Assembly: GCF_900114485.1 (NCBI RefSeq)
Contig: NZ_FOTF01000001.1
Location: 62,001 to 126,000, forward strand
Direction of reading: 5' to 3'
Origin: Loktanella salsilacus
Lineage (GTDB): Bacteria; Pseudomonadota; Alphaproteobacteria; Rhodobacterales; Rhodobacteraceae
Length of the DNA: 64,000 bases
The notes below the pieces were generated by a model. It did no database searches and was not told the DNA's origin. It saw nothing but the letters and a program-made list of their open reading frames with translations. Positions 1-64,000 of the stretch are shown here, in pieces. The position numbers and the translations under genes were made by a program. Position 1 is the stretch's first letter, and each line of letters begins with the position of its first letter.

Positions 1-1
1 T

Positions 2-26
2 GCCAAAAATACTCCCCCCGGAGGGG
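2..26 (+). repeat. Dispersed intergenic repeat, copy A
   Basis: Shares the core CCAAAAATACTCC followed by a C/G run with nine other intergenic copies in the window. It may be incomplete because the window begins here. No gene is visible in bases 1-117, apart from the bolA ribosome binding site AAAGGA at 107-112. Confidence 0.6.
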
Positions 27-117
27 ATCTTGCAAAGGCAATCCACCCCAAAGGGGCCCCCTTGCCCCTGCGCCGTCACGTTCATAAGTTAAGCTAACCC
101 GACCAAAGGACGCCCCC

Positions 118-354
118 ATGGCCATCACCGCCCACGAGATCGAGACCCTGCTGCGCGAAGGCTTTCCCGACGCCAAAATCACCGTGCAAGGCGACGACGG
201 TGCCCATTTCGCAGCCGAAGTGATCGACGCCAGCTTTGCCGGCAAGAACCGTGTGCAACAGCAACGCGCCGTCTATGCTGCGCTCAAGGGCAAGATGGAT
301 GGCGCGGCAGGCGAACTGCACGCCCTCGCCCTGACAACCCGCGCGCCTGACTAA
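118..354 (+). CDS. bolA: BolA-family protein, partner of monothiol glutaredoxin
   Basis: This small 78-residue protein has the class II KH-like BolA fold. Visible family features are the GKNRVQQQRAVYAAL segment (residues 42-56) and the C-terminal His68, which in BolA-Grx heterodimers ligates a [2Fe-2S] cluster. There is no Cys in the variable loop near residue 26-30, so a His-only type of partner is likely. The start is fixed by AAAGGA eight bases upstream. The next gene, 81 bases on, encodes the CGFS glutaredoxin with which BolA proteins form complexes, so iron-sulfur trafficking or iron sensing is the inferred role. The short length matches the BolA/IbaG subgroup rather than the longer E. 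coli BolA. Confidence 0.9.
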   Translation: MAITAHEIETLLREGFPDAKITVQGDDGAHFAAEVIDASFAGKNRVQQQRAVYAALKGKMDGAAGELHALALTTRAPD

Positions 355-375
355 CACCCCAGCCCGACATCGCTT

Positions 376-398
376 CCGAATTTTCACCCAAAATTCGG
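376..398. repeat. AT-rich hairpin related to the dispersed repeats
   Basis: The arms CCGAATTTT and AAAATTCGG (loop CACCC) form a 9-bp perfect hairpin between bolA and grxD. Very similar hairpins occur in repeat copies I (57.5 kb) and J (59.3 kb), so this is probably a partial member of the same family rather than a terminator. No T-run follows. Confidence 0.55.
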
Positions 399-435
399 CG
401 CCTGCGCAGGCCACCGCATTTTAAAGGATACCACT

Positions 436-795
436 ATGACCGCTTCCGATCAGATCAAAGACACCGTCACGAACAACACCGTCGTCTTGTTCATGAAAGG
501 CACCAAGACCATGCCGCAGTGCGGGTTTTCGTCCCGCGTGGCTGGCGTGCTGAACTTCATGGGCATCGAATACACCGATGTGAACGTGCTGGCCGATGAC
601 ACCGTCCGTCAGGGCATCAAGGATTATTCCGACTGGCCGACAATCCCGCAGCTTTACGTCAAAGGCGAATTCGTCGGTGGCTGCGACATCATCACCGAGA
701 TGACCCTGTCCGGCGAATTGGACACGCTGCTAAAAGAAAACGGCATCGCCTTCGACCAGGCTGCTGCAGACAAAATCCGCGAAGCCAACGGATAA
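436..795 (+). CDS. grxD: Monothiol glutaredoxin, CGFS type
   Basis: The 119-residue protein carries the monothiol active site CGFS at residues 29-32, the cis-proline motif TIP (69-71) and GGCD (81-84), which binds glutathione. Such glutaredoxins bind a glutathione-ligated [2Fe-2S] cluster as homodimers or with BolA and pass it to acceptor proteins in the cytoplasm. The length is normal (about 105-120). The ribosome binding site AAAGGA sits nine bases before the ATG. The gene follows bolA on the same strand and is closed by a strong terminator, so the two probably form one transcript. Confidence 0.96.
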   Translation: MTASDQIKDTVTNNTVVLFMKGTKTMPQCGFSSRVAGVLNFMGIEYTDVNVLADDTVRQGIKDYSDWPTIPQLYVKGEFVGGCDIITEMTLSGELDTLLKENGIAFDQAAADKIREANG

Positions 796-821
796 CGCCT
801 TCGGGCCAACAGCCCTTACGT

Positions 822-857
822 AAAAGGCCCCCGCCACATCAGCGGGGGCCTTTTTCT
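822..857. terminator. Bidirectional intrinsic terminator after grxD
   Basis: A 13-bp perfect stem (AAAAGGCCCCCGC with GCGGGGGCCTTTT, loop 7) is followed by five T on the + strand. On the - strand it also ends in TTTT, so it can serve the converging lysozyme-inhibitor gene. Confidence 0.9.
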
Positions 858-867
858 TTCAGAAAGC

Positions 868-1218
868 TTAGCTTTCCACGCAGGCCGCGTAGAGCGTTAT
901 CTCTTCACCCAGTTCTGCATCATACCACTTCAGCTGGGCCGTGCCCTGATGGGTCCACCAGACATAGCCTGACCCGTCATTCGGGAACCGATAGCGCACG
1001 CCGGATGCGGCCTCTGCGGTGGCCTGCAGATTGATCATCCGCCCTTCGACATAAATCACCGCGATGCCGGGCGCGCGGTCGTCTTCGGTGTTGATATAGA
1101 CCGCCGGGATTTCAACGCCGCGTTCACAGATGTAGCGCGGCGTCGATGTCACGGCAGCCTGTGCGCCCTGCCCTGCACTGACACACAAAGCAGCGGCAGC
1201 CAGATAAACGATCTTCAT
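868..1218 (-). CDS. Putative periplasmic C-type lysozyme inhibitor (MliC-like)
   Basis: The 116-residue product begins with a Sec signal peptide (hydrophobic segment at residues 3-16, probable cleavage after Ala21). The mature part resembles the MliC/PliC beta-barrel: Y-x-C near the N-terminus (Cys31), the run SGVRYRF, then VWWTHQGTAQL (86-96) and a C-terminal Cys113 that could pair with Cys31. The family inhibits c-type lysozymes and protects peptidoglycan. I place the start at the internal ATG (1218), because the first eight residues from an upstream GTG (1242) would precede the signal peptide. It lies 35 bases downstream of zapA and may share its transcript. There is no lipobox, so a soluble rather than membrane-bound form is likely. 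Confidence 0.65.
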   Translation of the reverse strand: MKIVYLAAAALCVSAGQGAQAAVTSTPRYICERGVEIPAVYINTEDDRAPGIAVIYVEGRMINLQATAEAASGVRYRFPNDGSGYVWWTHQGTAQLKWYDAELGEEITLYAACVES

Positions 1219-1253
1219 TGCGATACGCGTTTCATAAGCCACGCCCTTTGCGA

Positions 1254-1637
1254 TCAGGCCTCTGCCTGTTCCGCTTGTTCGGCCAGCGCCTCGGCGCGGG
1301 CGGCGATTTCGGCCATGCCGTCGTGAAGCTCTTGCGGGATCACAGGGACTTCGATGCGGGCGGCGGGGCGTGCGGCGGCTTCTGCGATATGGGCGCGCAG
1401 GTTGGCCTGCTCTGCTTCTAGCTCGCGGACTTGGTCTTCTAGCCCGGCAGTGCGATCCGCCAGCATCAAACCTGCCATCAGCAGCATACGACCTTCGGGC
1501 ATCCGGCCGATCTGGGCCGACAAATGCGCGGCTTCTGCGTCCAGCATCTTAGCGGCAGAGACCAGATATTGCTCTTCGCCCTCTTGGCACGCGACCTCAA
1601 AGGACCGACTGCCGATCGTGATTTCGACCTGTGGCAT
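1254..1637 (-). CDS. zapA: Cell division protein ZapA
   Basis: ZapA crosslinks FtsZ filaments at the division ring. The N-terminal EITIGSRSFEVACQEGEE region (residues 5-22) and the AAKMLDAEA helix match the ZapA globular head. Residues about 55-100 form the dimer/tetramer coiled coil. At 127 residues it is slightly longer than E. coli ZapA (109), with an extra Ala/Glu-rich C-terminus. The start has a strong AGGAGG that lies inside the end of the upstream coiled-coil gene, whose stop is three bases away, so the two are translationally linked. The region between zapA and the next gene is too short to hold the 6S RNA gene often found beside zapA. Confidence 0.9.
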   Translation of the reverse strand: MPQVEITIGSRSFEVACQEGEEQYLVSAAKMLDAEAAHLSAQIGRMPEGRMLLMAGLMLADRTAGLEDQVRELEAEQANLRAHIAEAAARPAARIEVPVIPQELHDGMAEIAARAEALAEQAEQAEA

Positions 1638-1640
1638 GGC

Positions 1641-2117
1641 TTACGCCTCCTGCTGCAACAAGGGTTTCAGGTCCGACAAGATCGCCGCGACTTCGGCGGC
1701 CTCGGCGCTGCGCTGCGCTGTTAGCCCGTCAACTTCGGCCATCAGGGCGCGGTTGATCAGTTCGGCGTCCGCGACACCGTCCGTGGCGGCGGCACGCAAT
1801 TTGGCGCAGACTTCTGTCAGGTCAGCGTTCGATCCGCGCAGCTGCTGCAATTGCGCATCCAGCGCCGCGATTTGCGCCGCCTGATCGCTGCTGCGCTTTT
1901 CCAGATCGACGATCTGGCCGTCTTGGCGCGACTTCAGCTTCGCCACGCGCTCTTCTAGCTGGGCATTTGCGCCGCGTTCCGCGTCCAGCTGCGCCGTCAG
2001 ATCGGCGACGCTGGGGCCATCGTCGACAACAGGCGCGGCTTTTGGCTTGGACAATTGCCATGCGATCCGGTCCAGCGCGTCAGTGATCCGCGTCTCAAGT
2101 GCTTTGATATCGTCCAT
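1641..2117 (-). CDS. Coiled-coil protein encoded upstream of zapA
   Basis: The 158-residue acidic, Ala/Glu/Gln-rich protein is almost entirely predicted coiled coil (residues about 45-150), with no signal peptide or membrane segment. I start it at the ATG at 2117 (MDDIKALETR), which has GGA upstream; reading further up would add about 24 residues without family-like character. Position and coupling to zapA suggest a role in or near the division ring, but that is inference and I cannot name a family. Confidence 0.75.
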   Translation of the reverse strand: MDDIKALETRITDALDRIAWQLSKPKAAPVVDDGPSVADLTAQLDAERGANAQLEERVAKLKSRQDGQIVDLEKRSSDQAAQIAALDAQLQQLRGSNADLTEVCAKLRAAATDGVADAELINRALMAEVDGLTAQRSAEAAEVAAILSDLKPLLQQEA

Positions 2118-2137
2118 GCGGCGTTCCTGTCCCGTCC

Positions 2138-2153
2138 TCGCGCAGCTGCGCGA
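2138..2153. promoter_or_regulatory. 16-bp perfect palindrome between the zapA operon and tkt
   Basis: TCGCGCAGCTGCGCGA is a perfect inverted repeat in the 177-base divergent region, 21 bases before the coiled-coil gene start and 142 bases before tkt. It could be an operator for either side. One such palindrome is expected by chance in a GC-rich window of this size, so only the position supports function. Confidence 0.3.
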
Positions 2154-2294
2154 ATCGTATGATTTCGCAAAGGTTAAGCGATCCGCCACGCCCCTACAAA
2201 CGCCGCAAGGTCGTTTCGGCGCCGCTTGATCTTAGGTTCTGCCCTGTTATGACACTCTCAACCGCTTCAAACGCACCTGAACAGGACCTGCCCC

Positions 2295-4310
2295 ATGGAT
2301 CTTACCGCTCTGCGCACCGCCCATCCCGAGCATTGGATGAAAGCCGCGGCTATCCGCGCTCTGACTTTGGACGCGGTTGCTGCCGCGAACTCCGGCCACT
2401 CTGGCATGCCAATGGGCATGGCCGATGTCGCGACAGTGCTGTTCACGAACCATCTGAACTTTGACCCAGCCGCGCCGCATTGGGCCGACCGCGATCGGTT
2501 CATCCTGTCTGCCGGCCACGGGTCGATGCTGCTGTACGCACTGCTGTACCTGACCGGCTACGAAGATTTCCCGCTGGAGCAGATCAAGAACTTCCGCAAG
2601 TGGGGCGCACGCACCGCAGGCCACCCCGAATTCGGCCATGGCCGCGGCATTGAAGTCACGACCGGCCCGCTGGGTCAGGGCATCGCGAACTCTGTCGGTT
2701 TCGCTATCGCAGAAGAAATCCAGCGCGCGACCTGGGGCACGGCCATCGTGAACCACAACACCTACGTCATGGCGGGCGACGGCTGCCTGATGGAAGGCAT
2801 CAGCCAAGAGGCGATCGGCCTTGCGGGTATGCAGGAACTGTCCCACCTGATCGTGTTCTTTGACGACAACAACATCACCATCGATGGCAAAGTGTCCATC
2901 GCCGACAAAACCAACCAGATGGAGCGTTTTGCCGCCTCTGGCTGGCATGTGCAGGCCATCGACGGCCATAACCCGGACGAGATTGAGGCCGCTATCGTGG
3001 CCGCCAAGGCCGACAAGCGCCCGTCCATGATCGCCTGCAAGACCCACATCGCACTGGGTCACGCGGCGCAGGATACCTCTAAGGGTCACGGCGCACTGAC
3101 CGATGCAGACCAGATGAAAGCCGCAAAGGCTGCTTACGGCTGGACCACCGGCCCGTTTGAAGTCCCCGCCGACGTCAAAGCCCAGTGGGAAGCCACCGCG
3201 CAGCGCGGCAAGACCGCACACGCCGAATGGCAGGCCCGCGTCGAAAAGCTGTCGGCGGCCAAGCAGGCTGAATTTGCCCGCGCCCAAGGCGGCGAGGCCC
3301 CGAAAAAGCTGGCATCCACCATCCGCGCCTTCAAAAAGCAGGCCAGCGAAGAAGCCAAATCCGTCGCGACGCGCAAGTCGAGCGAGAACGTATTGGCCGT
3401 GATCAACCCGATCATGCCCGAAACCATCGGCGGCTCCGCTGACTTGACCGGGTCCAACAACACCAAGACGGCCGACATGGGCGTGTTCACCCCGGACAAC
3501 CGCAAGGGCCGTTACATCCACTACGGTATCCGAGAGCACGGCATGGCCGCTGCGATGAACGGCATGGCGCTGCACGGCGGCGCACGCGCCTACGGCGGCA
3601 CGTTCATGTGCTTTACAGACTACGCCCGCGGCGCGATGCGCCTGTCCGCCCTAATGGGCGTGCCTGCGGTCTACGTCATGACGCACGATTCCATCGGCCT
3701 TGGCGAAGACGGCCCGACCCACCAGCCGGTCGAGCATCTGTCGATGCTGCGCGCCACGCCGAACACCAACGTCTTCCGTCCTGCGGATAGCGTTGAGACG
3801 GCAGAAGCGTGGGAGCTGGCCTTGACCGCCACGGGCACGCCGTCTGTGCTAGCCCTGTCGCGTCAGAACCTGCCAACCGTACGCACGGCCCACACCAACA
3901 AGAACATGACCGCCCAAGGCGGCTATGTGTTGGCAGACGCCGAGGGCAAGCGTCAGGTCATCCTGATCGCCACAGGCTCTGAGGTTGAGATCGCGCTGAA
4001 GGCCCGTGACGCCCTGCAAGCCGAAGGTATCGGCACCCGCGTTGTGTCCATGCCCTGCATGGATATCTTCCTGGCGCAGGACGAAGCCACCCGCCGCAAG
4101 GTCCTGCCCGCAGGCCCCGTGCGCGTCGCCATTGAAGCTGGCGTGCGCCAGTCCTGGGACATGATCCTGATGGGCGAGCGCGGCAATGCCAAGAAGGCGG
4201 CCTTTGTCGGTATGGAGGGCTTTGGTGCCTCTGCCCCGGCAGAAGTGCTGTACGAAAAGTTCGGTATCACGGCTGAGAACGTGGTGGCGCAGGCGAAAAA
4301 CCTGCTCTGA
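2295..4310 (+). CDS. tkt: Transketolase
   Basis: Transketolase moves two-carbon ketol units between sugar phosphates in the pentose phosphate and Calvin-type pathways. The 671-residue length is typical. The N-terminal half has HGS (residues 75-77), the thiamine diphosphate motif starting GDGCLMEG (161-168) with the N-N pair in FDDNN for Mg2+ binding, and the C-terminal half has GIREHGM with the cofactor-activating Glu near residue 411. The start ATG (2295) is the first Met before LTALRTAH. Transcribed divergently from the zapA pair and followed by its own terminator, it is likely a single-gene unit. gap lies about 2.6 kb downstream and tpiA near 58.5 kb. Confidence 0.97.
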
Positions 4311-4333
4311 CTTTATCGGATCATGATGCGAGG

Positions 4334-4357
4334 GGGCGTGCTGCGGCGCGCCCTTTT
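4334..4357 (+). terminator. Intrinsic terminator after tkt
   Basis: The stem GGGCGTGC/GCGCGCCC (8 bp with one G-T, loop TGCG) is followed by TTTT, starting 24 bases after the tkt stop. Confidence 0.7.
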
Positions 4358-4409
4358 GCGTTTGTAGGGTTGGTTTGGGGATCGACCCGGCTGCGCCGGG
4401 CCGATCCGC

Positions 4410-4458
4410 GGGGGCGCTGCCCCCGCACCCCCGAGGTATTTTTGACCAGAAGAAGGGG
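4410..4458 (-). repeat. Dispersed intergenic repeat, copy B
   Basis: On the - strand it reads CCTTCTTCTGGTC, AAAAATACCTCGGGGG, then a GGGGGC-AGC-GCCCCC hairpin. It starts about 20 bases after the stop of the channel gene, with the CTTCTTCTGG end facing that stop. Confidence 0.7.
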
Positions 4459-4478
4459 CGTGAAGGGAGAGGTTAGAG

Positions 4479-5243
4479 CTAGATCGCGCCTTCGGTCTGG
4501 ATGTGAAGAGTCTCGCCGCAGTGCTTGCAGTGGACCGCATCGGCGTCATGCAGGATCAGGCCGCAGGTCGGGCATTCGTGGCGCACTTTGGGCGGGCGGA
4601 ATAGGACTTGCAGCATTTGCAAGAAGAGTGAGACCCCGAAGATCATCACCGCGACGGCCAGCATCCGGCCCCATGTCGTATTGAGTGTGATATCGCCGAA
4701 GCCTGTCGTCGTCAGCGTCGTGACCGTGAAGTAAAAGGCGTCGGCGTAGTTGTTGATTTGGTCGTTGATGTTGACCTGGCTGGCGTAGATTAGGCCCGTC
4801 ATGATGAACAAGAACACGATCAGGTTGGTCACAGCGAGGATGATATCCTCGCGTTCGCGGAACCACTTGCTGTCGTGCCGCAAGCGGGACAGCAGCTCGT
4901 AGCTACGCAGCAGGCGTAGGGTGCGCAGCACGCGCAGGAAGGCGAGCGCTTGGCCCGTCACGATGGGCGCGAGGAAGCTGATGATCGCGGCAATATCGGC
5001 CCATGTGGTGAAACGCAGCAAGGCGCGCAGGCGCTGATCCTCGATCCATCCCCGCGCGATGAAATCCGCGAGAATGACCGCGCCGAAAGTCAAATCGAGG
5101 GCTAGAACCAGCGTGCTCGGCTCGAAGAACGAAGTGACGATGACAAAGATCACGGTGATCAGATCGAAGGCCACCAAGGCGTAGCGGAAGTTGACCGCCC
5201 GATCAGAGGAGCCACTATAGAGTTCTGCCACCAAAGCCTTCAT
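4479..5243 (-). CDS. Voltage-gated-type cation channel with C-terminal zinc ribbon
   Basis: The 254-residue membrane protein has the six-segment voltage-gated channel plan. There are four hydrophobic helices, the fourth (S4) with regularly spaced arginines R104, R107, R110 and R113. A pore region follows with the selectivity filter TTTGFGD (178-184), which is close to potassium channel filters, and then a last helix (191-215). The C-terminus carries CPTC (224-227) and CKHC (239-242), a likely zinc ribbon and an unusual addition for a bacterial channel. The start at 5243 overlaps the DoxX-like gene by ATGA, showing translational coupling. K+ selectivity is inferred from GFGD; the role of the zinc ribbon is unknown. 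Confidence 0.85.
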   Translation of the reverse strand: MKALVAELYSGSSDRAVNFRYALVAFDLITVIFVIVTSFFEPSTLVLALDLTFGAVILADFIARGWIEDQRLRALLRFTTWADIAAIISFLAPIVTGQALAFLRVLRTLRLLRSYELLSRLRHDSKWFREREDIILAVTNLIVFLFIMTGLIYASQVNINDQINNYADAFYFTVTTLTTTGFGDITLNTTWGRMLAVAVMIFGVSLFLQMLQVLFRPPKVRHECPTCGLILHDADAVHCKHCGETLHIQTEGAI

Positions 5244-5623
5244 GGCCGATCCGCCCGCAGCGCCCATGCGCCAGAGCCGGCCACCATAAGGGCAAGGCAG
5301 CCCCCTGCAATGGCCCAGTTTTTCACAAAGATCGTCATTTGCCATGCATCCCCTGTCGCCTGGAAAACATTGAGATGGAAAAAGCTGGTGAGGGCACAAT
5401 AGGCCGCCGCTGACAGGGCAACGGGCCGCACAGCGACACCGAGCCAAAGCGCCAGCCCGGCAAGCGCATCATAGATCAGCGCGGGCCAGACCAGTGCGAA
5501 AGGCAGGCCCAGCCCCACCAGCATTCCGCCCGCATCACCGGGGGACAGCGCCTTTTGCACAGCGCCGCCGATCAGTAAGGCCCCGATCAGCAGGCGTGCG
5601 CCAAGCAGCGCCAGATTGGTCAT
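5240..5623 (-). CDS. DoxX-like small membrane protein
   Basis: The 127-residue protein has four predicted transmembrane helices and the DoxX-family layout (N-terminal LLGARLLIGALLIGGAVQK, then GLP, a central helix with YDALAGLALWLG and FFHLNVFQA). DoxX-like proteins are linked to membrane redox or quinone chemistry, but most are uncharacterised. ATGA overlaps join it to the DUF808 gene upstream and the channel gene downstream, so the three are made together. I use the ATG at 5623; upstream sequence in this frame is shadow of the DUF808 gene. Confidence 0.75.
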   Translation of the reverse strand: MTNLALLGARLLIGALLIGGAVQKALSPGDAGGMLVGLGLPFALVWPALIYDALAGLALWLGVAVRPVALSAAAYCALTSFFHLNVFQATGDAWQMTIFVKNWAIAGGCLALMVAGSGAWALRADRP

Positions 5624-6567
5624 GCGGGGCGCAGGGTGCGGTAAAGCGGCGCAATGACATAGGTCACCAGCGGGATGATCAGCAAGCCCAGCATAAATCC
5701 AAGCACGCCGTCGCAAAACGCCGTCGTGATCCATTCAGCTGCGCCCATGTAGTTTTCTGGCACCATGTGGCCAACGGTCACAGCCCAGCCGTGAATGATT
5801 TCCTCTGGCGTGTGCCAGCCCAGTTGGCCCAGCCCGTGAACGATGATCTGCCCGCCGACCCACAGCATCGCGGCGGTGCCGACCCATGTCAGCACGAACA
5901 GGAATGTCGGCATCCAGTGCACAATGCCGCGCCCCAAGGCGCGGGTCACACCAAGGCGGCCGCTATTTGCCATCAGCAGGCCCAGATCGTCAGCCTTCAC
6001 AATGGCCGCGACAGCGCCGTAAACTGCGACAGTGATCGCGATGCCGACCACAGCCAGCACAGCAGCCTGCACCCAGATATTATCGATCGTGATCGCCGCG
6101 AGCGAGATCGTCATGATCTCGGCGCTGAGGATAAAGTCGGTCTTGATCGCGCCTTGGACTTTTGATTCCTCAAGATGCTCTGGATCGCCTGTCGCTTTGG
6201 AATGGGCGTCGCTGTGCGAAAAGGCATGCACGATCTTTTCCGCACCCTCGAAACATAAATACGCGCCGCCCAGCATCAGCAGCGGCGTAATCGCCCAAGG
6301 GGCAAAGGCCGACAGCAACAGCGCGATGGGCAGCAAGATGACCAGTTTGTTGAAAAATGACCCCTTCGCGATCTTCCACACGATAGGCAATTCGCGCGCA
6401 GGCGCGAAGCCATGCACATATTTGGGACTGACGGCGGCATCGTCGATCACGGCGCCAGCGGCTTTGGACCCGGCCTTGGCCGCCTGCCCGATCACATCGT
6501 CCACGCTGGCCGCAGCCACCTTTGCAATTGCTGCAACGTCGTCCAGCAAGGCCAGCAAGCCGCTCAT
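5620..6567 (-). CDS. DUF808 (YedI-like) inner-membrane protein
   Basis: The 315-residue protein starts MSGLLALLDDVAAIAKVAA, the hallmark N-terminus of the DUF808/YedI family, continues with the DDAAVSPKYVHGF segment (near residues 42-54), and has several membrane helices. Its function is unknown. The start at 6567 has the ribosome binding site AAGGAAG; it is the first gene of the three-gene operon DUF808 - DoxX-like - channel. The order suggests a shared membrane role, possibly ion homeostasis, which is inference from the channel only. Confidence 0.85.
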   Translation of the reverse strand: MSGLLALLDDVAAIAKVAAASVDDVIGQAAKAGSKAAGAVIDDAAVSPKYVHGFAPARELPIVWKIAKGSFFNKLVILLPIALLLSAFAPWAITPLLMLGGAYLCFEGAEKIVHAFSHSDAHSKATGDPEHLEESKVQGAIKTDFILSAEIMTISLAAITIDNIWVQAAVLAVVGIAITVAVYGAVAAIVKADDLGLLMANSGRLGVTRALGRGIVHWMPTFLFVLTWVGTAAMLWVGGQIIVHGLGQLGWHTPEEIIHGWAVTVGHMVPENYMGAAEWITTAFCDGVLGFMLGLLIIPLVTYVIAPLYRTLRPA

Positions 6568-6694
6568 GATATCTTCCTTCTTTTGATCACGTCTTTGCGA
6601 ACCTAGGCCGACAGGCGCACCCCGCAACCCTTTGGCTATCTTGGATTGCGGGTCATGACTAGGCAGCGCTGCCGTTCGCGATTACACAGCCGCC

Positions 6695-6838
6695 ATGACA
6701 AACGCGCTCGCCATTGGCCTTGTAACCTTTATCGCAGCTTTCTTTGCGCTGGATTTTTTCGTGCTTGATCTGGACGCACCGCTATTTTTGGCGCGCAAAT
6801 TCTATGACATGCTGGAATGGCTCGCCTTTTGGCGATGA
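6695..6838 (+). CDS. 47-residue single-pass membrane protein upstream of gap
   Basis: An open frame of 48 codons encodes MTNALAIGLVTFIAAFF and ends EWLAFWR. A hydrophobic helix (residues 4-24) is followed by DLDAPLFLARKFYDML, an amphipathic tail. From memory, small proteins of this shape (starting MTN-LA and ending near AFWR) recur before gap in related Rhodobacterales. The stop lies 74 bases before the gap start, with a palindrome in between. The ribosome binding site is weak. Codon use (GC-rich third positions) looks coding. The function is unknown. Confidence 0.7.
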   Translation: MTNALAIGLVTFIAAFFALDFFVLDLDAPLFLARKFYDMLEWLAFWR

Positions 6839-6857
6839 CGTCCAGCTCTTGACCTTT

Positions 6858-6881
6858 GCGCGAAAATTGCAATGTTCGCGC
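6858..6881. promoter_or_regulatory. 24-bp near-perfect palindrome upstream of gap (candidate operator)
   Basis: GCGCGAA, A, ATTGCAAT, G, TTCGCGC pairs at 11 of 12 positions around a centre 43 bases before the gap ATG. It directly follows TTGACC (6849-6854), a plausible -35 element, so a bound protein would block the promoter. The cognate regulator is not identifiable from the window. Confidence 0.5.
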
Positions 6882-6912
6882 CAACTTCTGTCACTTAATA
6901 AAGGATGACATC

Positions 6913-7914
6913 ATGGCCGTAAAAGTCGCAATCAACGGATTTGGACGTATCGGGCGCAACGTGCTGCGCGCGATCATCGAATCCGGCCGCACCGATATCG
7001 AGGTCATCGCGATCAACGATCTGGGCCCGGTTGAAACCAACGCCCACCTGCTGCGCTTTGATTCGGTCCATGGCCGTTTTCCGGGCACTGTGACCACCAC
7101 CGAAGACACAATCGACGCAGGCCGCGGGCCGATGCGCGTCACCGCGATGCGCAATCCTGCTGACCTGCCTTGGGGCGACGTGGATGTTGTGCTGGAATGC
7201 ACCGGTATCTTTACGTCCAAGGAAGCCTGCCAGGCGCACCTTGAAAACGGCTCTAAGCGGGTTCTGATTTCCGCCCCCGGCGCGAACGCTGACAAGACCA
7301 TCGTGTTTGGCGTCAACGAGGGCACTCTGACCAAGGACGACATTATCGTATCCAACGCGTCCTGCACCACGAACTGCCTGTCCCCTGTCGCCAAGGTGCT
7401 GAACGACACTGTCGGCATCAACAAAGGCTTTATGACAACGATCCACAGCTACACCGGCGACCAGCCGACGCTGGATACGATGCACAAAGACCTGTACCGT
7501 GGCCGCGCTGCTGCCCTGTCGATGATCCCGACGTCCACGGGCGCAGCCAAGGCTGTTGGCCTTGTTCTGCCAGAGCTGAACGGCAAACTGGACGGCGTCG
7601 CGATCCGCGTGCCGACCCCGAATGTGTCGGTCGTCGACCTGACCTTCGAATCCAGCCGCGACACCACCATTGAGGAAATCAACGACGCGATCCGCGCCGC
7701 TGCTGATGGCCCGATGAAAGGCATTCTTGCCTACACAGACCTGCCGATGGTCAGCACCGACTTCAACCACGACCCGGCCTCGTCCACCTTCCACATGGAC
7801 CAGACCAAAGTGCTTTCGGGCAACATGGTTCGCATCCTGACATGGTACGATAACGAGTGGGGTTTCTCGAACCGGATGTCCGACACGGCTGTCGCCATGG
7901 GTAAACTGATCTAA
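6913..7914 (+). CDS. gap: Glyceraldehyde-3-phosphate dehydrogenase, type I
   Basis: The 333-residue enzyme oxidises glyceraldehyde 3-phosphate to 1,3-bisphosphoglycerate. NGFGRIGR (residues 8-15) is the Rossmann motif, and Asp36 in INDL favours NAD over NADP. The catalytic Cys151 lies in SNASCTTNC and His178 in TTIHSYTG; both are intact. The start at 6913 has AAAGGATGA upstream; an upstream GTG frame lacks support. It is preceded by the small membrane protein and the 24-bp palindrome and closed by a terminator, so it is probably monocistronic or cotranscribed with the small gene. It can work with tkt and tpiA of this window in triose metabolism. Confidence 0.97.
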
Positions 7915-7938
7915 AAGACGCATCTTGCGTTGCGCGAA

Positions 7939-7965
7939 GGGCCGTCCATTCTGGGCGGCCCTTTT
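7939..7965 (+). terminator. Intrinsic terminator after gap
   Basis: The 9-bp stem GGGCCGTCC/GGGCGGCCC (one G-T, loop ATTCT) is followed by TTTT, 25 bases after the gap stop. Confidence 0.85.
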
Positions 7966-8139
7966 GCGTTTGAACACCGGGCGTGCCGTGCGGCGCGCCT
8001 GTAAATAAGGCGAATTTATGACAGTTGCCTTGCACAAGGCGCAAGGCGGGTCTTCGGTTGTGTCAGTTGTGCTGCGCTGCAGCATCTTTAAATAGGTTAG
8101 CAGAACAGACACCCACCACGCCCCCGAAAGGAGCATGAC

Positions 8140-8298
8140 ATGACCCTGATCGACACTATTCGCCAGACGATTTCAAAGCGTGCCGTTTACGCCCGCACCA
8201 AGCACGAGATCAAATCGATGCCGCTTGATGTTGCGCTGGACCTGAACATCGACCGCGACAACGCAGCGCAAATCGCACGCCAAGCCGTCTACGGCTAA
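8140..8298 (+). CDS. 52-residue basic protein, DUF1127-like
   Basis: The short frame encodes MTLIDTIRQTISKRAVYART, then KHEIKSMPLDVALDLNID and a VYG end. The pattern of a basic N-terminal helix, an R-T-x-x-E-I segment and a D(I/L)-x-I-x-R-x-x-A-x-x-I-A stretch is reminiscent of the small DUF1127/YjiS-like proteins common in alphaproteobacteria, some of which affect RNA turnover or phosphate and carbon responses. A clear ribosome binding site (GAAAGGAG) fixes the start; an ATG five bases earlier is followed at once by a stop. It has its own terminator, so it may be independently regulated. Confidence 0.75.
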   Translation: MTLIDTIRQTISKRAVYARTKHEIKSMPLDVALDLNIDRDNAAQIARQAVYG

Positions 8299-8318
8299 TC
8301 ACATGATTAATCGCGCCT

Positions 8319-8355
8319 AAAGGCGGCGACTGCCATGCGCAGTTGCCGCCTTTTT
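8319..8355. terminator. Bidirectional intrinsic terminator between the small protein gene and coaD
   Basis: A 14-bp stem (AAAGGCGGCGACTG with CAGTTGCCGCCTTT, loop 7) is followed by TTTTT on the + strand. The complementary strand has a short T-run for the converging coaD. Confidence 0.9.
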
Positions 8356-8365
8356 CGTGTCCGGG

Positions 8366-8863
8366 TCAGACCTTGCCGTATTTGCGCTGCAAAGCGGCGT
8401 CGACCGTCGGTGTGACGAACTTGGACACATCGCCATCCAGACGGGCGATTTCCTTGACTAGCTTGCTGGCAATCGCTTGGTTTTTGGCATCAGCCATCAG
8501 GAAAACCGTCTCGACAGAGTTATCCAGCGACCGGTTCATTCCCACCATCTGAAATTCATATTCAAAGTCAGCCACGGCCCGCAGGCCGCGAATAATGACG
8601 CCTGCGCCAACGTCCTTGGCGCAATGAATCAGCAGGTTTTCAAAGGGATGCACGATGATTTCTGTGCCCAGCGGCTCGCCCAGTGGCACGACCTCAGACC
8701 GGACCATCTCGACCCGTTCATCCAGATCAAACAGCGGTCCTTTGTCGCGGTTAATCGCGACCCCGATCACCAGTTTATCGACCAGCGAACAGGCCCGCCG
8801 CACGATATCAATATGCCCGTGGGTGACGGGATCAAAGGTGCCGGGATACAGCCCAATACGCAT
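8366..8863 (-). CDS. coaD: Phosphopantetheine adenylyltransferase
   Basis: CoaD transfers AMP from ATP to 4'-phosphopantetheine, the fourth step of coenzyme A synthesis. The nucleotidyltransferase motif TFDPVTHGH (residues 9-17, TxGH type) and the RGLRAVADFEYE substrate loop are intact, as is KLVKEIARLDGDV near the C-terminus. At 165 residues the length is standard. The start at 8863 (MRIGLYPG) has GAGG upstream; a longer frame adds nine unlikely residues. It appears to be a single gene ending at the shared terminator. Confidence 0.96.
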   Translation of the reverse strand: MRIGLYPGTFDPVTHGHIDIVRRACSLVDKLVIGVAINRDKGPLFDLDERVEMVRSEVVPLGEPLGTEIIVHPFENLLIHCAKDVGAGVIIRGLRAVADFEYEFQMVGMNRSLDNSVETVFLMADAKNQAIASKLVKEIARLDGDVSKFVTPTVDAALQRKYGKV

Positions 8864-8947
8864 GGTCGGCCTCGCAAGATTATGTCGCAACCGCAGCAGA
8901 ACCGCATTTCACGGCAGGTTGCAAGGCCGACCCGGCGCACCGCTGCG

Positions 8948-9382
8948 TCAATGCCCGGCGATCATTCCCTCTAGGGCGTTATTCTCCATCGCCAGTTGCG
9001 ACAGCCGTGCCTTTACCACGTCACCGATTGAAATCAGGCCAATCATCGCGCCGTCTTTCATCACAGGTAGGTGGCGGAACCGGCCGTTGGTCATCATTTC
9101 CAGCACGACATCGGACTGATCCACCGGCGTGCAGGTAATGATTTTACTGGTCATCAACGAGTCCACCTGATCGTCCAGACAATTGGCACCGCCTTTGCCG
9201 ATCTGGCGTACGATGTCGCGTTCCGACAGAATGCCAAGCAGGGCTTTCCCATCTTCACTGACGATCACGGTGCCGATCCGATTGTCCGACATGATTTTGG
9301 CCGCATCAGAGACGCGATCCCCCGGCTTCACCCAAAACATCTCTCCCGAGGCCTTGGAGCTGAGAATCTGTTGTACAAGCAT
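8948..9382 (-). CDS. CBS-domain pair protein
   Basis: The 144-residue cytoplasmic protein is made of two CBS domains (about residues 12-68 and 78-138). Each has the G-x-(I/L)-S-x-x-D pattern: GILSERDIVR in the first and GLISIGDVVK in the second. Such stand-alone pairs bind adenine nucleotides and act as energy sensors of partner enzymes; the partner here is not known. A ribosome binding site GGGAGGA precedes the ATG. It lies between coaD and the LysR gene without overlap. Confidence 0.9.
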   Translation of the reverse strand: MLVQQILSSKASGEMFWVKPGDRVSDAAKIMSDNRIGTVIVSEDGKALLGILSERDIVRQIGKGGANCLDDQVDSLMTSKIITCTPVDQSDVVLEMMTNGRFRHLPVMKDGAMIGLISIGDVVKARLSQLAMENNALEGMIAGH

Positions 9383-9418
9383 GGCTATCCTCCCGTTACA
9401 GCGCGTTTTACCAGCGTT

Positions 9419-10315
9419 TCAGACCGCAGGCGTGCCTGTCAATGATTCCAGACGATGCACCTCTGCCCGCAGGCCATCACTCAGCGCCGTTGCAAAGCGC
9501 TGCAACCGGTCAGATCGGCGGTCGGCGGTGTGGCGCACAAGGTAGAAAGAGCGCACCAGTGACAGCTCTTCCGTCAGTACGCGGCGCACCTCTGGCGCGA
9601 AGGGCAGCGCGAAATCATGCGTGATGCCGATGCCCGCCCGTGCCCGCAGCATTTGCAGCTGAACGCTGACCGAATTGCTGGCCAGCTGCACCCCGTTTGC
9701 GGCCAGCGCGCCCAGATAATCCAGCGCAGAATCGAAAATCATATCCGGGATATACCCGACAACCGCCCTGCCCTTGAGGTCTGACAACCCTGTGGGAACT
9801 GGCAGATCGACATGCTGCGCAAGGTGCAATTTATAATCGACAATCTTTTGCACGGTCAGGCGCCCGGCCTCAGGCGGGCTAACGGTGACGGCCATATCCG
9901 CCTCTCGCCGTGACAAGTTCACGACGCGGGGCAAGGCCAGGATCTGCACCTCAAGCTCGGGATTGGCCGCTTGGATCGCGGCGCAGACCTGCGGCAGCAG
10001 GTAGTTCGCGCAGCCATCAGGCGCGCCGATGCGGATCTGCCCCGCAAGGCCGCTGCTGGGGCTTTGCCCAAGGTCCGCGGCGCGCAGCAACGCCGCCTCG
10101 GCCTGTGCGGCCTCTTCTGCCATGCGCGCGCCAAGGTCGGTCAGCGCATAGCCCTGCGGTGATTTCACGAACAAAGCCGCGCCGACCGATTGCTCCAGCC
10201 GCGCGATGCGGCGGCCCAGCGTAGCCGGGTCCATGCGCAGCACCGGGGCCGCGCCGGACAGGCTTTCCGCCCGCGCCACGGCCAAAAACACCCGCATGTC
10301 ATCCCAGTTTTGCAC
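9419..10315 (-). CDS. LysR-family transcriptional regulator, divergent from mmsA
   Basis: The 298-residue protein has the LysR N-terminal winged helix-turn-helix (residues 2-60; SGAAPVLRMDPATLGRRIARLE is its recognition region) and a C-terminal effector domain. I choose the GTG at 10315 (then QNWDDMRVFLAVARAES), because AAGGG lies six bases upstream and LysR proteins typically start at this point. An ATG at 10330 has no ribosome binding site and falls inside a palindrome. Divergent transcription from mmsA suggests control of the valine degradation genes, possibly with a metabolite as inducer. This is context only. Confidence 0.88.
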   Translation of the reverse strand: MQNWDDMRVFLAVARAESLSGAAPVLRMDPATLGRRIARLEQSVGAALFVKSPQGYALTDLGARMAEEAAQAEAALLRAADLGQSPSSGLAGQIRIGAPDGCANYLLPQVCAAIQAANPELEVQILALPRVVNLSRREADMAVTVSPPEAGRLTVQKIVDYKLHLAQHVDLPVPTGLSDLKGRAVVGYIPDMIFDSALDYLGALAANGVQLASNSVSVQLQMLRARAGIGITHDFALPFAPEVRRVLTEELSLVRSFYLVRHTADRRSDRLQRFATALSDGLRAEVHRLESLTGTPAV

Positions 10316-10324
10316 GCCGCACCC

Positions 10325-10338
10325 TTGCATTTTTGCAA
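10325..10338. promoter_or_regulatory. Candidate LysR operator TTGCA-N4-TGCAA
   Basis: The 14-bp inverted repeat TTGCATTTTTGCAA fits the LysR T-N11-A rule. It lies 10-23 bases upstream of the LysR GTG and 75 bases before the mmsA ATG, in the shared promoter region. Confidence 0.4.
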
Positions 10339-10412
10339 ATCAACTTTGTCATCTTGGCCCTGTTGCCCGCAAAAACGCAAGACTAAGGTGCAGGCAATCA
10401 CAGGAGGATTCT

Positions 10413-11912
10413 ATGCAAGACCTGACCCATTACATGAACGGTGCCCATGTTGCTGGCACGTCCGGCCGCTTTGCCGATGTCTTTAACCCTGCCACTGGCG
10501 AAGTGCAGGCCCGCGTGCCGCTGGCCAACGCTGCCGAGATGGACCAAGCCGTTCAATTCGCCGCTGCCGCCCAGCCGAAGTGGGCCGCCGTCAACCCGCA
10601 GCGCCGCGCCCGCGTGATGATGAAGTTCGTCGAACTTCTGCACCGCGACATGGACAAACTGGCCGAGGCGCTGTCGCGCGAGCACGGCAAGACCCTGCCC
10701 GACGCCGCTGGCGACGTGCAGCGTGGCCTTGAAGTTGTCGAATATTGCATCGGTGCGCCGCAGTTGCTGAAGGGTGAATTCACCGACGGCGCTGGCCCCG
10801 GCATCGACATGTATTCCATGCGTCAGGCACTGGGTGTTTGCGCTGGCATCACGCCGTTCAACTTCCCCGCCATGATCCCGATGTGGATGTTCGCCCCGGC
10901 CATCGCCTGCGGCAACGCCTTCATCCTCAAGCCATCCGAGCGTGACCCGTCGGTCCCCCTGATGTTAGCCGAACTGATGGAAGAAGCCGGTCTGCCCAAG
11001 GGTATCCTGCAGGTCGTCAACGGTGACAAAGAAGCTGTTGATGCGATTATCGATCATGACGTGATCCAGTCGATCGGCTTTGTCGGCTCGACCCCGATCG
11101 CCGAATATATCTATGGCCGCGGTTGTTCGCAGGGCAAGCGCGTGCAGTGCTTTGGCGGTGCCAAGAACCACATGATCATCATGCCCGACGCGGACATGGA
11201 TCAGGCTGCCGACGCGCTGATCGGCGCAGGCTACGGCGCAGCAGGCGAGCGTTGCATGGCGATCTCCGTCGCCGTGCCCGTGGGCGAGGAAACAGCCGAC
11301 AAACTGATCGAAAAGCTTAAGCCCCGCATCGACGCGCTCAAGGTCGGCCCCTACACTGGCGGCAATGACGTGGACTACGGCCCCGTTGTTACCGCTGCGG
11401 CCAAGGCGAACATCCTTAAGATGGTTGAATCCGGCATTGCGCAAGGCGCAGAACTGGTCGTCGACGGCCGCGACTTTAGCCTTCAAGGCTACGAGGAAGG
11501 CTTCTTTGTCGGACCGCACCTGTTCGACCGCGTCACCACCGATATGGACATCTACCAAAAGGAAATCTTTGGCCCCGTCCTGTCCGTTGTCCGCGCGCAG
11601 GACTACGAAGAGGCGCTGGCGCTGGCCATGGACCACGAAATGGGCAACGGCACCGCGATCTATACCCGCGACGGCGACGCCGCCCGCGACTTTGCCAACC
11701 GTGTCAACGTCGGCATGATCGGCATCAACGTGCCGATCCCCGTGCCGCTGGCCTATCACACCTTTGGCGGCTGGAAGAAATCCGTCTTTGGCGACCTGAA
11801 CCAGCACGGCCCGGATGCGTTCAAGTTCTACACCCGCACCAAAACGGTCACATCCCGTTGGCCGTCGGGCATCAAGGACGGCGCTGCGCTGAACTTCAAA
11901 CCAATGGACTAA
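10413..11912 (+). CDS. mmsA: Methylmalonate-semialdehyde dehydrogenase (CoA-acylating)
   Basis: MmsA converts (methyl)malonate semialdehyde to propionyl- or acetyl-CoA at the end of valine and inositol breakdown. The 499-residue ALDH-fold protein has the family signature ITPFNFPAMIP, the NAD-binding GFVGSTPIAEYI region and catalytic Cys281 in GERCMA, the form typical of CoA-dependent MmsA. The lack of the general-base Glu of ordinary aldehyde dehydrogenases at FGGAKNH agrees with this. AGGAGGA lies six bases before the ATG. It is divergent from the LysR gene and separated by a terminator and leader from the rest of the valine genes. Confidence 0.95.
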   Translation: MQDLTHYMNGAHVAGTSGRFADVFNPATGEVQARVPLANAAEMDQAVQFAAAAQPKWAAVNPQRRARVMMKFVELLHRDMDKLAEALSREHGKTLPDAAGDVQRGLEVVEYCIGAPQLLKGEFTDGAGPGIDMYSMRQALGVCAGITPFNFPAMIPMWMFAPAIACGNAFILKPSERDPSVPLMLAELMEEAGLPKGILQVVNGDKEAVDAIIDHDVIQSIGFVGSTPIAEYIYGRGCSQGKRVQCFGGAKNHMIIMPDADMDQAADALIGAGYGAAGERCMAISVAVPVGEETADKLIEKLKPRIDALKVGPYTGGNDVDYGPVVTAAAKANILKMVESGIAQGAELVVDGRDFSLQGYEEGFFVGPHLFDRVTTDMDIYQKEIFGPVLSVVRAQDYEEALALAMDHEMGNGTAIYTRDGDAARDFANRVNVGMIGINVPIPVPLAYHTFGGWKKSVFGDLNQHGPDAFKFYTRTKTVTSRWPSGIKDGAALNFKPMD

Positions 11913-11935
11913 CCCCCCATTTATAAAACTAAATC

Positions 11936-11967
11936 AAAGGCGCACCCTTCACTGGGTGCGCCTTTTT
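11936..11967 (+). terminator. Intrinsic terminator after mmsA
   Basis: A 12-bp perfect stem AAAGGCGCACCC/GGGTGCGCCTTT (loop TTCACT) is followed by further T. It ends the mmsA transcript before the acyl-CoA dehydrogenase. Confidence 0.9.
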
Positions 11968-12014
11968 CACGTTCAGGGGAAATGACAAACATTTTGTTAA
12001 ACCGCGTGAAACCA

Positions 12015-12157
12015 TTCTGCCCGGACGCCGTGAATATCTGCGAAAGGCGGCCCCAAACCCGCCTGATATCCGGCCAGATCCGGGTTGCCCCCAATGCAGC
12101 CCCTGTCCCGGTGCGGCCCGCATCCGTCCCAAGTTCGGATGCGGGCTTTATCTTTTT
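12015..12157 (+). ncRNA. Candidate structured leader or small RNA before the acyl-CoA dehydrogenase operon
   Basis: The 320 bases between mmsA and the acyl-CoA dehydrogenase hold no convincing gene but can fold in three nested helices. These are CCCGGA (12020) with TCCGGG (12079), ATATC (12034) with GATAT (12065), and GGCGG (12046) with CCGCC (12059). A second intrinsic terminator follows. A transcript starting after the mmsA terminator would be about 130-150 bases. It could be an attenuating 5' leader of the downstream valine operon or an independent small RNA. The promoter and exact ends are not visible with confidence. Confidence 0.35.
12116..12157 (+). terminator. Intrinsic terminator upstream of the acyl-CoA dehydrogenase
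   Basis: An 11-bp perfect stem GCCCGCATCCG/CGGATGCGGGC (loop 9) is followed by TTTATCTTTTT. It lies 76 bases before the next start codon and serves no annotated gene, since mmsA already has a terminator 150 bases earlier. Confidence 0.85.
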
Positions 12158-12232
12158 GACAAACCGCTGACCCTTCGGCATCCTTTTCTGAACGCACGTT
12201 CAATTCACGCGCGCGGCAACTCGGGGGGAACG

Positions 12233-13372
12233 ATGGATTTTGCACTCAGCCAAGAGCAATCAGCGATTTTTGACATGGCGCAGGCCTGCGGAGCAGAGCA
12301 TATCGCGCCCTTCGCCCGGCAATGGGAAAAAGACGGCACCATTCCCCGCGATCTGTGGCCCAAGCTGGCAGAGCTGGGCTTTGGCGGGCTTTATGTGTCC
12401 GAAGAGTCCGGCGGCACCGACCTCAGCCGCCTAGACGCCACGCTGGTATTCGAGGCGCTATCAATGTCCTGCCCGTCGGTCGCCGCTTTCCTGTCGATCC
12501 ACAACATGTGCGCGCGCATGATCGACCAGTTCGGCAGCGACGACATGAAGGCCCGGCTGCTGCCCGACGCGCTAAGCATGGACACTGTGTTGTCCTATTG
12601 CCTGACCGAACCGGCCAGCGGATCGGACGCCGCCGCGCTAAAGACGAAAGCGGTGCCGACGGACGCGGGATACGCCCTGACGGGAACCAAGGCCTTCATC
12701 TCTGGCGCGGGGTATTCGGACGCTTATATCGTCATGGCCCGCAGCGGCGACGCAGGGCCCAAAGGCATCAGCGCCTTTGTCGTGATGGATGGATCAGACG
12801 GGCTCAGCTTTGGCGGGCTAGAGGATAAGATGGGCTGGCGCAGTCAGCCCACGCGGCAGGTCCAGTTGGACGATTGCAACATTCCTGCGGGTGACTTGCT
12901 AGGTGAGCTGGGCAAAGGTTTCACATATGCGATGAAGGGCCTTGACGGCGGACGGCTTAACATCGCCGCCTGTTCGCTGGGGGCCGCGCAATCTGCGCTG
13001 GATCAAACCCGCGCTTATATGGCCGACCGCAAGGCCTTTGGTAAATCCATTGACCAGTTTCAGGCGTTGCAATTCCGCCTTGCCGATATGGAAATCGCCA
13101 TGCAATCGGCGCGCATCTTTTTGCGGCAGGCCGCATGGAAGCTGGACACCGGCGCACCTGACGCGACCCGTTTTTGCGCCATGGCCAAAAAGCTCGTGAC
13201 CGAAACAGGGTCACAGGTTGCCGATCAATGCCTGCAACTCCACGGCGGCTACGGCTATCTGGCGGACTACGGGATCGAAAAAATCGTCCGCGATTTGCGG
13301 GTTCACCAAATCCTAGAAGGCACGAACGAGATTATGCGCATGATCGTCGCCCGCGACATGGTATCAGCATGA
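12233..13372 (+). CDS. Acyl-CoA dehydrogenase, probably isobutyryl-CoA dehydrogenase
   Basis: The 379-residue flavoenzyme has the three-domain ACAD fold with CLTEPASGSDAAALKT (FAD/substrate loop near residue 122) and the C-terminal LHGGYGYLADYGIEKIVRD. The catalytic base is Glu362 in ILEGTNEI. Placement in the operon with 3-hydroxyisobutyryl-CoA hydrolase and mmsB, and near mmsA, points to the valine pathway, where it would oxidise isobutyryl-CoA to methacrylyl-CoA. Substrate choice is inferred from context. The stop overlaps the next start by ATGA. Confidence 0.9.
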   Translation: MDFALSQEQSAIFDMAQACGAEHIAPFARQWEKDGTIPRDLWPKLAELGFGGLYVSEESGGTDLSRLDATLVFEALSMSCPSVAAFLSIHNMCARMIDQFGSDDMKARLLPDALSMDTVLSYCLTEPASGSDAAALKTKAVPTDAGYALTGTKAFISGAGYSDAYIVMARSGDAGPKGISAFVVMDGSDGLSFGGLEDKMGWRSQPTRQVQLDDCNIPAGDLLGELGKGFTYAMKGLDGGRLNIAACSLGAAQSALDQTRAYMADRKAFGKSIDQFQALQFRLADMEIAMQSARIFLRQAAWKLDTGAPDATRFCAMAKKLVTETGSQVADQCLQLHGGYGYLADYGIEKIVRDLRVHQILEGTNEIMRMIVARDMVSA

Positions 13373-14409
13373 GCGACGTTGATATCCGCACCGAAGGCCG
13401 CGCAGGCCGCATCACCCTCACGCGGGAAAAGGCGCTGAACGCGCTGACGTGGGACATGGTGATCCAGATCGAAGATGCGCTGGTGAAATGGCGCAGCGAC
13501 GACGCCATAGCCCTTGTCATCATCGACGCCGCCGGCCCCAAAGCGTTCTGCGCTGGCGGCGATATTGCGCAGATCTATGCCACAGGTACCGCCGGCGATT
13601 ATGGCCCTGCGCGTCGGTTTTGGCGCGATGAATACCGCCTGAACGCGATGATTGCAGGCTATGACAAACCGATCGTCGCGCTGATGCAGGGCTTTGTCAT
13701 GGGCGGCGGTGTTGGCATCGGCGGCCATTGCAGCCACCGCGTTGTGGACGACAGCACCCGCGTCGCCCTGCCCGAATGCGGCATTGGGCTGGTGCCCGAC
13801 GTCGGCTCTACGCTGCTTTTGGCGCGCGCACCGGGGCGGCTGGGCGAATTCCTTGGGCTGACAGGATACCGGATGGACGCCGGGGACGCGGTCTATGCCG
13901 GGTTTGCCGATGTCATGATCCCGCAGGATGCTTGGCCGGACCTGATCGCTGCCCTGTGCACAGACGGTGATGCCAGCGCCGTGCAGGCCGCCGCCCTGCC
14001 CGCACCGCAAAGCAAACTGGCCGCTTGGCGCAGCGATATCGACAACGTCTTTGCCGCGGGTGATCTGCCCGGCATTCGCCAACAACCCGCAGCAGTGCCG
14101 CCCGCGCCGATCACCAATGCGCTTGATTTGATGGAGCGGAACTCGCCCCTTTCTATGGCCTGCACGTTGCAGATCGTGCGAGCGGTGCGTGCGGACCCTA
14201 CCATTCACACGGCCCTGACCCACGAATTTCGCTACACGTTTCGCAGTCAGCAGGGGTCCGACCTGCTTGAAGGCATCCGCGCCGCGATCATTGACCGCGA
14301 CCGCAGCCCAAAATGGCGACACACCAGTTGGGACGTGCCCGCAGACGACATCGCGGCCCTGACCGCGCCCCTTGGCCCCGACGCCCTATACCCGGAGACT
14401 TCTTTATGA
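13369..14409 (+). CDS. 3-Hydroxyisobutyryl-CoA hydrolase (enoyl-CoA hydratase family)
   Basis: The 346-residue crotonase-fold protein has the oxyanion-hole segments FCAGGDI (near residue 60) and MGGGVGIGGH (112-121), then ALPECGIGLVPDVG. The length over 340 and the ECGIGLVPDVG block match HIBYL-CoA hydrolases better than the about 260-residue hydratases. It releases free 3-hydroxyisobutyrate from its CoA ester, which the following mmsB product oxidises. ATGA overlaps at both ends (13369 and 14406) make it translationally coupled to its neighbours. Confidence 0.88.
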   Translation: MSDVDIRTEGRAGRITLTREKALNALTWDMVIQIEDALVKWRSDDAIALVIIDAAGPKAFCAGGDIAQIYATGTAGDYGPARRFWRDEYRLNAMIAGYDKPIVALMQGFVMGGGVGIGGHCSHRVVDDSTRVALPECGIGLVPDVGSTLLLARAPGRLGEFLGLTGYRMDAGDAVYAGFADVMIPQDAWPDLIAALCTDGDASAVQAAALPAPQSKLAAWRSDIDNVFAAGDLPGIRQQPAAVPPAPITNALDLMERNSPLSMACTLQIVRAVRADPTIHTALTHEFRYTFRSQQGSDLLEGIRAAIIDRDRSPKWRHTSWDVPADDIAALTAPLGPDALYPETSL

Positions 14410-15275
14410 ACATCGCATTCATCGGCCTTGGCAACATGGGCGCGCCCATGGCCGCGAACCTGATCAAAGCGGGCCACGCCGTGACCGGTTTCGACACCCA
14501 CGCCAAGCCAGACGGCATGACAATGGCGGATAGCGCAGCTGCGGCGGCAAGCGGCGCTGACGTCGTGATCACCATGCTACCGAACGGCGCAATTCTAAGC
14601 AGCGTTGCCGCTGAAATTCACGCCGCGATGAAACCGGGCGCGGTGCATCTGGACTGTTCCACCGTGGATGTGGACAGCGCGAGGAACGTCGCGCAAGCCG
14701 CTGAAGATGCTGGACTATTGGCGATTGATGCCCCCGTATCAGGCGGCATCGGCGGCGCAACAAACGGTACCCTCACCTTCATGGCAGGCGGTTCGCAAGA
14801 GGCCTTTGATATCTGCAAACCGCTGTTCGATATCATGGGCCAAAAAGTTGTCCATTGCGGCCCCGCAGGGAATGGCCAAGCGGCCAAAATCTGCAACAAC
14901 ATGATCCTTGGCGTGACCATGATCGCCACCTGCGAGGCGTTCAATCTGGCCGACCGCCTTGGCCTAGATCGCCAAGCGATGTTCGACGTGGTCAGCACAT
15001 CGTCCGGCTCCAGCTGGAGCATGAACGCCTATTGCCCCGCCCCCGGCATCGGGCCAACCTCCCCCGCGGACAACGACTACAAGCCGGGCTTTGCGGCTGA
15101 TCTGATGCTCAAGGACCTGACCCTCGCGCAGGCGGCCGCCAAGTCTGCAGACGCCGACACCCCGCTGGGGGAAGCCGCGCGCGCGCTTTACGATCAGTTT
15201 GTGAACCGCGAGGATGGCGCAGGACGCGATTTTTCCGCCATGCTGCCGCGCTTTTCCGCCCGCAAGCGCGGATAA
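14406..15275 (+). CDS. mmsB: 3-Hydroxyisobutyrate dehydrogenase
   Basis: The 289-residue enzyme oxidises 3-hydroxyisobutyrate to methylmalonate semialdehyde, the substrate of MmsA. It has the Rossmann motif GLGNMGAPMA (residues 7-16), the signature DCSTVDVD (83-90), the substrate loop APVSGG (109-114) and the catalytic Lys161 in GNGQAAKICNN. The length is normal. It is the last gene of the acyl-CoA dehydrogenase - hydrolase - mmsB operon and is followed by a terminator. Confidence 0.95.
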   Translation: MNIAFIGLGNMGAPMAANLIKAGHAVTGFDTHAKPDGMTMADSAAAAASGADVVITMLPNGAILSSVAAEIHAAMKPGAVHLDCSTVDVDSARNVAQAAEDAGLLAIDAPVSGGIGGATNGTLTFMAGGSQEAFDICKPLFDIMGQKVVHCGPAGNGQAAKICNNMILGVTMIATCEAFNLADRLGLDRQAMFDVVSTSSGSSWSMNAYCPAPGIGPTSPADNDYKPGFAADLMLKDLTLAQAAAKSADADTPLGEAARALYDQFVNREDGAGRDFSAMLPRFSARKRG

Positions 15276-15287
15276 CCGCCGACAGGT

Positions 15288-15326
15288 CCGGCGCGCACGG
15301 AACGGCGCGCCGGGCTTTGCGTTTTT
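15288..15326 (+). terminator. Intrinsic terminator after mmsB
   Basis: The 9-bp stem CCGGCGCGC/GCGCGCCGG (loop 8) is followed by GCTTTGCGTTTTT, 12 bases after the mmsB stop. Confidence 0.7.
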
Positions 15327-15358
15327 CCTGTGAACCGGATCACTGGAAAGACCGACAG

Positions 15359-16217
15359 ATGAAAAATATCGTCACATTCACCGCCATCGCGGCCCTGACA
15401 GCCATGCCATTCGTGGCCGAGGCGAAGGGTAAAGGCCAAGGCCAAGGCCATGGCGGCGGAAATGCGCAATCCGCCCAAAAACCATGGCGACGGGCATGGC
15501 AACAATGGCAATGGTCGCGGAAACGGAAACGGCAAAAAGTATGACCGCGCAGAACCTGCGCGCGGCAATGATAATGCCCGAGGCGGCAACGCTGATCTGG
15601 CCCGCATCGCAACCGGCATCGCCGCAGCCAGCGGCCTGATCTATCTGACCCCCGATATGGACGCCGCGCAGTTTACAGACGACGACTATCGGACCATCGC
15701 CAACTGCCCGCCGGGCCTTGCGAAAAAAGACCCACCCTGCGTGCCACCTGGCCTTGCGAAAAAGGGTGTCACCTATCAGGACTGGGCAGGCTATGATCAG
15801 GATGCGCTACGCGGCGTCTTTGACGACCGCTGGACCGCCTATACCCCAGCTGTTCCCGCCCCAGATGCACCGCGCGACACAGCGCTGACCTCTGCCCAGA
15901 TCCGCCAGATCTTCGACCTGCCGGCAGAGCCTGAAGGCAAACGTTATGCCGTGATCGACGGTCGCCCCGTTTTGCTGAGCGCGGAAGACTACGAAAAGCT
16001 GATGACGATCAATACGCTGGCGGCCCGCCCAACGCTTGCAGACAGCATCACGGTCCTGCCCGATGCGGCCCTGACGCAAGAGCAGCTCATCAACCGCTAC
16101 AATCTGCCCGCACTGGGCGATGGTCAGAATTACGCCGTCCTCGACAACCAGATCATCGCCCTGCCCGACCAAAGCTATGACCTGCTGCAACTGATCCGGA
16201 TCTTGGGCGCGGTCTGA
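15359..16217 (+). pseudogene. Secreted Gly/Lys-rich protein with repeated C-terminal domain, split by a frameshift
   Basis: An ATG at 15359 with GGAAAG upstream opens a signal peptide (residues 1-21, ending FVAEA) and a GQGQGHGG stretch, but this frame stops at 15544. The neighbouring frame (open from before 15450 to 16217) continues the same low-complexity style (NHGDGHGNNGNGRGNGNG). It then has NCPPGLAKK/CVPPGLAKK and two homologous modules of about 50 residues, each with YAV(I/L)D and an L-L-x-I-x-x-L end. The frames join if one A is removed from the A5 run at 15477-15481. The protein resembles RcnB-like periplasmic proteins. It may be a recent pseudogene, phase-variable, or a sequencing error. 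Confidence 0.7.
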
Positions 16218-16253
16218 CCTTCTTCTGGTCCTAAATACCTCCGCCGGAGGCAT
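16218..16253 (+). repeat. Dispersed intergenic repeat, copy C
   Basis: CCTTCTTCTGGTC, CTAAATACCTCC and a GCCGGAGGC end start directly after the stop of the secreted-protein frame. Confidence 0.7.
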
Positions 16254-16254
16254 C

Positions 16255-16288
16255 CCGCCGCTGCGCCAAAACGCAGCGGCGGTTTTTT
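16255..16288 (+). terminator. Intrinsic terminator between the secreted-protein gene and uvrA
   Basis: An 11-bp perfect stem CCGCCGCTGCG/CGCAGCGGCGG (loop CCAAAA) is followed by six T; the T-run overlaps the uvrA stop codon on the other strand. Confidence 0.9.
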
Positions 16289-19166
16289 ATTCCGCAGCGA
16301 CCCGCTTGGGCTGCAGCATCGGCTTTAGATATCGCCCTGTGTGGCTCTCTTCGACTTCGGCGACCTCTTCCGGTGTGCCCTCGGCCACGATCCGCCCACC
16401 GCCATCGCCGCCCTCGGGGCCGATATCGATCAGGTGGTCCGCCGTCTTAATGACATCAAGGTTATGCTCGATCACGATGACCGAGTTGCCCTGATCCACC
16501 AGCTCGTGCAGCACTTCCAGCAGTTTGCGCACGTCTTCGAAATGCAGACCGGTCGTCGGCTCATCAAGGATGTAAAGCGTGCGGCCCGTGGACTGACGCG
16601 CCAACTCCTTGCTCAGCTTGACGCGCTGCGCCTCGCCGCCGGACAGGGTCGTCGCCTGCTGGCCGACCTTGATATAGCCCAGACCAACCCGCACCAGCGC
16701 GTCCATCTTCGTCCGGATAGACGGCACCGCCTGAAAGAACTCCTGCGCGTCTTCCACAGTCATATCAAGGACATCGGCGATGCTCTTACCCTTGAATTTG
16801 ACCTCAAGGGTCTCTCGGTTATAACGCTGACCCTTGCAGGTTTCGCAGGTGACATAGACGTCGGGCAGAAAGTGCATTTCGATCTTGATAACGCCGTCGC
16901 CCTGACAGGCCTCGCAGCGCCCACCCTTGACGTTGAACGAAAAACGCCCCGGTTTATAGCCGCGTGTCTTCGCCTCTGGCAGGCCCGCGAACCAGTCGCG
17001 GATCGGGGTAAAGGCACCGGTATAGGTCGCGGGGTTCGACCGCGGCGTGCGGCCAATGGCACGCTGGTCAATGTCAATGACCTTGTCCAGATGCTCGAAC
17101 CCTTTGATCGTCTCGCAGGGTGCGGGCGCTTGCCGCGCACCGTTCAGCTTCATCGCGGCGTTCTTGAACAGCGTCTCGATCGTCAGCGTGGACTTGCCGC
17201 CGCCCGATACGCCGGTCACGCAGACGAATTTGCCCAGCGGAAAATCGGCGGTAACGTCGTGCAGGTTGTTGCCGGTGGCTTTTACCACCGTCAGCTTCTT
17301 ACCGTTCCCCTTGCGCCGCACGGCGGGCACCGCGATTTCGCGTTTGCCCGTCAGATACATCCCGGTGATCGAGTTTTCATTGGCCATAATCTCGGCCGGT
17401 GTCCCCTCGGCCACGACATTGCCGCCATGCACCCCGGCCCCCGGCCCGATGTCAAAGACGTAATCCGCCTCGCGGATCGCCTCTTCGTCGTGTTCGACGA
17501 CGATCACCGTATTGCCCTGATCACGCAGGTTTTTCAGCGTCGTCAGCAGGCGGTCATTGTCGCGCTGGTGCAGACCGATGCTAGGTTCGTCCAACACATA
17601 CAGCACACCTTGCAAGCCCGATCCGATCTGGCTGGCGAGCCTGATCCGCTGGCTTTCGCCCCCCGACAACGTGCCCGCATTCCGCGCCATCGTCAGGTAA
17701 TTCAGGCCGACATTGTTCAGGAAACCTAGCCGTTCGCGGATTTCCTTCAGGATCGCATTGGCGATCTCGTTCTTCTGCTTGCTCAGCTGGTCCGGCACCG
17801 CAAGGCACCAGTCATAGGCTTCGGCAATCGACATCTGCACAACATGGCCGACGTGCAAGCCGCCGATCTTGATCGCCAACGCCTCTTCGCGCAGACGGAA
17901 CCCGTGGCAAGTGCCGCAAGGGCGGTTGTTCTGAAATCCCTCGAATTCCTCGCGAATCCAATTGCTGTCCGTCTCGCGGTAGCGGCGTTCCATATTGGGA
18001 ATGACACCCTCGAACGGACGCGACACCTGATAGACCCGCCCGCCTTCATCATAACGGAATTTGATCTCTTCTTTGCCAGACCCGCGCAGAAACACCTCTT
18101 GGTGCTTGGGATCAAGATCCTTCCACCGCGCGTTTTTGTTAAAGCCGTAGTGCTTTGCAATCGCCTCGATCGTCTGCAGGAAATAGGGACTCTTGCCCTT
18201 GCGCCAAGGTGCCAGCGCACCATCAGCGATCTTCAGCGTCACATCCGGCACGACCAATTGCTCGTCAAAGAACAGCTCGACCCCAAGGCCATCACAGGCC
18301 GGGCAAGCGCCCACGGGCGCGTTGAACGAAAACAGTCGCGGCTCGATTTCGGGAATGGTAAATCCAGACACCGGACAGGCGAAATTCTCGGAGAAGGTCA
18401 CGCGCTCTGGCTCGACCACTGGCGCGCCCTCCTCCCCCGCAGGGGCGGCAATTTCCAGCACGGTGATGCCGTCTGCAAGGTCAAGCGCGGTGCGGAAGCT
18501 GTCCGCCAACCGCGTCTCTAGCCCCTCGCGCACCACGATACGGTCGACCACGACGTCGATGTCATGGCGGAATTTCTTATCCAGCGTTGGCGGCTCGTCC
18601 AGTTCATAAAATTGGCCGTCCACCTTGACCCGCTGAAAACCCTGCTTACGCAGATCCAGGAATTCCTTGCGATACTCGCCTTTGCGGTCGCGAATGATCG
18701 GGGCCAACATATAACCGCGCGTGCCCTCTGGCATCGCCATGACGCGGTCGACCATATCCTGCACCTGCTGCGCCTCAATCGGCAGGCCCGTGGCCGGCGA
18801 ATACGGCGTGCCAGCGCGCGCGAACAGCAGACGCAAATAGTCGTAAATTTCGGTGATCGTGCCAACGGTAGAGCGCGGGTTCTTTGACGTCGTCTTTTGC
18901 TCAATCGAAATCGCAGGCGACAGGCCACTGATGTGATCCACATCAGGCTTTTCCATCATATCAAGGAACTGCCGCGCATAGGCCGACAGCGACTCCACAT
19001 AGCGCCGCTGCCCTTCGGCATAGATGGTGTCAAACGCGAGCGAGGATTTGCCCGACCCCGACAGACCGGTGATCACCACCAGCTTGTCGCGCGGAATATC
19101 CACGTCGATGTTCTTCAGGTTATGTTCGCGCGCGCCGCGCACTTCGATGTTCTTCAGCTCGGCCAT
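16287..19166 (-). CDS. uvrA: Excinuclease ABC subunit A
   Basis: UvrA finds bulky DNA lesions and loads UvrB. The 959-residue protein has two ABC modules: Walker [10 protein letters not shown] near residue 32 and GVSGGGKST in the second half, with signature motifs LSGGESQR and LSGGEAQR. The C-terminal zinc finger is complete (CEAC and CETC). In the first zinc module the usual CxxC is CPVS, followed by CPAC, so one ligand Cys is replaced by Ser; from memory this form also occurs in other alphaproteobacteria. I start at [11 protein letters not shown] (19166) with GGGGG upstream. A GTTC-N7-GTTC box lies 66 bases before the start, so SOS induction is likely. Confidence 0.97.
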
Positions 19167-19231
19167 TTTGCCCCCAAGGCGGTGTCCCCCATCAGATAGC
19201 AAGCCAAAACCCAATTGCCAGCCCCAAAAAT

Positions 19232-19246
19232 GAACAAACGATGAAC
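19232..19246 (-). promoter_or_regulatory. LexA (SOS) box of uvrA
   Basis: On the - strand the sequence is GTTC-ATCGTTT-GTTC, the direct-repeat GTTC-N7-GTTC site bound by LexA in Rhodobacter-type alphaproteobacteria. It is 66 bases upstream of the uvrA start, where the promoter is expected. Confidence 0.85.
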
Positions 19247-19273
19247 ATACCCCATTTCGGTCCCGTTCCCCTT

Positions 19274-19331
19274 TCATCTTGCCCAAAATACTCCGGGGGG
19301 CCGCGCCAGCGGCGGGGGCAGCGCCCCCTCC
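19274..19331 (+). repeat. Dispersed intergenic repeat, copy D
   Basis: TCATCTTGCCCAAAATACTCC followed by G-runs and a GGGGGCAGCGCCCCC hairpin lies between uvrA and lpdA. Confidence 0.7.
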
Positions 19332-19372
19332 ACCGCGCAATAAAAAGGACCGCCCGCTTGCGCAGACAGTCC

Positions 19373-19436
19373 TCCTTCTTCTCGTCCCAAATATTCCGGG
19401 GGAAGGCCGCAGGCCGGGGGCAGCGCCCCCAGCACC
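19373..19436 (+). repeat. Dispersed intergenic repeat, copy E
   Basis: TCCTTCTTCTCGTCCCAAAT is followed by ATTCCGGGGG and again by GGGGGCAGCGCCCCC, 40 bases after copy D. The tandem pair D-E fills most of the 285-base gap between the lpdA stop and the uvrA start. Confidence 0.7.
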
Positions 19437-19451
19437 CTCGCCCTAAAACGC

Positions 19452-20852
19452 TTACATGTGGATCACACGCCCGTAAGCATCCAGCACGCTTTCGTGCATC
19501 ATTTCGGACAGCGTTGGATGCGGGAAGACCGTGTTCATCAGGTCTTCTTCGGTCGTCTCTAGCTGGCGGCCGATCACATAGCCTTGGATCAGCTCGGTGA
19601 CTTCCGCGCCGACCATGTGGGCCCCCAGCAGCTCGCCGGTTTTTGCGTCGAACACCGTCTTGATCATGCCCTCAGGCTCGCCCAAGGCGATCGCTTTGCC
19701 GTTGCCGATGAAGGGGAATTTCCCGACTTTGACGTCAAAACCCAGCTCCTTTGCTTTCGCTTCGGTGTATCCGACGGACGCGACCTGCGGATAGCAATAG
19801 GTGCAGCCAGCGATGCTTTCGGGCTTCACCGCATGCGGGTGGCCGCCCGCGATCAGCTCTGCGACCATGACGCCTTCGTGGGACGCTTTATGCGCCAGCC
19901 AAGGCGCGCCGGCGATGTCGCCGATGGCATAAAGCCCCTCGACCCCGGTCCGGCAGTATTCATCGGTCACGACATGGGTGCGGTCGATCTTGACGCCCAG
20001 TTCTTCCAGACCAAGGTTTTCGACGTTGCCGACGATACCCACGGCAGAAATCACGGTATCAAAGACCTTCTTTTCGATCTTGCCGCCAACTTCGATATGC
20101 GCCGTGACCTTGCCCGCCTTAGGGTCGCGGTCCAGCTGCTTAACGATGGCCTTTTCCATGATCGTCATGCCCTGCTTGACGAACTGCTTCTTGGCAAAGG
20201 CAGAAATCTCGGCGTCCTCGACGGGCAGGATGCGGTCCATAACTTCGACGACGGTCGTATTCGACCCCATCGTGTTAAAGAAGCTGGCAAATTCGATGCC
20301 AATCGCGCCCGATCCGATGACCAGCAGATCCTTTGGCATCCGCTTGGCCTGCAGCGCATCGCGGTAGGCCCAGACCAGATCGCCGTCGGCCTCTAGTCCC
20401 GGCAGGTTGCGCGCGCGGGCACCGGTGGCAAGAACGATGTTCTTCGCAGTCAGCTCTTCGCTGCCCTTCTCGGTCTTGACCGAAACCTTGCCCTTGGCGG
20501 TGATTTTGGCCTCGCCCATCACGACAGAGATTTTGTTTTTCTTCATCAGGTGGCCGATGCCGCCCGACAACTGGCCTGCGACTTTACGCGACCGCGCGAC
20601 GACGGCGGTCAGGTCAAAGTCCGGCTTTTCCACCGACAGGCCAAATTCCTTGGCGCGGTGCATCAGGTGGAACACCTCGGACGAGCGCAGCAGCGCCTTT
20701 GTCGGGATGCAGCCCCAGTTCAGGCAGATGCCGCCCAGATTTTCACGTTCAACGATCACAACCTTCTGGCCCAGTTGCGCTGCACGAATAGCTGCAACAT
20801 AGCCGCCGGGGCCGGCACCAATCACGATCACATCAAAGTTTTGGGCGGCCAT
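19452..20852 (-). CDS. lpdA: Dihydrolipoyl dehydrogenase
   Basis: This FAD enzyme reoxidises the lipoyl groups of 2-oxoacid dehydrogenase complexes or the glycine cleavage system. The 466-residue protein has the FAD motif GAGPGGY (residues 12-18), the redox disulfide GGICLNWGC (Cys43/Cys48), the NAD motif IGSGAIG and the C-terminal His445/Glu450 catalytic pair in HPTLSEMMHE. The start has AGGAGA upstream. No 2-oxoacid dehydrogenase subunits are adjacent, so it may serve several complexes. A near-consensus promoter precedes it, so it is expressed separately from the DUF924 gene upstream. Confidence 0.96.
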   Translation of the reverse strand: MAAQNFDVIVIGAGPGGYVAAIRAAQLGQKVVIVERENLGGICLNWGCIPTKALLRSSEVFHLMHRAKEFGLSVEKPDFDLTAVVARSRKVAGQLSGGIGHLMKKNKISVVMGEAKITAKGKVSVKTEKGSEELTAKNIVLATGARARNLPGLEADGDLVWAYRDALQAKRMPKDLLVIGSGAIGIEFASFFNTMGSNTTVVEVMDRILPVEDAEISAFAKKQFVKQGMTIMEKAIVKQLDRDPKAGKVTAHIEVGGKIEKKVFDTVISAVGIVGNVENLGLEELGVKIDRTHVVTDEYCRTGVEGLYAIGDIAGAPWLAHKASHEGVMVAELIAGGHPHAVKPESIAGCTYCYPQVASVGYTEAKAKELGFDVKVGKFPFIGNGKAIALGEPEGMIKTVFDAKTGELLGAHMVGAEVTELIQGYVIGRQLETTEEDLMNTVFPHPTLSEMMHESVLDAYGRVIHM

Positions 20853-20898
20853 GCGGTCTCTCCTGCGGGTCCGTTGAAAACTGGTTTAATACTGAACT

Positions 20899-20927
20899 AT
20901 TATAAGCCGAATGGCCAGAGGTCGCAA
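20899..20927 (-). promoter_or_regulatory. Sigma-70-type promoter of lpdA
   Basis: On the - strand TTGCGA, 17 bases, TATAAT form a -35/-10 pair with a perfect -10. It ends 47 bases before the lpdA ATG and abuts the DUF924 stop codon (20928). Confidence 0.7.
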
Positions 20928-21509
20928 TCAGGCGTCTGCGGCCTGCAACTGGCGCAGCGCCGCGCCATAACCGCCACCCGATAAAAACTGCGCCTCTGCC
21001 GCTGTGGTCGCGCGGTCCAGCGCGTCATTACGATAGGGGAAACGGCCAAAGTCGCGAATAATCGCGCGGTGCGCGCGGGCGTGCGTCAGATTACTGCCGC
21101 CCGCATCCGGCATCCGGGTGTGGAACAGGCGCACGGCGCAGTCCTGATCGGTCAGGTTTTCCGAATGCATCAGCGGCAGGTAAAAGAATTGCCGCGCGGG
21201 CGCATCGATTTGCATATCCCAATCGCGATCAATTGCCATCTTGGCCGCCGCCCGCGCCACCGCGTCGGTGGCAAAGGCGTCGCCTTGACCCCGGAACATA
21301 TTGCGCGGGAACTGATCGGTCAGAATGATATAGGCCAGCGTCTCGCTTGGGCAGGTCAGCCAAAGGCCAAGGTGGCCATCCGCCGCGCGATTCCATGTCG
21401 CCAAAAACTGGTCACGGATGCGCGCATCCAGCGCATCATCCTGCCGATACCAGTCGGCAGGGCCACATTCATCTAGCCAAAAGGCCAACACATCCTGAGC
21501 GGTTTTCAC
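20928..21509 (-). CDS. DUF924 family protein
   Basis: The 193-residue cytoplasmic, all-helical protein matches the DUF924 family: VLAFWLDECGPADWYRQDDALD at the N-terminus, FLATWNRAADG, LTDQFPRNMFRG (near residues 63-74) and YLPLMHSENLTDQ. The fold is tetratricopeptide-like; the function is unknown. It lies upstream of lpdA on the same strand but has no visible link, because lpdA carries its own promoter. Length is typical of the family (180-200). Confidence 0.88.
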   Translation of the reverse strand: MKTAQDVLAFWLDECGPADWYRQDDALDARIRDQFLATWNRAADGHLGLWLTCPSETLAYIILTDQFPRNMFRGQGDAFATDAVARAAAKMAIDRDWDMQIDAPARQFFYLPLMHSENLTDQDCAVRLFHTRMPDAGGSNLTHARAHRAIIRDFGRFPYRNDALDRATTAAEAQFLSGGGYGAALRQLQAADA

Positions 21510-21575
21510 AATATGGCCCTTTTTGTCTGGCGCGATTAGCCTCAGACAAACAGACGGTTGACCCTAAGACAAGTG

Positions 21576-22853
21576 TTATTCCGCAGGTTCGGCCAGTGCG
21601 GCCTCTCCTGTTTCTTCGGCGTCCAAATAGACCTCTTGCGCCATCTCGGCCAAGATCGGCGAGGTGGTCATGGGGAAGTTGGCATAGGTGGTCACATTAT
21701 CATTGCCGATATCGGCGCGGCTGCGGCGGGTCATCCGAAATATACCGTACATCCCGACGGCAAACATCAGCACGCCAAGGAACACCCAATATCCGCGCGG
21801 CCCCATAGTATCGAGCATATAGCCCAGCGTCAGCGGACCCATGATCGCACCGACACCGTTAATGAACAGCAAACCACCGGATGCCGCGGCCATATCCTCT
21901 TTTTCCAAGTAGTCGTTGGTATAGGCGATCAGCAGCGCATACAGCGGGTTCGACGTGCCGCCGACAAGTGCGCCGGATACCACGGCGAGCGTATAGGACG
22001 CTGGCCAGAACGCACCGGCCAGGCACCCGACCCCGCCAATCAGCGCCACCGCGATGATCAAGATGCGGCGGTCAAGGCGGTCTGACATCCAGCCAATCGG
22101 ATACTGCGCCACAAGCGCCGCCAGATAGATGGCCGACACGAACAAAGAAATCTCTCCGACGCTGAAACCTGCCCGCGCACCGTAAACCGCCGACATGCCG
22201 AACTGCGCCGAAAACACGCCGCCCAGCAGGAACATACCGACCGCTGCCAAAGGCGAGGTGCGGATCAACTGCACGACTTTCATCGGCTTGGTGCGGCCAA
22301 AGGCGGGCGTTGGTTTGATCGACAAAAGGATGGGCGCAAAGGCCATCGACACCAGCACAGAGGGCACGATGAACAGCACAAAGCCTGATACATCGCCGCG
22401 CGTGATGATGAATTGGGCCGTCACGATGCCCGCCATCTGCACGATCATATAAAGCGATAGCGCTTGGCCGCGGGTCTCATTGCTGGACGCATCGTTCAGC
22501 CAGCTTTCGGCAGTCACGTAAACGCCGCAGAAACAAAAGCCAATGACAACGCGGCCCAGCGTCCAAGCGATCGGATCGGCCAGCACCGGATACATGATCA
22601 GCACTGCGGAAATCGTGGACCCCAGCGCGGCAAAGACCCGCACGTGACCGACGCGGCGGATCATTTCGGGTGCCATTTTGGACGCGAAAAGAAAGCCGAC
22701 GAAATAGCCCGACATGACGATCGACAGTTGCAGGGTGCTAAAGCCCTCAATCTCTCCGCGCAGGCCAAGAAGGGTACCTTGCAGGCCGTTGCCGATCATC
22801 AGCATGAACATGCCAAGGAAAAGCGCCCAAGAGCTGCCAAGAACTTGTATCAT
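21576..22853 (-). CDS. MFS transporter, YcaD-like
   Basis: The 425-residue inner-membrane protein has twelve predicted helices. The family-like blocks SGYFVGFLFASKMAPEMIRR (residues 48-67) and CGVYVTAESWLND resemble the YcaD group of major facilitator proteins. The C-terminal 40 residues are hydrophilic and acidic, probably cytoplasmic. The substrate is unknown. It lies between queA and the DUF924 gene, separated by the queA terminator. Confidence 0.85.
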   Translation of the reverse strand: MIQVLGSSWALFLGMFMLMIGNGLQGTLLGLRGEIEGFSTLQLSIVMSGYFVGFLFASKMAPEMIRRVGHVRVFAALGSTISAVLIMYPVLADPIAWTLGRVVIGFCFCGVYVTAESWLNDASSNETRGQALSLYMIVQMAGIVTAQFIITRGDVSGFVLFIVPSVLVSMAFAPILLSIKPTPAFGRTKPMKVVQLIRTSPLAAVGMFLLGGVFSAQFGMSAVYGARAGFSVGEISLFVSAIYLAALVAQYPIGWMSDRLDRRILIIAVALIGGVGCLAGAFWPASYTLAVVSGALVGGTSNPLYALLIAYTNDYLEKEDMAAASGGLLFINGVGAIMGPLTLGYMLDTMGPRGYWVFLGVLMFAVGMYGIFRMTRRSRADIGNDNVTTYANFPMTTSPILAEMAQEVYLDAEETGEAALAEPAE

Positions 22854-22919
22854 CGCGGGTGCCTTTCGGGCCAGATCTAGTCGCCGTCTATCGGTCCACT
22901 TGGGCCGATGTCAGGACTG

Positions 22920-22939
22920 AAAACGACACCTTGTGTCGC
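22920..22939 (-). terminator. Weak intrinsic terminator after queA
   Basis: On the - strand CGACAC-AAG-GTGTCG is followed by TTTT, seven bases after the queA stop. The stem is only 6 bp. Confidence 0.45.
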
Positions 22940-22945
22940 TATTGT

Positions 22946-24004
22946 TCAAGCGTCGCCCTGTGGCAGCAAAAGCGAAGCATCACCATAGGAAAAGAAGCGG
23001 TATCGGCTGGATATCGCGTGTTTGTAAACATCACGTATCCGCGACTGCCCCATCAGTGCGCTCACCAACATCATCAGCGTCGATTTGGGCAGGTGAAAGT
23101 TGGTCATCAGCGCATCAGCGGCGCGGAATTTGAAACCGGGCGTGATAAAGATATCCGTCGGCCCCTCCCACGCCTGAACGCCATCATCGGTTGCGGCGGT
23201 TTCGATCAGACGTAGGGCGGTGGTGCCAACGGGAATGATGCGCCCACCTGCGGCGCGTGTTGCGTTGATCTGGTCAGCGGCGGCCTGCGTCACCTGCCCC
23301 CATTCGCTGTGCATCTTATGCTCGCTGACGTCATCCACCTTGACCGGCAGGAACGTGCCTGCGCCGACATGCAGCGTCACATGGGTAAACTGCACACCCT
23401 TTGCGGCCAGTTGGTCCAGCAATGCGGCATCGAAATGCAGTGATGCGGTGGGGGCTGCGACAGCGCCGGTATGGCGGGCCCAAGCGGTTTGGTAGTCTTC
23501 CTTATCTGCCGCATCCGCCGGGCGCAGCGCCGCGATATAAGGGGGCAGCGGCATCGCGCCGACCTGCAGCAGGGCTGCATCAAAGTCGTCGCCCGTCAGG
23601 TTGAATTGCAGCTCTGCCTGCCCATCGCTGCGCCCGACCACAGTGGCGCGCAGATCATCGCCGAACACAATCTCTTCGCCGTCGCGCACCTTTTTCAGCG
23701 GCTTCAGCAGCGCCATCCAATGGGCATCCGGAGTGGGTTGCAGCAACGTCACCTCGATCCGGGCGGCGGTATCACCTGCCTCGCCGCTGCGGTGGCGCAG
23801 CCCTTCTAGGCGGGCGGGGATCACCTTGGTGTCGTTCAGGATCATCCGGTCGCCGGGACGCAGCCAGTCGCCCAGATCGGACACCACCGCATCGGTGATG
23901 CTGTCCGGGGTCGCCACCAACAGCCGGGCCGACGTGCGCGGCCGTGCGGGGCGGGTTGCGATCAGGCCTTCCGGCAGGTCGAAATCAAAATCGGACAGTT
24001 TCAT
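22946..24004 (-). CDS. queA: S-adenosylmethionine:tRNA ribosyltransferase-isomerase
   Basis: QueA adds the cyclopentene ring precursor from S-adenosylmethionine to preQ1 at the wobble base of GUN-anticodon tRNAs. The 352-residue protein starts [19 protein letters not shown], the family N-terminus, and has [12 protein letters not shown] and the C-terminal [17 protein letters not shown]. It overlaps the YhdP-like gene by ATGA. The window also carries tgt (55.3 kb), the enzyme that inserts preQ1, and two tRNA-Asp(GUC) genes, whose products are queuosine substrates. Confidence 0.96.
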
Positions 24005-27000
24005 GGACTTACCTCTGGCACAGGGCGGCGAAAGATTTCGCGGAACATGCCGGGGGTAAAGACCGACAACGGATTCACCCCCACTTGCGGTGCACCGGGT
24101 GTGCCGCGCACCGTAAAGTTGAACCCGATCAACCCCTCGCCCTTGCGGGTCAAAAAGCTGCCGATCCCGTTCAGCAGATAGAAGGGGGACACCACCCCCT
24201 GAAAATCCACAGCCCGACTGCCGAGCGTGTAGATTCCATCTAGCGAAATGCCAAGCCCCGGCCCCACCGCGCTTGATTGCGTCACGACGATCTGGCTGGG
24301 GGTCAGGCGGAATTGGGCGTCCACCTCGTCAAAGGCGAGGCCTTGCCCATCCAGCTGTTGCAGCAGACCCACGACGCTGATGGCGTCCAGCAATTCGGCA
24401 ATTGCGGGCGCGTCGCGCACCCGCAGTTGCCGCAGGCCCAGCGTGCCGTCGAATGTGCCCGCGTCCCCCGCAGGCACCAAGGTCAGATCCAGCGTTCCGC
24501 CAAATGCGCCGTCCAAAAACTTGCCCGCGCGCAGCACCGCGCCCGCGTCGTCCGACCGGATACGCACCGCGCTGCGCCCGCGCGATGGCGACACGCTGCC
24601 CGCGATCCCGGCTTGGCCGTTGAACAGACCGGTAAAGTCGCCGCCAAAGCCGCCCGTGGTATCGAAATTGCCGCGAAAGCTGGTCAGCTGCAGCCCTTGC
24701 GCGATGGTCAAGCTGTCCAGCCGGACGGAAATCGGCAGGCCCTGCCCCGATCCGCCGCCCGCGCCGCCACTGCTGCCGCCAAAGCTGGCGCGGCTCAGGT
24801 TCAGCGCGCCGCCCAGCACTTCGACTCCGATGCCGCGGCCTCTGCCGCGTCCGCGCAGGGTGACAGCGCCGTCGAACCAATCGCCGACGACGACACGGGA
24901 CAGGCGCGCGGCATCCAGCTGGTTGCCAGTGGTCAGGCTGACGGCACCTGTCGCCTGCAGACCGGGCGCGCGCAGCGACAACCGCTCGACCGCCGGATTG
25001 GCGCCAAGGGTGCCTTTGACCTCTAGCGTGCCGGAACTGCCGCGCGATTTGGTATAGCCGATGGCGGGCACCGACAGGCCCAGCCCAACCAGATCGGACG
25101 TCAGGGTAAAGCGCGGGGCCGCGCCCTTGGCCAGCGTCACAGCAAGCTGCCCGGTCCCAGCCCCGGTGACCGTGCGCGCAGGCAGCGCAATACCAAAGGT
25201 TTCAAGCGCTTGCGGGGTGATGTTCACGCGGCCCGTGATCTGTGTGGGGCCCCGGCTTGGGCCAAATTCCTGCGCGAATTGACCATTGAGCGGCACACCG
25301 TCCAACGTTGCTGAGCCGCGGATCTGCATCCCCGTGCGGTCCACGCTGACTGCCAGATCGCTGGCCGCCAAGGTCCGCCCTTTGACCAGCGTGCTGCTGC
25401 GCACGCGGGACAGGTTTGCTGTGGCGTCAAAAGCAATCTCGTCCGGTGCAATCTTAGGCTTCAGCGGCAAGGTCACATGGGCGTGCACCGAAGCGCGCCC
25501 ATCGGCCAGCGTGACGGGCAAGTTCGCCTTGGTCAGGTATTGGAACGGCGGTTGGTCCAAAATGGCCAGCGTGCCGGTGATGCTGCCACTTGTCGCGACA
25601 TCCAGCACCATCGGTGCCGATTTGATGCGGATATTGGGGATTTGCAGCACCGATCCCGCCACATCCAGCGCCCCGCCCTGCGGCGCGATGACTTGGCCCT
25701 TGTCCAAACGCAGCACGAAGGCGTCATCCGCCAGGGTGGCATAACCCGCGCCATCCACAATCGGCGGCTCTTGTTTCAGGAACCGGACAGAGGCGCCGTC
25801 AAAGGCAAACCCTGCGGCGAGCGTCGCCCTTTCGCCGGGGCGCATCCGCCAACCTGCAACGACGTCCGACAGATCGCCGGCCAAGATATTATTGGTGAAC
25901 CAGCGCCGCGTGCCGGGGCGAATGCCATCAGGCCACAGGCGCAGAACGTCCGCGGCGCTGAGCGCAGGGCTTTGCAGATCGACGGCAGCATTCCAGCCGT
26001 CCGGCGTGGCATTCAGCGCGCCGCTGGCGGTCAGGGTCAAGGACGGGTCGGACAGGCTGATCTGCCCCATATCCAGCCGGAACGGGTCAAGCCGCAGGCG
26101 CAGGTCAATGTCAGCCTGATCCAGCGTGATCGGCGCCGGATACAGCCCCGCGGGATTCAGCGCGATATCGGTCAGGGTAAACTGCCCCACCAGCGCATCC
26201 GGCAGGCCGCGATCAAAATCGCGGGCCAATGCCTGCCCCCGCGCCTGCAAGCTGCCCCATTCAGACGCGATGCTGACGTTACTAAATTCCAGCCGCTGCG
26301 CCTGCGGATCATAGCTAAGCGCGGCCGTGACGCCATCAAAGCGCAGCGGCGCGGTTTGCGGACCCGGTTGCAACGCGCCTGCACCGATCGTCAGTGTCGC
26401 GTTCAAAGGGCCAAGTTCGCCCTGCGCGTTCAGCCCCGTGCGCAGGCTGGCCGACATCGGCGCATCAAGCGCACCAAGGAAACGCAGCGCAGCGGATTGG
26501 CTGGCCAGATCGCGGGCCTGCGCGTCAGTTATAGTCATCGCAATCGCGGCGGCGTCACTGCCGCGCGGACTGTCCAGCCGCAGCCCAAGCCCCGACACAC
26601 CGCTATCGCCCGCAACCTGCAACTGCGCAGTCGCCGTTGTATTCTGCGCGTCGATGCCAAAGGCAAAGCTGCCGCCCGTTGCGGTCCAGGTCCGGTCTGC
26701 CCGCTCGTCCCGGTAGGTGACGTCAAGGCCGTCCAGCGTCAGGCTTTCCAACGCCGCCAGAACTGGCCGGTCACGCAGCGTGTCGATCTGGCGCACCAGC
26801 CCGACAAGGCCGTCCGCCAGCAAAGCGCCATTGCCCGCCTCCGGCAGCATAAATGTGAGCCGCATCTGGCCCTGCGCATCGCGGGTCAGGTCAATCGCCG
26901 TGCCAGACAGGGCCACGCTCTGCACCAATGCGGCGCGGTCGAACAAAAGCCCGCGCGGGCTGATTGTGGCATCAACCGTGTCGATCTGCGCCAGCGGCGT

Positions 27001-27321
27001 GCCCGCCGCATCGGCCACCTGCATTTGATACAATCGCACACGCGGATGCAGGTCCGGCCCCACGCGCAGCGTGATATCGCCAAAGTCGATGCTGCCCCCG
27101 CCAAGCATGGTGCTGGCCCGCTCTGCCACCAAATCCGTCACCCAAGACGGCGCAGTAATGTCGCGGTCGAACATCATCACCAGCGCGATCACGGCAAAGA
27201 CGACCGGCAGTACCAGAAGCAACAGCAAGGTGCGAAAGGCATGAAACCCCTTGCCCCGGCGGTCGCCGCGCTTGCGCCGCTGGGGCTGCGGTGGCTGCGG
27301 TGGCTGATCGGTCTGCGTCAT
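24001..27321 (-). CDS. YhdP/AsmA-like giant membrane-anchored protein
   Basis: The 1106-residue protein has a basic proline-rich cytoplasmic tail (residues 1-30), one membrane helix (about 32-53) and a very long periplasmic beta-rich part with AsmA-like C-terminal features ([18 protein letters not shown] near the end). YhdP and related AsmA-like proteins form hydrophobic grooves that carry phospholipids from the inner to the outer membrane. A Gly/Ser-rich linker ([14 protein letters not shown]) lies near residue 855. I choose the ATG at 27321; a GTG at 27363 would add 14 residues. It is coupled to queA by ATGA and divergent from bcp. Confidence 0.85.
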
Positions 27322-27415
27322 ATCCTGCCTTGGCCTGCCTTTGGCTTTATCTTTGCCCACCACAGGCTAAAACGAAACAAGTAAACGCATATCCCAAACC
27401 CGCGCGAGGAATACC

Positions 27416-27898
27416 ATGCCATCAGAGTCTAGCCCGCACCCCAGCCAAGGCGATACCGCCCCGGATTTCACACTGCCGCGCGACGGCGGCGCGCAGGTCA
27501 ACCTGTCGGACTACGCCGGGCGCAGCGTTGTGCTGTACTTCTATCCACGCGACGACACCCCCGGCTGCACGACAGAGGCGCTGGATTTCACCGCCGCGGC
27601 AGGCGATTTCGCGGCGGCCGGGGCGGTTGTGCTGGGCGTATCAAAGGACCCGGTGGCCAAGCATGACAAGTTTGTCGCCAAGCGCGAACTGGGCATTGCA
27701 TTGCTGTCGGACGAACACGGCGATGTTTGCGAACGCTATGGCGTATGGGCGGAAAAGCAGATGTACGGAAAGACGTATTTCGGCATCCAGCGTACAACCT
27801 TTCTGATCGGCCCGGGCGGCAAAATCGCGCAGGTCTGGCATAAGGTAAAGGTGCCGGGGCATGTGGACGCGGTGCTGGCGGCGGCAGTCGCACTTTGA
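27416..27898 (+). CDS. bcp: Thioredoxin-dependent peroxiredoxin, Bcp/PrxQ type
   Basis: The 160-residue enzyme reduces peroxides. FYPRDDTPGCTTEA holds the peroxidatic Cys51 with the Thr/Pro/Arg environment of peroxiredoxins. The resolving Cys usual five residues later in Bcp is Leu56 here; the only other Cys is Cys105 in HGDVCERYG. It may therefore work as a 1-Cys enzyme or use a different resolving partner. It is divergent from the YhdP-like gene, and 91 bases downstream comes the DUF455 gene on the same strand. Confidence 0.92.
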   Translation: MPSESSPHPSQGDTAPDFTLPRDGGAQVNLSDYAGRSVVLYFYPRDDTPGCTTEALDFTAAAGDFAAAGAVVLGVSKDPVAKHDKFVAKRELGIALLSDEHGDVCERYGVWAEKQMYGKTYFGIQRTTFLIGPGGKIAQVWHKVKVPGHVDAVLAAAVAL

Positions 27899-27930
27899 TG
27901 CTTTGGGCCATGTTAGATGCGGTGCCTGAC

Positions 27931-27981
27931 ATGGGGGCCAGCCCCCATACCCCCGAGGTATTTTCGACCAGAAGAAGGGGG
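27931..27981 (-). repeat. Dispersed intergenic repeat, copy F
   Basis: The + strand shows GGGGGCCAGCCCCC, then CCCGAGGTATTTTCGACCAG and AAGAAGGGGG. Its AGAAGGGGGA end forms the ribosome binding site of the DUF455 gene seven bases later. Confidence 0.7.
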
Positions 27982-27989
27982 ACCGCGCG

Positions 27990-28799
27990 ATGAAATCGCT
28001 GGCACAGATGGCGGTCGAGGTTTTGAGCACAGCTGACGGGCGGGCGAAGACGGCGTTGTCACATGCGCATGCGGCAGCTTGGCGCGCTGCGCGGACAGGC
28101 GGCGCGCGGCCCGAGGTGGGCACAGCGCAGCCGCCGCTGCATCCGGCGCGGCCCGCCAAGCCAGAATTGCTAAAACCGCGCGATGTGCCGCGGCGCAAGC
28201 CCAGCAGCCCAGAGGGGCGGATCGCCATGCTGCATGCGGTAGCGCATATCGAGCTGAATGCGGTCGATCTGCACTGGGATATCATTGCGCGTTTTGCGGA
28301 TGTGCCCTTGCCGATTGGATTCTTTGACGACTGGGTCAAAGCGGCCGACGAAGAATCGAAGCATTTCAACCTACTGTGCGACTGTCTTGAGGCGCATGGC
28401 AGCTTTTATGGCGCGCTGCCCGCCCATGCGGGCATGTGGCAAGCCGCCGAAGACACCAAGGACGACTTTATGGGGCGGCTTGCCGTGGTGCCGATGGTGC
28501 TAGAGGCGCGCGGGCTAGATGTGACTCCCGGTATGATTGAAATCTTTCGCAAGGCAGGCGATTCGCAGGTCGTCGATGCCCTAGAGGTGATTTACGCCGA
28601 AGAGGTCCACCACGTCGCCTATGGGTCCAAATGGTTCCATTTTCTGTGTGGCCGCCATGACTTGGACCCCGTTGTTGTGTTTCACAAGCTTGTCCGGGGC
28701 TATTTTCACGGCAGTCTGAAGCCGCCTTTTAACGAAGAAAAAAGGGCCGAAGCGGGCATTCCGCCGGACTTTTACTGGCCGCTGAGCGAGACTCGGTGA
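27990..28799 (+). CDS. DUF455 ferritin-like protein
   Basis: The 269-residue protein is helical with ferritin-like metal-ligand patterns: HIELNAVDLHWD (residues 86-97), DEESKHF and EEVHHVAYG, giving the Glu and His ligands of a diiron or similar centre. This is the DUF455 family; the reaction is unknown, though related proteins act on tRNA or small molecules. The start is supported by AAGGGGG seven bases upstream, which belongs to a dispersed repeat. The N-terminal 65 residues are Ala/Pro-rich and probably flexible. Confidence 0.85.
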   Translation: MKSLAQMAVEVLSTADGRAKTALSHAHAAAWRAARTGGARPEVGTAQPPLHPARPAKPELLKPRDVPRRKPSSPEGRIAMLHAVAHIELNAVDLHWDIIARFADVPLPIGFFDDWVKAADEESKHFNLLCDCLEAHGSFYGALPAHAGMWQAAEDTKDDFMGRLAVVPMVLEARGLDVTPGMIEIFRKAGDSQVVDALEVIYAEEVHHVAYGSKWFHFLCGRHDLDPVVVFHKLVRGYFHGSLKPPFNEEKRAEAGIPPDFYWPLSETR

Positions 28800-28805
28800 C
28801 GAGCC

Positions 28806-28839
28806 GCCGGGTTTCGGCGTGATCTCGCCCAAACCCGGC
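28806..28839 (+). terminator. Possible terminator after the DUF455 gene
   Basis: The 9-bp stem GCCGGGTTT/AAACCCGGC (loop 16) is followed by AAATTG and, further on, ATTTTT. The T-run is displaced, so efficiency is doubtful. Confidence 0.4.
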
Positions 28840-28966
28840 AAATTGTTCCATAATTTTTCAAAAATGTTGCACCCACGCCGCAGGGTGGCTAGACGACGGG
28901 TACCGCGGCGGCAAAAGGGTGTGGAACCTTGCTGCGGTGTTACGGGACGGGACAGGGATAATACTA

Positions 28967-30277
28967 GTGAGATCACGACTGACGCAGGCCATTCATACGC
29001 GCCTAGAAGCACGATTTCCTGAAAAACGACTCTTTCTTCGGTCCGACACAGAAACCCGCTTTATCCGCTTGCGGCCGTCGCATCAGCTGATTGGCTGGAC
29101 CGCTGCGACGGCGATTGTGGGCTGGACGATTATTTCGACCGCGATCCTGCTGATGGATAGCATTGGATCGGGCAACTTTCGCGCCCAGGCACAACGCGAC
29201 CAGATGATCTATGAGGCGCGCTTGAACGCCCTGTCGTCCGAACGTGATGCCCGCGCTGCCGAAGCTGTCGCTGCCCAGTCCCGGTTCAGCGCCGCCCTTG
29301 CCCAGATTTCCACGATGCAATCCGACCTGCTGGCCACCGAAGACAAGCGCCGCGAGCTTGAGACCGGGCTAGAGGTTGTGCAGTCCACGCTGCGTGACAC
29401 GATGCAGACCCGTAAGGCGCAGGCCACCGAACTGGCCGCACTGACCGCCGAAGGTGCAGACACCCCCACCCCCGCCGCCCAGACCGCTGTGCAAGAAGGC
29501 ACTGTCGATTTGCTGGCGACCGCGCTGGCGGAAACTGCCGCAGAGCGTGACAAGATCGCCCAAGACGCCCAATTCGCGCTGGATCATGCCGCAGAGACCG
29601 AAAACGAACTGCGCCTGCTGCACGAGCGCAACGATGATATCTTTCGCCAGCTAGAAGACGCGATGACCGTGTCGGTCGAGCCGCTGGAAAAGATGTTCCG
29701 CGCCGCCGGCATGAACCCCGACAACATGCTAAGCCAGGTGCGCCGCGGCTATTCCGGCTCTGGCGGCCCGCTGACGCCGCTGTCGTTTTCGACCATGGGC
29801 GGCGGACCTGACCCGGACGCAGCACGCGCCAATGGTATCCTAAGCCGTCTGGACGAGATCAACCTGTACCGCATTGCTGCCGAAAAAGCGCCGTTTGACG
29901 TGCCTGTCAAAGCCTCTTTCCGCTTCACCTCTGGCTTTGGTCAGCGTTGGGGCCGCCTGCACGCGGGCACCGATTTTGCTGCCCCTGTCGGCACCCCCGT
30001 TTATGCCACCGCCGACGGCGTCATCGTATCCGCTGGCTGGTCGTCCGGTTATGGCCGCCTGATCAAGATCCAGCACGAGTTTGGCATCGAAACCCGCTAC
30101 GCACATTTGAACGCGATGCGCGTGTCGGTCGGCCAAAGGGTCTCGCGCGGGGACCGGATTGGTGATATGGGAAATTCTGGACGCTCGACCGGGCCACACC
30201 TTCACTATGAGGTGCGTGTCGGCGGCAACCCCGTAAACCCGATGAATTACATAAGAGCTGGACAAGATGTTTTCTAA
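28967..30277 (+). CDS. M23 (LytM-type) peptidoglycan endopeptidase, membrane anchored
   Basis: The 436-residue protein has a short basic cytoplasmic part, one membrane helix (about 41-63), a long periplasmic coiled coil (about 75-240) and a C-terminal LytM domain. All zinc ligands are present: His332 and Asp336 in HAGTD, His411 and His413 in HLH. It should therefore cleave peptide crosslinks and not be a degenerate activator. I start at GTG 28967 because AGGGA lies eight bases upstream; a GTG at 28919 adds 16 residues. The gene overlaps the bactofilin gene by 11 bases, a common pairing in which bactofilin localises the hydrolase and shapes the cell. Confidence 0.92.
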   Translation: MRSRLTQAIHTRLEARFPEKRLFLRSDTETRFIRLRPSHQLIGWTAATAIVGWTIISTAILLMDSIGSGNFRAQAQRDQMIYEARLNALSSERDARAAEAVAAQSRFSAALAQISTMQSDLLATEDKRRELETGLEVVQSTLRDTMQTRKAQATELAALTAEGADTPTPAAQTAVQEGTVDLLATALAETAAERDKIAQDAQFALDHAAETENELRLLHERNDDIFRQLEDAMTVSVEPLEKMFRAAGMNPDNMLSQVRRGYSGSGGPLTPLSFSTMGGGPDPDAARANGILSRLDEINLYRIAAEKAPFDVPVKASFRFTSGFGQRWGRLHAGTDFAAPVGTPVYATADGVIVSAGWSSGYGRLIKIQHEFGIETRYAHLNAMRVSVGQRVSRGDRIGDMGNSGRSTGPHLHYEVRVGGNPVNPMNYIRAGQDVF

Positions 30278-30791
30278 ATCCAAAATCAACGAACCTGGTC
30301 CCAAGGCCACTGAAACGCCTGCTCAGCCTGCCACGTCGCCAATCCCGGCCCCAAGCGGCAGCAGCAGCGACTTCAAAGCGAGCGCGCCCAAGGCCAAGCC
30401 GCCTGCGTCGATTCTGTCCGCAGACCTGCTGGTTACTGGTAATATGAAGACGACTGGCGACATCCAGATCGAAGGTCAGGTCGATGGCGACATCCGCGCC
30501 CACCTGCTGACCATCGGCGAAGGCGCCACCGTTAAGGGTGAAGTCATGGCCGACGACGTCGTGATCCACGGCCGCATCATCGGCCGCGTGCGCGGTCTGA
30601 AGGTACGTCTGACATCCACCGCCCGCGTGGAAGGTGACATCATCCACAAGACGATCGCTATCGAATCGGGTGCCCACTTCGAAGGCTCCGTGCAGCGTCA
30701 GGACGATCCGCTGACCACTGGCGGCAAGGCCAAGATGCCCACAGGCAGCAGCGGTGCCAGCGCCGCAGGTGCAGAGCCCACAAAGGGCTAA
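30267..30791 (+). CDS. Bactofilin
   Basis: Bactofilins polymerise into cytoplasmic filaments without nucleotide. The 174-residue protein has a disordered Pro/Ser/Lys-rich N-terminus (1-45). A beta-helical core (about 48-150) follows with the DUF583 repeats (TGDIQIEGQVDGDIRA, VKGEVMADDVVIHGRIIG, RVEGDIIHKTIAIE), and then a short flexible tail. The start lies inside the end of the M23 peptidase gene, so the two are coupled. By analogy with other alphaproteobacteria it likely positions the peptidase at a site of wall growth or bending. Confidence 0.94.
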   Translation: MFSKSKINEPGPKATETPAQPATSPIPAPSGSSSDFKASAPKAKPPASILSADLLVTGNMKTTGDIQIEGQVDGDIRAHLLTIGEGATVKGEVMADDVVIHGRIIGRVRGLKVRLTSTARVEGDIIHKTIAIESGAHFEGSVQRQDDPLTTGGKAKMPTGSSGASAAGAEPTKG

Positions 30792-30793
30792 GC

Positions 30794-32275
30794 TTGCCCG
30801 AACATGATACAGCCCAGCGGGCCACGTCTGAAAAGGCGCGGCCCGTTTTCGTGCCGGACTTTAGCACGGAACACCGCCGCCCGCTGATCCTTGCGGCTGC
30901 GGTGCTTGCCTCGTCGATGGGGTTCATTGATGGCACCGTCGTCAGCATTGCGATCCCGGCGATCCGCAGCACGCTGGGGGCGACGCTGGATCAGGCCACG
31001 TGGATCAACAACGCTTACATGGTGGCCCTGTCCGCGCTGATCCTGACGGGCGGCGCATTCGGCGACCGCTTTGGTCTGGCGCGGGTGTTCAGCCTTGGCG
31101 TGGGGCTGTTCCTGCTGACCTCGCTCGCCTGCGCCCTTGCCCCGACCCCTGACACACTGATCGCCGCGCGGCTGGCGCAGGGGGTGGGCGCATCGCTGAT
31201 GATTCCGGGTGCGCTGGCCATGATCAGCCGCGCCTATCCGCGCGATGTGCGGGGCCGCGCCATTGGCATGTGGGCGGCAGCATCTGGCTTGACCACCGCC
31301 GCCGGGCCCCTGATTGGCGGCTTGATCCTCTCCACCTTCGGAGAGGACGCTTGGCGCTATATCTTTGCGATCAACCTGCCGCTGGGCATCGTTGCGCTAG
31401 TCCTGGTCCGGCGCGGCGTCGTCAAAGATGCCCGCCGGAGCGGAGAGCCGATTGACGCCATAGGCGCAGCGCTGGCTGTCGCGGGCCTCGGCCTGCTGGC
31501 GTGGACGCTGACGCACCTAGAGGCGTCCAATGACATCCGCATCACCATTGTGACCGGCATCGCCGGTGCGATCGCGCTGACGGCCTTTATCCTGCACGAA
31601 GGGCGCACGCCGCAGCCGATGATGCCGCTACGCCTGTTTGCCAACCCGGCCTTCAGCGCGGCGAACCTTGCAACGTTCCTGTTGTATTTCGGGATGAGCG
31701 CGATCCTGTTTTTCCTGCCCATGCTGACCGTCGTTGGCTGGGGCCTGTCAGAGTTCAAGACGATCTTTGCCTTTGGCCCGCTGTCGGGTTTCATCGCCCT
31801 GCTATCCACCCGCTTTGGCCGGCTTGCAGACCGGCGCGGGCCGGGTCCGGTGATCGCCGTGGGGGCCTGCGTGGTGGCCATTGGTTATGCGGTCTTGGCG
31901 CTGGTCGTGGACGGGCGGGATTTCTGGTTCGGCGTCCTGCCCGCCATGGGCATCGTCGGCTTCGGCATGAGCATGGTTGTCGCCCCCCTATCCACCGCTG
32001 TTATGGTCGCGGCGGGTGACGGGCAATCAGGCATCGCGTCAGGCATCAACAACGCGATCAGCCGCATCGGCGGGCTAACCGCCGTGGCCGCCATGAGCTC
32101 TGTCGCGACGATCGCTTATAACCTGTCGGGCGGGCCTGCCAGCTTTGGCGAACGTGCGGCGGGGGATGCGCATACGGCCGCAATGGGCAGCGCCTTTGCC
32201 GCCATCGTCTGGGTCGCAGCAGGCTTTGCCGCCATCGCCGCGCTGGCCGCCGCTTACGGCATCAGGCGGCGTTAA
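30794..32275 (+). CDS. MFS drug efflux transporter, DHA2 (14-helix) family
   Basis: The 493-residue protein matches EmrB/QacA-type pumps: MGFIDGTVVSIAIPAI in helix 1, WINNAYMVALSALILTGGAFGDRFG (motif A) and ARLAQGVGASLMIPGALAMISRAYP (motif C region). It starts with TTG (30794), two bases after the bactofilin stop, with AAAGGG six bases upstream; the next Met is in helix 1. No EmrA-type partner is present, so direct export across the inner membrane is assumed and the substrate is unknown. Its end overlaps the converging amidase gene by 14 bases. Confidence 0.9.
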   Translation: MPEHDTAQRATSEKARPVFVPDFSTEHRRPLILAAAVLASSMGFIDGTVVSIAIPAIRSTLGATLDQATWINNAYMVALSALILTGGAFGDRFGLARVFSLGVGLFLLTSLACALAPTPDTLIAARLAQGVGASLMIPGALAMISRAYPRDVRGRAIGMWAAASGLTTAAGPLIGGLILSTFGEDAWRYIFAINLPLGIVALVLVRRGVVKDARRSGEPIDAIGAALAVAGLGLLAWTLTHLEASNDIRITIVTGIAGAIALTAFILHEGRTPQPMMPLRLFANPAFSAANLATFLLYFGMSAILFFLPMLTVVGWGLSEFKTIFAFGPLSGFIALLSTRFGRLADRRGPGPVIAVGACVVAIGYAVLALVVDGRDFWFGVLPAMGIVGFGMSMVVAPLSTAVMVAAGDGQSGIASGINNAISRIGGLTAVAAMSSVATIAYNLSGGPASFGERAAGDAHTAAMGSAFAAIVWVAAGFAAIAALAAAYGIRRR

Positions 32276-33647
32276 GCGCGTGCCAGCCTGTCGCCAGCTG
32301 CAATAACCCCAGATCATCCCGCGACCGCCCTATCAGTTGCAGGCCCATGGGCCGCCCTTTTGACAGTGGCAACGGTACGGCGACGGATGGCAGGCCGATC
32401 AGGCTGACGGGCACGACAACCTCCATCCAGCGGTGATAGCTGTCCATCTTTTGCCCTGCGATATCCTGCGGATAAGCCCAGTCAATCGGGAACGGCCAGC
32501 ATTGCGCTGTGGGCAGCACGAGGGCATCAAAGTCATTGAATAGCTTCGCCGCGGCCCGGAACCAGTCGGACCGGATCAGGCTAGCGCGCTGGATCTGGGT
32601 GCCGCTTAGCGCCCGTCCCCGCTCGATTTCCCAAATAGCGGTATCCTTCAGCGCGGCGCGCATCGCTGGCTGGTCGTAAAGCGGACCGAGGGAGGCTGCG
32701 ACAGCGTAGCTGCGCAGCGTGGTCCAGCTGTCCCAAAGCGCCGCCGCGCTGAAGGGCGGCGCGACGTCCGTGACATGGCACCCCAGATCGGTAAAGCGTG
32801 CGACCTGCGCGGCGCAGTGATCCGCGACGCCGTCCTCTACCGGGTAGGCGCCGCCCCAATCGCCCAGCCAGCCAATCCTTTTCCCGCGCAAATCCGTGTC
32901 GAGCAGTGGGGCCAACGGGGTGTGATCGAGCCCATGCGGCTGGCGCGGATCAGGCCCGGCCATGGTGTCCAGCAGCAGCGCCAAATCACGCGGATGGCGC
33001 GCCATGGGACCATTGGTCGACAAAGGGTGCAGCATCAAATCGCCAAGCGGCTCTGACGGCACACGCCCCCATGTGGGCCGCATGCCATAAACGCCGTTCC
33101 AGCCTGCTGGATTACGCAAGCTGCCCATCATGTCAGACCCATCAGCGACAGCGATCATCCCCGACGCCAGCGCAACCGCCGCCCCGCCAGAGCTGCCGCC
33201 CGCGCTGTGCCCCGGCATCAGCGCATTCTGCGTCGCGCCAAAGACGGGGTTAAACGTATGGCTGCCAAGGCCGAATTCAGGCGTATTCGTCTTGCCGATG
33301 ACAATAGCCCCAGCGTCCTGCATCCGCTGCACCATGATATCGCTGGTGGGTGCGATCCGGTCCTTCAGCGCGGGCGATCCCATCGTCGTGGGCAAGCCCG
33401 CAGCGTTTGACAGATCCTTGACCGCCAGCGGCATGCCGTGCAGCCAGCCCTTGCGCGGGCCCGCGTCTGCGGCTGCGGCATCGCGCATCAGAGCATCCGC
33501 ATCCCGCAGGGACACGATAGCATTCAGGTCGGGATTGCGCGCGGCGATCCGGTCCAGCGTCGCCGCCATCAAGGCGGTCGCCGTCAGATCGCCCTTGTCC
33601 AAGGCTGCGGAAATGGCAAAGGCGGGTTGGTCAAGAAAATCATTCAT
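32262..33647 (-). CDS. Amidase-signature family enzyme
   Basis: The 461-residue protein has the amidase-signature core: Lys in AVKDLSN, the Gly/Ser loop PGHSAGGSSGGAAVALASG and GSDMMGSLRNPAGWNGVYG with the nucleophile region. The family hydrolyses amides, so ammonia or amines would be released; the substrate is unknown. No GatB or GatC is near, so it is not GatA. I start at ATG 33647; a GTG at 33662 with AGG five bases upstream is an alternative. It converges on the DHA2 pump gene. Confidence 0.87.
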   Translation of the reverse strand: MNDFLDQPAFAISAALDKGDLTATALMAATLDRIAARNPDLNAIVSLRDADALMRDAAAADAGPRKGWLHGMPLAVKDLSNAAGLPTTMGSPALKDRIAPTSDIMVQRMQDAGAIVIGKTNTPEFGLGSHTFNPVFGATQNALMPGHSAGGSSGGAAVALASGMIAVADGSDMMGSLRNPAGWNGVYGMRPTWGRVPSEPLGDLMLHPLSTNGPMARHPRDLALLLDTMAGPDPRQPHGLDHTPLAPLLDTDLRGKRIGWLGDWGGAYPVEDGVADHCAAQVARFTDLGCHVTDVAPPFSAAALWDSWTTLRSYAVAASLGPLYDQPAMRAALKDTAIWEIERGRALSGTQIQRASLIRSDWFRAAAKLFNDFDALVLPTAQCWPFPIDWAYPQDIAGQKMDSYHRWMEVVVPVSLIGLPSVAVPLPLSKGRPMGLQLIGRSRDDLGLLQLATGWHALNAA

Positions 33648-33692
33648 GACCGTATCAGACACTGCCGCCTGCCCGCTGGCAAGCGTGCGTCT

Positions 33693-34820
33693 TTAGTCCT
33701 CGAGGTTCGCCTCTGCCCGGCTTTTGCCGCTGACGTCCATCGCCAGCGTCGCCGCCATCAGCGCATCCAGATCGCCGTCCAGCACGCCAGAGGTGTCTGA
33801 CGTCTCGTACCGGGTACGCAGGTCTTTCACCATCTGGTAAGGCTGCAGCACGTAGGACCGGATCTGGTTGCCCCAGCCTGCGTCACCTTTGTTGTCATGC
33901 GCCTCGTTGATGGCTGCGTTCCGCTTATCCAGTTCCATCTGATACAGACGCGACTTCAGCGCCTTCATGGCGATATCTCGGTTCTGGTGCTGGGATTTTT
34001 CCGACGACGTCACGACGATACCCGTGGGGTGGTGCGTGATCCGCACGGCCGAGTCGGTCGTGTTCACGTGCTGACCGCCCGCGCCGGACGACCTGTAGGT
34101 GTCGATGCGGATATCTTTGTCCTGCACTTCAATCTCGATATTGTCGTCCACCACGGGATAGACCCAGACAGAGCTAAAGGACGTGTGCCGCTTGGCCGCA
34201 GAATCGTAAGGCGAAATGCGGACGAGGCGGTGCACGCCGGATTCGGATTTCAGCCAGCCGTAAGCATTAGGGCCGGAAATTTTGTAGGCGGCGGATTTGA
34301 TGCCGACTTCTTCGCCCGCGCTTTCGGACTGCAGCTCGACCTTATAGCCCTTCTTTTCTGCCCAGCGGACATACATCCGCGCCAGCATATTGGCCCAGTC
34401 ACACGACTCGGTGCCGCCAGCGCCGGCGTTGATTTCAAGGAAGGTATCGTTGCCGTCCGCCTCGCCGTTCAGCAGCGCTTCCAGCTCTTTTTCAGCGGCT
34501 TTGACTTTCAGCGCGGCAAGGGCGGCTTCGGCCTCTGTCACGATCTCGGCGTCGTCTTCCATTTCGCCCATCTCGATCAGCTCGACGTTGTCGGCTAGTT
34601 CCTGACGGATACCTTCATAGCTGCCCATCGAATCGACCAGCATCTGCCGTTCGCGCATCAGCTTTTGCGCGTGTGCGGGATCGTCCCACAGGGTCGGGTC
34701 TTCGACGCGGGCGTCAAATTCTTCGAGCCGGTGCGGCGCGGTGTCATAATCCAGCCGCTGCGCCAGCAGGGTCAGCGACTTTTTGATCGCTTCGATGGTG
34801 TTCTGAGTTTCGGCGCGCAT
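33693..34820 (-). CDS. prfB: Peptide chain release factor 2
   Basis: RF2 ends translation at UGA and UAA. The 375-residue protein has the GGQ motif (248-250 in [12 protein letters not shown]), which enters the peptidyl transferase centre, and the recognition tripeptide region reads SPY (in [15 protein letters not shown]) where E. coli RF2 has SPF. The reading frame is continuous, so the UGA programmed frameshift of many prfB genes is absent. The start is MRAETQNT (34820). mrcA lies upstream on the same strand, 94 bases away. Confidence 0.96.
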
Positions 34821-34914
34821 GGGCTTGATCCTTCGACGGGCAAATTGCATCGCCCAGACACGGGCGGCTGCGGGGCGGGTCTAACCCGCCGCCGCGCTTA
34901 CGGCAAGGGAATGG

Positions 34915-37434
34915 CTAGTAAAGCCCGCCCGAGGACAGCGTGCCAAAGGTGGCCTTGGGCCCGACCGTCGCGGTGCCGCCCCTGCTGGTGGTGACCTGAC
35001 GCGCAGCGCGGGGCACTTCGTCGACCAGCGGCAAATCGGCCGCCATGGCGAAACCACCATCGAAGGTGATGCCAAAGATCGGCTCTTCGCCCGGACGGAA
35101 GCATTCAGCAATCACGTTGTCGCCGCTGGCCCCATCACCCAGACGCGCGCCGGAAAAGCGGTCGATGTTGATGAATTGGCAGTCGGCCGGCACATGGAAC
35201 GCGCCGCCGCCGTATTTCTTGATCGCCTTGCCCATAAAGGCGTTGAACACCGGCGCACAAATGCCGCCGCCGGACGCCGATTTACCCATAGGACGCGGGT
35301 TGTCGAAACCGATGTAGCAGCCCGCGACGATGTTGGACGAAAAGCCAACAAACCACGCGTCTTTTTCGTCGTTCGTCGTACCGGTTTTACCCGCGATGGG
35401 CACAGGCAGATTGATCGCGTTCTTGGCGGTGCCGCGTTTAACGACGCCTTCCATCATGGACGTCAGCTGATAGGCCGTGATTTCGTTCATCACGCGCTGG
35501 CGATTGCTGGTGATGCGCGGGGCTTCACCGCTGGGCAGGCTGGCCAGTTGGCAGTCTTCGCAGACGCGCTGGTCGTGACGATAAACGGTGTTGCCATAGC
35601 GGTCCTGCACCCGGTCGACCAAGGTCGGTTCTACCCGCTCGCCGCCATTGGCGAACATGGCGTAGGCGGCGACCATCTTGAACAATGTCGTCTCATCCGA
35701 GCCGAGGGACGCGGCCAGCACACGGTTCATGTGATCGTAGACGCCGAATTTCTCGGCGTAGTTGGCGACAATGTCGATGCCGACCTCTTGCGCCAAACGC
35801 ACTGTCATCAGGTTGCGCGATTGTTCAATACCGGTCCGCAGCGGGGTCGGGCCGTAGAATTTGTTGGAATAGTTCTGCGGGCGCCAGACGCCTTGGGGTG
35901 TGTTAATTTCAATCGGGGCGTCGACGACGACCGTTGCGGGGGAATAACCCGAATCTAGCGCGGCGGCGAAAACAAAAGGTTTAAAGCTAGAGCCTGGCTG
36001 ACGCTTTGCCTGTGTGGCGCGGTTGAACACCGACGCCTGATAGGAAAAGCCACCCTGCATGGCCAAAACGCGGCCCGTGTTCACGTCCATCGCCATGAAC
36101 GCACCTTGCACTTGCGGCACTTGGCGCAGCGTCCAGCGGATGAACGCGCCGTCGCTGTCCTGCGTCATGCGGCGGATCAGCACGACATCGCCGGCCGTGA
36201 AATTGTCGGCAAAGCTGCCCTTCATCCAGGCGATATCGTCGCGCGGTACGGTATGGGGTTCGGCTTCGGTTTCCTCGACCCCCTCAATGCCGACGCGCAT
36301 GTTGGCGTCGCCAACCTCTAGCACAACGGCGGGGAACCATTCGTTTTCCAGCGTGATGTCGCGGGGGACTTCGGTTTCGGCCAAGGCCTTGCGCCAATCG
36401 GCTTCGGTGCCAAGCAAGGACGCATCAATCGTCTTGCCCGTACCGCGCCATGTCCCCTGCCCGCGGTCATAGCTTTCCAGCGCGCGCTGCAGCGCATGAG
36501 CAGCCTCGACCTGCAGGTCAGCGTCAACCGTCGCGCGGATCGCAAGACCGCCAGAAAAGAATTCATCCTCGCCGAAGTTCTGGCTGAGCTGGCGGCGAAT
36601 TTCGTCGGTGAAATAGTCGCGCGGCGGCAGTTCGGACCGAAAGCTTTCGTAGTCCCCCGATTGCACGGTGCGCAGCGGCGTGGCTTTTGCGGTCTCGTAG
36701 GCCGCGTCCTCGATATAGCCGTTTTCCCACATTTCGCGCAGGACAAAGTCGCGCCGCGCGATGGACCGGTCGTATTGGCGCACCGGGTCGTAGTCGGACG
36801 GGGCCTTAGGCAGCACGGCCAGATAAGCGGCCTCTTCCACGGTCAGATCTGACAGGGATTTGTTGAAATAGGTCAGCGAGGCAGCAGTGACGCCATAGCT
36901 GTTTTTGCCAAGAAAAATCTCGTTCAGGTAAAGCTCTAGGATCTTGTCCTTGGGCATCGCCCCCTCGATCCGGGTGGCGAGGATGATTTCCTTGATCTTA
37001 CGCTCGACCGAGCGGGAACCGTCGAGCAGGAAGTTCTTCATCACCTGCTGGGTGATGGTCGATGCGCCGCGCACGTCTTCGCCGCGCGATTTGACTGCTG
37101 CGACCAAAGCGGCCGCCATACCGCCTGCGTCGTAGCCGCCGTGGGTGTAAAAATTCTTATCCTCGGCGCTGATGAACGCTTGTTTCACCATGTCGGGGAT
37201 GTCTTCGGCGGGGGTGAACAGACGGCGTTCGACGGCGAATTCGTCGATGATCTGCCCTTCGCCCGAATAAATCCGGCTAATGGTTTTCGGCGTGTATTGC
37301 GCCAGCGTGTCATAGGATGGCAAGTCGCGGCCATACATATAGAAAATGCCGCCAAGACCCAGCGCCGCCATAGCAAGCCCAAGGCACAGCATCGAAAAGA
37401 TGCCGCCGAAAAATGACATGATAAAGCGGAGCAT
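34915..37434 (-). CDS. mrcA: Penicillin-binding protein 1A (class A, bifunctional)
   Basis: The 839-residue protein polymerises and crosslinks peptidoglycan. Near the N-terminus is a signal-anchor helix (about 6-33). The glycosyltransferase domain has the catalytic Glu91 in SAEDKNFYTHGG and the GASTITQQV motif. The transpeptidase domain has Ser482 (SSFK), an SRN motif and KTGTT near residue 682. All catalytic residues are present. It is encoded downstream of an AmiC-type amidase and upstream of prfB on the same strand, a conserved order in Rhodobacterales. Confidence 0.95.
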   Translation of the reverse strand: MLRFIMSFFGGIFSMLCLGLAMAALGLGGIFYMYGRDLPSYDTLAQYTPKTISRIYSGEGQIIDEFAVERRLFTPAEDIPDMVKQAFISAEDKNFYTHGGYDAGGMAAALVAAVKSRGEDVRGASTITQQVMKNFLLDGSRSVERKIKEIILATRIEGAMPKDKILELYLNEIFLGKNSYGVTAASLTYFNKSLSDLTVEEAAYLAVLPKAPSDYDPVRQYDRSIARRDFVLREMWENGYIEDAAYETAKATPLRTVQSGDYESFRSELPPRDYFTDEIRRQLSQNFGEDEFFSGGLAIRATVDADLQVEAAHALQRALESYDRGQGTWRGTGKTIDASLLGTEADWRKALAETEVPRDITLENEWFPAVVLEVGDANMRVGIEGVEETEAEPHTVPRDDIAWMKGSFADNFTAGDVVLIRRMTQDSDGAFIRWTLRQVPQVQGAFMAMDVNTGRVLAMQGGFSYQASVFNRATQAKRQPGSSFKPFVFAAALDSGYSPATVVVDAPIEINTPQGVWRPQNYSNKFYGPTPLRTGIEQSRNLMTVRLAQEVGIDIVANYAEKFGVYDHMNRVLAASLGSDETTLFKMVAAYAMFANGGERVEPTLVDRVQDRYGNTVYRHDQRVCEDCQLASLPSGEAPRITSNRQRVMNEITAYQLTSMMEGVVKRGTAKNAINLPVPIAGKTGTTNDEKDAWFVGFSSNIVAGCYIGFDNPRPMGKSASGGGICAPVFNAFMGKAIKKYGGGAFHVPADCQFINIDRFSGARLGDGASGDNVIAECFRPGEEPIFGITFDGGFAMAADLPLVDEVPRAARQVTTSRGGTATVGPKATFGTLSSGGLY

Positions 37435-37568
37435 GGCCGAAGACCCTTCTGTCGGATTGGCCCGCTTATAGGGCGGCCCCCGGCTGGCGTCAAAAGCAGA
37501 ACAGCGCAGTTTGCGTGAATACCTCCCTAAATCGGGGTCACATTAGCGCCAGCCGTCTTAATAATCCG

Positions 37569-38762
37569 TTATTGCCGCTTGAGCGGTGCGCGGGCAGCCT
37601 CGGCTTTGGCCCAATCTTGCAGGGCGGCGGTGATGCCCGCCACGATAGGCGCGCGGCCCTGCGGCGTGGACAAGGCGGTGCGGTCGGCGGCGTTGGACAG
37701 AAATCCAGCCTCGAGCAGGACAGACGGAAAGTCGGCGGCGTTCAGCACGGCAAGGCGTCCTTCACGGCGCGGGCGGCTGTTGACGCCAGCGCCAGTGCTG
37801 CGCAGACCCGTGATCAGCGCGTCCGCCAGACGGCGGGACGCGGGCGTGGTTTCGGCGCGGGCCATATCCATCAACACGGTGGCGACGCGGTCATCCTGCC
37901 CGGTCAGGTCGAGCCCGGTCAGCAGATCGCCGCGCTCGTGCCGCTCTGCCATGCGCTGCGCGGCGCGGTCCTGCCCTTCGGCGTTGAGGGTATAGGCAGA
38001 GGCCCCGCGGGTGACATCATCGTCCAGCGCATCCGCGTGCAGCGACAGCATGACGCCAGCGCCAGCGGCGCGGGCGATGGTCATGCGTTCTTCAAGCGGG
38101 ACAAAGTCGTCGGCGTTGCGGGTCAGCACGGCGCGCAGGGTGCCGCTGCGGTTGATCGCCTCGGCAACCTCGATCCCCAGTTGCAGCATCAAATCCGCCT
38201 CGTGGATTTTGCCGCGCGTGGCACCGGGGTCAACGCCGCCGTGGCCGGGGTCGATGGCGACAACCAGCGGCCCGCTGCGCTGGATGGGCGCGTCAAGGCT
38301 GACATCAGGGGTGTCCGGTGCATCCGGCGCGCCCGCGCTGGCGGCAAAGCTTGCCGCATCCGTGGGCATCATACGCAGACTAAGCCGCGCAGCCCCGGTT
38401 TGGTCGTCCACCGTCAGCCCCGCCTGCGCCACGGCGAGCGGGCTGCCCAAGGTCACGATCAGACGCGACCAGCCGGGGCGCAATGGGCCAAAGCTGACGT
38501 CCGTCGCGATCCCGTATTGCCACAAATCTTCGGGGATCAGGCCGCCAAAGTCGATTTCGCGAAAGTCGACGACCACGCGCATCGGATCGGCCAGCGTGAA
38601 CACGCGGTACGGCACGGTCTGGCTTAGCTGTAGGTCGACGCGCAGCCCCTGCCCTTCGTCCGCGATCCGGCTGGTCGCCGGATCAATACGGGCAAGCGCT
38701 GAAAAATCCTGCGCCGCCGCAGGTGCGGCCAGCAACAGGCAAAGCGCCAGTGTACGGATCAT
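37569..38762 (-). CDS. N-acetylmuramoyl-L-alanine amidase, AmiC type
   Basis: The 397-residue periplasmic enzyme removes peptides from glycan strands during daughter-cell separation. A signal peptide (1-17), an N-terminal AMIN-like beta domain (about 35-125) and the Amidase_3 domain (about 165-390) are visible. Zinc ligands His174 (DPGHGG), Glu188 (HEAD) and His242 (SLHAD) are intact, and the catalytic Glu lies in LLEAGFLSN. The upstream aminotransferase overlaps it by ATGA. mrcA follows downstream. Confidence 0.94.
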   Translation of the reverse strand: MIRTLALCLLLAAPAAAQDFSALARIDPATSRIADEGQGLRVDLQLSQTVPYRVFTLADPMRVVVDFREIDFGGLIPEDLWQYGIATDVSFGPLRPGWSRLIVTLGSPLAVAQAGLTVDDQTGAARLSLRMMPTDAASFAASAGAPDAPDTPDVSLDAPIQRSGPLVVAIDPGHGGVDPGATRGKIHEADLMLQLGIEVAEAINRSGTLRAVLTRNADDFVPLEERMTIARAAGAGVMLSLHADALDDDVTRGASAYTLNAEGQDRAAQRMAERHERGDLLTGLDLTGQDDRVATVLMDMARAETTPASRRLADALITGLRSTGAGVNSRPRREGRLAVLNAADFPSVLLEAGFLSNAADRTALSTPQGRAPIVAGITAALQDWAKAEAARAPLKRQ

Positions 38763-39901
38763 CCGCGTGCGGCCATGTAGCGGCGCAGACGCTCTAGCCC
38801 TTCGGCCATGTCGGCGGTGCGTCCGGCATAGGAAAAGCGCAGCCAGCGGTGGCCGTGGATCGGATCGAAATCCAGCCCCGGCGTCACAGCAACGCCTGCC
38901 TTGTCCAGAATATCGGCGGCCATGGCCCGGCTGTCATCCGAATGGGCTGAGATATCGGCGTAGATATAGAACGCGCCGTCCGGCGGCGCGATAGTGTCAA
39001 AGCCCGCCTGCGCCAGACCGTCCAGCAACAGCGTGCGGTTCGCCTGGTAGACGCTCAGGTTCGCGTCCAGCTCGTCCCGGCAATCCATCGCGTGCAACGC
39101 AAGGCGCTGGCTGGCGTGGGACGCGCAGATGAACATGTTCTGCGCCAGACGTTCCACCGTGCGAACGTGATCCTGCGGCACAACCATCCAGCCGCAACGC
39201 CAGCCGGTCATGCTGAAATACTTGGAAAAGCTGTTGATCACATAGGTGTCCTGCGTGACCTCAAGCGCGGAAACCGCCCGCGTGCCGTAACCGATGCCGT
39301 GATAAATCTCGTCCGAGATCAAGGCCGCATCGCGGGAAGAGCAGGCGTCGGCCAGCGCGGTCAGCTCGCCCTTATTCAGCATAGTGCCCGTGGGGTTCGC
39401 GGGGGAGGCAACGATCAAACCTGCCAGATCGTGAGCGGCGATGTCTTCGGGCTGCGGCTGATAGCGGCCGCGGGCGCGGGTTTCAATCTCGACCGGCTGC
39501 AAGCCCATTGCCTTTAGAATCTGGCGATAGCTGGGATAGCAGGGCAGCCCCAGCCCGACCCGCTCGCCATTGTCGAATAGCGCCGAAAACGCCAGCACAA
39601 AGGCGCCAGAGGCCCCGGCCGTGACCACAACCCGGCCCGGATCAAGATCGACGTCATAGATATCGCCGTAATGCTGGGCGATGCGGCGGCGCAGCGCTGG
39701 CAGGCCAAGGCCGACGGTATAGCCCAGCGGCGTTTCCAGATCAGCCTTGAGCGCCTCTAGCGCCGCGATGGGTGCGCCAGTGCCAGGCTGGCCGACTTCC
39801 ATGTGAATGATCGACCGGCCTGCGTCCTCTGCGGCGCGGGCGGCTTCCATGACGTCCATCACGATAAAGGGATCAACATTCCCCCGGGTTGAGCTGCGCA
39901 T
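38759..39901 (-). CDS. Class I/II pyridoxal-phosphate aminotransferase
   Basis: The 380-residue fold-type I enzyme binds PLP at Lys227 (SFSKYFSMTGWRCGW) and has SPANPTGT, DEIYHGIGYG and the C-terminal Arg in LRFSYAG for the substrate carboxylate. It belongs to the aspartate aminotransferase-like group; the amino-donor preference cannot be read from sequence. It is coupled to the amidase gene by ATGA, yet no functional link is obvious. Confidence 0.9.
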   Translation of the reverse strand: MRSSTRGNVDPFIVMDVMEAARAAEDAGRSIIHMEVGQPGTGAPIAALEALKADLETPLGYTVGLGLPALRRRIAQHYGDIYDVDLDPGRVVVTAGASGAFVLAFSALFDNGERVGLGLPCYPSYRQILKAMGLQPVEIETRARGRYQPQPEDIAAHDLAGLIVASPANPTGTMLNKGELTALADACSSRDAALISDEIYHGIGYGTRAVSALEVTQDTYVINSFSKYFSMTGWRCGWMVVPQDHVRTVERLAQNMFICASHASQRLALHAMDCRDELDANLSVYQANRTLLLDGLAQAGFDTIAPPDGAFYIYADISAHSDDSRAMAADILDKAGVAVTPGLDFDPIHGHRWLRFSYAGRTADMAEGLERLRRYMAARG

Positions 39902-40033
39902 CTTATGCCCCTACTGCTTTTGGCAACTTGTGCCCGCCAAGGCGGGGGTGCGTCAACCGCCTGCGCCATGCCGCCTTGGCAGTCCTGCCCCGATCTGCGC
40001 ATAATCAATGCGAACCGATAGAAAGTGACCCCC

Positions 40034-40762
40034 ATGTTCCGCACGCTGACAACCGCCGCCGCCCTGACCATGTCGCTGTCCCTGCCCGCGCTTGCACAGA
40101 CGCAGGATGACGCAGCCTTTGGCGAACGGGTGCGCGCCTATCTGATGGCCAATCCAGAGGTGATCATGGAAGCCGTCGGCGTGCTGCAACAGCGCGAAGA
40201 CGCCGCCGCCGCGCAAGCCGATCAGGATATGCTGGTGTCGCAAACCGACGCCCTGCTGAACGACGGGTTCAGCTGGGTCGGCGGCAACCCGGACGGCGAT
40301 ATCACCGTGGTCGAATTCATGGATTACCGCTGCGGATACTGCAAAAAAGCCTTTCCAGAGGTCGAAAGCCTGCTGTCCGCCGACGGCAACATCCGCTTTA
40401 TCGTGAAAGAATTCCCGATCCTGGGCGAACAGTCGGTGCTTGGCTCTCAGTTCGCGATTGCGGCGCATATGATCGGCGGCGATGACGCCTACGAGGCGGT
40501 CCACGAGACGCTGATGAACTATAACGGAGAGATCACCGCAGAAAGCCTGAGCCGTCTGGCCGATAGCCTTGATATGGACGGCGAAGCCATCATCGCCAAG
40601 ATGAGCGACCCAGAGGTTGCGCGCAGGATCACAGCGAACCGGGCGCTTGGCCAGGCGCTTGATATCTCTGGCACACCGACCTTTGTCATTCAGGACCAGA
40701 TGGTGCGCGGTTATGTGCCGGTCGATCAGATGCAGCAACTTGTGGATCAATTGCGCGGCTAA
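40034..40762 (+). CDS. DsbA-family thiol-disulfide oxidoreductase
   Basis: The 242-residue protein has a signal peptide (1-23, ending LPALA). A helical N-terminal extension (about 28-70, with YLMANPEVIMEAV) follows, as in the DsbA/ScsC-like group. The thioredoxin fold comes next with the active site CGYC (Cys100, Cys103) and cis-proline in SGTPTFV. It works in the periplasm to form or shuffle disulfides. The ATG at 40034 is preferred over a GTG nine bases earlier, because it starts the signal peptide. It is transcribed divergently from the aminotransferase. Confidence 0.9.
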   Translation: MFRTLTTAAALTMSLSLPALAQTQDDAAFGERVRAYLMANPEVIMEAVGVLQQREDAAAAQADQDMLVSQTDALLNDGFSWVGGNPDGDITVVEFMDYRCGYCKKAFPEVESLLSADGNIRFIVKEFPILGEQSVLGSQFAIAAHMIGGDDAYEAVHETLMNYNGEITAESLSRLADSLDMDGEAIIAKMSDPEVARRITANRALGQALDISGTPTFVIQDQMVRGYVPVDQMQQLVDQLRG

Positions 40763-40832
40763 CGCCGATTTGACTGGTCGGCATGCGGACTTGTCCTAGG
40801 TTAGCGACAACGCCAACCAACGGGAGAGTCCC

Positions 40833-41624
40833 ATGACCACCACACGCCGCCACTTCCTTGCGACCTCTGCTGCCGCAGCGGGCGCTGTCACGCTGCTGCC
40901 TTATGCCGCAATGGCTGCTGCCCATGCCGGTGACGTCTATGCCACCAACGCTGGCGACGTCACCGTCTATCCGATCGACCATGCGTCCATCGTCATGACA
41001 ACGCCCGTTGGCACCTTGTATGTCGATCCGATTGGCGATGCGTCCTTGTATGCCGATCACGGCACACCGGACCTGATCCTTGTCACGCACGAGCATGGCG
41101 ATCACTACAACGCCGAAACGCTGGCGGCGATCGTGGGTGAAAACACACAGATCATCACCAACCCTGCCGTCTTTGCGATGCTGCCCGACGATCTGAAGGC
41201 CAAAGCGACCGAGATGGCCAATGGCGTCAGCGGCGAATACAACGGCATGGCGATCGATGCGATCCCCGCCTACAACATTACCGAAGACCGGATGAAGTAT
41301 CACCCGCAGGGCCGCGACAACGGCTATGTCCTGAGCTTTGACGGCCTGCGCGTCTATGTCTCTGGCGACACTGAAGACACGCCAGAAATGCGCGCGCTGG
41401 AAAACATCGACGTGGCGTTCATCAGCATGAACCTGCCCTTCACGATGGACAAAGACTCCGCCGCATCCGCCGTGGCTGAATTCATGCCAACATACGTCTA
41501 CCCCTACCACTACCGCGGCCAAGATGGCGGCACGCAGAACCCAGAAGAGTTCGCGGCACTGGTTGGCGACACAGCGACCGTGGTCATCGCACCGTGGTAT
41601 GCAGGCGACGTGATGCCGGGCTAA
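40833..41624 (+). CDS. Tat-exported metallo-beta-lactamase-fold hydrolase
   Basis: The 263-residue protein has a twin-arginine signal (TTRRHFLATSAAAAGAV, residues 2-18) and a UlaG-like metallo-hydrolase fold. The zinc motif is HEHGDH (86-91); further ligands are in VSGDTED, and YPYHYRG lies near the end. Tat export suggests folding with bound metal before transfer. The substrate is unknown. It lies 70 bases after the DsbA-like gene on the same strand and is closed by a strong terminator. Confidence 0.9.
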   Translation: MTTTRRHFLATSAAAAGAVTLLPYAAMAAAHAGDVYATNAGDVTVYPIDHASIVMTTPVGTLYVDPIGDASLYADHGTPDLILVTHEHGDHYNAETLAAIVGENTQIITNPAVFAMLPDDLKAKATEMANGVSGEYNGMAIDAIPAYNITEDRMKYHPQGRDNGYVLSFDGLRVYVSGDTEDTPEMRALENIDVAFISMNLPFTMDKDSAASAVAEFMPTYVYPYHYRGQDGGTQNPEEFAALVGDTATVVIAPWYAGDVMPG

Positions 41625-41646
41625 GTCGCGTCAGACTTAGAACGAC

Positions 41647-41683
41647 AAAGGGGGCGCTGGTGAAAACCAGCGCCCCCTTTTTT
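41647..41683. terminator. Strong intrinsic terminator between the hydrolase gene and ispG
   Basis: A 15-bp perfect stem AAAGGGGGCGCTGGT/ACCAGCGCCCCCTTT (loop GAAA) is followed by TTT. The reverse strand also ends in a T-run, so it can serve ispG. Confidence 0.93.
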
Positions 41684-41703
41684 AATTGCTACACTGGCAG
41701 GGA

Positions 41704-42834
41704 TTAGGCGGTTTCAGCCTTAACCTTAGATGCTTCCAGCTCTGCCGCTTTCTTTTCAACCTGTTCGACGATGTGTTCGATCATCGCGTCATTGCCCAGC
41801 TTGTGGCTTTGCTTGCCCGCCAGATAGACCATGCCGGACCCGTTGCCGCCGCCGGTAAAGCCCACGTCGGTCATCAGCGCCTCGCCGGGGCCGTTCACAA
41901 CGCAGCCGATAATGCTAAGGCTCATCGGGGTCTTGATATGCTCTAGCCGCAGCTCTAGCGCCTCAACCGTTTTGATCACGTCAAAGCCTTGGCGGGCGCA
42001 GGACGGGCAAGAGATGATGTTCACGCCCCGGTGGCGCAGGCCAAGGGATTTGAGGATCTCGAACCCCATCTTGACCTCTTGCACGGGATCGGCGGACAAG
42101 GACACGCGGATCGTGTCACCGATGCCAGCCCACAGCAGGTTGCCCATGCCGATGGCGGATTTGACGGTGCCGGAAATCAGACCCCCTGCTTCGGTGATAC
42201 CCAGATGGATTGGTGCGTCGGTCAGATCGGCCAGCTGCTGATAGGCGGCGGCAGCCATGAAAACATCCGATGCTTTGCAGCTGATCTTAAACTCGTGGAA
42301 ATCATTGTCTTGCAGGATCTTAATATGATCCATGCCGCTTTCAACCATCGCATCGGGCGTCGGCTCGCCGTATTTGTCCAGCAGGTGCCGTTCCAGCGAT
42401 CCGGCGTTCACGCCAATGCGGATGCTGCAGTTGTGATCGCGCGCGGCCTTGATGACCTCTTTCACGCGCTTTTCGTCGCCGATGTTGCCGGGGTTGATCC
42501 GCAGACAGGCCGCGCCCGCCTCTGCCGCCTCGATCCCGCGTTTGTAGTGGAAATGGATGTCCGCGACGATTGGCACGCTGACCTCTGGCACGATCAGCTT
42601 CAGCGCCTTGGCCGAGGCTTCGTCCGGGACCGACACGCGGACAATATCGCAGCCCGCATCCACCGCCGCCTGAATTTGCGCGATGGTGCCTTTGACGTCG
42701 GTGGTCAGGGTGTTGGTCATCGTCTGCACCGTAATCGGCGCGCCGCCCCCAACAGGGACGTTGCCCACCATGATCTGGCGGCTTTTGCGGCGTTCGATAT
42801 GGCGCCAAGGGCGAATGGAATGCAGGTCCGACAT
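41704..42834 (-). CDS. ispG: 4-Hydroxy-3-methylbut-2-enyl-diphosphate synthase (flavodoxin)
   Basis: IspG (GcpE) performs the sixth step of the MEP isoprenoid pathway with a [4Fe-4S] cluster. Cluster ligands are Cys276 and Cys279 (CPSCARQG) and Cys311 (GCVVNGPGE). The N-terminal TIM-barrel part has [11 protein letters not shown] and RINPGNIG. Length (376) is standard. It lies downstream of the RodZ-like and hemA genes on the same strand, an order I recall from related genomes. Confidence 0.97.
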
Positions 42835-42906
42835 GACGGTCTTTCGAAAAGGGACTTTGCCCTTAACTAGGTCCTTGCCCGCCTGCCAGCAACCGCCTTG
42901 CGGCGG

Positions 42907-44121
42907 TTATTCGGTGACGACGGCTTCTGCGACGTTCACAATGGCGCGCAGGTCGCCGTCGCTGTTCAGATCAGCCACCGCAAATTTCTGCGTCAGGTTG
43001 TCAACGGACAGCGCAAGGTTCGACGTCACAGTGCCGTTCGGGCCAGCGGGGCCGTAGTGCTGACCGTTGACCGCGAAATAAACCGCGCCGCTTTCGCCAA
43101 CGCGCAGGGTCGCGGGCTCTTCTGTCGCGGGCAGCGCAAAGGTGTCGCCGGCGTTCATGATGCCTTCGAAGATAATTGAATTGTCAGCCGTGCGCACGCG
43201 CACCCAGGCAGGGCGCACAGCGACAAGCTGGACCTCTGGCACCGGGCCTTCGCTGACTTGGATGGCAGGCTGCGCAGCAGCGTCACCCGGCAGCGGCGGC
43301 GCAGCGGTCGTATCGGCCAGCGCCTGACGCAGGCTGTGATCCACGGCCAGCGTGCCTAGCGTGCTGGATGTGCCCGGCAGCAATGTCGAAATCGGCGCAT
43401 CGCGTGCGACCAGCACCGGGACGTCCAACGCCTGCGGGCGATACAAACGGTCCAGCGCCTCTGGCGTGGGGGCGGCGAAATCAGGAGAGTCGGTGCCAGC
43501 GTCTGCGATCTGCGATGCACCCGCCAAAGGGTCGAGGTCAGACAGCACAACGGGGGTCTGATCCACGGGGGCTAGACGCACTTTTTGCACCTCTTGCAGG
43601 ACGGAATAGCCGCCGTAGCCAAGTCCGCCGATCAGGGCAACCAGCACCAGCAACGATCCGACAGCGCCCGGTTCGATGCCAGAAAACATGCGGTCCCCAT
43701 GGGGGATAAAGGGCGTGGCCGAGGCGGAAAAGATATCCTTGCCCATCGGTGTGCGCTGCGCCTGAAATCTGGCAGGCTTGGCCGACGACGCCGCCGCGGA
43801 CATGCCGTGCGCCGTGCTGAACCCGCTTTCGCGGCAAAATGTTTCAAACGCAGAATCGGGGTCCATTTTCAGATAGCGCGCATAGGACCGCACATATCCG
43901 GCAATGAATCCGGGTGTATCAAAGGCCGAGGGGTCAGCATTTTCGATCGCGGAAATATAGGCCGCCTTGATCTTCAGCTCGCGCTGCACATCAAGCAGGC
44001 TTTTGCCCATCGTCGCACGTTCGCCGCGCATCATATCACCAAGACGCATGTCGAAAGCGTCGAAACCTTTAGTTTCAACGTCCGCGACCGCCTTTGCGCG
44101 CCGAAAGCTTTTTACGATCAT
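42907..44121 (-). CDS. RodZ-like membrane-anchored helix-turn-helix protein
   Basis: The 404-residue protein has a cytoplasmic helix-turn-helix domain of the HTH_25 type (about 24-92, with MGKSLLDVQRELKIKAAYIS), one membrane helix (153-175) and a periplasmic part ending in a DUF4115 beta domain (WVRVRTADNSIIFEGIMNAG near the end). RodZ links MreB filaments to the wall-elongation machinery, so a cell-shape role is inferred. The start at 44121 (MIVKSFRRAK) has GGCGGA upstream. It sits between hemA and ispG. Confidence 0.85.
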   Translation of the reverse strand: MIVKSFRRAKAVADVETKGFDAFDMRLGDMMRGERATMGKSLLDVQRELKIKAAYISAIENADPSAFDTPGFIAGYVRSYARYLKMDPDSAFETFCRESGFSTAHGMSAAASSAKPARFQAQRTPMGKDIFSASATPFIPHGDRMFSGIEPGAVGSLLVLVALIGGLGYGGYSVLQEVQKVRLAPVDQTPVVLSDLDPLAGASQIADAGTDSPDFAAPTPEALDRLYRPQALDVPVLVARDAPISTLLPGTSSTLGTLAVDHSLRQALADTTAAPPLPGDAAAQPAIQVSEGPVPEVQLVAVRPAWVRVRTADNSIIFEGIMNAGDTFALPATEEPATLRVGESGAVYFAVNGQHYGPAGPNGTVTSNLALSVDNLTQKFAVADLNSDGDLRAIVNVAEAVVTE

Positions 44122-44249
44122 TATCGTTCCGCCGTGTGCCTGCCCCGAGTTCAACCGTAGATTACGATCCCACCTTAGTCGAATCATCTCTTAAAGATTG
44201 ATTAATCACCATGTATCACACGGTTCTGTGTTGTGCACTTGCAGAAAAG

Positions 44250-45473
44250 TTAGCCCGCCATATCGGCGCGATTCAGCGCACAATGCGACCAAAGGTTATC
44301 CAACGCGGTCACAAGGGCGTCCATTTCCTTGGGCCCATGCACGGGAGAGGGCGTAAAGCGCAGCCGCTCTGTGCCGCGCGGGACGGTCGGGAAATTGATC
44401 GGCTGCACGTAGATCCCGAACCGGTCCAACAACATATCGGACATCAGCTTGGTGTGCTTGGGATCGCCCACCATCAGCGGCACGATATGGCTGCCGTGAT
44501 CAATGATCGGCAAGCCAAGCCCCTTAAGGCGCAATTTCAAGATCTTAGCCTGTGTTTGCTGCGCATCACGCAGGCCCTGATCGGTTTTCAGATGCTTGAC
44601 GCTGGCCGCCGCACCCGCTGCCACAGCAGGCGGTAGGGACGTGGTAAAGATAAAGCCCGGCGCATAGGACCGCACCGCGTCACACATCTTAGCCGATGCC
44701 GCGATATAGCCGCCCATCACGCCGTAAGCCTTGGCCAGCGTGCCGTTGATGATGTCGATCCGGTCCATCAGGCCGTCACGCTCTGCCACCCCTGCCCCGC
44801 GCGGGCCGTACATGCCGACGGCATGGACTTCGTCGATATAGGTCAGGGCACCGAATTCTTCGGCCAGATCGCAGATTTCACCGATGGGGCCAAAGTCGCC
44901 ATCCATCGAATAGATCGATTCGAAGGCGATCAGCTTGGGCGTCTCGGGATCATCGGCGGCCAAAAGCTCGCGCAGATGCGCCAGATCGTTGTGGCGGAAA
45001 ATCCGCTTGGCCCCGCCATTGCGGCGCACGCCTTCAATCATGGACGCGTGGTTCAGCGCGTCGGAATAGATGATCAGACCGGGGAACAGCTTTGGCAGCG
45101 TGCTCAGCGTTGCGTCATTGGCGATATAGGCGCTGGTGAACAGCAGCGCCGCCTCTTTGCCATGCAGATCGGCCAGTTCGGCCTCTAGCTGCTTGTGATA
45201 AACCGTGGTGCCCGAAATGTTGCGCGTCCCGCCAGAGCCTGCACCGGTGGCGTCCAGCGCCTCGTGCATGGCCGTCAGCACAACCGGGTGCTGGCCCATG
45301 CCCAGATAATCGTTGCCGCACCACACCGTGACCGGTGCCTTGCTGCCGTCGGGCTTGTTCCAGACCGCATGGGGGAACTGGCCCCGCGTGCGCTCGATGT
45401 CGATGAAGGTACGGTAACGCCCCTCGTCATGAAGCCGATTGATCGCGGTCGAGAGGGCTGCGTCGTAGTTCAC
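44250..45473 (-). CDS. hemA: 5-Aminolevulinate synthase
   Basis: ALAS condenses glycine and succinyl-CoA to 5-aminolevulinate, the first committed step of tetrapyrrole synthesis by the C4 (Shemin) route of alphaproteobacteria. The 407-residue PLP enzyme has its cofactor lysine at Lys248 ([10 protein letters not shown]), the same number as in Rhodobacter capsulatus. It also has [11 protein letters not shown] (near 79-89) and [11 protein letters not shown]. Divergent from the M20 dipeptidase gene; a FNR-like half-palindrome lies in the shared region. Photosynthesis genes are not seen here. Confidence 0.97.
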
Positions 45474-45615
45474 CGGTTATCCTTTCGAAAGTGCGATACC
45501 TCCGGCAACCAGCAGCGGGACGTATCTTGATTTCCGCATGCATATAGGCCCAATGCCCGGCGATCAACACGCGACCTGTTGTCACCGTACCTTAAAGCCT
45601 TAAAAAGTCGCCGCT

Positions 45616-45629
45616 TTGATCTAGCGCAA
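45616..45629. promoter_or_regulatory. Weak FnrL-like site upstream of hemA
   Basis: TTGAT-CTAG-CGCAA matches the FNR consensus TTGAT-N4-ATCAA at 8 of 10 positions, 143 bases before the hemA start. hemA is FnrL-controlled in Rhodobacter sphaeroides, which makes it worth noting, but two mismatches leave it uncertain. Confidence 0.3.
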
Positions 45630-45744
45630 ATAGGTGCCCCGCCGCGCCCGCAAAGCGCTGCGCAAGGGGATGTCACCTGCTTGACCTTACCGGGAAAGGG
45701 GCAGAACCTTGGCACAAATTTGTCTAAATTAAGGCCCTGCCCCC

Positions 45745-47127
45745 ATGACCGACGCGACCCTCGCCCCTGTTTTGCAAAAGATCGACGATGATCTGGATGC
45801 CGCAACCGCCCGCCTGCTGGACCTGCTGCGCATCCCGTCCATCTCGACCGACCCTGCGTTTAAATCCGATTGCGACCGCGCCGCCGACTGGCTGGTAGAC
45901 GATCTGCAATCCATAGGCTTTGAAGCCCGCAAATACCCCACGGACGGGCACCCGATGGTCGTCGCTCATTCAGGCGGGACAGGTCCCAACGTGCTGTTCT
46001 ACGGCCACTACGATGTGCAGCCCGTCGATCCGCTGAACCTGTGGGACCGCGACCCGTTCGATCCCGCGATCGAACAAACCGCCAAAGGCCCGGTTATTCG
46101 CGGCCGCGGATCGTCCGACGACAAAGGCCAGCTGATGACCTTCGTCGAGGCCTGCCGCGCGTGGAAAGCCGTCCACGGCACCCTGCCCGCCAACATCACG
46201 CTGTTCTTTGAAGGCGAAGAGGAATCCGGCTCTCCATCGCTGATCCCTTTCCTGAAATCCCACGCCGACATCCTGAAATCCGACATCGCGTTGATTTGCG
46301 ATACCGGCATGTATGGCGAGGAAACCCCCGCCATCATCACCCAGTTGCGCGGTCTTTTGGGCGAAGAGGTCACGATCCACGGCCCGTCCAAGGACCTGCA
46401 TTCGGGCATGTATGGCGGCATCGCCATGAACCCTGCCCGCGTGCTGGCCAAGGTCATCGCGTCCTTGCACGACGACACAGGCCGCATCACGGTGCCGGGC
46501 TTTTATGACGGCGTGCCGGAACTGTCGAACGCGCTGGCGGCCAGCTGGGACGATCTAAACTTCGACGCCGAAGCGTTCTTGGGCGAAGTCGGCCTCAAGA
46601 TCCCCGCAGGCGAGCAGGGCCGCCGTCCGCTGGAAATGATCTGGTCCCGCCCCACCTGCGAAGTGAACGGCATGACCGCAGGCTACACTGGCGACGGCTT
46701 TAAAACCGTGCTGCCTGCGCAGGCCAGCGCCAAGATCAGCTTTCGCCTTGTCGGCACCCAAGATCCCCACGCGATCCGCGAAAGCTTTCGCAAGATGGTG
46801 CAAGATATGATTCCCGCCGACTGCCGCGTGGAATTCCACAGCCACGGTGCCTCAGCTGCTGGACAGATGAGCACGGATCACCCCGCGTTCACCCAAGCCC
46901 GCAGCGCGCTGTCGGACGAATGGCCGCAAGCGGCGGCCTATGTCGGGTGTGGCGGCTCGATCCCGATTGCGGCCTACTTCAAGCAATATCTGGATATGGA
47001 CGCGATGCTGATCGGCTTTGGCAAAGATGATGACCAGATCCATTCGCCAAATGAAAAATACGACCTGTCGTCGTTCCACAAAGGCACCCGCAGCTGGGCG
47101 CGAATCCTGCGCGCCATGACAGCCTGA
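45745..47127 (+). CDS. M20-family dipeptidase
   Basis: The 460-residue metallopeptidase has the M20 zinc ligands: His88 in YGHYDVQP, Asp125 or Asp126 in GRGSSDDKGQ and the Glu pair in FEGEEESGSPS (near 158-160). The dimerisation lid lies about 215-330. The family removes N-terminal residues from dipeptides or cleaves related amides; no signal peptide is seen, so it acts in the cytoplasm. It is divergent from hemA, and its start is 271 bases away. A dispersed repeat (copy G) begins 32 bases after the stop. Confidence 0.92.
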   Translation: MTDATLAPVLQKIDDDLDAATARLLDLLRIPSISTDPAFKSDCDRAADWLVDDLQSIGFEARKYPTDGHPMVVAHSGGTGPNVLFYGHYDVQPVDPLNLWDRDPFDPAIEQTAKGPVIRGRGSSDDKGQLMTFVEACRAWKAVHGTLPANITLFFEGEEESGSPSLIPFLKSHADILKSDIALICDTGMYGEETPAIITQLRGLLGEEVTIHGPSKDLHSGMYGGIAMNPARVLAKVIASLHDDTGRITVPGFYDGVPELSNALAASWDDLNFDAEAFLGEVGLKIPAGEQGRRPLEMIWSRPTCEVNGMTAGYTGDGFKTVLPAQASAKISFRLVGTQDPHAIRESFRKMVQDMIPADCRVEFHSHGASAAGQMSTDHPAFTQARSALSDEWPQAAAYVGCGGSIPIAAYFKQYLDMDAMLIGFGKDDDQIHSPNEKYDLSSFHKGTRSWARILRAMTA

Positions 47128-47159
47128 TCCAAACGCACGGCGCATCCCCCTGCGCCGTG

Positions 47160-47221
47160 CCCTTCTTCTGGTCGGAAATACCTCGGGGGAGTCCGCAGCG
47201 CGGACGGGGGCTGGCCCCCTG
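47160..47221 (+). repeat. Dispersed intergenic repeat, copy G
   Basis: CCCTTCTTCTGGTC, GGAAATACCTCGGGGG, an inverted repeat GTCCGCAGCGCGGAC and GGGGGCTGGCCCCC follow the M20 gene. An ATTTTTC-GCA-GAAAAAT hairpin follows at 47223-47239, as in copies I and J. Confidence 0.72.
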
Positions 47222-47334
47222 ATTTTTCGCAGAAAAATATGTATCGCCGCAGCGCGCCCGGACGGCATATGGCGAAGGCTGACTTCTCGCTGGAAAAATC
47301 AGATACCGTATCAAACTGTTACGAAAGGGTGAAA

Positions 47335-47411
47335 TGGCGCGGTTGACGGGGCTCGAACCCGCGACCCCCGGCGTGACAGGCCGGTACTCTAACCAACTGA
47401 GCTACAACCGC
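47335..47411 (-). tRNA. tRNA-Asp (GUC)
   Basis: Read on the - strand, the gene folds as a cloverleaf: acceptor GCGGTTG with CAACCGC, D-arm AGCTCAGTTGGTTAGAG, anticodon loop CTGTCAC (anticodon GTC), and T-arm GGGTTCGAGCCCC. Encoded CCA is present. The 77-base gene is the first of two identical copies. Confidence 0.97.
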
Positions 47412-47446
47412 GCATTTCAACGACATAGCAGACAAATCAGGGTCAA

Positions 47447-47523
47447 TGGCGCGGTTGACGGGGCTCGAACCCGCGACCCCCGGCGTGACAGGCCGGTACT
47501 CTAACCAACTGAGCTACAACCGC
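47447..47523 (-). tRNA. tRNA-Asp (GUC), second identical copy
   Basis: It is identical over 77 bases to the copy 35 bases away, with the same anticodon GTC and encoded CCA. On the - strand it is upstream, so the pair is likely one transcript. Confidence 0.97.
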
Positions 47524-47660
47524 CTTTGACCCGTTCAGCATCTGCACTGAACGTGTCGCGCTTCTATGCAAGCCCCCCGACCCCGTCAAGCGCTGGAAGG
47601 ACAAAAATTGCGATGCGGCGCGATTAAATTTTGCGGCAGGTATTGTGTGGCTGGCGTCAG

Positions 47661-47715
47661 TGGGGCCGCTGCCCCCGGCTGCGCCTCCCCCGAGGTATTT
47701 AGGGACCAGAAGAAA
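47661..47715 (-). repeat. Dispersed intergenic repeat, copy H
   Basis: The + strand shows GTGGGGCCGCTGCCCCCGGC, then CTCCCCCGAGGTATTTAGGG and ACCAGAAGAA. It lies directly after the stop of the acyl-CoA synthetase gene on the other strand. Confidence 0.7.
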
Positions 47716-49302
47716 TTAGGACCCCGCACACCTGCGCCGCAGCTCGGCCCGGATCAGTTTACCTGTCGTGGTCATCGGCAGGCTGCCTACAAAACGGATA
47801 TGGCGCGGGGTGTCGTGGGCAGCCAGATTGGTGCGGACGTGATGGCGCAAGGCTTCTGACAGATCATCGGTCGCGGCGTGCCCCGCCGCCAGCTGCACGA
47901 AAGCGACGATTATCTGCCCGCGCAGATCGTCGGGTTGGCCGACCACACCGGCCATTTGCACGGCCGGATGGGACAGAAGGCAGTCTTCAATCTCGGCCGG
48001 GCCAATCCGGTAGCCGGCGCTGCTGATGACGTCATCGTCCCGGCCCACAAATTTGATCCGGCCAGAAGGCGTTACGACGCCGCGGTCGCCGGTTAGCAGC
48101 CAGCCTGCGCGAAACTTGGCCGCCGTGGCCACCGGATCGTTCCAATAGCGCAGAAACATCACTGGATCGGGCTGGCGCACGGCAATATCGCCCTCTTGCC
48201 CCGCCGCGCAGGGCGCACCTGCGGCGTCGATGATCTGCACGTCATGCCCGGGGACAGCAAAGCCCATCACCCCCGGCTCTGCCGGCGCTATGGCGGCGCA
48301 AGAGCTGACGATCATGTTGCACTCTGTCTGGCCGTAGAATTCGTTGATCGTACAGCCCAGCACGCGCTGGCCCCATGCAATCAGCTCTGCGCCAAGGGTT
48401 TCGCCGCCGCTTGCAACAGAACGGAGTGCGATACCCTCGGGCGGGTCAGACTGGCGCATGATCTTAAGCGCGGTCGGCGGAAGGAAGGTATTGCGCACAC
48501 GGTACGTCCGGATCACGTCATAGGCCGCATCTGCGCTGAACCGATCAAACCGGCTCGCCACCACGGGGACACCGTGATGCAGCGCTGGCAGCAGCACATC
48601 CAGCAAGCCGCCGATCCAGGCCCAGTCCGCAGGCGTCCAGATCACGTCGCCGGACTGCGGAAAGCCATTGTGGCTCATCTCGACGCCCGGCAGATGGCCT
48701 AGCAGCACGCGGTGGCCCAGCAAGGCACCCTTGGGCGGGCCCGTCGTGCCCGAAGTAAAGATCAGGATCGCCGGATCGTCGGGGCTGGTATCACAGGGCG
48801 TAAACACCTGCGGCTGGCCTGCGACGAAATCTGCAAAGTCGTCGTCAACCGACACCACCCGTACAAGATCAGGCAGATCGCCACGCAGCTGTTCAAGCAG
48901 CGCCGCGCCCTGCGCGTCAGTAATCACAACCTTCGCCCCAGCCGCCCCAAGCCGGTGGCGCAGCGCATCCGGCCCGAACAGTTTGAACAGTGGAATACTG
49001 ATCGCGCCCATCTTAAGGATCGCGATATGGGCCGCCGCCGTCTCTACCCTTTGCGGCAGCAACACCCCGATCCGGTCGCCCTGCCCCGCCAGCCCCGAGA
49101 GCGCGTGGGCCAGCTGGTTCGACAGACCGCGCAGCTGGGCAAAGCTTGTCACGCAGCCAGTTCGCGCGTCGATAATCGCGGGAGAATCGGGCGCGTTCGC
49201 CGCCACCCTATCGCAGCAGTCCACGCCGATATTAAAGCGCGCGGGGATGTCCCACGCAAAGGCAGCACGGGTTTGAGTGATGGTGGGATAAAGTGTCAAC
49301 AT
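47716..49302 (-). CDS. AMP-dependent acyl-CoA synthetase
   Basis: The 528-residue ANL-superfamily enzyme activates a carboxylate with ATP and CoA. Motifs present are FTSGTTGPPKG (P-loop), EFYGQTECN, the hinge GRDDDVISSAGYRIGP and the C-terminal TTTGKLIR with the acyl-adenylation Lys. The pattern resembles acetyl-CoA or medium-chain acyl-CoA synthetases; the chain length of the substrate cannot be read. It has no partner genes. In the 216 bases upstream, before the histidine kinase stop, I see no gene. Confidence 0.92.
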   Translation of the reverse strand: MLTLYPTITQTRAAFAWDIPARFNIGVDCCDRVAANAPDSPAIIDARTGCVTSFAQLRGLSNQLAHALSGLAGQGDRIGVLLPQRVETAAAHIAILKMGAISIPLFKLFGPDALRHRLGAAGAKVVITDAQGAALLEQLRGDLPDLVRVVSVDDDFADFVAGQPQVFTPCDTSPDDPAILIFTSGTTGPPKGALLGHRVLLGHLPGVEMSHNGFPQSGDVIWTPADWAWIGGLLDVLLPALHHGVPVVASRFDRFSADAAYDVIRTYRVRNTFLPPTALKIMRQSDPPEGIALRSVASGGETLGAELIAWGQRVLGCTINEFYGQTECNMIVSSCAAIAPAEPGVMGFAVPGHDVQIIDAAGAPCAAGQEGDIAVRQPDPVMFLRYWNDPVATAAKFRAGWLLTGDRGVVTPSGRIKFVGRDDDVISSAGYRIGPAEIEDCLLSHPAVQMAGVVGQPDDLRGQIIVAFVQLAAGHAATDDLSEALRHHVRTNLAAHDTPRHIRFVGSLPMTTTGKLIRAELRRRCAGS

Positions 49303-49518
49303 CCCCGATCATCACGCGGCGCGCGCAGTCTGGTCAAGCGCTATTGCCCGCGGGGGGATATGGTGGATGGTGCGGGGCGCGAAGCCCCACCATTTGGGGG
49401 GCGAACGAAATCTAGCCCAGCTGAAACTGCTGCTTCCGCACGTATTTTTACTCCCACCAGTCACCGGACCTTTTCAGCGGCACCACGGACGACGGTGATA
49501 ATTGAAAACAACTCCTGC

Positions 49519-50790
49519 CTAAGCAGCGTCGCAATCCGCCCCAGCCGTCGAGAGCGGTAAAGAAACCGAGATCTTTGTCCCGACCCCGCGCGCACTGTCG
49601 ATCGTGATTGTGCCATTTAATCGATCAACCGTCCGTTTCACGATCGCCATTCCAAGACCCGTGCCACCGAACCGACGCGCTGCCGCTTCGTCCGCCTGCT
49701 CGAACTCTTCAAAGATTTTGCTGTGGTATTCAGGGGCAATCCCAATTCCTGTATCGGACACGTCAATCACGACTTGCCCGTAGGAATCCTGATCTAAGGT
49801 CACATCGATAGACCCGACGTTCGTAAACTTTACCGCGTTCGACACGATGTTCTGAACGATGCGCGCAAGCGCGGTCGCATCAAACCGATAGCAGGCATTC
49901 TGAAGCCGATCTTCTAAACGAAGTGTCAGTCCTTTTTCCCCCGCCTGAATTGAAAATTCTTTCAGTTGATCTTTCATGAAATCACCGATGCGGGCCACTT
50001 CCTCGGCTATATCTGACGGCCCCGCATCCAGCCTGGCCAGATCAAGCACATCATTTACAAATTCAAGAAGCTTGTGGGCCGATTTATCTAGGATCTTTAC
50101 AAGGCGCGCCGGCTTTTCGTCGAGCGGTACACCTTTCAGGATCCCGATAGATCCCAGAATTCCAGTTAAAGGCGTGCGTATTTCGTGTCCGACATGGGCA
50201 ATATATGCCCCGCGCGCGGCGGCAATATCCTTCAACTGCTTGCGCGCGGCTTGGTCTTCCAAGGCGAGCGTCCGCGCGATGACGATATCATCAACACACT
50301 TTGATAGGCTTTCAAGCATTTGGATGTCCTTATCGGACCAGTCCCGCGGCGTTTTCGCCATACAGCAAAGTGAGCCGATCACCTTGCCGGTCATCGTATG
50401 GATTGGGCTGCCAATATAAGACCGCAATCCATTTTGCTGAATCATCTCGTTGTCGCGCGTTCGCGGATCGGCCAGTAAATCAGGGATGACCACCGTATCG
50501 CAGGTCTCTTGGACGTACTGACAAATCGTATCCTCTATCGCTATTTCGCATCTTTCATTTGGCGCGAATAAAGAGCCGATAGACGCAGAAATAAACTGAA
50601 GGCCCGCTTGTTTTTCAAGCACAGCGATATGCGCCAAGGGCGCGTCCAACGCGCAGGACGCGAGATTTAAAATATTAACAAAGCTTTCGTCCATGTCGCA
50701 ATGCAACAGTCCAAGCGCTTCGAAGGAGTATGTTTTAGCCAAGGTGCCAACGCCCTCCGACTCACCCCAGCGGGGCGAGAAAATTCCCAC
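49519..50790 (-). CDS. GAF-domain sensor histidine kinase
   Basis: The 423-residue cytoplasmic kinase has a GAF sensor (about 45-175), a HisKA dimerisation helix pair with the phosphorylated His202 in HVGHEIRTPL, and an HATPase domain with N-box, DTGIGIAP and FGGTGLGMAIVK. No membrane helix and no receiver domain are visible, and no response regulator lies next to it. The start is uncertain: GTG 50790 has GAGG nine bases upstream, and TTG 50742 has GGAGGG. The gene is visibly richer in A/T than its neighbours and uses codons unlike theirs, so recent acquisition is possible. Confidence 0.9.
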   Translation of the reverse strand: MGIFSPRWGESEGVGTLAKTYSFEALGLLHCDMDESFVNILNLASCALDAPLAHIAVLEKQAGLQFISASIGSLFAPNERCEIAIEDTICQYVQETCDTVVIPDLLADPRTRDNEMIQQNGLRSYIGSPIHTMTGKVIGSLCCMAKTPRDWSDKDIQMLESLSKCVDDIVIARTLALEDQAARKQLKDIAAARGAYIAHVGHEIRTPLTGILGSIGILKGVPLDEKPARLVKILDKSAHKLLEFVNDVLDLARLDAGPSDIAEEVARIGDFMKDQLKEFSIQAGEKGLTLRLEDRLQNACYRFDATALARIVQNIVSNAVKFTNVGSIDVTLDQDSYGQVVIDVSDTGIGIAPEYHSKIFEEFEQADEAAARRFGGTGLGMAIVKRTVDRLNGTITIDSARGVGTKISVSLPLSTAGADCDAA

Positions 50791-51185
50791 AACACCACCT
50801 CAAGTTGAAAGTGTGGCAGAAATAGGGCAGAGCTTACCCGCCTGGACAATACCTTATGCTAACGCGCGCGAAGATGCGGCAGAGCAGGTTTTTAGGTCTA
50901 ATCGCACAAGACGGATGTGCCTGAGGCTGGACAGATTGTTGATTCTGCGTTCGCGCACGCGGACGCAAACGCAGTCACATACCGACCCGGCCGACTGAGC
51001 GTATCTGAAAGCTAGACCTGTCAGAACGCAGAAAGGCGCATCTAAGCCAGTGTTAAAACGCAGACCAAACGCCAAACGTCTAAAGCCAGCATCCTGCATA
51101 TACGTTACGCAGTATGGCGATCCGGGATTTCAGTAACGATTTCACAGGGAAAAACCACAAAACCCGGCCTAAGCCCTTGGTTTTA
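50791..51185. other. Intergenic stretch without a supported gene
   Basis: The 395 bases between the histidine kinase and a tRNA-Val hold no reading frame with coding character. The sequence is less GC-biased and repeats AACGCAG three times (about 50968, 51025, 51056). It probably contains the kinase promoter, which I cannot place. Confidence 0.5.
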
Positions 51186-51261
51186 TGGTGGGTGGTGAGG
51201 GGCTCGAACCCCCGACATTTTCGGTGTAAACGAAACGCTCTACCAACTGAGCTAACCACCC
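51186..51261 (-). tRNA. tRNA-Val (UAC)
   Basis: On the - strand the acceptor GGGTGGT pairs with ACCACCC, the D-arm is AGCTCAGTTGGTAGAGC, the anticodon stem TTTCG/CGAAA encloses TTTACAC (anticodon TAC) and the T-arm is GGGTTCGAGCCC. CCA is encoded. Confidence 0.96.
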
Positions 51262-51289
51262 GCAGCGCCCATGTAAGGCGGTTTTTGCG

Positions 51290-51850
51290 CTAGTGCAACT
51301 CCTCTGCGCGGCCTTTGTGCAAGTAAAATACATTCCCCTGCCCGCCCGGCAATGTATCCCAGGCCGCATCGTCCAGTCCAAGCGCGGCGCAGCGCAAAAA
51401 TCGACTGATGATTCCGTGGCAAACGATCACCGCTGGACCGTCCAGATCGGCCAAAAACGCCCGCGCCCGCGCTGCGACGCCGGCCAAGCCTTCGCCCGGC
51501 GCGCTGGCATAGACCGACAAATCGCCATCCGGCCCCTCGACCGCGTTTGGTGCGGCAAAGCTGTGGCGCAGCTTGCCTTGCCATGCGCCAACATCGATTT
51601 CACGCAGGCGGGCGTCGGTGTGGATTTCTGTCGCCACGCCCCCCAGCGCCAACCCGGCGGTCTGCACCGCACGCGCCAGCGGCGACGAATAAAAGGCAAA
51701 GCCGCGCAAATCGCGCTGCGCCAGCACGGCGCCCTGCGCTGCTGCCTGCGCCTGCCCCAGATCGGTCAGCGGGGCGTTCAGGTGCCCCTGCATCCGGCCC
51801 TCTCGGTTCCACGTCGTTTCGCCGTGGCGCAGAATATATAGGTCATGCAT
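51290..51850 (-). CDS. Histidine phosphatase family protein
   Basis: The 186-residue protein has the phosphoglycerate-mutase-like active site RHGET (His9) at the N-terminus, a second Arg in SSPLARAVQT, the acid Glu in LREIDVGAW, and the second His in IVCHGIISR. Such proteins are phosphatases for small molecules (for example alpha-ribazole phosphate) or mutases; the substrate is not clear. The start at 51850 begins MHDLYILRHG. It lies between two tRNA-Val genes on the same strand. Confidence 0.9.
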   Translation of the reverse strand: MHDLYILRHGETTWNREGRMQGHLNAPLTDLGQAQAAAQGAVLAQRDLRGFAFYSSPLARAVQTAGLALGGVATEIHTDARLREIDVGAWQGKLRHSFAAPNAVEGPDGDLSVYASAPGEGLAGVAARARAFLADLDGPAVIVCHGIISRFLRCAALGLDDAAWDTLPGGQGNVFYLHKGRAEELH

Positions 51851-51905
51851 GGACGTATTCCCCCAAAGAAAAAGGGTGCCACCCTGCGGTGACACCCCGA
51901 AATTC

Positions 51906-51980
51906 TGGTGGGTGATAAGAGATTTGAACTCCTGACATCTTCGATGTGAACGAAGCGCTCTACCACTGAGCTAATCACCC
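51906..51980 (-). tRNA. tRNA-Val (CAC)
   Basis: On the - strand the acceptor GGGTGAT pairs with ATCACCC, the D-arm is AGCTCAGTGGTAGAGC, the anticodon stem CTTCG/CGAAG encloses TTCACAT (anticodon CAC) and the T-arm is GGAGTTCAAATCTC. CCA is encoded. Confidence 0.95.
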
Positions 51981-51992
51981 GTGTGGCGTGAT

Positions 51993-52442
51993 TTAGCTGT
52001 CGTCGCCCGCATCTGCAACCCCGGATTTTGCATTTTGTGCACCGCCCGCATTGCCAGCGCCAAGGCCTGCGCCGTCTTTCATCGTGCGCAGCTTAAGGGT
52101 CATCATTTGCGCACCCTCGCCCAAATCCTTGACCTTGACGGCCTTCAGCTTGCCCATGGGCGGCAGCACCAATTCCTCGCCCGCAGCGAGCAGATCTGCC
52201 AGCTCAGCCAAGGCTGCTTCAATCGCGGGCTTAGCGTCGCGCTTTTTCAAATCGCCGCGCGCGATGACGCGGTCAATAAAGGCGGATTTCTTGATCGACT
52301 CGCCGGCGGGCATATCGACGTTCGCACCCACAACGCGCGGCGCAGGTGCCTTCGCACCAGCTGCGGGCGTGATCTGAACCTTGGGCGCAGCGGCCGAGAG
52401 CTGAACAGTGCCGTCAGTAGATTTTGTGGGTTTATCGGTCAT
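51993..52442 (-). CDS. Divergent HU/IHF-like DNA-binding protein
   Basis: The 149-residue protein has a low-complexity N-terminus (1-45, Pro/Ala/Lys rich). An HU-like core (about 50-120) follows: IKKSAFIDRVIARGDLKKRDAKPAIEAALAEL as the helical dimer part and LPPMGKLKAVKVKDL as the beta-arm start. A Gly/Ala-rich tail ends it. The core aligns with HU but the DNA-intercalating arm is weak, so binding mode is uncertain. It starts at ATG 52442, lies downstream of lon on the same strand and is followed by a tRNA-Val 12 bases away. Confidence 0.7.
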   Translation of the reverse strand: MTDKPTKSTDGTVQLSAAAPKVQITPAAGAKAPAPRVVGANVDMPAGESIKKSAFIDRVIARGDLKKRDAKPAIEAALAELADLLAAGEELVLPPMGKLKAVKVKDLGEGAQMMTLKLRTMKDGAGLGAGNAGGAQNAKSGVADAGDDS

Positions 52443-52559
52443 GTCGCTTCCTTCTAAGGCGTGAACCCGGATCGTGTCATTTCGAATCCGGGGCCGCCAC
52501 ATAGGGCGGTATTTCCTCATCAATAGCGATTAATCGTGGCAAATCTATGCCTCAGATGC

Positions 52560-52587
52560 AAAAGGCGCGCCGCAGGGGCGCGCCTTT
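52560..52587 (-). terminator. Intrinsic terminator after lon
   Basis: An 11-bp perfect stem AAAGGCGCGCC/GGCGCGCCTTT (loop 5) lies 19 bases after the lon stop, with a short TTTT on the - strand. The short T-run lowers confidence. Confidence 0.6.
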
Positions 52588-52605
52588 CACAGGTTTAGGC
52601 GCGTC

Positions 52606-55014
52606 TTAGTGAACGCCGGCCCCGACGCCCTGATTGCGGGCAACAAGGGCGGCTGCGGCGGCGGCTTCTTCTGCCGCCTCGTCCCATTCAATCGCGTCCG
52701 GCTGACGCACAAGGGCGTGCTTCAACACTTGCGACACATGGGACACCGGGATGATCGTCAGACCTTCCTTCACGTTATCGGGAATATCCACGAGGTCTTT
52801 TTCATTCTCCTCGGGGATCAGGACGGTCTTGATCCCGCCGCGCAGGGCGGCCAGCAATTTTTCCTTCAATCCGCCAATCGGCATCGCATTACCGCGCAAA
52901 GACACCTCGCCGGTCATGGCGATATCCTTGCGGACCGGGATTTGCGTCAGGACCGACACGATGGACGTCACCATCGCAAGACCTGCGCTAGGCCCGTCCT
53001 TGGGCGTTGCACCATCCGGCACGTGGACGTGGATGTCCGTCGTGTCGAACTTCGTCGGTTTCACCCCGATGCTGGGGCTGATGGAGCGCACGTAAGAGCT
53101 TGCCGCCTCGATGGATTCCTTCATCACATCGCCCAGCTTGCCGGTCGTTTTCATCCGGCCCTTGCCCGGCAGACGCAGTGCTTCGATCGACAGCAATTCA
53201 CCGCCGACAGAGGTCCACGCCAGCCCGGTCACAACACCGATCTGATCGTCCTTTTCCGCGAGCCCGTAGCGATGCTTGCGCACGCCCAGATAGTCATCAA
53301 GGTTGTCGGCTGTCACAGCGACGGCTTCGACCTCTTTCTTGACGATCTTGGTCACGGCCTTGCGGGCGATCTTGGCCAGCTCACGCTCGAAGTTCCGTAC
53401 ACCAGCCTCGCGGGTGTAATACCGCGCAATGTCCGTCAGCGCGCTATCGTCGACGCTGAACTCTTTCGCCTTCAACCCGTGGTTTTTCATGACCTTAGGC
53501 AGCAGGTGCTGGCGCGCGATTTCGCGCTTTTCGTCTTCGGTGTAGCCAGACAGGCTGATGATTTCCATCCGGTCAAGCAGCGGCCCCGGCATGTTGTAGC
53601 TATTCGCCGTGGTCAGGAACATCACGTTCGACAGGTCGTATTCCACCTCAAGGTAGTGGTCCACGAAGCTTGCGTTCTGTTCCGGATCAAGCACCTCGAG
53701 CATCGCCGACGCCGGGTCGCCCCGGAAATCCTGCCCCATCTTGTCGATTTCATCGAGCAAGATCAGCGGGTTCGTCGTCTTCGCCTTTTTCAGCGCCTGA
53801 ATGATCTTACCGGGCATGGACCCGATATACGTCCGGCGGTGGCCGCGGATTTCGGATTCGTCACGCACGCCGCCAAGGCTGATGCGGATGAATTCGCGCC
53901 CCGTCGCCTTTGCAACCGACTTACCCAGCGAGGTTTTACCCACGCCCGGAGGGCCAACGAGGCACATGATCGGCCCCTTCAGCTTGGCAGAGCGTTGCTG
54001 CACGGCCAGATATTCGACGATCCGTTCCTTGACCTTATCCAGGCCAAAGTGGTCGTCATCCAGCACCTTTTGCGCATGCGCTAGGTTCTTCTTGGTGCGC
54101 GATTTCACGCCCCATGGCACAGCCAAGATCCAGTCAAGATAGTTGCGCACGACGGTCGCCTCGGCGCTCATCGGGCTCATGTTCTTGAGCTTTCTCATCT
54201 CGGCGTCGACCTTTTCACGGGCCTCTTTCGACAGCTTGGTCGCCTCGATGCGGGCTTCCAGTTCGGCCACTTCGCCGGCACCTTCTTCGCCGTCACCCAG
54301 TTCCTTCTGGATCGCCTTCATTTGCTCGTTCAGATAGTATTCGCGCTGCGTGCGCTCCATCTGGGTTTTGACGCGGGTCTTGATCTTTTTCTCGACCTGC
54401 AGCACGGACATTTCGCCCTGCATCAGGCCATAGACCTTCTCTAGCCGCTCTGACACGGACAGCGTTTCCAGCAAGCCCTGCTTTTCAGCAACTTCGATGC
54501 CAAGATGCCCCGCGACAAGGTCAGCCAGTTTGGCCGGCTCGGTCGTTTCCGACACGGCGGCCATCGCCTCTTCGGGGATGTTTTTCTTGATCTTGGCGTA
54601 ACGCTCGAATTCAGCCGCAACCGTGCGCACCAGCGCCTCGATCTCGTCTTCGTTGCCAGGCATTTCCGTCAGATACTCGGCCGAGGCTTCAAAGAAATTC
54701 TCGTTCTCGATGAAATCGACGATCCGCACGCGTGCGCGGCCTTCGACCAACACCTTTACGGTGCCATCGGGCAATTTCAGCAGCTGCAGCACATTGGCCA
54801 GCACGCCAGCCTTATAGATACCGTCCTGCGCGGGATCATCCTCGCCGGGGTCGATCTGGCTGGACAGCAAGATCTGCTTGTCATCGCGCATCACCTCTTC
54901 CAAGGCGCGCACGGATTTTTCACGGCCCACGAACAGCGGCACGATCATGTGGGGGAAAACCACGATGTCGCGCAGCGGCAGGACGGGGTAGGATGTGGCA
55001 AGTGTGTCTTGCAT
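52606..55014 (-). CDS. lon: ATP-dependent Lon protease
   Basis: Lon degrades misfolded and short-lived regulatory proteins. The 802-residue enzyme has the N-terminal LonN domain (about 8-205), AAA+ module with Walker A GPPGVGKTS (Lys360), Walker B (LILLDEIDKMG) and a C-terminal protease domain. Its Ser-Lys dyad is Ser676 in DGPSAGLA and Lys719 in GGLKEKLL. The start MQDTLATSYPVLPLRD is normal. A sigma-32-like promoter with an internal palindrome lies 73-101 bases upstream, suggesting heat-shock control. The C-terminal tail is Ala-rich. Confidence 0.97.
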   Translation of the reverse strand: MQDTLATSYPVLPLRDIVVFPHMIVPLFVGREKSVRALEEVMRDDKQILLSSQIDPGEDDPAQDGIYKAGVLANVLQLLKLPDGTVKVLVEGRARVRIVDFIENENFFEASAEYLTEMPGNEDEIEALVRTVAAEFERYAKIKKNIPEEAMAAVSETTEPAKLADLVAGHLGIEVAEKQGLLETLSVSERLEKVYGLMQGEMSVLQVEKKIKTRVKTQMERTQREYYLNEQMKAIQKELGDGEEGAGEVAELEARIEATKLSKEAREKVDAEMRKLKNMSPMSAEATVVRNYLDWILAVPWGVKSRTKKNLAHAQKVLDDDHFGLDKVKERIVEYLAVQQRSAKLKGPIMCLVGPPGVGKTSLGKSVAKATGREFIRISLGGVRDESEIRGHRRTYIGSMPGKIIQALKKAKTTNPLILLDEIDKMGQDFRGDPASAMLEVLDPEQNASFVDHYLEVEYDLSNVMFLTTANSYNMPGPLLDRMEIISLSGYTEDEKREIARQHLLPKVMKNHGLKAKEFSVDDSALTDIARYYTREAGVRNFERELAKIARKAVTKIVKKEVEAVAVTADNLDDYLGVRKHRYGLAEKDDQIGVVTGLAWTSVGGELLSIEALRLPGKGRMKTTGKLGDVMKESIEAASSYVRSISPSIGVKPTKFDTTDIHVHVPDGATPKDGPSAGLAMVTSIVSVLTQIPVRKDIAMTGEVSLRGNAMPIGGLKEKLLAALRGGIKTVLIPEENEKDLVDIPDNVKEGLTIIPVSHVSQVLKHALVRQPDAIEWDEAAEEAAAAAALVARNQGVGAGVH

Positions 55015-55086
55015 GCTCTTATTCCTTCTAGTGGCAAAACACCCCGGTCCCGATTTGGCGACCCTTGGGGCGTTTCCGTATCATTC

Positions 55087-55115
55087 ATGTGGGGGGACGT
55101 GTCCCCCGTTTCAAC
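55087..55115 (-). promoter_or_regulatory. Sigma-32-like promoter of lon containing an inverted repeat
   Basis: On the - strand GTTGAAA and, 14 bases on, CCCCACAT resemble the heat-shock consensus CTTGAAA-N13/14-CCCCATNT. In the spacer, GGGGGAC and GTCCCCC (55092-55107 on the + strand) form a 16-bp inverted repeat that could bind a regulator. The rest of the 318-base gap between lon and tgt shows no gene. Confidence 0.55.
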
Positions 55116-55332
55116 ATCTCGCGCCCCCATAGCGACAAGCGTCGCTGCAGCGCAAGATTTGCCACCGATGTTGAACCTGCGCGCCAGTGGCCGCAAGCCG
55201 ACATTTCATCAAAGGGGCCCTTGCCCGTCCCGCGCGCACCTTTTGATAAGAGCAGACTGCGGGAAACAGGTGAATAAACATTGAACGTCTACGCGGCTGC
55301 ACATCTGCCGAATTGACGTTGCGCAAACTGCG

Positions 55333-56463
55333 TTACAGCGGGTCGATATCCCCCTGCGCACGCCCCGCGTGAAAGCCAGCCTCCCATGCGGCAAATGTAC
55401 CGGCGGCGATCGCATCGCGCATTTCGCCCATGATTTGCTGGAAATAATGCAGGTTGTGCCAGGTCAGCAGCATGCCGCTAATCATCTCTTGCGACTTAAA
55501 CACGTGGTGCAGATAGGCGCGCGAATAGTTGCGGCAGGCGGGGCATGTGCAAGCCTCGTCCAGCGGGCGCGGATCGTCGGCATGACGCGCGTTCTTCATA
55601 TTCACAACGCCGTGACGCGTGAACCCCTGCCCCGTGCGACCAGAGCGGCTGGGCAACACACAGTCCATCATATCTATGCCGCGCTTGACCGCGCCGACGA
55701 TATCGTCGGGTTTGCCGACGCCCATCAGGTAGCGCGGCTTGTCGGTCGGTAGCATATCGGTCGCGAAATCAAGGCAACCGAACATCGCCTCTTGCCCTTC
55801 GCCCACCGCAAGGCCGCCGACCGCGTAGCCGTCAAAGCCTACGTTAATCAGTGCCTTAGCGGATTCCTCGCGAAAGTCCTGCTCTAGCCCGCCTTGCTGG
55901 ATACCAAACAGCGCATGGCCCGGCCGGTCCCCAAAGGCATCCCGCGACCGCTGCGCCCACCGCATCGACAACCGCATCGATTCCGCGATCCGGTCCCGGT
56001 CCGCTGGCAGCGCCGGGCATTCGTCGAAACACATCACAATGTCAGAGCCAAGCAGCTTTTGGATCTCCATCGACCGCTCGGGCGACAGCATATGTTTGGA
56101 CCCGTCGATATGGGACTTAAACGTCACGCCATTCTCGGTCAGCTTGCGCAGATCAGCCAGCGACATGACCTGAAAGCCGCCCGAATCCGTCAGGATCGGC
56201 TTGTCCCAGTTCATAAATTTGTGCAGCCCGCCAAGGTTCGCGATCCGCTCTGCCGTGGGGCGCAGCATCAAGTGATAGGTATTGCCCAGCAGAATATCCG
56301 CCCCGGTGGCAGCGACACTTTCGGGCATCATCGCCTTGACCGTCGCCGCTGTCCCCACGGGCATAAAGGCCGGCGTGCGGATATCGCCGCGCGGCGTATG
56401 CATGACGCCGGTGCGGGCCGCCCCATCGGTGGCGTTCAGATCAAAGGAAAAACGGGTTGTCAT
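55333..56463 (-). CDS. tgt: tRNA-guanine transglycosylase (bacterial)
   Basis: Tgt exchanges guanine 34 of GUN-anticodon tRNAs for preQ1, which QueA (23 kb) then modifies. The 376-residue TIM-barrel enzyme has Asp93 in LTDSGGFQV, the substrate loop [12 protein letters not shown], the nucleophile Asp in MMDCVLPSR and a zinc site made of CTCPAC plus later Cys and His. I start at the second Met (56463): AGGA lies seven bases upstream, while the first Met (56469) is too close to it. The window's tRNA-Asp(GUC) pair are substrates. Confidence 0.96.
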
Positions 56464-56663
56464 GGGCATATCCTAGCAGATTGCCCCCCTTTTGCCCGTG
56501 GCCGCGTCAAATGAAAAGGCCCGGATAGCAAGGCAAGACACGCCCCGCATCCCGCCCTGCGACACCGGGCCTCACCAAGGCCCAAATCCCTCACTCCGCG
56601 CCGCCCTTTACCCTTGCGCGGGTAATCCCTATATGTTCGGTCAGGAATAGACGGGAACCGATC

Positions 56664-57026
56664 ATGACAGACCAGACCGCACCAATGGAAGGCACGCCGC
56701 TGATCGCGCCCTCTAGCACGGACCATCCGCTGCACGAAAAAATCGTCGAAGCGTGCCGTTCGGTCTATGACCCGGAAATCCCGGTCAATATCTATGACTT
56801 GGGCCTGATCTATACGATCCAGGTCGCCGAAGATAACGCCGTGCGCATCATCATGACGCTGACAGCCCCCGGTTGCCCCGTCGCCGGCGAAATGCCTGGC
56901 TGGGTCGCCGACGCGGTCGAGCCGCTCGAAGGCGTAAAACATGTCGACGTCGAAATGACGTTCGAGCCGCAATGGGGCATGGACATGATGAGCGACGAGG
57001 CCCGCCTCGAACTGGGCTTCATGTAA
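56664..57026 (+). CDS. sufT: SUF system iron-sulfur maturation protein SufT (MIP18-like)
   Basis: The 120-residue protein contains a DUF59/MIP18 domain (about 25-115) with VYDPEIPVNIYDLGLIY and the Cys motif TAPGCPVAG. These proteins help insert Fe-S clusters into targets under high demand. The gene lies 70 bases before sufA on the same strand; the rest of the suf operon is not adjacent in this window. A 24-residue N-terminal extension precedes the domain. Confidence 0.9.
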   Translation: MTDQTAPMEGTPLIAPSSTDHPLHEKIVEACRSVYDPEIPVNIYDLGLIYTIQVAEDNAVRIIMTLTAPGCPVAGEMPGWVADAVEPLEGVKHVDVEMTFEPQWGMDMMSDEARLELGFM

Positions 57027-57096
57027 CTCAATCGCCGCACCTCTTGAGGCGCGGCGCTATCGTGCCTACATTCACAGTGACCTGAAAGGATATGCC

Positions 57097-57459
57097 ATGT
57101 TCGGTATCCCCGGAAAACAAGCCGTCACGATCACGCCAAAAGCCGCTGCGCAAATCGCAAAGCTGATGTCGCGCGACAGCCACCAAGGCCTGCGCGTTGG
57201 CGTGAAAAAGGGCGGCTGCGCTGGCATGGAATACACCATGGAATACGTCACTGACGTCAATCCCATGGACGAGGTCGTCGAAGTGGACGGTGCCCGCGTG
57301 ATGATCGCGCCGATGGCACAGATGTTCCTGTTTGGCACCGAAATCGACTACGAAACATCCCTGCTGGAAAGCGGCTTCAAGTTCCGCAATCCCAACGTTG
57401 TGGATGCCTGTGGCTGCGGCGAGTCGATTAAATTCGACGAGACCCTCTCCGCCACCTAA
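57097..57459 (+). CDS. sufA: A-type iron-sulfur carrier protein (HesB/IscA/SufA family)
   Basis: The 120-residue protein has the three conserved cysteines of A-type carriers: Cys41 (GGCAGMEY), Cys105 and Cys107 (ACGCGES), and EIDYE, VNPMDEV nearby. It carries a [2Fe-2S] or [4Fe-4S] cluster or iron to apo-enzymes. The ribosome binding site AAAGGA is clear. Whether it is SufA, IscA or ErpA cannot be decided from sequence alone; SufT next door favours SufA. Confidence 0.9.
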   Translation: MFGIPGKQAVTITPKAAAQIAKLMSRDSHQGLRVGVKKGGCAGMEYTMEYVTDVNPMDEVVEVDGARVMIAPMAQMFLFGTEIDYETSLLESGFKFRNPNVVDACGCGESIKFDETLSAT

Positions 57460-57477
57460 GAGGTCTGCACGCATTCA

Positions 57478-57528
57478 CCTTGCCCAAAATACTCCCGCCG
57501 GAGGCCCGAATTTTCGTCGAAAATTCGG
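57478..57528 (+). repeat. Dispersed intergenic repeat, copy I
   Basis: CTTGCCCAAAATACTCCCGC, CGGAGGC and the hairpin CCGAATTTT-CGTCG-AAAATTCGG begin 18 bases after the sufA stop. Confidence 0.72.
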
Positions 57529-57539
57529 ATGCGTCCAGA

Positions 57540-58478
57540 TTAGCGGGCGGCGCTTCCCTTCTGCAGATGCACATAGGTCTGATCAAAGCGCCGCTGCAGG
57601 TGATCAATCGCCAGAACCGGCGGCACGCCAGCAGGTGCAACATTCGCATCGTGGTCGGGGTTAAAGAACAGCGGCACGGAAATCCGCTCTTCTGATCCGC
57701 CAACAACGCGGTGCGGGGTGGCGACGATCCGTCCCGTCGTCCAGATTTCCAGCATCTCTCCGAAATTGATGACGAATGTGCCGGGCTGCGCTGACAGCGC
57801 GGTCCAGCCGCCACCGCGGCGGCGCACTTCTAGTCCGGGGGTGCCATCGGTCGTCAAAAGCGTCAGGCAGCCATAGTCGGTATGGGTTGCGATTCCGAAA
57901 TCTTTGGCCCCTGCCCCAGCGGGACGTTCGGGATAATAATTGCCGCGCAGCAAGGCCATGGGGCGCGTAAAGCGGTCTGCAAAGAACGCGCCATCCTCGC
58001 CCACAGCATTCAGCACAGCAACCAGAAGGTCGCGGGCAAAGGCGGTGGCATCGACGTAATACGCTTGTAGGACTGCGGCAAAACCCGGCGGCGTGTCTGG
58101 CCACAGGTTTGGCGCATAGGCAGGCAGCGCCGTCAGCGGATCGCCCGGCGGCAAGGTCAGACCGCAATCAAAGACCTGTTTGTAATCGGGATTGGCGTCC
58201 GGGTTCACCTGCTCTGACCCCGGCGCGCCCCAGCCGCGGTTCGATCCCGTCGCAGCCATATCCCACTGCGCCTTTTGCGCCGCTGGCAAAGCGAAAAACG
58301 CGCGGTAGGCCGCAATCACCTGCGTCACGCGGTCCGCGCTTAGCGGTGTGTTATGTACTGTCATAAAGCCGATATCAGACGCCCCCAGCCGCGCGGCGGC
58401 GACAGCTTTGCCGTGATCTGCATGCGATGAGTCCAGTAAGGCCGCAGCATCGATCTGTGGAATGGGCGGGTTTGTCAT
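57540..58478 (-). CDS. Isopenicillin N synthase-like 2-oxoglutarate/Fe(II) dioxygenase
   Basis: The 312-residue non-heme iron oxygenase has the facial triad His199, Asp201 (HTDYG) and His256 (TPHRVV), and RIS (265-267) for 2-oxoglutarate. The N-terminal DIOX_N domain (about 7-125) is typical of the plant-type and IPNS-like group; bacterial members oxidise diverse small molecules, so the substrate is not known. The start is ATG 58478; further upstream sequence in this frame is the shadow of tpiA. It converges on sufA and is divergent from tpiA (66 bases). Confidence 0.9.
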
Positions 58479-58544
58479 AGCTGGGCCTTTCGATCCGGGT
58501 TGCCAGTTGCTACCAAAGCGCAAGCAAAACGCAAAGGATGGATC

Positions 58545-59288
58545 ATGCGCCGTAAACTTGCCGCCGGAAACTGGAAGATGAATGGCACCACTGACACGCT
58601 GCGCGAGGTCAAGGCGCTGACGGATGCCCACCCTGATCCGCTGGTCGATATGCTGCTTTGCCCGCCCGCAACCTTGCTGGCGCAAATGGCCTGGGCGCGC
58701 GGCACCCATGCGCTGCAAATCGGCGGGCAGGATTGCCATGCAGCGGCCACTGGCGCGCATACCGGTGATATCGCGGCAGATATGCTGAAAGATGCAGGCG
58801 CAAGCCATGTGATCGTCGGCCATTCCGAACGCCGCAGCGAACACGGCGAGACTGACGCAGACGTCGCAGCCAAGGCGGCCGCCGCCCATACGGCCGGTCT
58901 GATCGCGGTGATCTGCCTGGGCGAGACTCTGGCGCAGCGCGAGGCTGGCGAGGCACTGGCCGTCGTCACCGCCCAACTGGCAGGTTCGGTGCCAGCCGGC
59001 GCGACAGCCGCCAATACAGTCATCGCTTATGAGCCGGTTTGGGCCATTGGCACCGGTCATGTCCCAACGCTAGACCAAATCGGAGAGGTGCACGGCACCC
59101 TGCGCGCGGCCCTGCGCGACATCATGCGCGAAGCAGGCGGCGTGCGGATCTTGTACGGCGGCTCTGTCAAAGGGTCCAATGCGGCCGAGATCTTCTCGGT
59201 CCCTGATGTGGACGGCGCGCTGGTCGGCGGGGCGAGCCTGACGGCAGCGGACTTTTCGCCTATCGTGACGGCATTGGAAAACGCCTAA
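58545..59288 (+). CDS. tpiA: Triosephosphate isomerase
   Basis: The 247-residue TIM-barrel enzyme interconverts dihydroxyacetone phosphate and glyceraldehyde 3-phosphate. Catalytic residues Asn9 and Lys11 (GNWKMN), His93 (VGHSERR) and Glu163 ([11 protein letters not shown]) are intact. The loop-8 GGSVKGSNA binds phosphate. I start at [10 protein letters not shown] (58545); earlier Met positions lie in the dioxygenase promoter area. With gap and tkt it completes the triose section present in this window. Confidence 0.97.
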
Positions 59289-59308
59289 AGGAAGCGGTTG
59301 GGGCCACT

Positions 59309-59366
59309 CCGATTTTTCGGCGAAAAATCGGGATGCCTCCGGCGGGAGTATTTAAGGCAAGATGAT
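59309..59366 (-). repeat. Dispersed intergenic repeat, copy J
   Basis: The + strand has the hairpin CCGATTTTTCGGCGAAAAAT, then GGATGCCTCCGGCGGGAGTA and TTTAAGGCAAGATGAT. This is the inverted version of copy I, facing the dctM stop. Confidence 0.72.
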
Positions 59367-59367
59367 A

Positions 59368-59408
59368 GGGGCGGCACCGGGCATGGTGGCCGCCCCCTTT
59401 GTTTATTT
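59368..59408. terminator. Intrinsic terminator between tpiA and dctM
   Basis: The 8-bp stem GGGGCGGC/GCCGCCCC (loop 13) is followed by CTTTGTTTATTT on the + strand, for tpiA. On the - strand no clear T-run follows. Confidence 0.65.
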
Positions 59409-60824
59409 AATTATCGTTTCCGGGCCCATCACCGAGTTCGGCAGGTAGGTGGAGATGATCGGGATGTAGGTGATCATGATCAGGAACACGAAGAGCACGG
59501 CAAGGAACGGCAGGGCCGCGCGGACCACGGCCATCATCGGCATGTTCGCTACGCCAGAGGTGACGAAGAGGTTCAAGCCGACAGGCGGTGTGATCATGCC
59601 GATTTCCATGTTCACCACCATGATGATGCCAAGGTGGATCGGGTCGATGCCCAGCTGAATTGCGATGGGGAAGACCAGCGGGGCCACGATGACGATCAGG
59701 CCTGACGGTTCCATGAACTGGCCGCCGATCAGCAAGATCACGTTGACGACGATCAAGAAGGTGATCGGGCCAAGGCCGACGCCGAGCATCGCGTTGGCGA
59801 TGTGCTGGGGAACTTGTTCGTCGGTCAGCACGTGCTTGAGGATCAGCGCGTTCGCGATGATGAACATCAGCGTGACGGTCAGTTTGCCGGATTCGAACAG
59901 CGTCGCCCGGGTGTCACGGTGGAAGAAGGCCGTGACAATCGCGGCAGGCTTGCGCCACAGCGGCAGCGGGCGTTGGCCCGGTCCGACATGCAACGGGCCC
60001 ATATCGCGGTAGACGAAAGAGGCCACGAAGAAGGCGTAGACTGCGGCGACGGCGGCGGCCTCTGTCGGGGTGAAGGCGCCGGATTTCCAGTAAATCCCGA
60101 TCGGGTCAAGCGAGACCCAAGTGTGGCCATAGATGCCGCCCATGATGATCAGGATCAGGCCAAGGCCCCAAAGCGCGTCGCGGAAGCTGTCAGTGACTTC
60201 GCCCCAGCCAAGCCATTCGCCTTTGGGCATATTTTTGACCCGCGCCATGACGTAGATCGTGATCATCAGCATGATGCCAGCCAGCAGGCCCGGGAACACG
60301 CCCGCAAGGAACATGCGTCCGACGCTGACGTCTGTGGCCGAAGCATAGACCACCATCACGATGGACGGCGGGATCAGGATGCCCAGCGTACCTGCGTTAC
60401 AGATCACGCCAGCGGCGAATTCTTTGGTGTAACCGGCCTTGGTCATGGCTGCGATGACGATGGAGCCGATGGCGACCACGGTGGCCGGCGACGAGCCGGA
60501 CAAAGCGGCGAAGATCATGCAGGCCAGCACGCCCGCGATCGCAAGGCCGCCCTGAAGGTGGCCCACGCAGGCGATGGCAAAGCGGATGATCCGTTTGGCC
60601 ACGCCCCCAGTGGACATAAAGCTGGACGCGAGGATGAAGAACGGGATCGCGAGCAGGGTATAGTGCCCGGCCATCGCCTGAAAGATCGCCTGCGCAACCG
60701 CGCCGAGCGAGGTGTCAGAGAACCACAGCTGGAACAGGATCGACGCAAGGCCCAGCGATACGGCGATCGGCACACCGATCAGCAGGAACCCGATGATAAG
60801 AACGAATAAGAGGAGAACTTCCAT
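59403..60824 (-). CDS. dctM: TRAP transporter large permease (DctM)
   Basis: The 473-residue protein belongs to the DctM family, with about 12 helices and the PP-containing helix motif SGSSPATVVAIGSIV and VNMEIGMITPPVGLNLF near the end. It imports a carboxylate-type substrate with Na+ using the DctP-bound ligand. It is longer than the typical 425, because of a hydrophilic insertion near residues 277-315 (RDMGPLHVGPGQRP). Start three bases before dctQ's stop region; the order dctP-dctQ-dctM is an operon on the - strand. Confidence 0.93.
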   Translation of the reverse strand: MEVLLLFVLIIGFLLIGVPIAVSLGLASILFQLWFSDTSLGAVAQAIFQAMAGHYTLLAIPFFILASSFMSTGGVAKRIIRFAIACVGHLQGGLAIAGVLACMIFAALSGSSPATVVAIGSIVIAAMTKAGYTKEFAAGVICNAGTLGILIPPSIVMVVYASATDVSVGRMFLAGVFPGLLAGIMLMITIYVMARVKNMPKGEWLGWGEVTDSFRDALWGLGLILIIMGGIYGHTWVSLDPIGIYWKSGAFTPTEAAAVAAVYAFFVASFVYRDMGPLHVGPGQRPLPLWRKPAAIVTAFFHRDTRATLFESGKLTVTLMFIIANALILKHVLTDEQVPQHIANAMLGVGLGPITFLIVVNVILLIGGQFMEPSGLIVIVAPLVFPIAIQLGIDPIHLGIIMVVNMEIGMITPPVGLNLFVTSGVANMPMMAVVRAALPFLAVLFVFLIMITYIPIISTYLPNSVMGPETIIK

Positions 60825-60827
60825 GGT

Positions 60828-61610
60828 TCAGGCGTCCTTGTTCAGAAGGGCGGCCTCGGCCACGGCATCTTCGGCTTCATGGGAAACGATCAGGCTGGCG
60901 GCTTGGTCTGTCCAGACGCGCCAGACGGCTTGGACCACCCGGAATAAGATCAGCACGGCGGCGATGGGCAGCATCGTGTAGGGGATCAGGCGGGGCAGCT
61001 TGGAATAACGCTCATCGTAGTTGATCAAAGGCTCTAGGAACCGCAGCCAGTCGGGCATGGGGATCTGGTCGGTTTCAAAGAAAGAGCCAGAGCGCACTGA
61101 GGTATCAAAACCCATTGGGAACCAGCGGCCTGCGGTGGGGGGCAAATCAGCGAAGGGGGCCCAGTAGTCATAGGCCCCTTTGAGGAACAGCAGCGCATAG
61201 GCGATGCACAGCGCGCCTGCGATCAGCGCCACGATCTTGCGCGGGCGCGGCGACAACAGGTTCGTGACCGCATCGACGCCCAGATGCGCCGTGACCTTAA
61301 AGCCGTAGGCGATGCCGAACAGCACCAACCATGCGAACATGACGAGGACGACCTCAAGGCTCCAGATAATCATCGAAGGGGCCGCATCGACAACAGCGGT
61401 GCCGAATAGCGTGTGAAATACCCGGCTGACGCCCCAAAAGATGCCGTCGGTCAGATATTCGAACCATGTGCCAGCGGTATAGCGTAGCACCACGTTGGTG
61501 AAGGTCAGCAGGGTCATCGCGCCCAGAAGCAGGGCGATCACGCCCTCTTCGAACCCGTTGACCGCAGCCCCCACGATGCCTTTGGCCTGATAATGCTGGC
61601 TCATCGCCAT
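60828..61610 (-). CDS. dctQ: TRAP transporter small permease (DctQ)
   Basis: The 260-residue protein is a long DctQ: four helices with a large hydrophilic loop (about residues 139-195) between helices 3 and 4. Such long forms pair with DctM proteins that also carry insertions. It stops three bases before dctM begins, so the two are coupled. The start has AAGGGGGG just upstream. Substrate class is inferred only from the family (dicarboxylates, 2-oxoacids or related). Confidence 0.9.
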   Translation of the reverse strand: MAMSQHYQAKGIVGAAVNGFEEGVIALLLGAMTLLTFTNVVLRYTAGTWFEYLTDGIFWGVSRVFHTLFGTAVVDAAPSMIIWSLEVVLVMFAWLVLFGIAYGFKVTAHLGVDAVTNLLSPRPRKIVALIAGALCIAYALLFLKGAYDYWAPFADLPPTAGRWFPMGFDTSVRSGSFFETDQIPMPDWLRFLEPLINYDERYSKLPRLIPYTMLPIAAVLILFRVVQAVWRVWTDQAASLIVSHEAEDAVAEAALLNKDA

Positions 61611-61642
61611 CCCCCCTTTTGCGTGATGCTATGATGGTCAAA

Positions 61643-61674
61643 CGGCCCGGACGCTGGTGTGAGTGTCCGGGCCG
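61643..61674 (-). promoter_or_regulatory. Hairpin between dctP and dctQ
   Basis: A 10-bp perfect stem CGGCCCGGAC/GTCCGGGCCG (loop 12) without a real T-run lies between dctP and dctQ. It may lower downstream expression or stabilise the dctP mRNA, giving more binding protein than permease. Confidence 0.55.
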
Positions 61675-61728
61675 CGTCTGTGTCGCAACGTTGCGCGGGC
61701 GGGCCTGAACCCACCCGCGCAAAGGCGA

Positions 61729-62748
61729 TTACATGGTGTCGTTGATCGCCTGAGCGGCGTCGATGTTGTCCTGACCGACTTCTTCGGCGAACTCTTCCCA
61801 GACGGGCTTCATCACGGCAACCCAGTCAGCACGCTGCTCTGGTGTCAGCTCTACGATCTTGCCGCCAGCGTCCAGAATGGCCTGACGTGCCTCAAGGTCG
61901 ACTTCACCCACAGCGGCGTTCCGCTCTGTTGTGACCTCGTTCATGATGGTCAGGAACTGGTCGCGCACGGCTGGGTCAAGCGCATCAAGGAAGTCCATCG
62001 AGGTGACGACCATATAGTCGAGCACGCCGTGGTTGGTTTCGGTCACGCCGTCCTGCACTTCAAAGAACTTCTGGCCGTAGATGTTGGACCATGTGTTTTC
62101 CTGGCCGTCGACAACGCCAGTCTGCAGCGCACCGTAGACTTCGGAAAACGCCATCGGCTGCGGCGAGGCACCCAGTGCGTTCATCTGTGCGACCAGCACG
62201 TCAGACGGCTGCACGCGGAACTTCAGGCCGTTTGCGTCAGAAGGCTCTAGCAGCGGCTTGTTGGCCGAAATCTGCTTCATGCCGTTGTGCCAGTAGCCCA
62301 GACCCTGCAGGCCGCGGCGCTGCATCATGTCCAGCATGCCTTTGCCCGTCTCGGACGCTTGGAACGCGTCAACAGCGTCGATGTTTTTGAACATGAACGG
62401 CAGGTCGAACAAGCGGTAGGCTTTGGTGATGGATTCGAACAGCGACAGGGACGGCGCGGCCAGTTGCACGTCGCCGCGCAGCAAGGCTTCGATGACCTGC
62501 TCGTCGGTGTACAGGGTGGAGTTCGGGAAGACCTCCATGCACATGGTGCCGTCCATCTCTGCGTTGACACGTTCCATCAACAGCTGCGCCGCGATCCCCT
62601 TGGGGTGCTTGTCGGTGTTGGTGACGTGGCTAAACTTGACGACGGTTTCGCCGTCATCGCAGCCCGCAGCGGAATGGCTTTCGGCCAGCGTGGCGGTGGC
62701 AGCGACGGACATCGCAGCAGCAAGAGCGGCGGTTTTCAGAAAAGTCAT
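61729..62748 (-). CDS. dctP: TRAP transporter periplasmic substrate-binding protein (DctP)
   Basis: The 339-residue protein has a signal peptide (1-22, TLAES) and the DctP fold: KFSHVTNTDKHPKG at the N-terminal strand, LKFRVQPSDVLVAQMNALGA around residue 166-185 with the carboxylate-binding Arg, and GVVDGQENTWSNIY. It captures the substrate in the periplasm and hands it to DctQM. GGGAGGAG precedes the ATG. The gene is first in the operon and divergent from a cytochrome P450. Confidence 0.94.
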   Translation of the reverse strand: MTFLKTAALAAAMSVAATATLAESHSAAGCDDGETVVKFSHVTNTDKHPKGIAAQLLMERVNAEMDGTMCMEVFPNSTLYTDEQVIEALLRGDVQLAAPSLSLFESITKAYRLFDLPFMFKNIDAVDAFQASETGKGMLDMMQRRGLQGLGYWHNGMKQISANKPLLEPSDANGLKFRVQPSDVLVAQMNALGASPQPMAFSEVYGALQTGVVDGQENTWSNIYGQKFFEVQDGVTETNHGVLDYMVVTSMDFLDALDPAVRDQFLTIMNEVTTERNAAVGEVDLEARQAILDAGGKIVELTPEQRADWVAVMKPVWEEFAEEVGQDNIDAAQAINDTM

Positions 62749-62832
62749 GGTGTCTCCTCCCAGAGATCGAAGTTTGCTTTCGGTCTAAGGCCGAAACGGT
62801 CAATTATGTCTACACGACAAGGTGAAGGTGAC

Positions 62833-62873
62833 AAGCGCTTATCGCGCGGCAAAGTGACCTTATAGCGCTAACA
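62833..62873. promoter_or_regulatory. Two AGCGCT-centred palindromes between dctP and the P450 gene
   Basis: AAGCGCTT (62833-62840) and TAGCGCTA (62863-62870, in TTATAGCGCTAACA) lie exactly 30 bases apart, near three helical turns. The second resembles LacI-type operators built on a TTAGCGCTAA core. They could regulate both divergent units. Confidence 0.4.
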
Positions 62874-62963
62874 TAAGAATGGGTTGTGCAAAAAAGGGTC
62901 AGGGCAGCGTGCGGATGCAACCGGGCCTTGCGGAAGTGCAGCAAGCCGGAAATATTGCGCGAT

Positions 62964-64000
62964 ATGAAAAGCTTCACCCAATCCCCGACCGAGCCTGCAT
63001 TCGTGCAAAACCCCTACCCTGCCTATGACGCAATGCGCGCGCTGGGGCCATTTGTGCGGTGGACGGATTACGATCTGATCTGCACGACCAGCCATGCCGT
63101 GACCTCTGCTATGCTGCGCGACAAACGGCTGGGGCGTCAGGTACCCGAAGAGCTTGCCCCCGCCCCCGACGCCGCCCGCGCCGCGTTCGACGGGATCGAG
63201 GCGCATTCCATGCTAGAGCTGGAAGGGGCCGATCACATGCGCCTGCGCGGGCTGGTGCTGCGGTCCTTTACGTCCCGCGGGATTGCCGGGCTGGCGGATG
63301 GCATCCGGGCGCTGTGTCATACTTTGGTCGACCAGTTTCCCGCCGGGGACTTTGACCTGCTGGACGCCTATGCTCGCCCTGTGCCCGTCATCACCATCGC
63401 CCGCCTGCTGGGCGTGCCAGAGTCTGCGGCGGACGATCTGCTGCGCTGGTCCAACGCCATGGTCGCGATGTATCAGGCGCGGCTGACGCCCCAGATTATT
63501 GCCGAGGCCGAGGCCGCGACGGAAGATTTCAGCGCCTTTATCCGCGCGCATCTGGTCCACAAGCGTGCAGAACCGGGCGATGACCTGATTTCGACCCTGC
63601 TGGCGGCCGGGGATAAAATCAACGAGGCGGAGATGATCTCGACCTGTATTCTACTGCTGAATGCGGGCCACGAGGCGACGGTGCATACGCTGGGCAACGG
63701 CGTCAAAGCGATGCTAGAGGCCGGCGTGCGCCGCGCGGATGCCGCTGCGGTGGAGGAGATCATGCGCCTTGATCCGCCCCTGCATATGTTCACGCGCTGG
63801 GTGATGGAGGATTGCGAGATCGCAGGCCAGTCGTTCAAGCGCGGCGAGAAGATCGGCTGCCTGCTAGGGTCCGCCAACCGCGACCCCAGCATCTGGGACG
63901 CGCCAGAGGCATTCAACCCAGAGCGCACAGGCCCCGCACATGTCGCCTTTGGCGGCGGCGCGCATTTCTGCGTCGGCGCGCCGCTGGCGCGTATGGAATT
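62964..64000 (+). CDS. Cytochrome P450 (3' end beyond the window)
   Basis: At least 345 residues of a bacterial P450 are visible from MKSFTQSPTEPAF. The I-helix motif AGHEAT (234-239), ExxR (Glu265-Arg268 in EEIMRLDPP) and heme-binding FGGGAHFCVG with Cys336 are intact, so it should be an active oxygenase. It is read to the last base without a stop. The electron partner is not in the window, and the substrate cannot be predicted. It shares the 215-base divergent region with dctP, suggesting that it acts on the compound taken up by the TRAP system. Confidence 0.92.
   Translation, partial: MKSFTQSPTEPAFVQNPYPAYDAMRALGPFVRWTDYDLICTTSHAVTSAMLRDKRLGRQVPEELAPAPDAARAAFDGIEAHSMLELEGADHMRLRGLVLRSFTSRGIAGLADGIRALCHTLVDQFPAGDFDLLDAYARPVPVITIARLLGVPESAADDLLRWSNAMVAMYQARLTPQIIAEAEAATEDFSAFIRAHLVHKRAEPGDDLISTLLAAGDKINEAEMISTCILLLNAGHEATVHTLGNGVKAMLEAGVRRADAAAVEEIMRLDPPLHMFTRWVMEDCEIAGQSFKRGEKIGCLLGSANRDPSIWDAPEAFNPERTGPAHVAFGGGAHFCVGAPLARME

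Follow-up and report, generated by a model that had tools for sequence, protein, structure and literature searches.

The window analysed here is a 64,000-nucleotide stretch of the Loktanella salsilacus genome, in which a spacer separates an aldehyde dehydrogenase family gene (mmsA, a name given in the initial annotation and supported by context only) from the acyl-CoA dehydrogenase gene (acd) that heads the downstream operon. On the 3' side of acd, Pfam recognises an enoyl-CoA hydratase/isomerase family gene and then a gene with 3-hydroxyisobutyrate dehydrogenase NAD-binding domains, a gene content that fits a valine operon. The features of the locus are listed in their order along the DNA.

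10413-11912, plus strand: mmsA, the upstream gene (Pfam Aldedh)
11936-11967, plus strand: T1, the mmsA terminator, flanked on both sides (A-tract/T-tract); 45% pairwise identity among five relatives
12008-12012, plus strand: predicted -35 element GAAAC of the small RNA (sRNA), ECF-sigma-like, invariant in 5/5 genomes
12026-12033, plus strand: predicted -10 region of the sRNA, CGCCGTGA, with the core CGTGA at 12029-12033; 7 of 8 columns invariant
12040-12157, plus strand: predicted sRNA of about 118 nt, its 5' end inferred from the -10 region and uncertain by several bases
12045-12064, plus strand: 5' hairpin of the predicted fold, AGGCGG-CCCCAAAC-CCGCCU, a sequence not common to the relatives
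12070-12111, plus strand: predicted outer stem (12070-12073 with 12108-12111) around the loop hairpin, with four pairs in L. salsilacus and as many as six in relatives
12083-12101, plus strand: predicted core hairpin GGUUGC-CCCCAAU-GCAGCC with an invariant C-rich loop
12116-12157, plus strand: T2, the intrinsic terminator with which the sRNA would end, including its U-rich 3' tail; the T2 loop, UCCCAAGUU, is C-rich too
12156-12184, plus strand: predicted acd operon promoter, TTGACA (12156-12161), 17 nt, CATCCT (12179-12184); 17-nt spacing and CATNNT in 5/5 genomes
12189-12202, no strand assigned: palindrome TGAACGCACGTTCA, which covers the likely start of acd and is probably a TetR-family operator
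12223-12228, plus strand: GGGGGG in the acd Shine-Dalgarno region, candidate target of the C-rich loop (from the G-run comparison)
12233-13372, plus strand: acd (Pfam Acyl-CoA_dh domains)

The initial annotation had reported two strong terminators with no gene in between, the second ending 76 bases before acd, and this description was borne out. The T1 stem-loop (11936-11965) has 12 pairs and a folding energy of -23.5 kcal/mol; T1 is possibly bidirectional. T2 consists of the arms GCCCGCATCCG (from 12116) and CGGATGCGGGC (from 12136), which form an 11-pair stem at 12116-12146 (-22.3 kcal/mol) closed by a 9-nt loop and followed by the tail TTTATCTTTTT, which reaches 12157 and shares two bases with the -35 box of acd. 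A simple terminator scan over 8 kb returned 14 terminator-like sites against 7.7 expected (sd 3.3); it reported T1 on the minus strand only and T2 only as a sub-stem, because the 9-nt loop of T2 exceeds the limit of the scan. None of the four open reading frames in the spacer (62-86 aa) has a Pfam match, and tblastn against four relatives never matched them over their length but hit only short pieces conserved as DNA, one of these with internal stops.

Conservation of the spacer within Loktanella

The genus group comprises nine genomes, including those of Loktanella atrilutea, L. fryxellensis and the Loktanella MAG LH_M9. All nine encode acd, and five of them (G000, G001, G002, G007 and G008) carry mmsA upstream of it; no mmsA turned up in the 1.5 kb flanks of acd from the remaining four. 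The conserved block is present in exactly the five mmsA-acd genomes and absent from the other four. A sixth DNA match in the genus, in G006, spans 31 bases (query 273-303) of the palindrome region only.

Conservation within the block is confined to islands. Calculated from five sequences, over segments that were picked after the alignment had been viewed and are thus descriptive of the pattern and not a blind test, identity amounts to 100% in GAAAC, 95% in CGCCGTGA, 94% in the loop hairpin and 88% in T2, versus 34% in the spacer that follows T1 and 24% in the 30-base 5' domain of the RNA; the whole sRNA promoter stretch is 71% identical. Further downstream, the acd promoter reaches 100% in TTGACA, 49% in the 17-base spacer and 77% in the -10 element (CATNNT), and is followed by the palindrome (87%) and the rest of the acd leader (44%). 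All 11 pairs of the T2 stem form in all five genomes, and T2 is more than a chance feature. The map as a whole is that of two putative promoters with a predicted structured RNA between them.

At acd, four of the five genomes have the palindrome exactly as TGAACGnnCGTTCA; L. fryxellensis (G002) has TGAACACCCGTTCA, which differs by one base. Fourteen TGAACGnnCGTTCA sites were counted in the genus, all in the five mmsA-acd genomes, versus none for a control word. Ten of these lie outside the acd locus, four before TetR-like and four before AMP-binding-like open reading frames, and Pfam confirmed one of each type (TetR_N/TetR_C_24 and AMP-binding). These sites suggest a TetR-type acyl-CoA regulon.

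Structure and putative promoter of the predicted RNA

The stretch 12040-12157 folds with -53.1 kcal/mol (z -3.78), a stability attained by none of 200 shuffled sequences, and the full-length folds of the four relatives range from z -2.02 to -5.14. When T2 is left out, one genome in five clearly beats its shuffles (z -3.61), with z -0.30 to -1.97 for the other four. T2 thus supplies much of the fold stability, and support for the structure therefore rests on conservation; what the aligned sequences themselves show is which parts are conserved, how these pair and how they are spaced.

Each of the five genomes can form all six pairs of the core hairpin, one of which is exchanged in a compensatory way and another changed from U-G to U-A. 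The loop CCCCAAU stays constant while the stem varies, from GGUUGC/GCAGCC to GGUCGC/GCGACC in G008. Loops with CCCAA occur three times in the L. salsilacus RNA (CCCCAAAC, CCCCAAU and UCCCAAGUU), and only the central one is invariant; the 5' domain is largely deleted in G002. The outer stem is paired in 90% of cells and shows changes on both sides in two of its six pairs. Taken together, core hairpin, outer stem and T2 pair in 97.4% of 115 cells, compared to 27-45% when the pairing partners are slid. Double changes were found in three pairs, a number reached by 31 of 500 shuffles; 5 of the 500 attained the covariation score, and 305 the number of pair types. RNAalifold predicted 26 pairs, with double changes in six. 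Coming from only five sequences, the covariation is thin, and we regard it as supportive but not conclusive.

A different architecture of three nested helices had been proposed initially. The word pairs concerned do exist (12020/12079, 12034/12065 and 12046/12059), but the outer two require bases 5' of the predicted start at about 12040. An RNA begun at 11968 would fold much like that proposal (z -3.41 with T2, -1.70 without it). Across the relatives, the three helices, which lie on a poorly aligned stretch, are paired in 42 of 70 cells (60%), versus 36-57% for slid controls; five of their pairs show double changes, a number matched by 26 of 500 shuffles. This conservation is weak, and the better conserved elements are the hairpin at 12083-12101, the outer stem at about 12070-12073/12108-12111 and T2.

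A small protein starting at the ATG within the invariant loop was considered and rejected. The ATG is preceded by CCCCCA instead of a Shine-Dalgarno sequence, and in L. salsilacus the frame is shifted and stops after 21 codons. The frame opens in all five genomes. In four of them it reads M(Q/R)P..ARIRP.. and meets no stop either in the terminator or in the remainder of the stretch; the likeness arises because the terminator stem is conserved.

The two boxes of the putative sRNA promoter, GAAAC and CGTGA, are separated by 16 nt in L. salsilacus and by 16 or 17 nt in the relatives. In box type and spacing this resembles two ECF-sigma promoter sequences, as given in the accessible parts of the respective publications: GTAAC(g,a)-N14-15-(t,c)CG(t,a) for EcfF (PMC3420878) and GGAAC-N17-20-GTT for EcfG (PMC6599016). 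Read as GAAAC-N17/18-GTGA, which is possible in all five genomes, the promoter matches the EcfG spacing, with each box one base off the EcfG consensus. It is probably ECF-driven, judging from this resemblance. GAAAC-N16/17-CGTGA is not enriched in the L. salsilacus genome (15 sites versus 23 for the reversed control), and the promoter assignment therefore relies on conservation in place.

The longer form GAAACTT-N14/15-CGTGA occurs at 8 sites in the nine genomes versus 3 for the control, and four of the eight are the sRNA locus itself. Of the remaining sites, two lie in the L. salsilacus genome, one in G008 between called open reading frames and one in G001 overlapping an apparent gene start. 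The two in the own genome, of the form GAAACTTT-N-CGTGA, are located 39 bases before a DUF7282 gene (L220:10157-10182, plus strand) and 18 bases before a DUF4864 gene (L221:7456-7482, minus strand); both may belong to the same sigma regulon. Inspection by eye of the open reading frames near three GAAACTT-N14/15-CGTGA sites revealed no sigma factor gene. L. fryxellensis (G002, L016:1272-1326) has a perfect inverted repeat here: one arm, TTTGGCGCAACC, falls in the -35/spacer part of the putative sRNA promoter, and the other, GGTTGCGCCAAA, is separated from it by 31 bases.

Distribution and comparison with known small RNAs

At gathering score, Rfam 15 recognised only tRNAs in the window. Below threshold, there was one RsaE line (E 2.8, 17.3 bits versus 79) and, in the five homologous loci, one mir-2071 line (24.9 bits versus 100). 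A DNA search of 295 genomes of the family, with two candidates scored per genome, yielded a match in four, the own genome included; the three others fell on the palindrome (two) or, by eye, on a coding stretch. Model R1, run over 394 family genomes with strict filters (E up to 0.01), gave 38 matches in 37 genomes, with 93.6 bits for the own locus and 33.9 for the next. Among 41 relatives, eight genomes had a match, five of them strong (89.5-109.9 bits) and the next at 24.7 bits. No homologue outside the genus with a score near those of the five was found in the family-wide DNA and R1 searches or among the 41 relatives, and as far as searched the predicted RNA is limited to part of one genus.

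By eye, 27 of the 38 R1 matches, the own locus not counted, were terminators, coding stretches or RNAs with CUCCUCC(C) loops. The top two R1 matches from outside the genus, L070 and L071 (33.9 and 30.9 bits), come from two other genera of the family and look cuckoo/CcsR-like by eye: they have C-rich hairpin loops of the CUCCUCC type, and their last hairpin is a terminator. Neither has an Rfam match at gathering score.

The distribution of the loop hairpin was followed separately. The word GCCCCCAATGC occurs at 58 places in nine genomes versus 7 for the reversed word. Of 29 GCCCCCAATGC loci, four are the sRNA, and the other 25 are without a hairpin plus terminator by eye. The loop lies within 6-12 bases of TTTT in 26 of 394 genomes, and the longest stem in 29 loci of this kind has seven pairs. 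A scan for the 19-base hairpin pattern in one genome per species, covering 84,980 species and possibly omitting the own and very near records, returned 44 stretches. Three are the sRNA and two belong to the element described next; for the other 39, inspection by eye of some 110 bases to each side revealed no such hairpin-terminator.

A different element with two hairpins was met in a Loktanella MAG (L044:68-137), where the second hairpin, its terminator, carries the GGTTGCCCCCAATGCAGCC hairpin of the sRNA. The gene downstream of this element (fold z -5.22) is, by Pfam, a pyrF-type one for orotidine 5'-phosphate decarboxylase. The same two-hairpin element, with the stem GGTCGC/GCGACC, is present on the minus strand of a Yoonia MAG (L050, about 7070-7140), and the letters downstream look alike by eye. 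It is possibly another sRNA with the same loop. Searched for in 248 family genomes, the L044 element gave weak matches in six (best E 5.8e-4), which apart from the hairpin of the own genome appear unrelated by eye.

Alphaproteobacterial small RNAs with C-rich loops bind G-rich stretches of mRNA. The available text on GsrN of Caulobacter crescentus reports an exposed C run in a loop, the most conserved part of the RNA, which is predicted to pair through six C with G-rich target sites; GsrN genes lie near ecfG/nepR/phyR in most species, C. crescentus being an exception (PMC5869019). The predicted Loktanella RNA resembles GsrN, by description, in its exposed C-rich loop (CCCCAAU, invariant in 5/5 genomes). 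It differs in that the loop is central and not at the 5' end, in that its gene adjoins mmsA and acd, and in the single base by which each promoter box departs from the EcfG consensus of the GsrN promoter.

Cuckoo, CcsR1-4 and SmelA075-SmelA099 are described, in the parts of the reports available, as anti-Shine-Dalgarno sRNAs (PMC3927594, PMC8307010, PMC10253847), and SmelA075/A099, which are grouped with RS0680a of R. sphaeroides, bear CCUCCUCCC loops (PMC3927594). Stem-loops with C-rich loops are shared with the Loktanella RNA, as far as these descriptions go, but CCUCCUCCC is absent from 12040-12157, a single copy per genome was found, and the neighbours are mmsA and acd instead of a DUF1127 gene. 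AbcR1 and AbcR2 of Sinorhizobium meliloti are, according to the accessible portion of the source, trans-acting sRNAs of 114-121 nt that silence transport and metabolism genes via anti-Shine-Dalgarno motifs (PMC8844928). Length (about 118 nt) and proposed trans action are similar; in contrast, the motifs CUCCUCCC (loop) and UUCCCCUC (linker) are absent from 12040-12157, and AbcR is described there with the neighbour lsrB and with LsrB and RpoH1 acting at its promoters. StsR of Rhodobacter sphaeroides, compared by its available description, would share stress-sigma dependence with the proposed RNA, but is 72 nt long and under RpoHI/RpoHII (PMC8307010). No publication on sRNAs of Loktanella was found in a literature search with limited coverage of subscription journals. 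The type of sRNA is known, and this particular RNA is probably new, limited to the genus and without an Rfam match.

Proposed function of the predicted RNA

The spacer is likely to contain an independent sRNA gene (12040-12157), the product of which, about 118 nt long, would act in trans by pairing its C-rich loops with G-rich mRNA sites. Of the two options initially raised, a small RNA or a conditional leader, the promoter-like block, the invariant hairpin loop and the terminator found in all five syntenic genomes favour the former. Transcription would begin at about 12040 from the ECF-sigma-like GAAAC-N16-CGTGA and end at T2 (12157). In the product, a 5' part that varies between genomes would be followed by a central hairpin whose loop, CCCCAAU, is fixed, and then by the terminator hairpin, which has another C-rich loop and ends in a U tail. 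By analogy with Caulobacter GsrN, it would pair in trans, C-rich loops to G-rich sites near mRNA starts, and it would act when its sigma factor is activated. Its transcription, the class of sigma factor, the pairing in trans and the targets are what we infer from the conserved elements. If expressed, it would represent an uncatalogued sRNA gene for which promoter type, loop and a candidate target can be named. The Rhodobacteraceae would then gain a GsrN-like regulator with a C-rich loop, one that might tie an ECF-type signal to the breakdown of branched-chain amino acids.

It is unlikely that the same RNA acts instead through a hairpin-binding protein or as an RNA sponge, an alternative to the Shine-Dalgarno pairing step and not to the RNA as such. 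A fixed loop on a compensating stem would suit protein recognition equally well, and the same 19-letter hairpin, or its compensated form, is found in the terminator upstream of the pyrF-type gene in the Loktanella and Yoonia MAGs. Against this, the G-run of acd accompanies the presence of the RNA, and those alphaproteobacterial C-rich-loop sRNAs that have been studied pair with G-rich or Shine-Dalgarno sites, according to the available parts of the reports (PMC5869019, PMC8844928).

Less probable still is a conditional 5' leader, an attenuator or riboswitch, in which RNA from the upstream promoter, serving as a second, stress-dependent promoter of acd, reaches the gene only if T2 is overcome. 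The upstream promoter does face acd, and the highly conserved T2 is the only terminator seen between them. However, acd is predicted to start beyond T2 in all five genomes from its own conserved TTGACA-N17-CATNNT promoter, and T2 itself is predicted to be formed with a mean pair probability of at least 0.996 in each of them. The initial remark that an antiterminator partner could not be seen agrees with our comparison of the upstream RNA with the T2 arms, in which 31 to 226 of 300 composition shuffles were as strong; no antiterminator clearly above chance emerged in any of the five genomes. The predicted start of acd after T2 and this result together disfavour the leader. In addition, no riboswitch was reported by Rfam, and conservation is lowest (24%) in the 5' part, which is where one would look for a sensor.

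Tandem terminators are common and the L. salsilacus genome shows no enrichment of GAAAC..CGTGA, but the least probable reading, in which T2 is a plain back-up protecting acd against read-through from mmsA and the promoter-like block arose by chance or is an unrelated site, leaves unexplained both the CCCCAAU hairpin (94%) and the GAAAC and CGTGA boxes, kept at near-constant spacing in all five genomes amid unconserved stretches.

For the proposed trans-acting sRNA, the adjoining acd mRNA, with its Shine-Dalgarno run of five to six G, is one candidate target. The run measures 5-6 G wherever the RNA is present (five genomes) and 3 G wherever it is absent (four genomes); this association may be inherited and not functional, because the two groups of genomes differ in their whole upstream context. 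As background, 258 other open reading frames in 324 kb of the same contig were considered with first-ATG starts, since a start picker based on canonical Shine-Dalgarno sequences gave a biased background. None of the 258 has a run of six and six have a run of five; when any ATG in the first quarter of the frame is allowed, the counts rise to two and twelve.

A more far-reaching scenario is speculative and in our judgement rather doubtful: the RNA and the acd Shine-Dalgarno run would have co-evolved, and the CCCCAAU loop of an ECF-driven sRNA would block translation of the operon, coupling stress to valine/acyl-CoA breakdown. The overlap of the U-tract with the -35 box would then let transcription of the sRNA also hinder initiation at acd, and the hairpin at a second locus would hint at a mobile or shared regulatory hairpin.

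The loop CCCCAAU offers only about five G-C pairs to acd. The raw duplex between loop and acd leader amounts to -12.4 kcal/mol, a value equalled or bettered by 16 of the 258 other open reading frames; with the start picker favouring canonical Shine-Dalgarno sequences, which misplaces acd, 15 of 267 are at least as strong. The neighbouring position of this candidate target makes loop-to-Shine-Dalgarno pairing easy to check by compensatory mutation.
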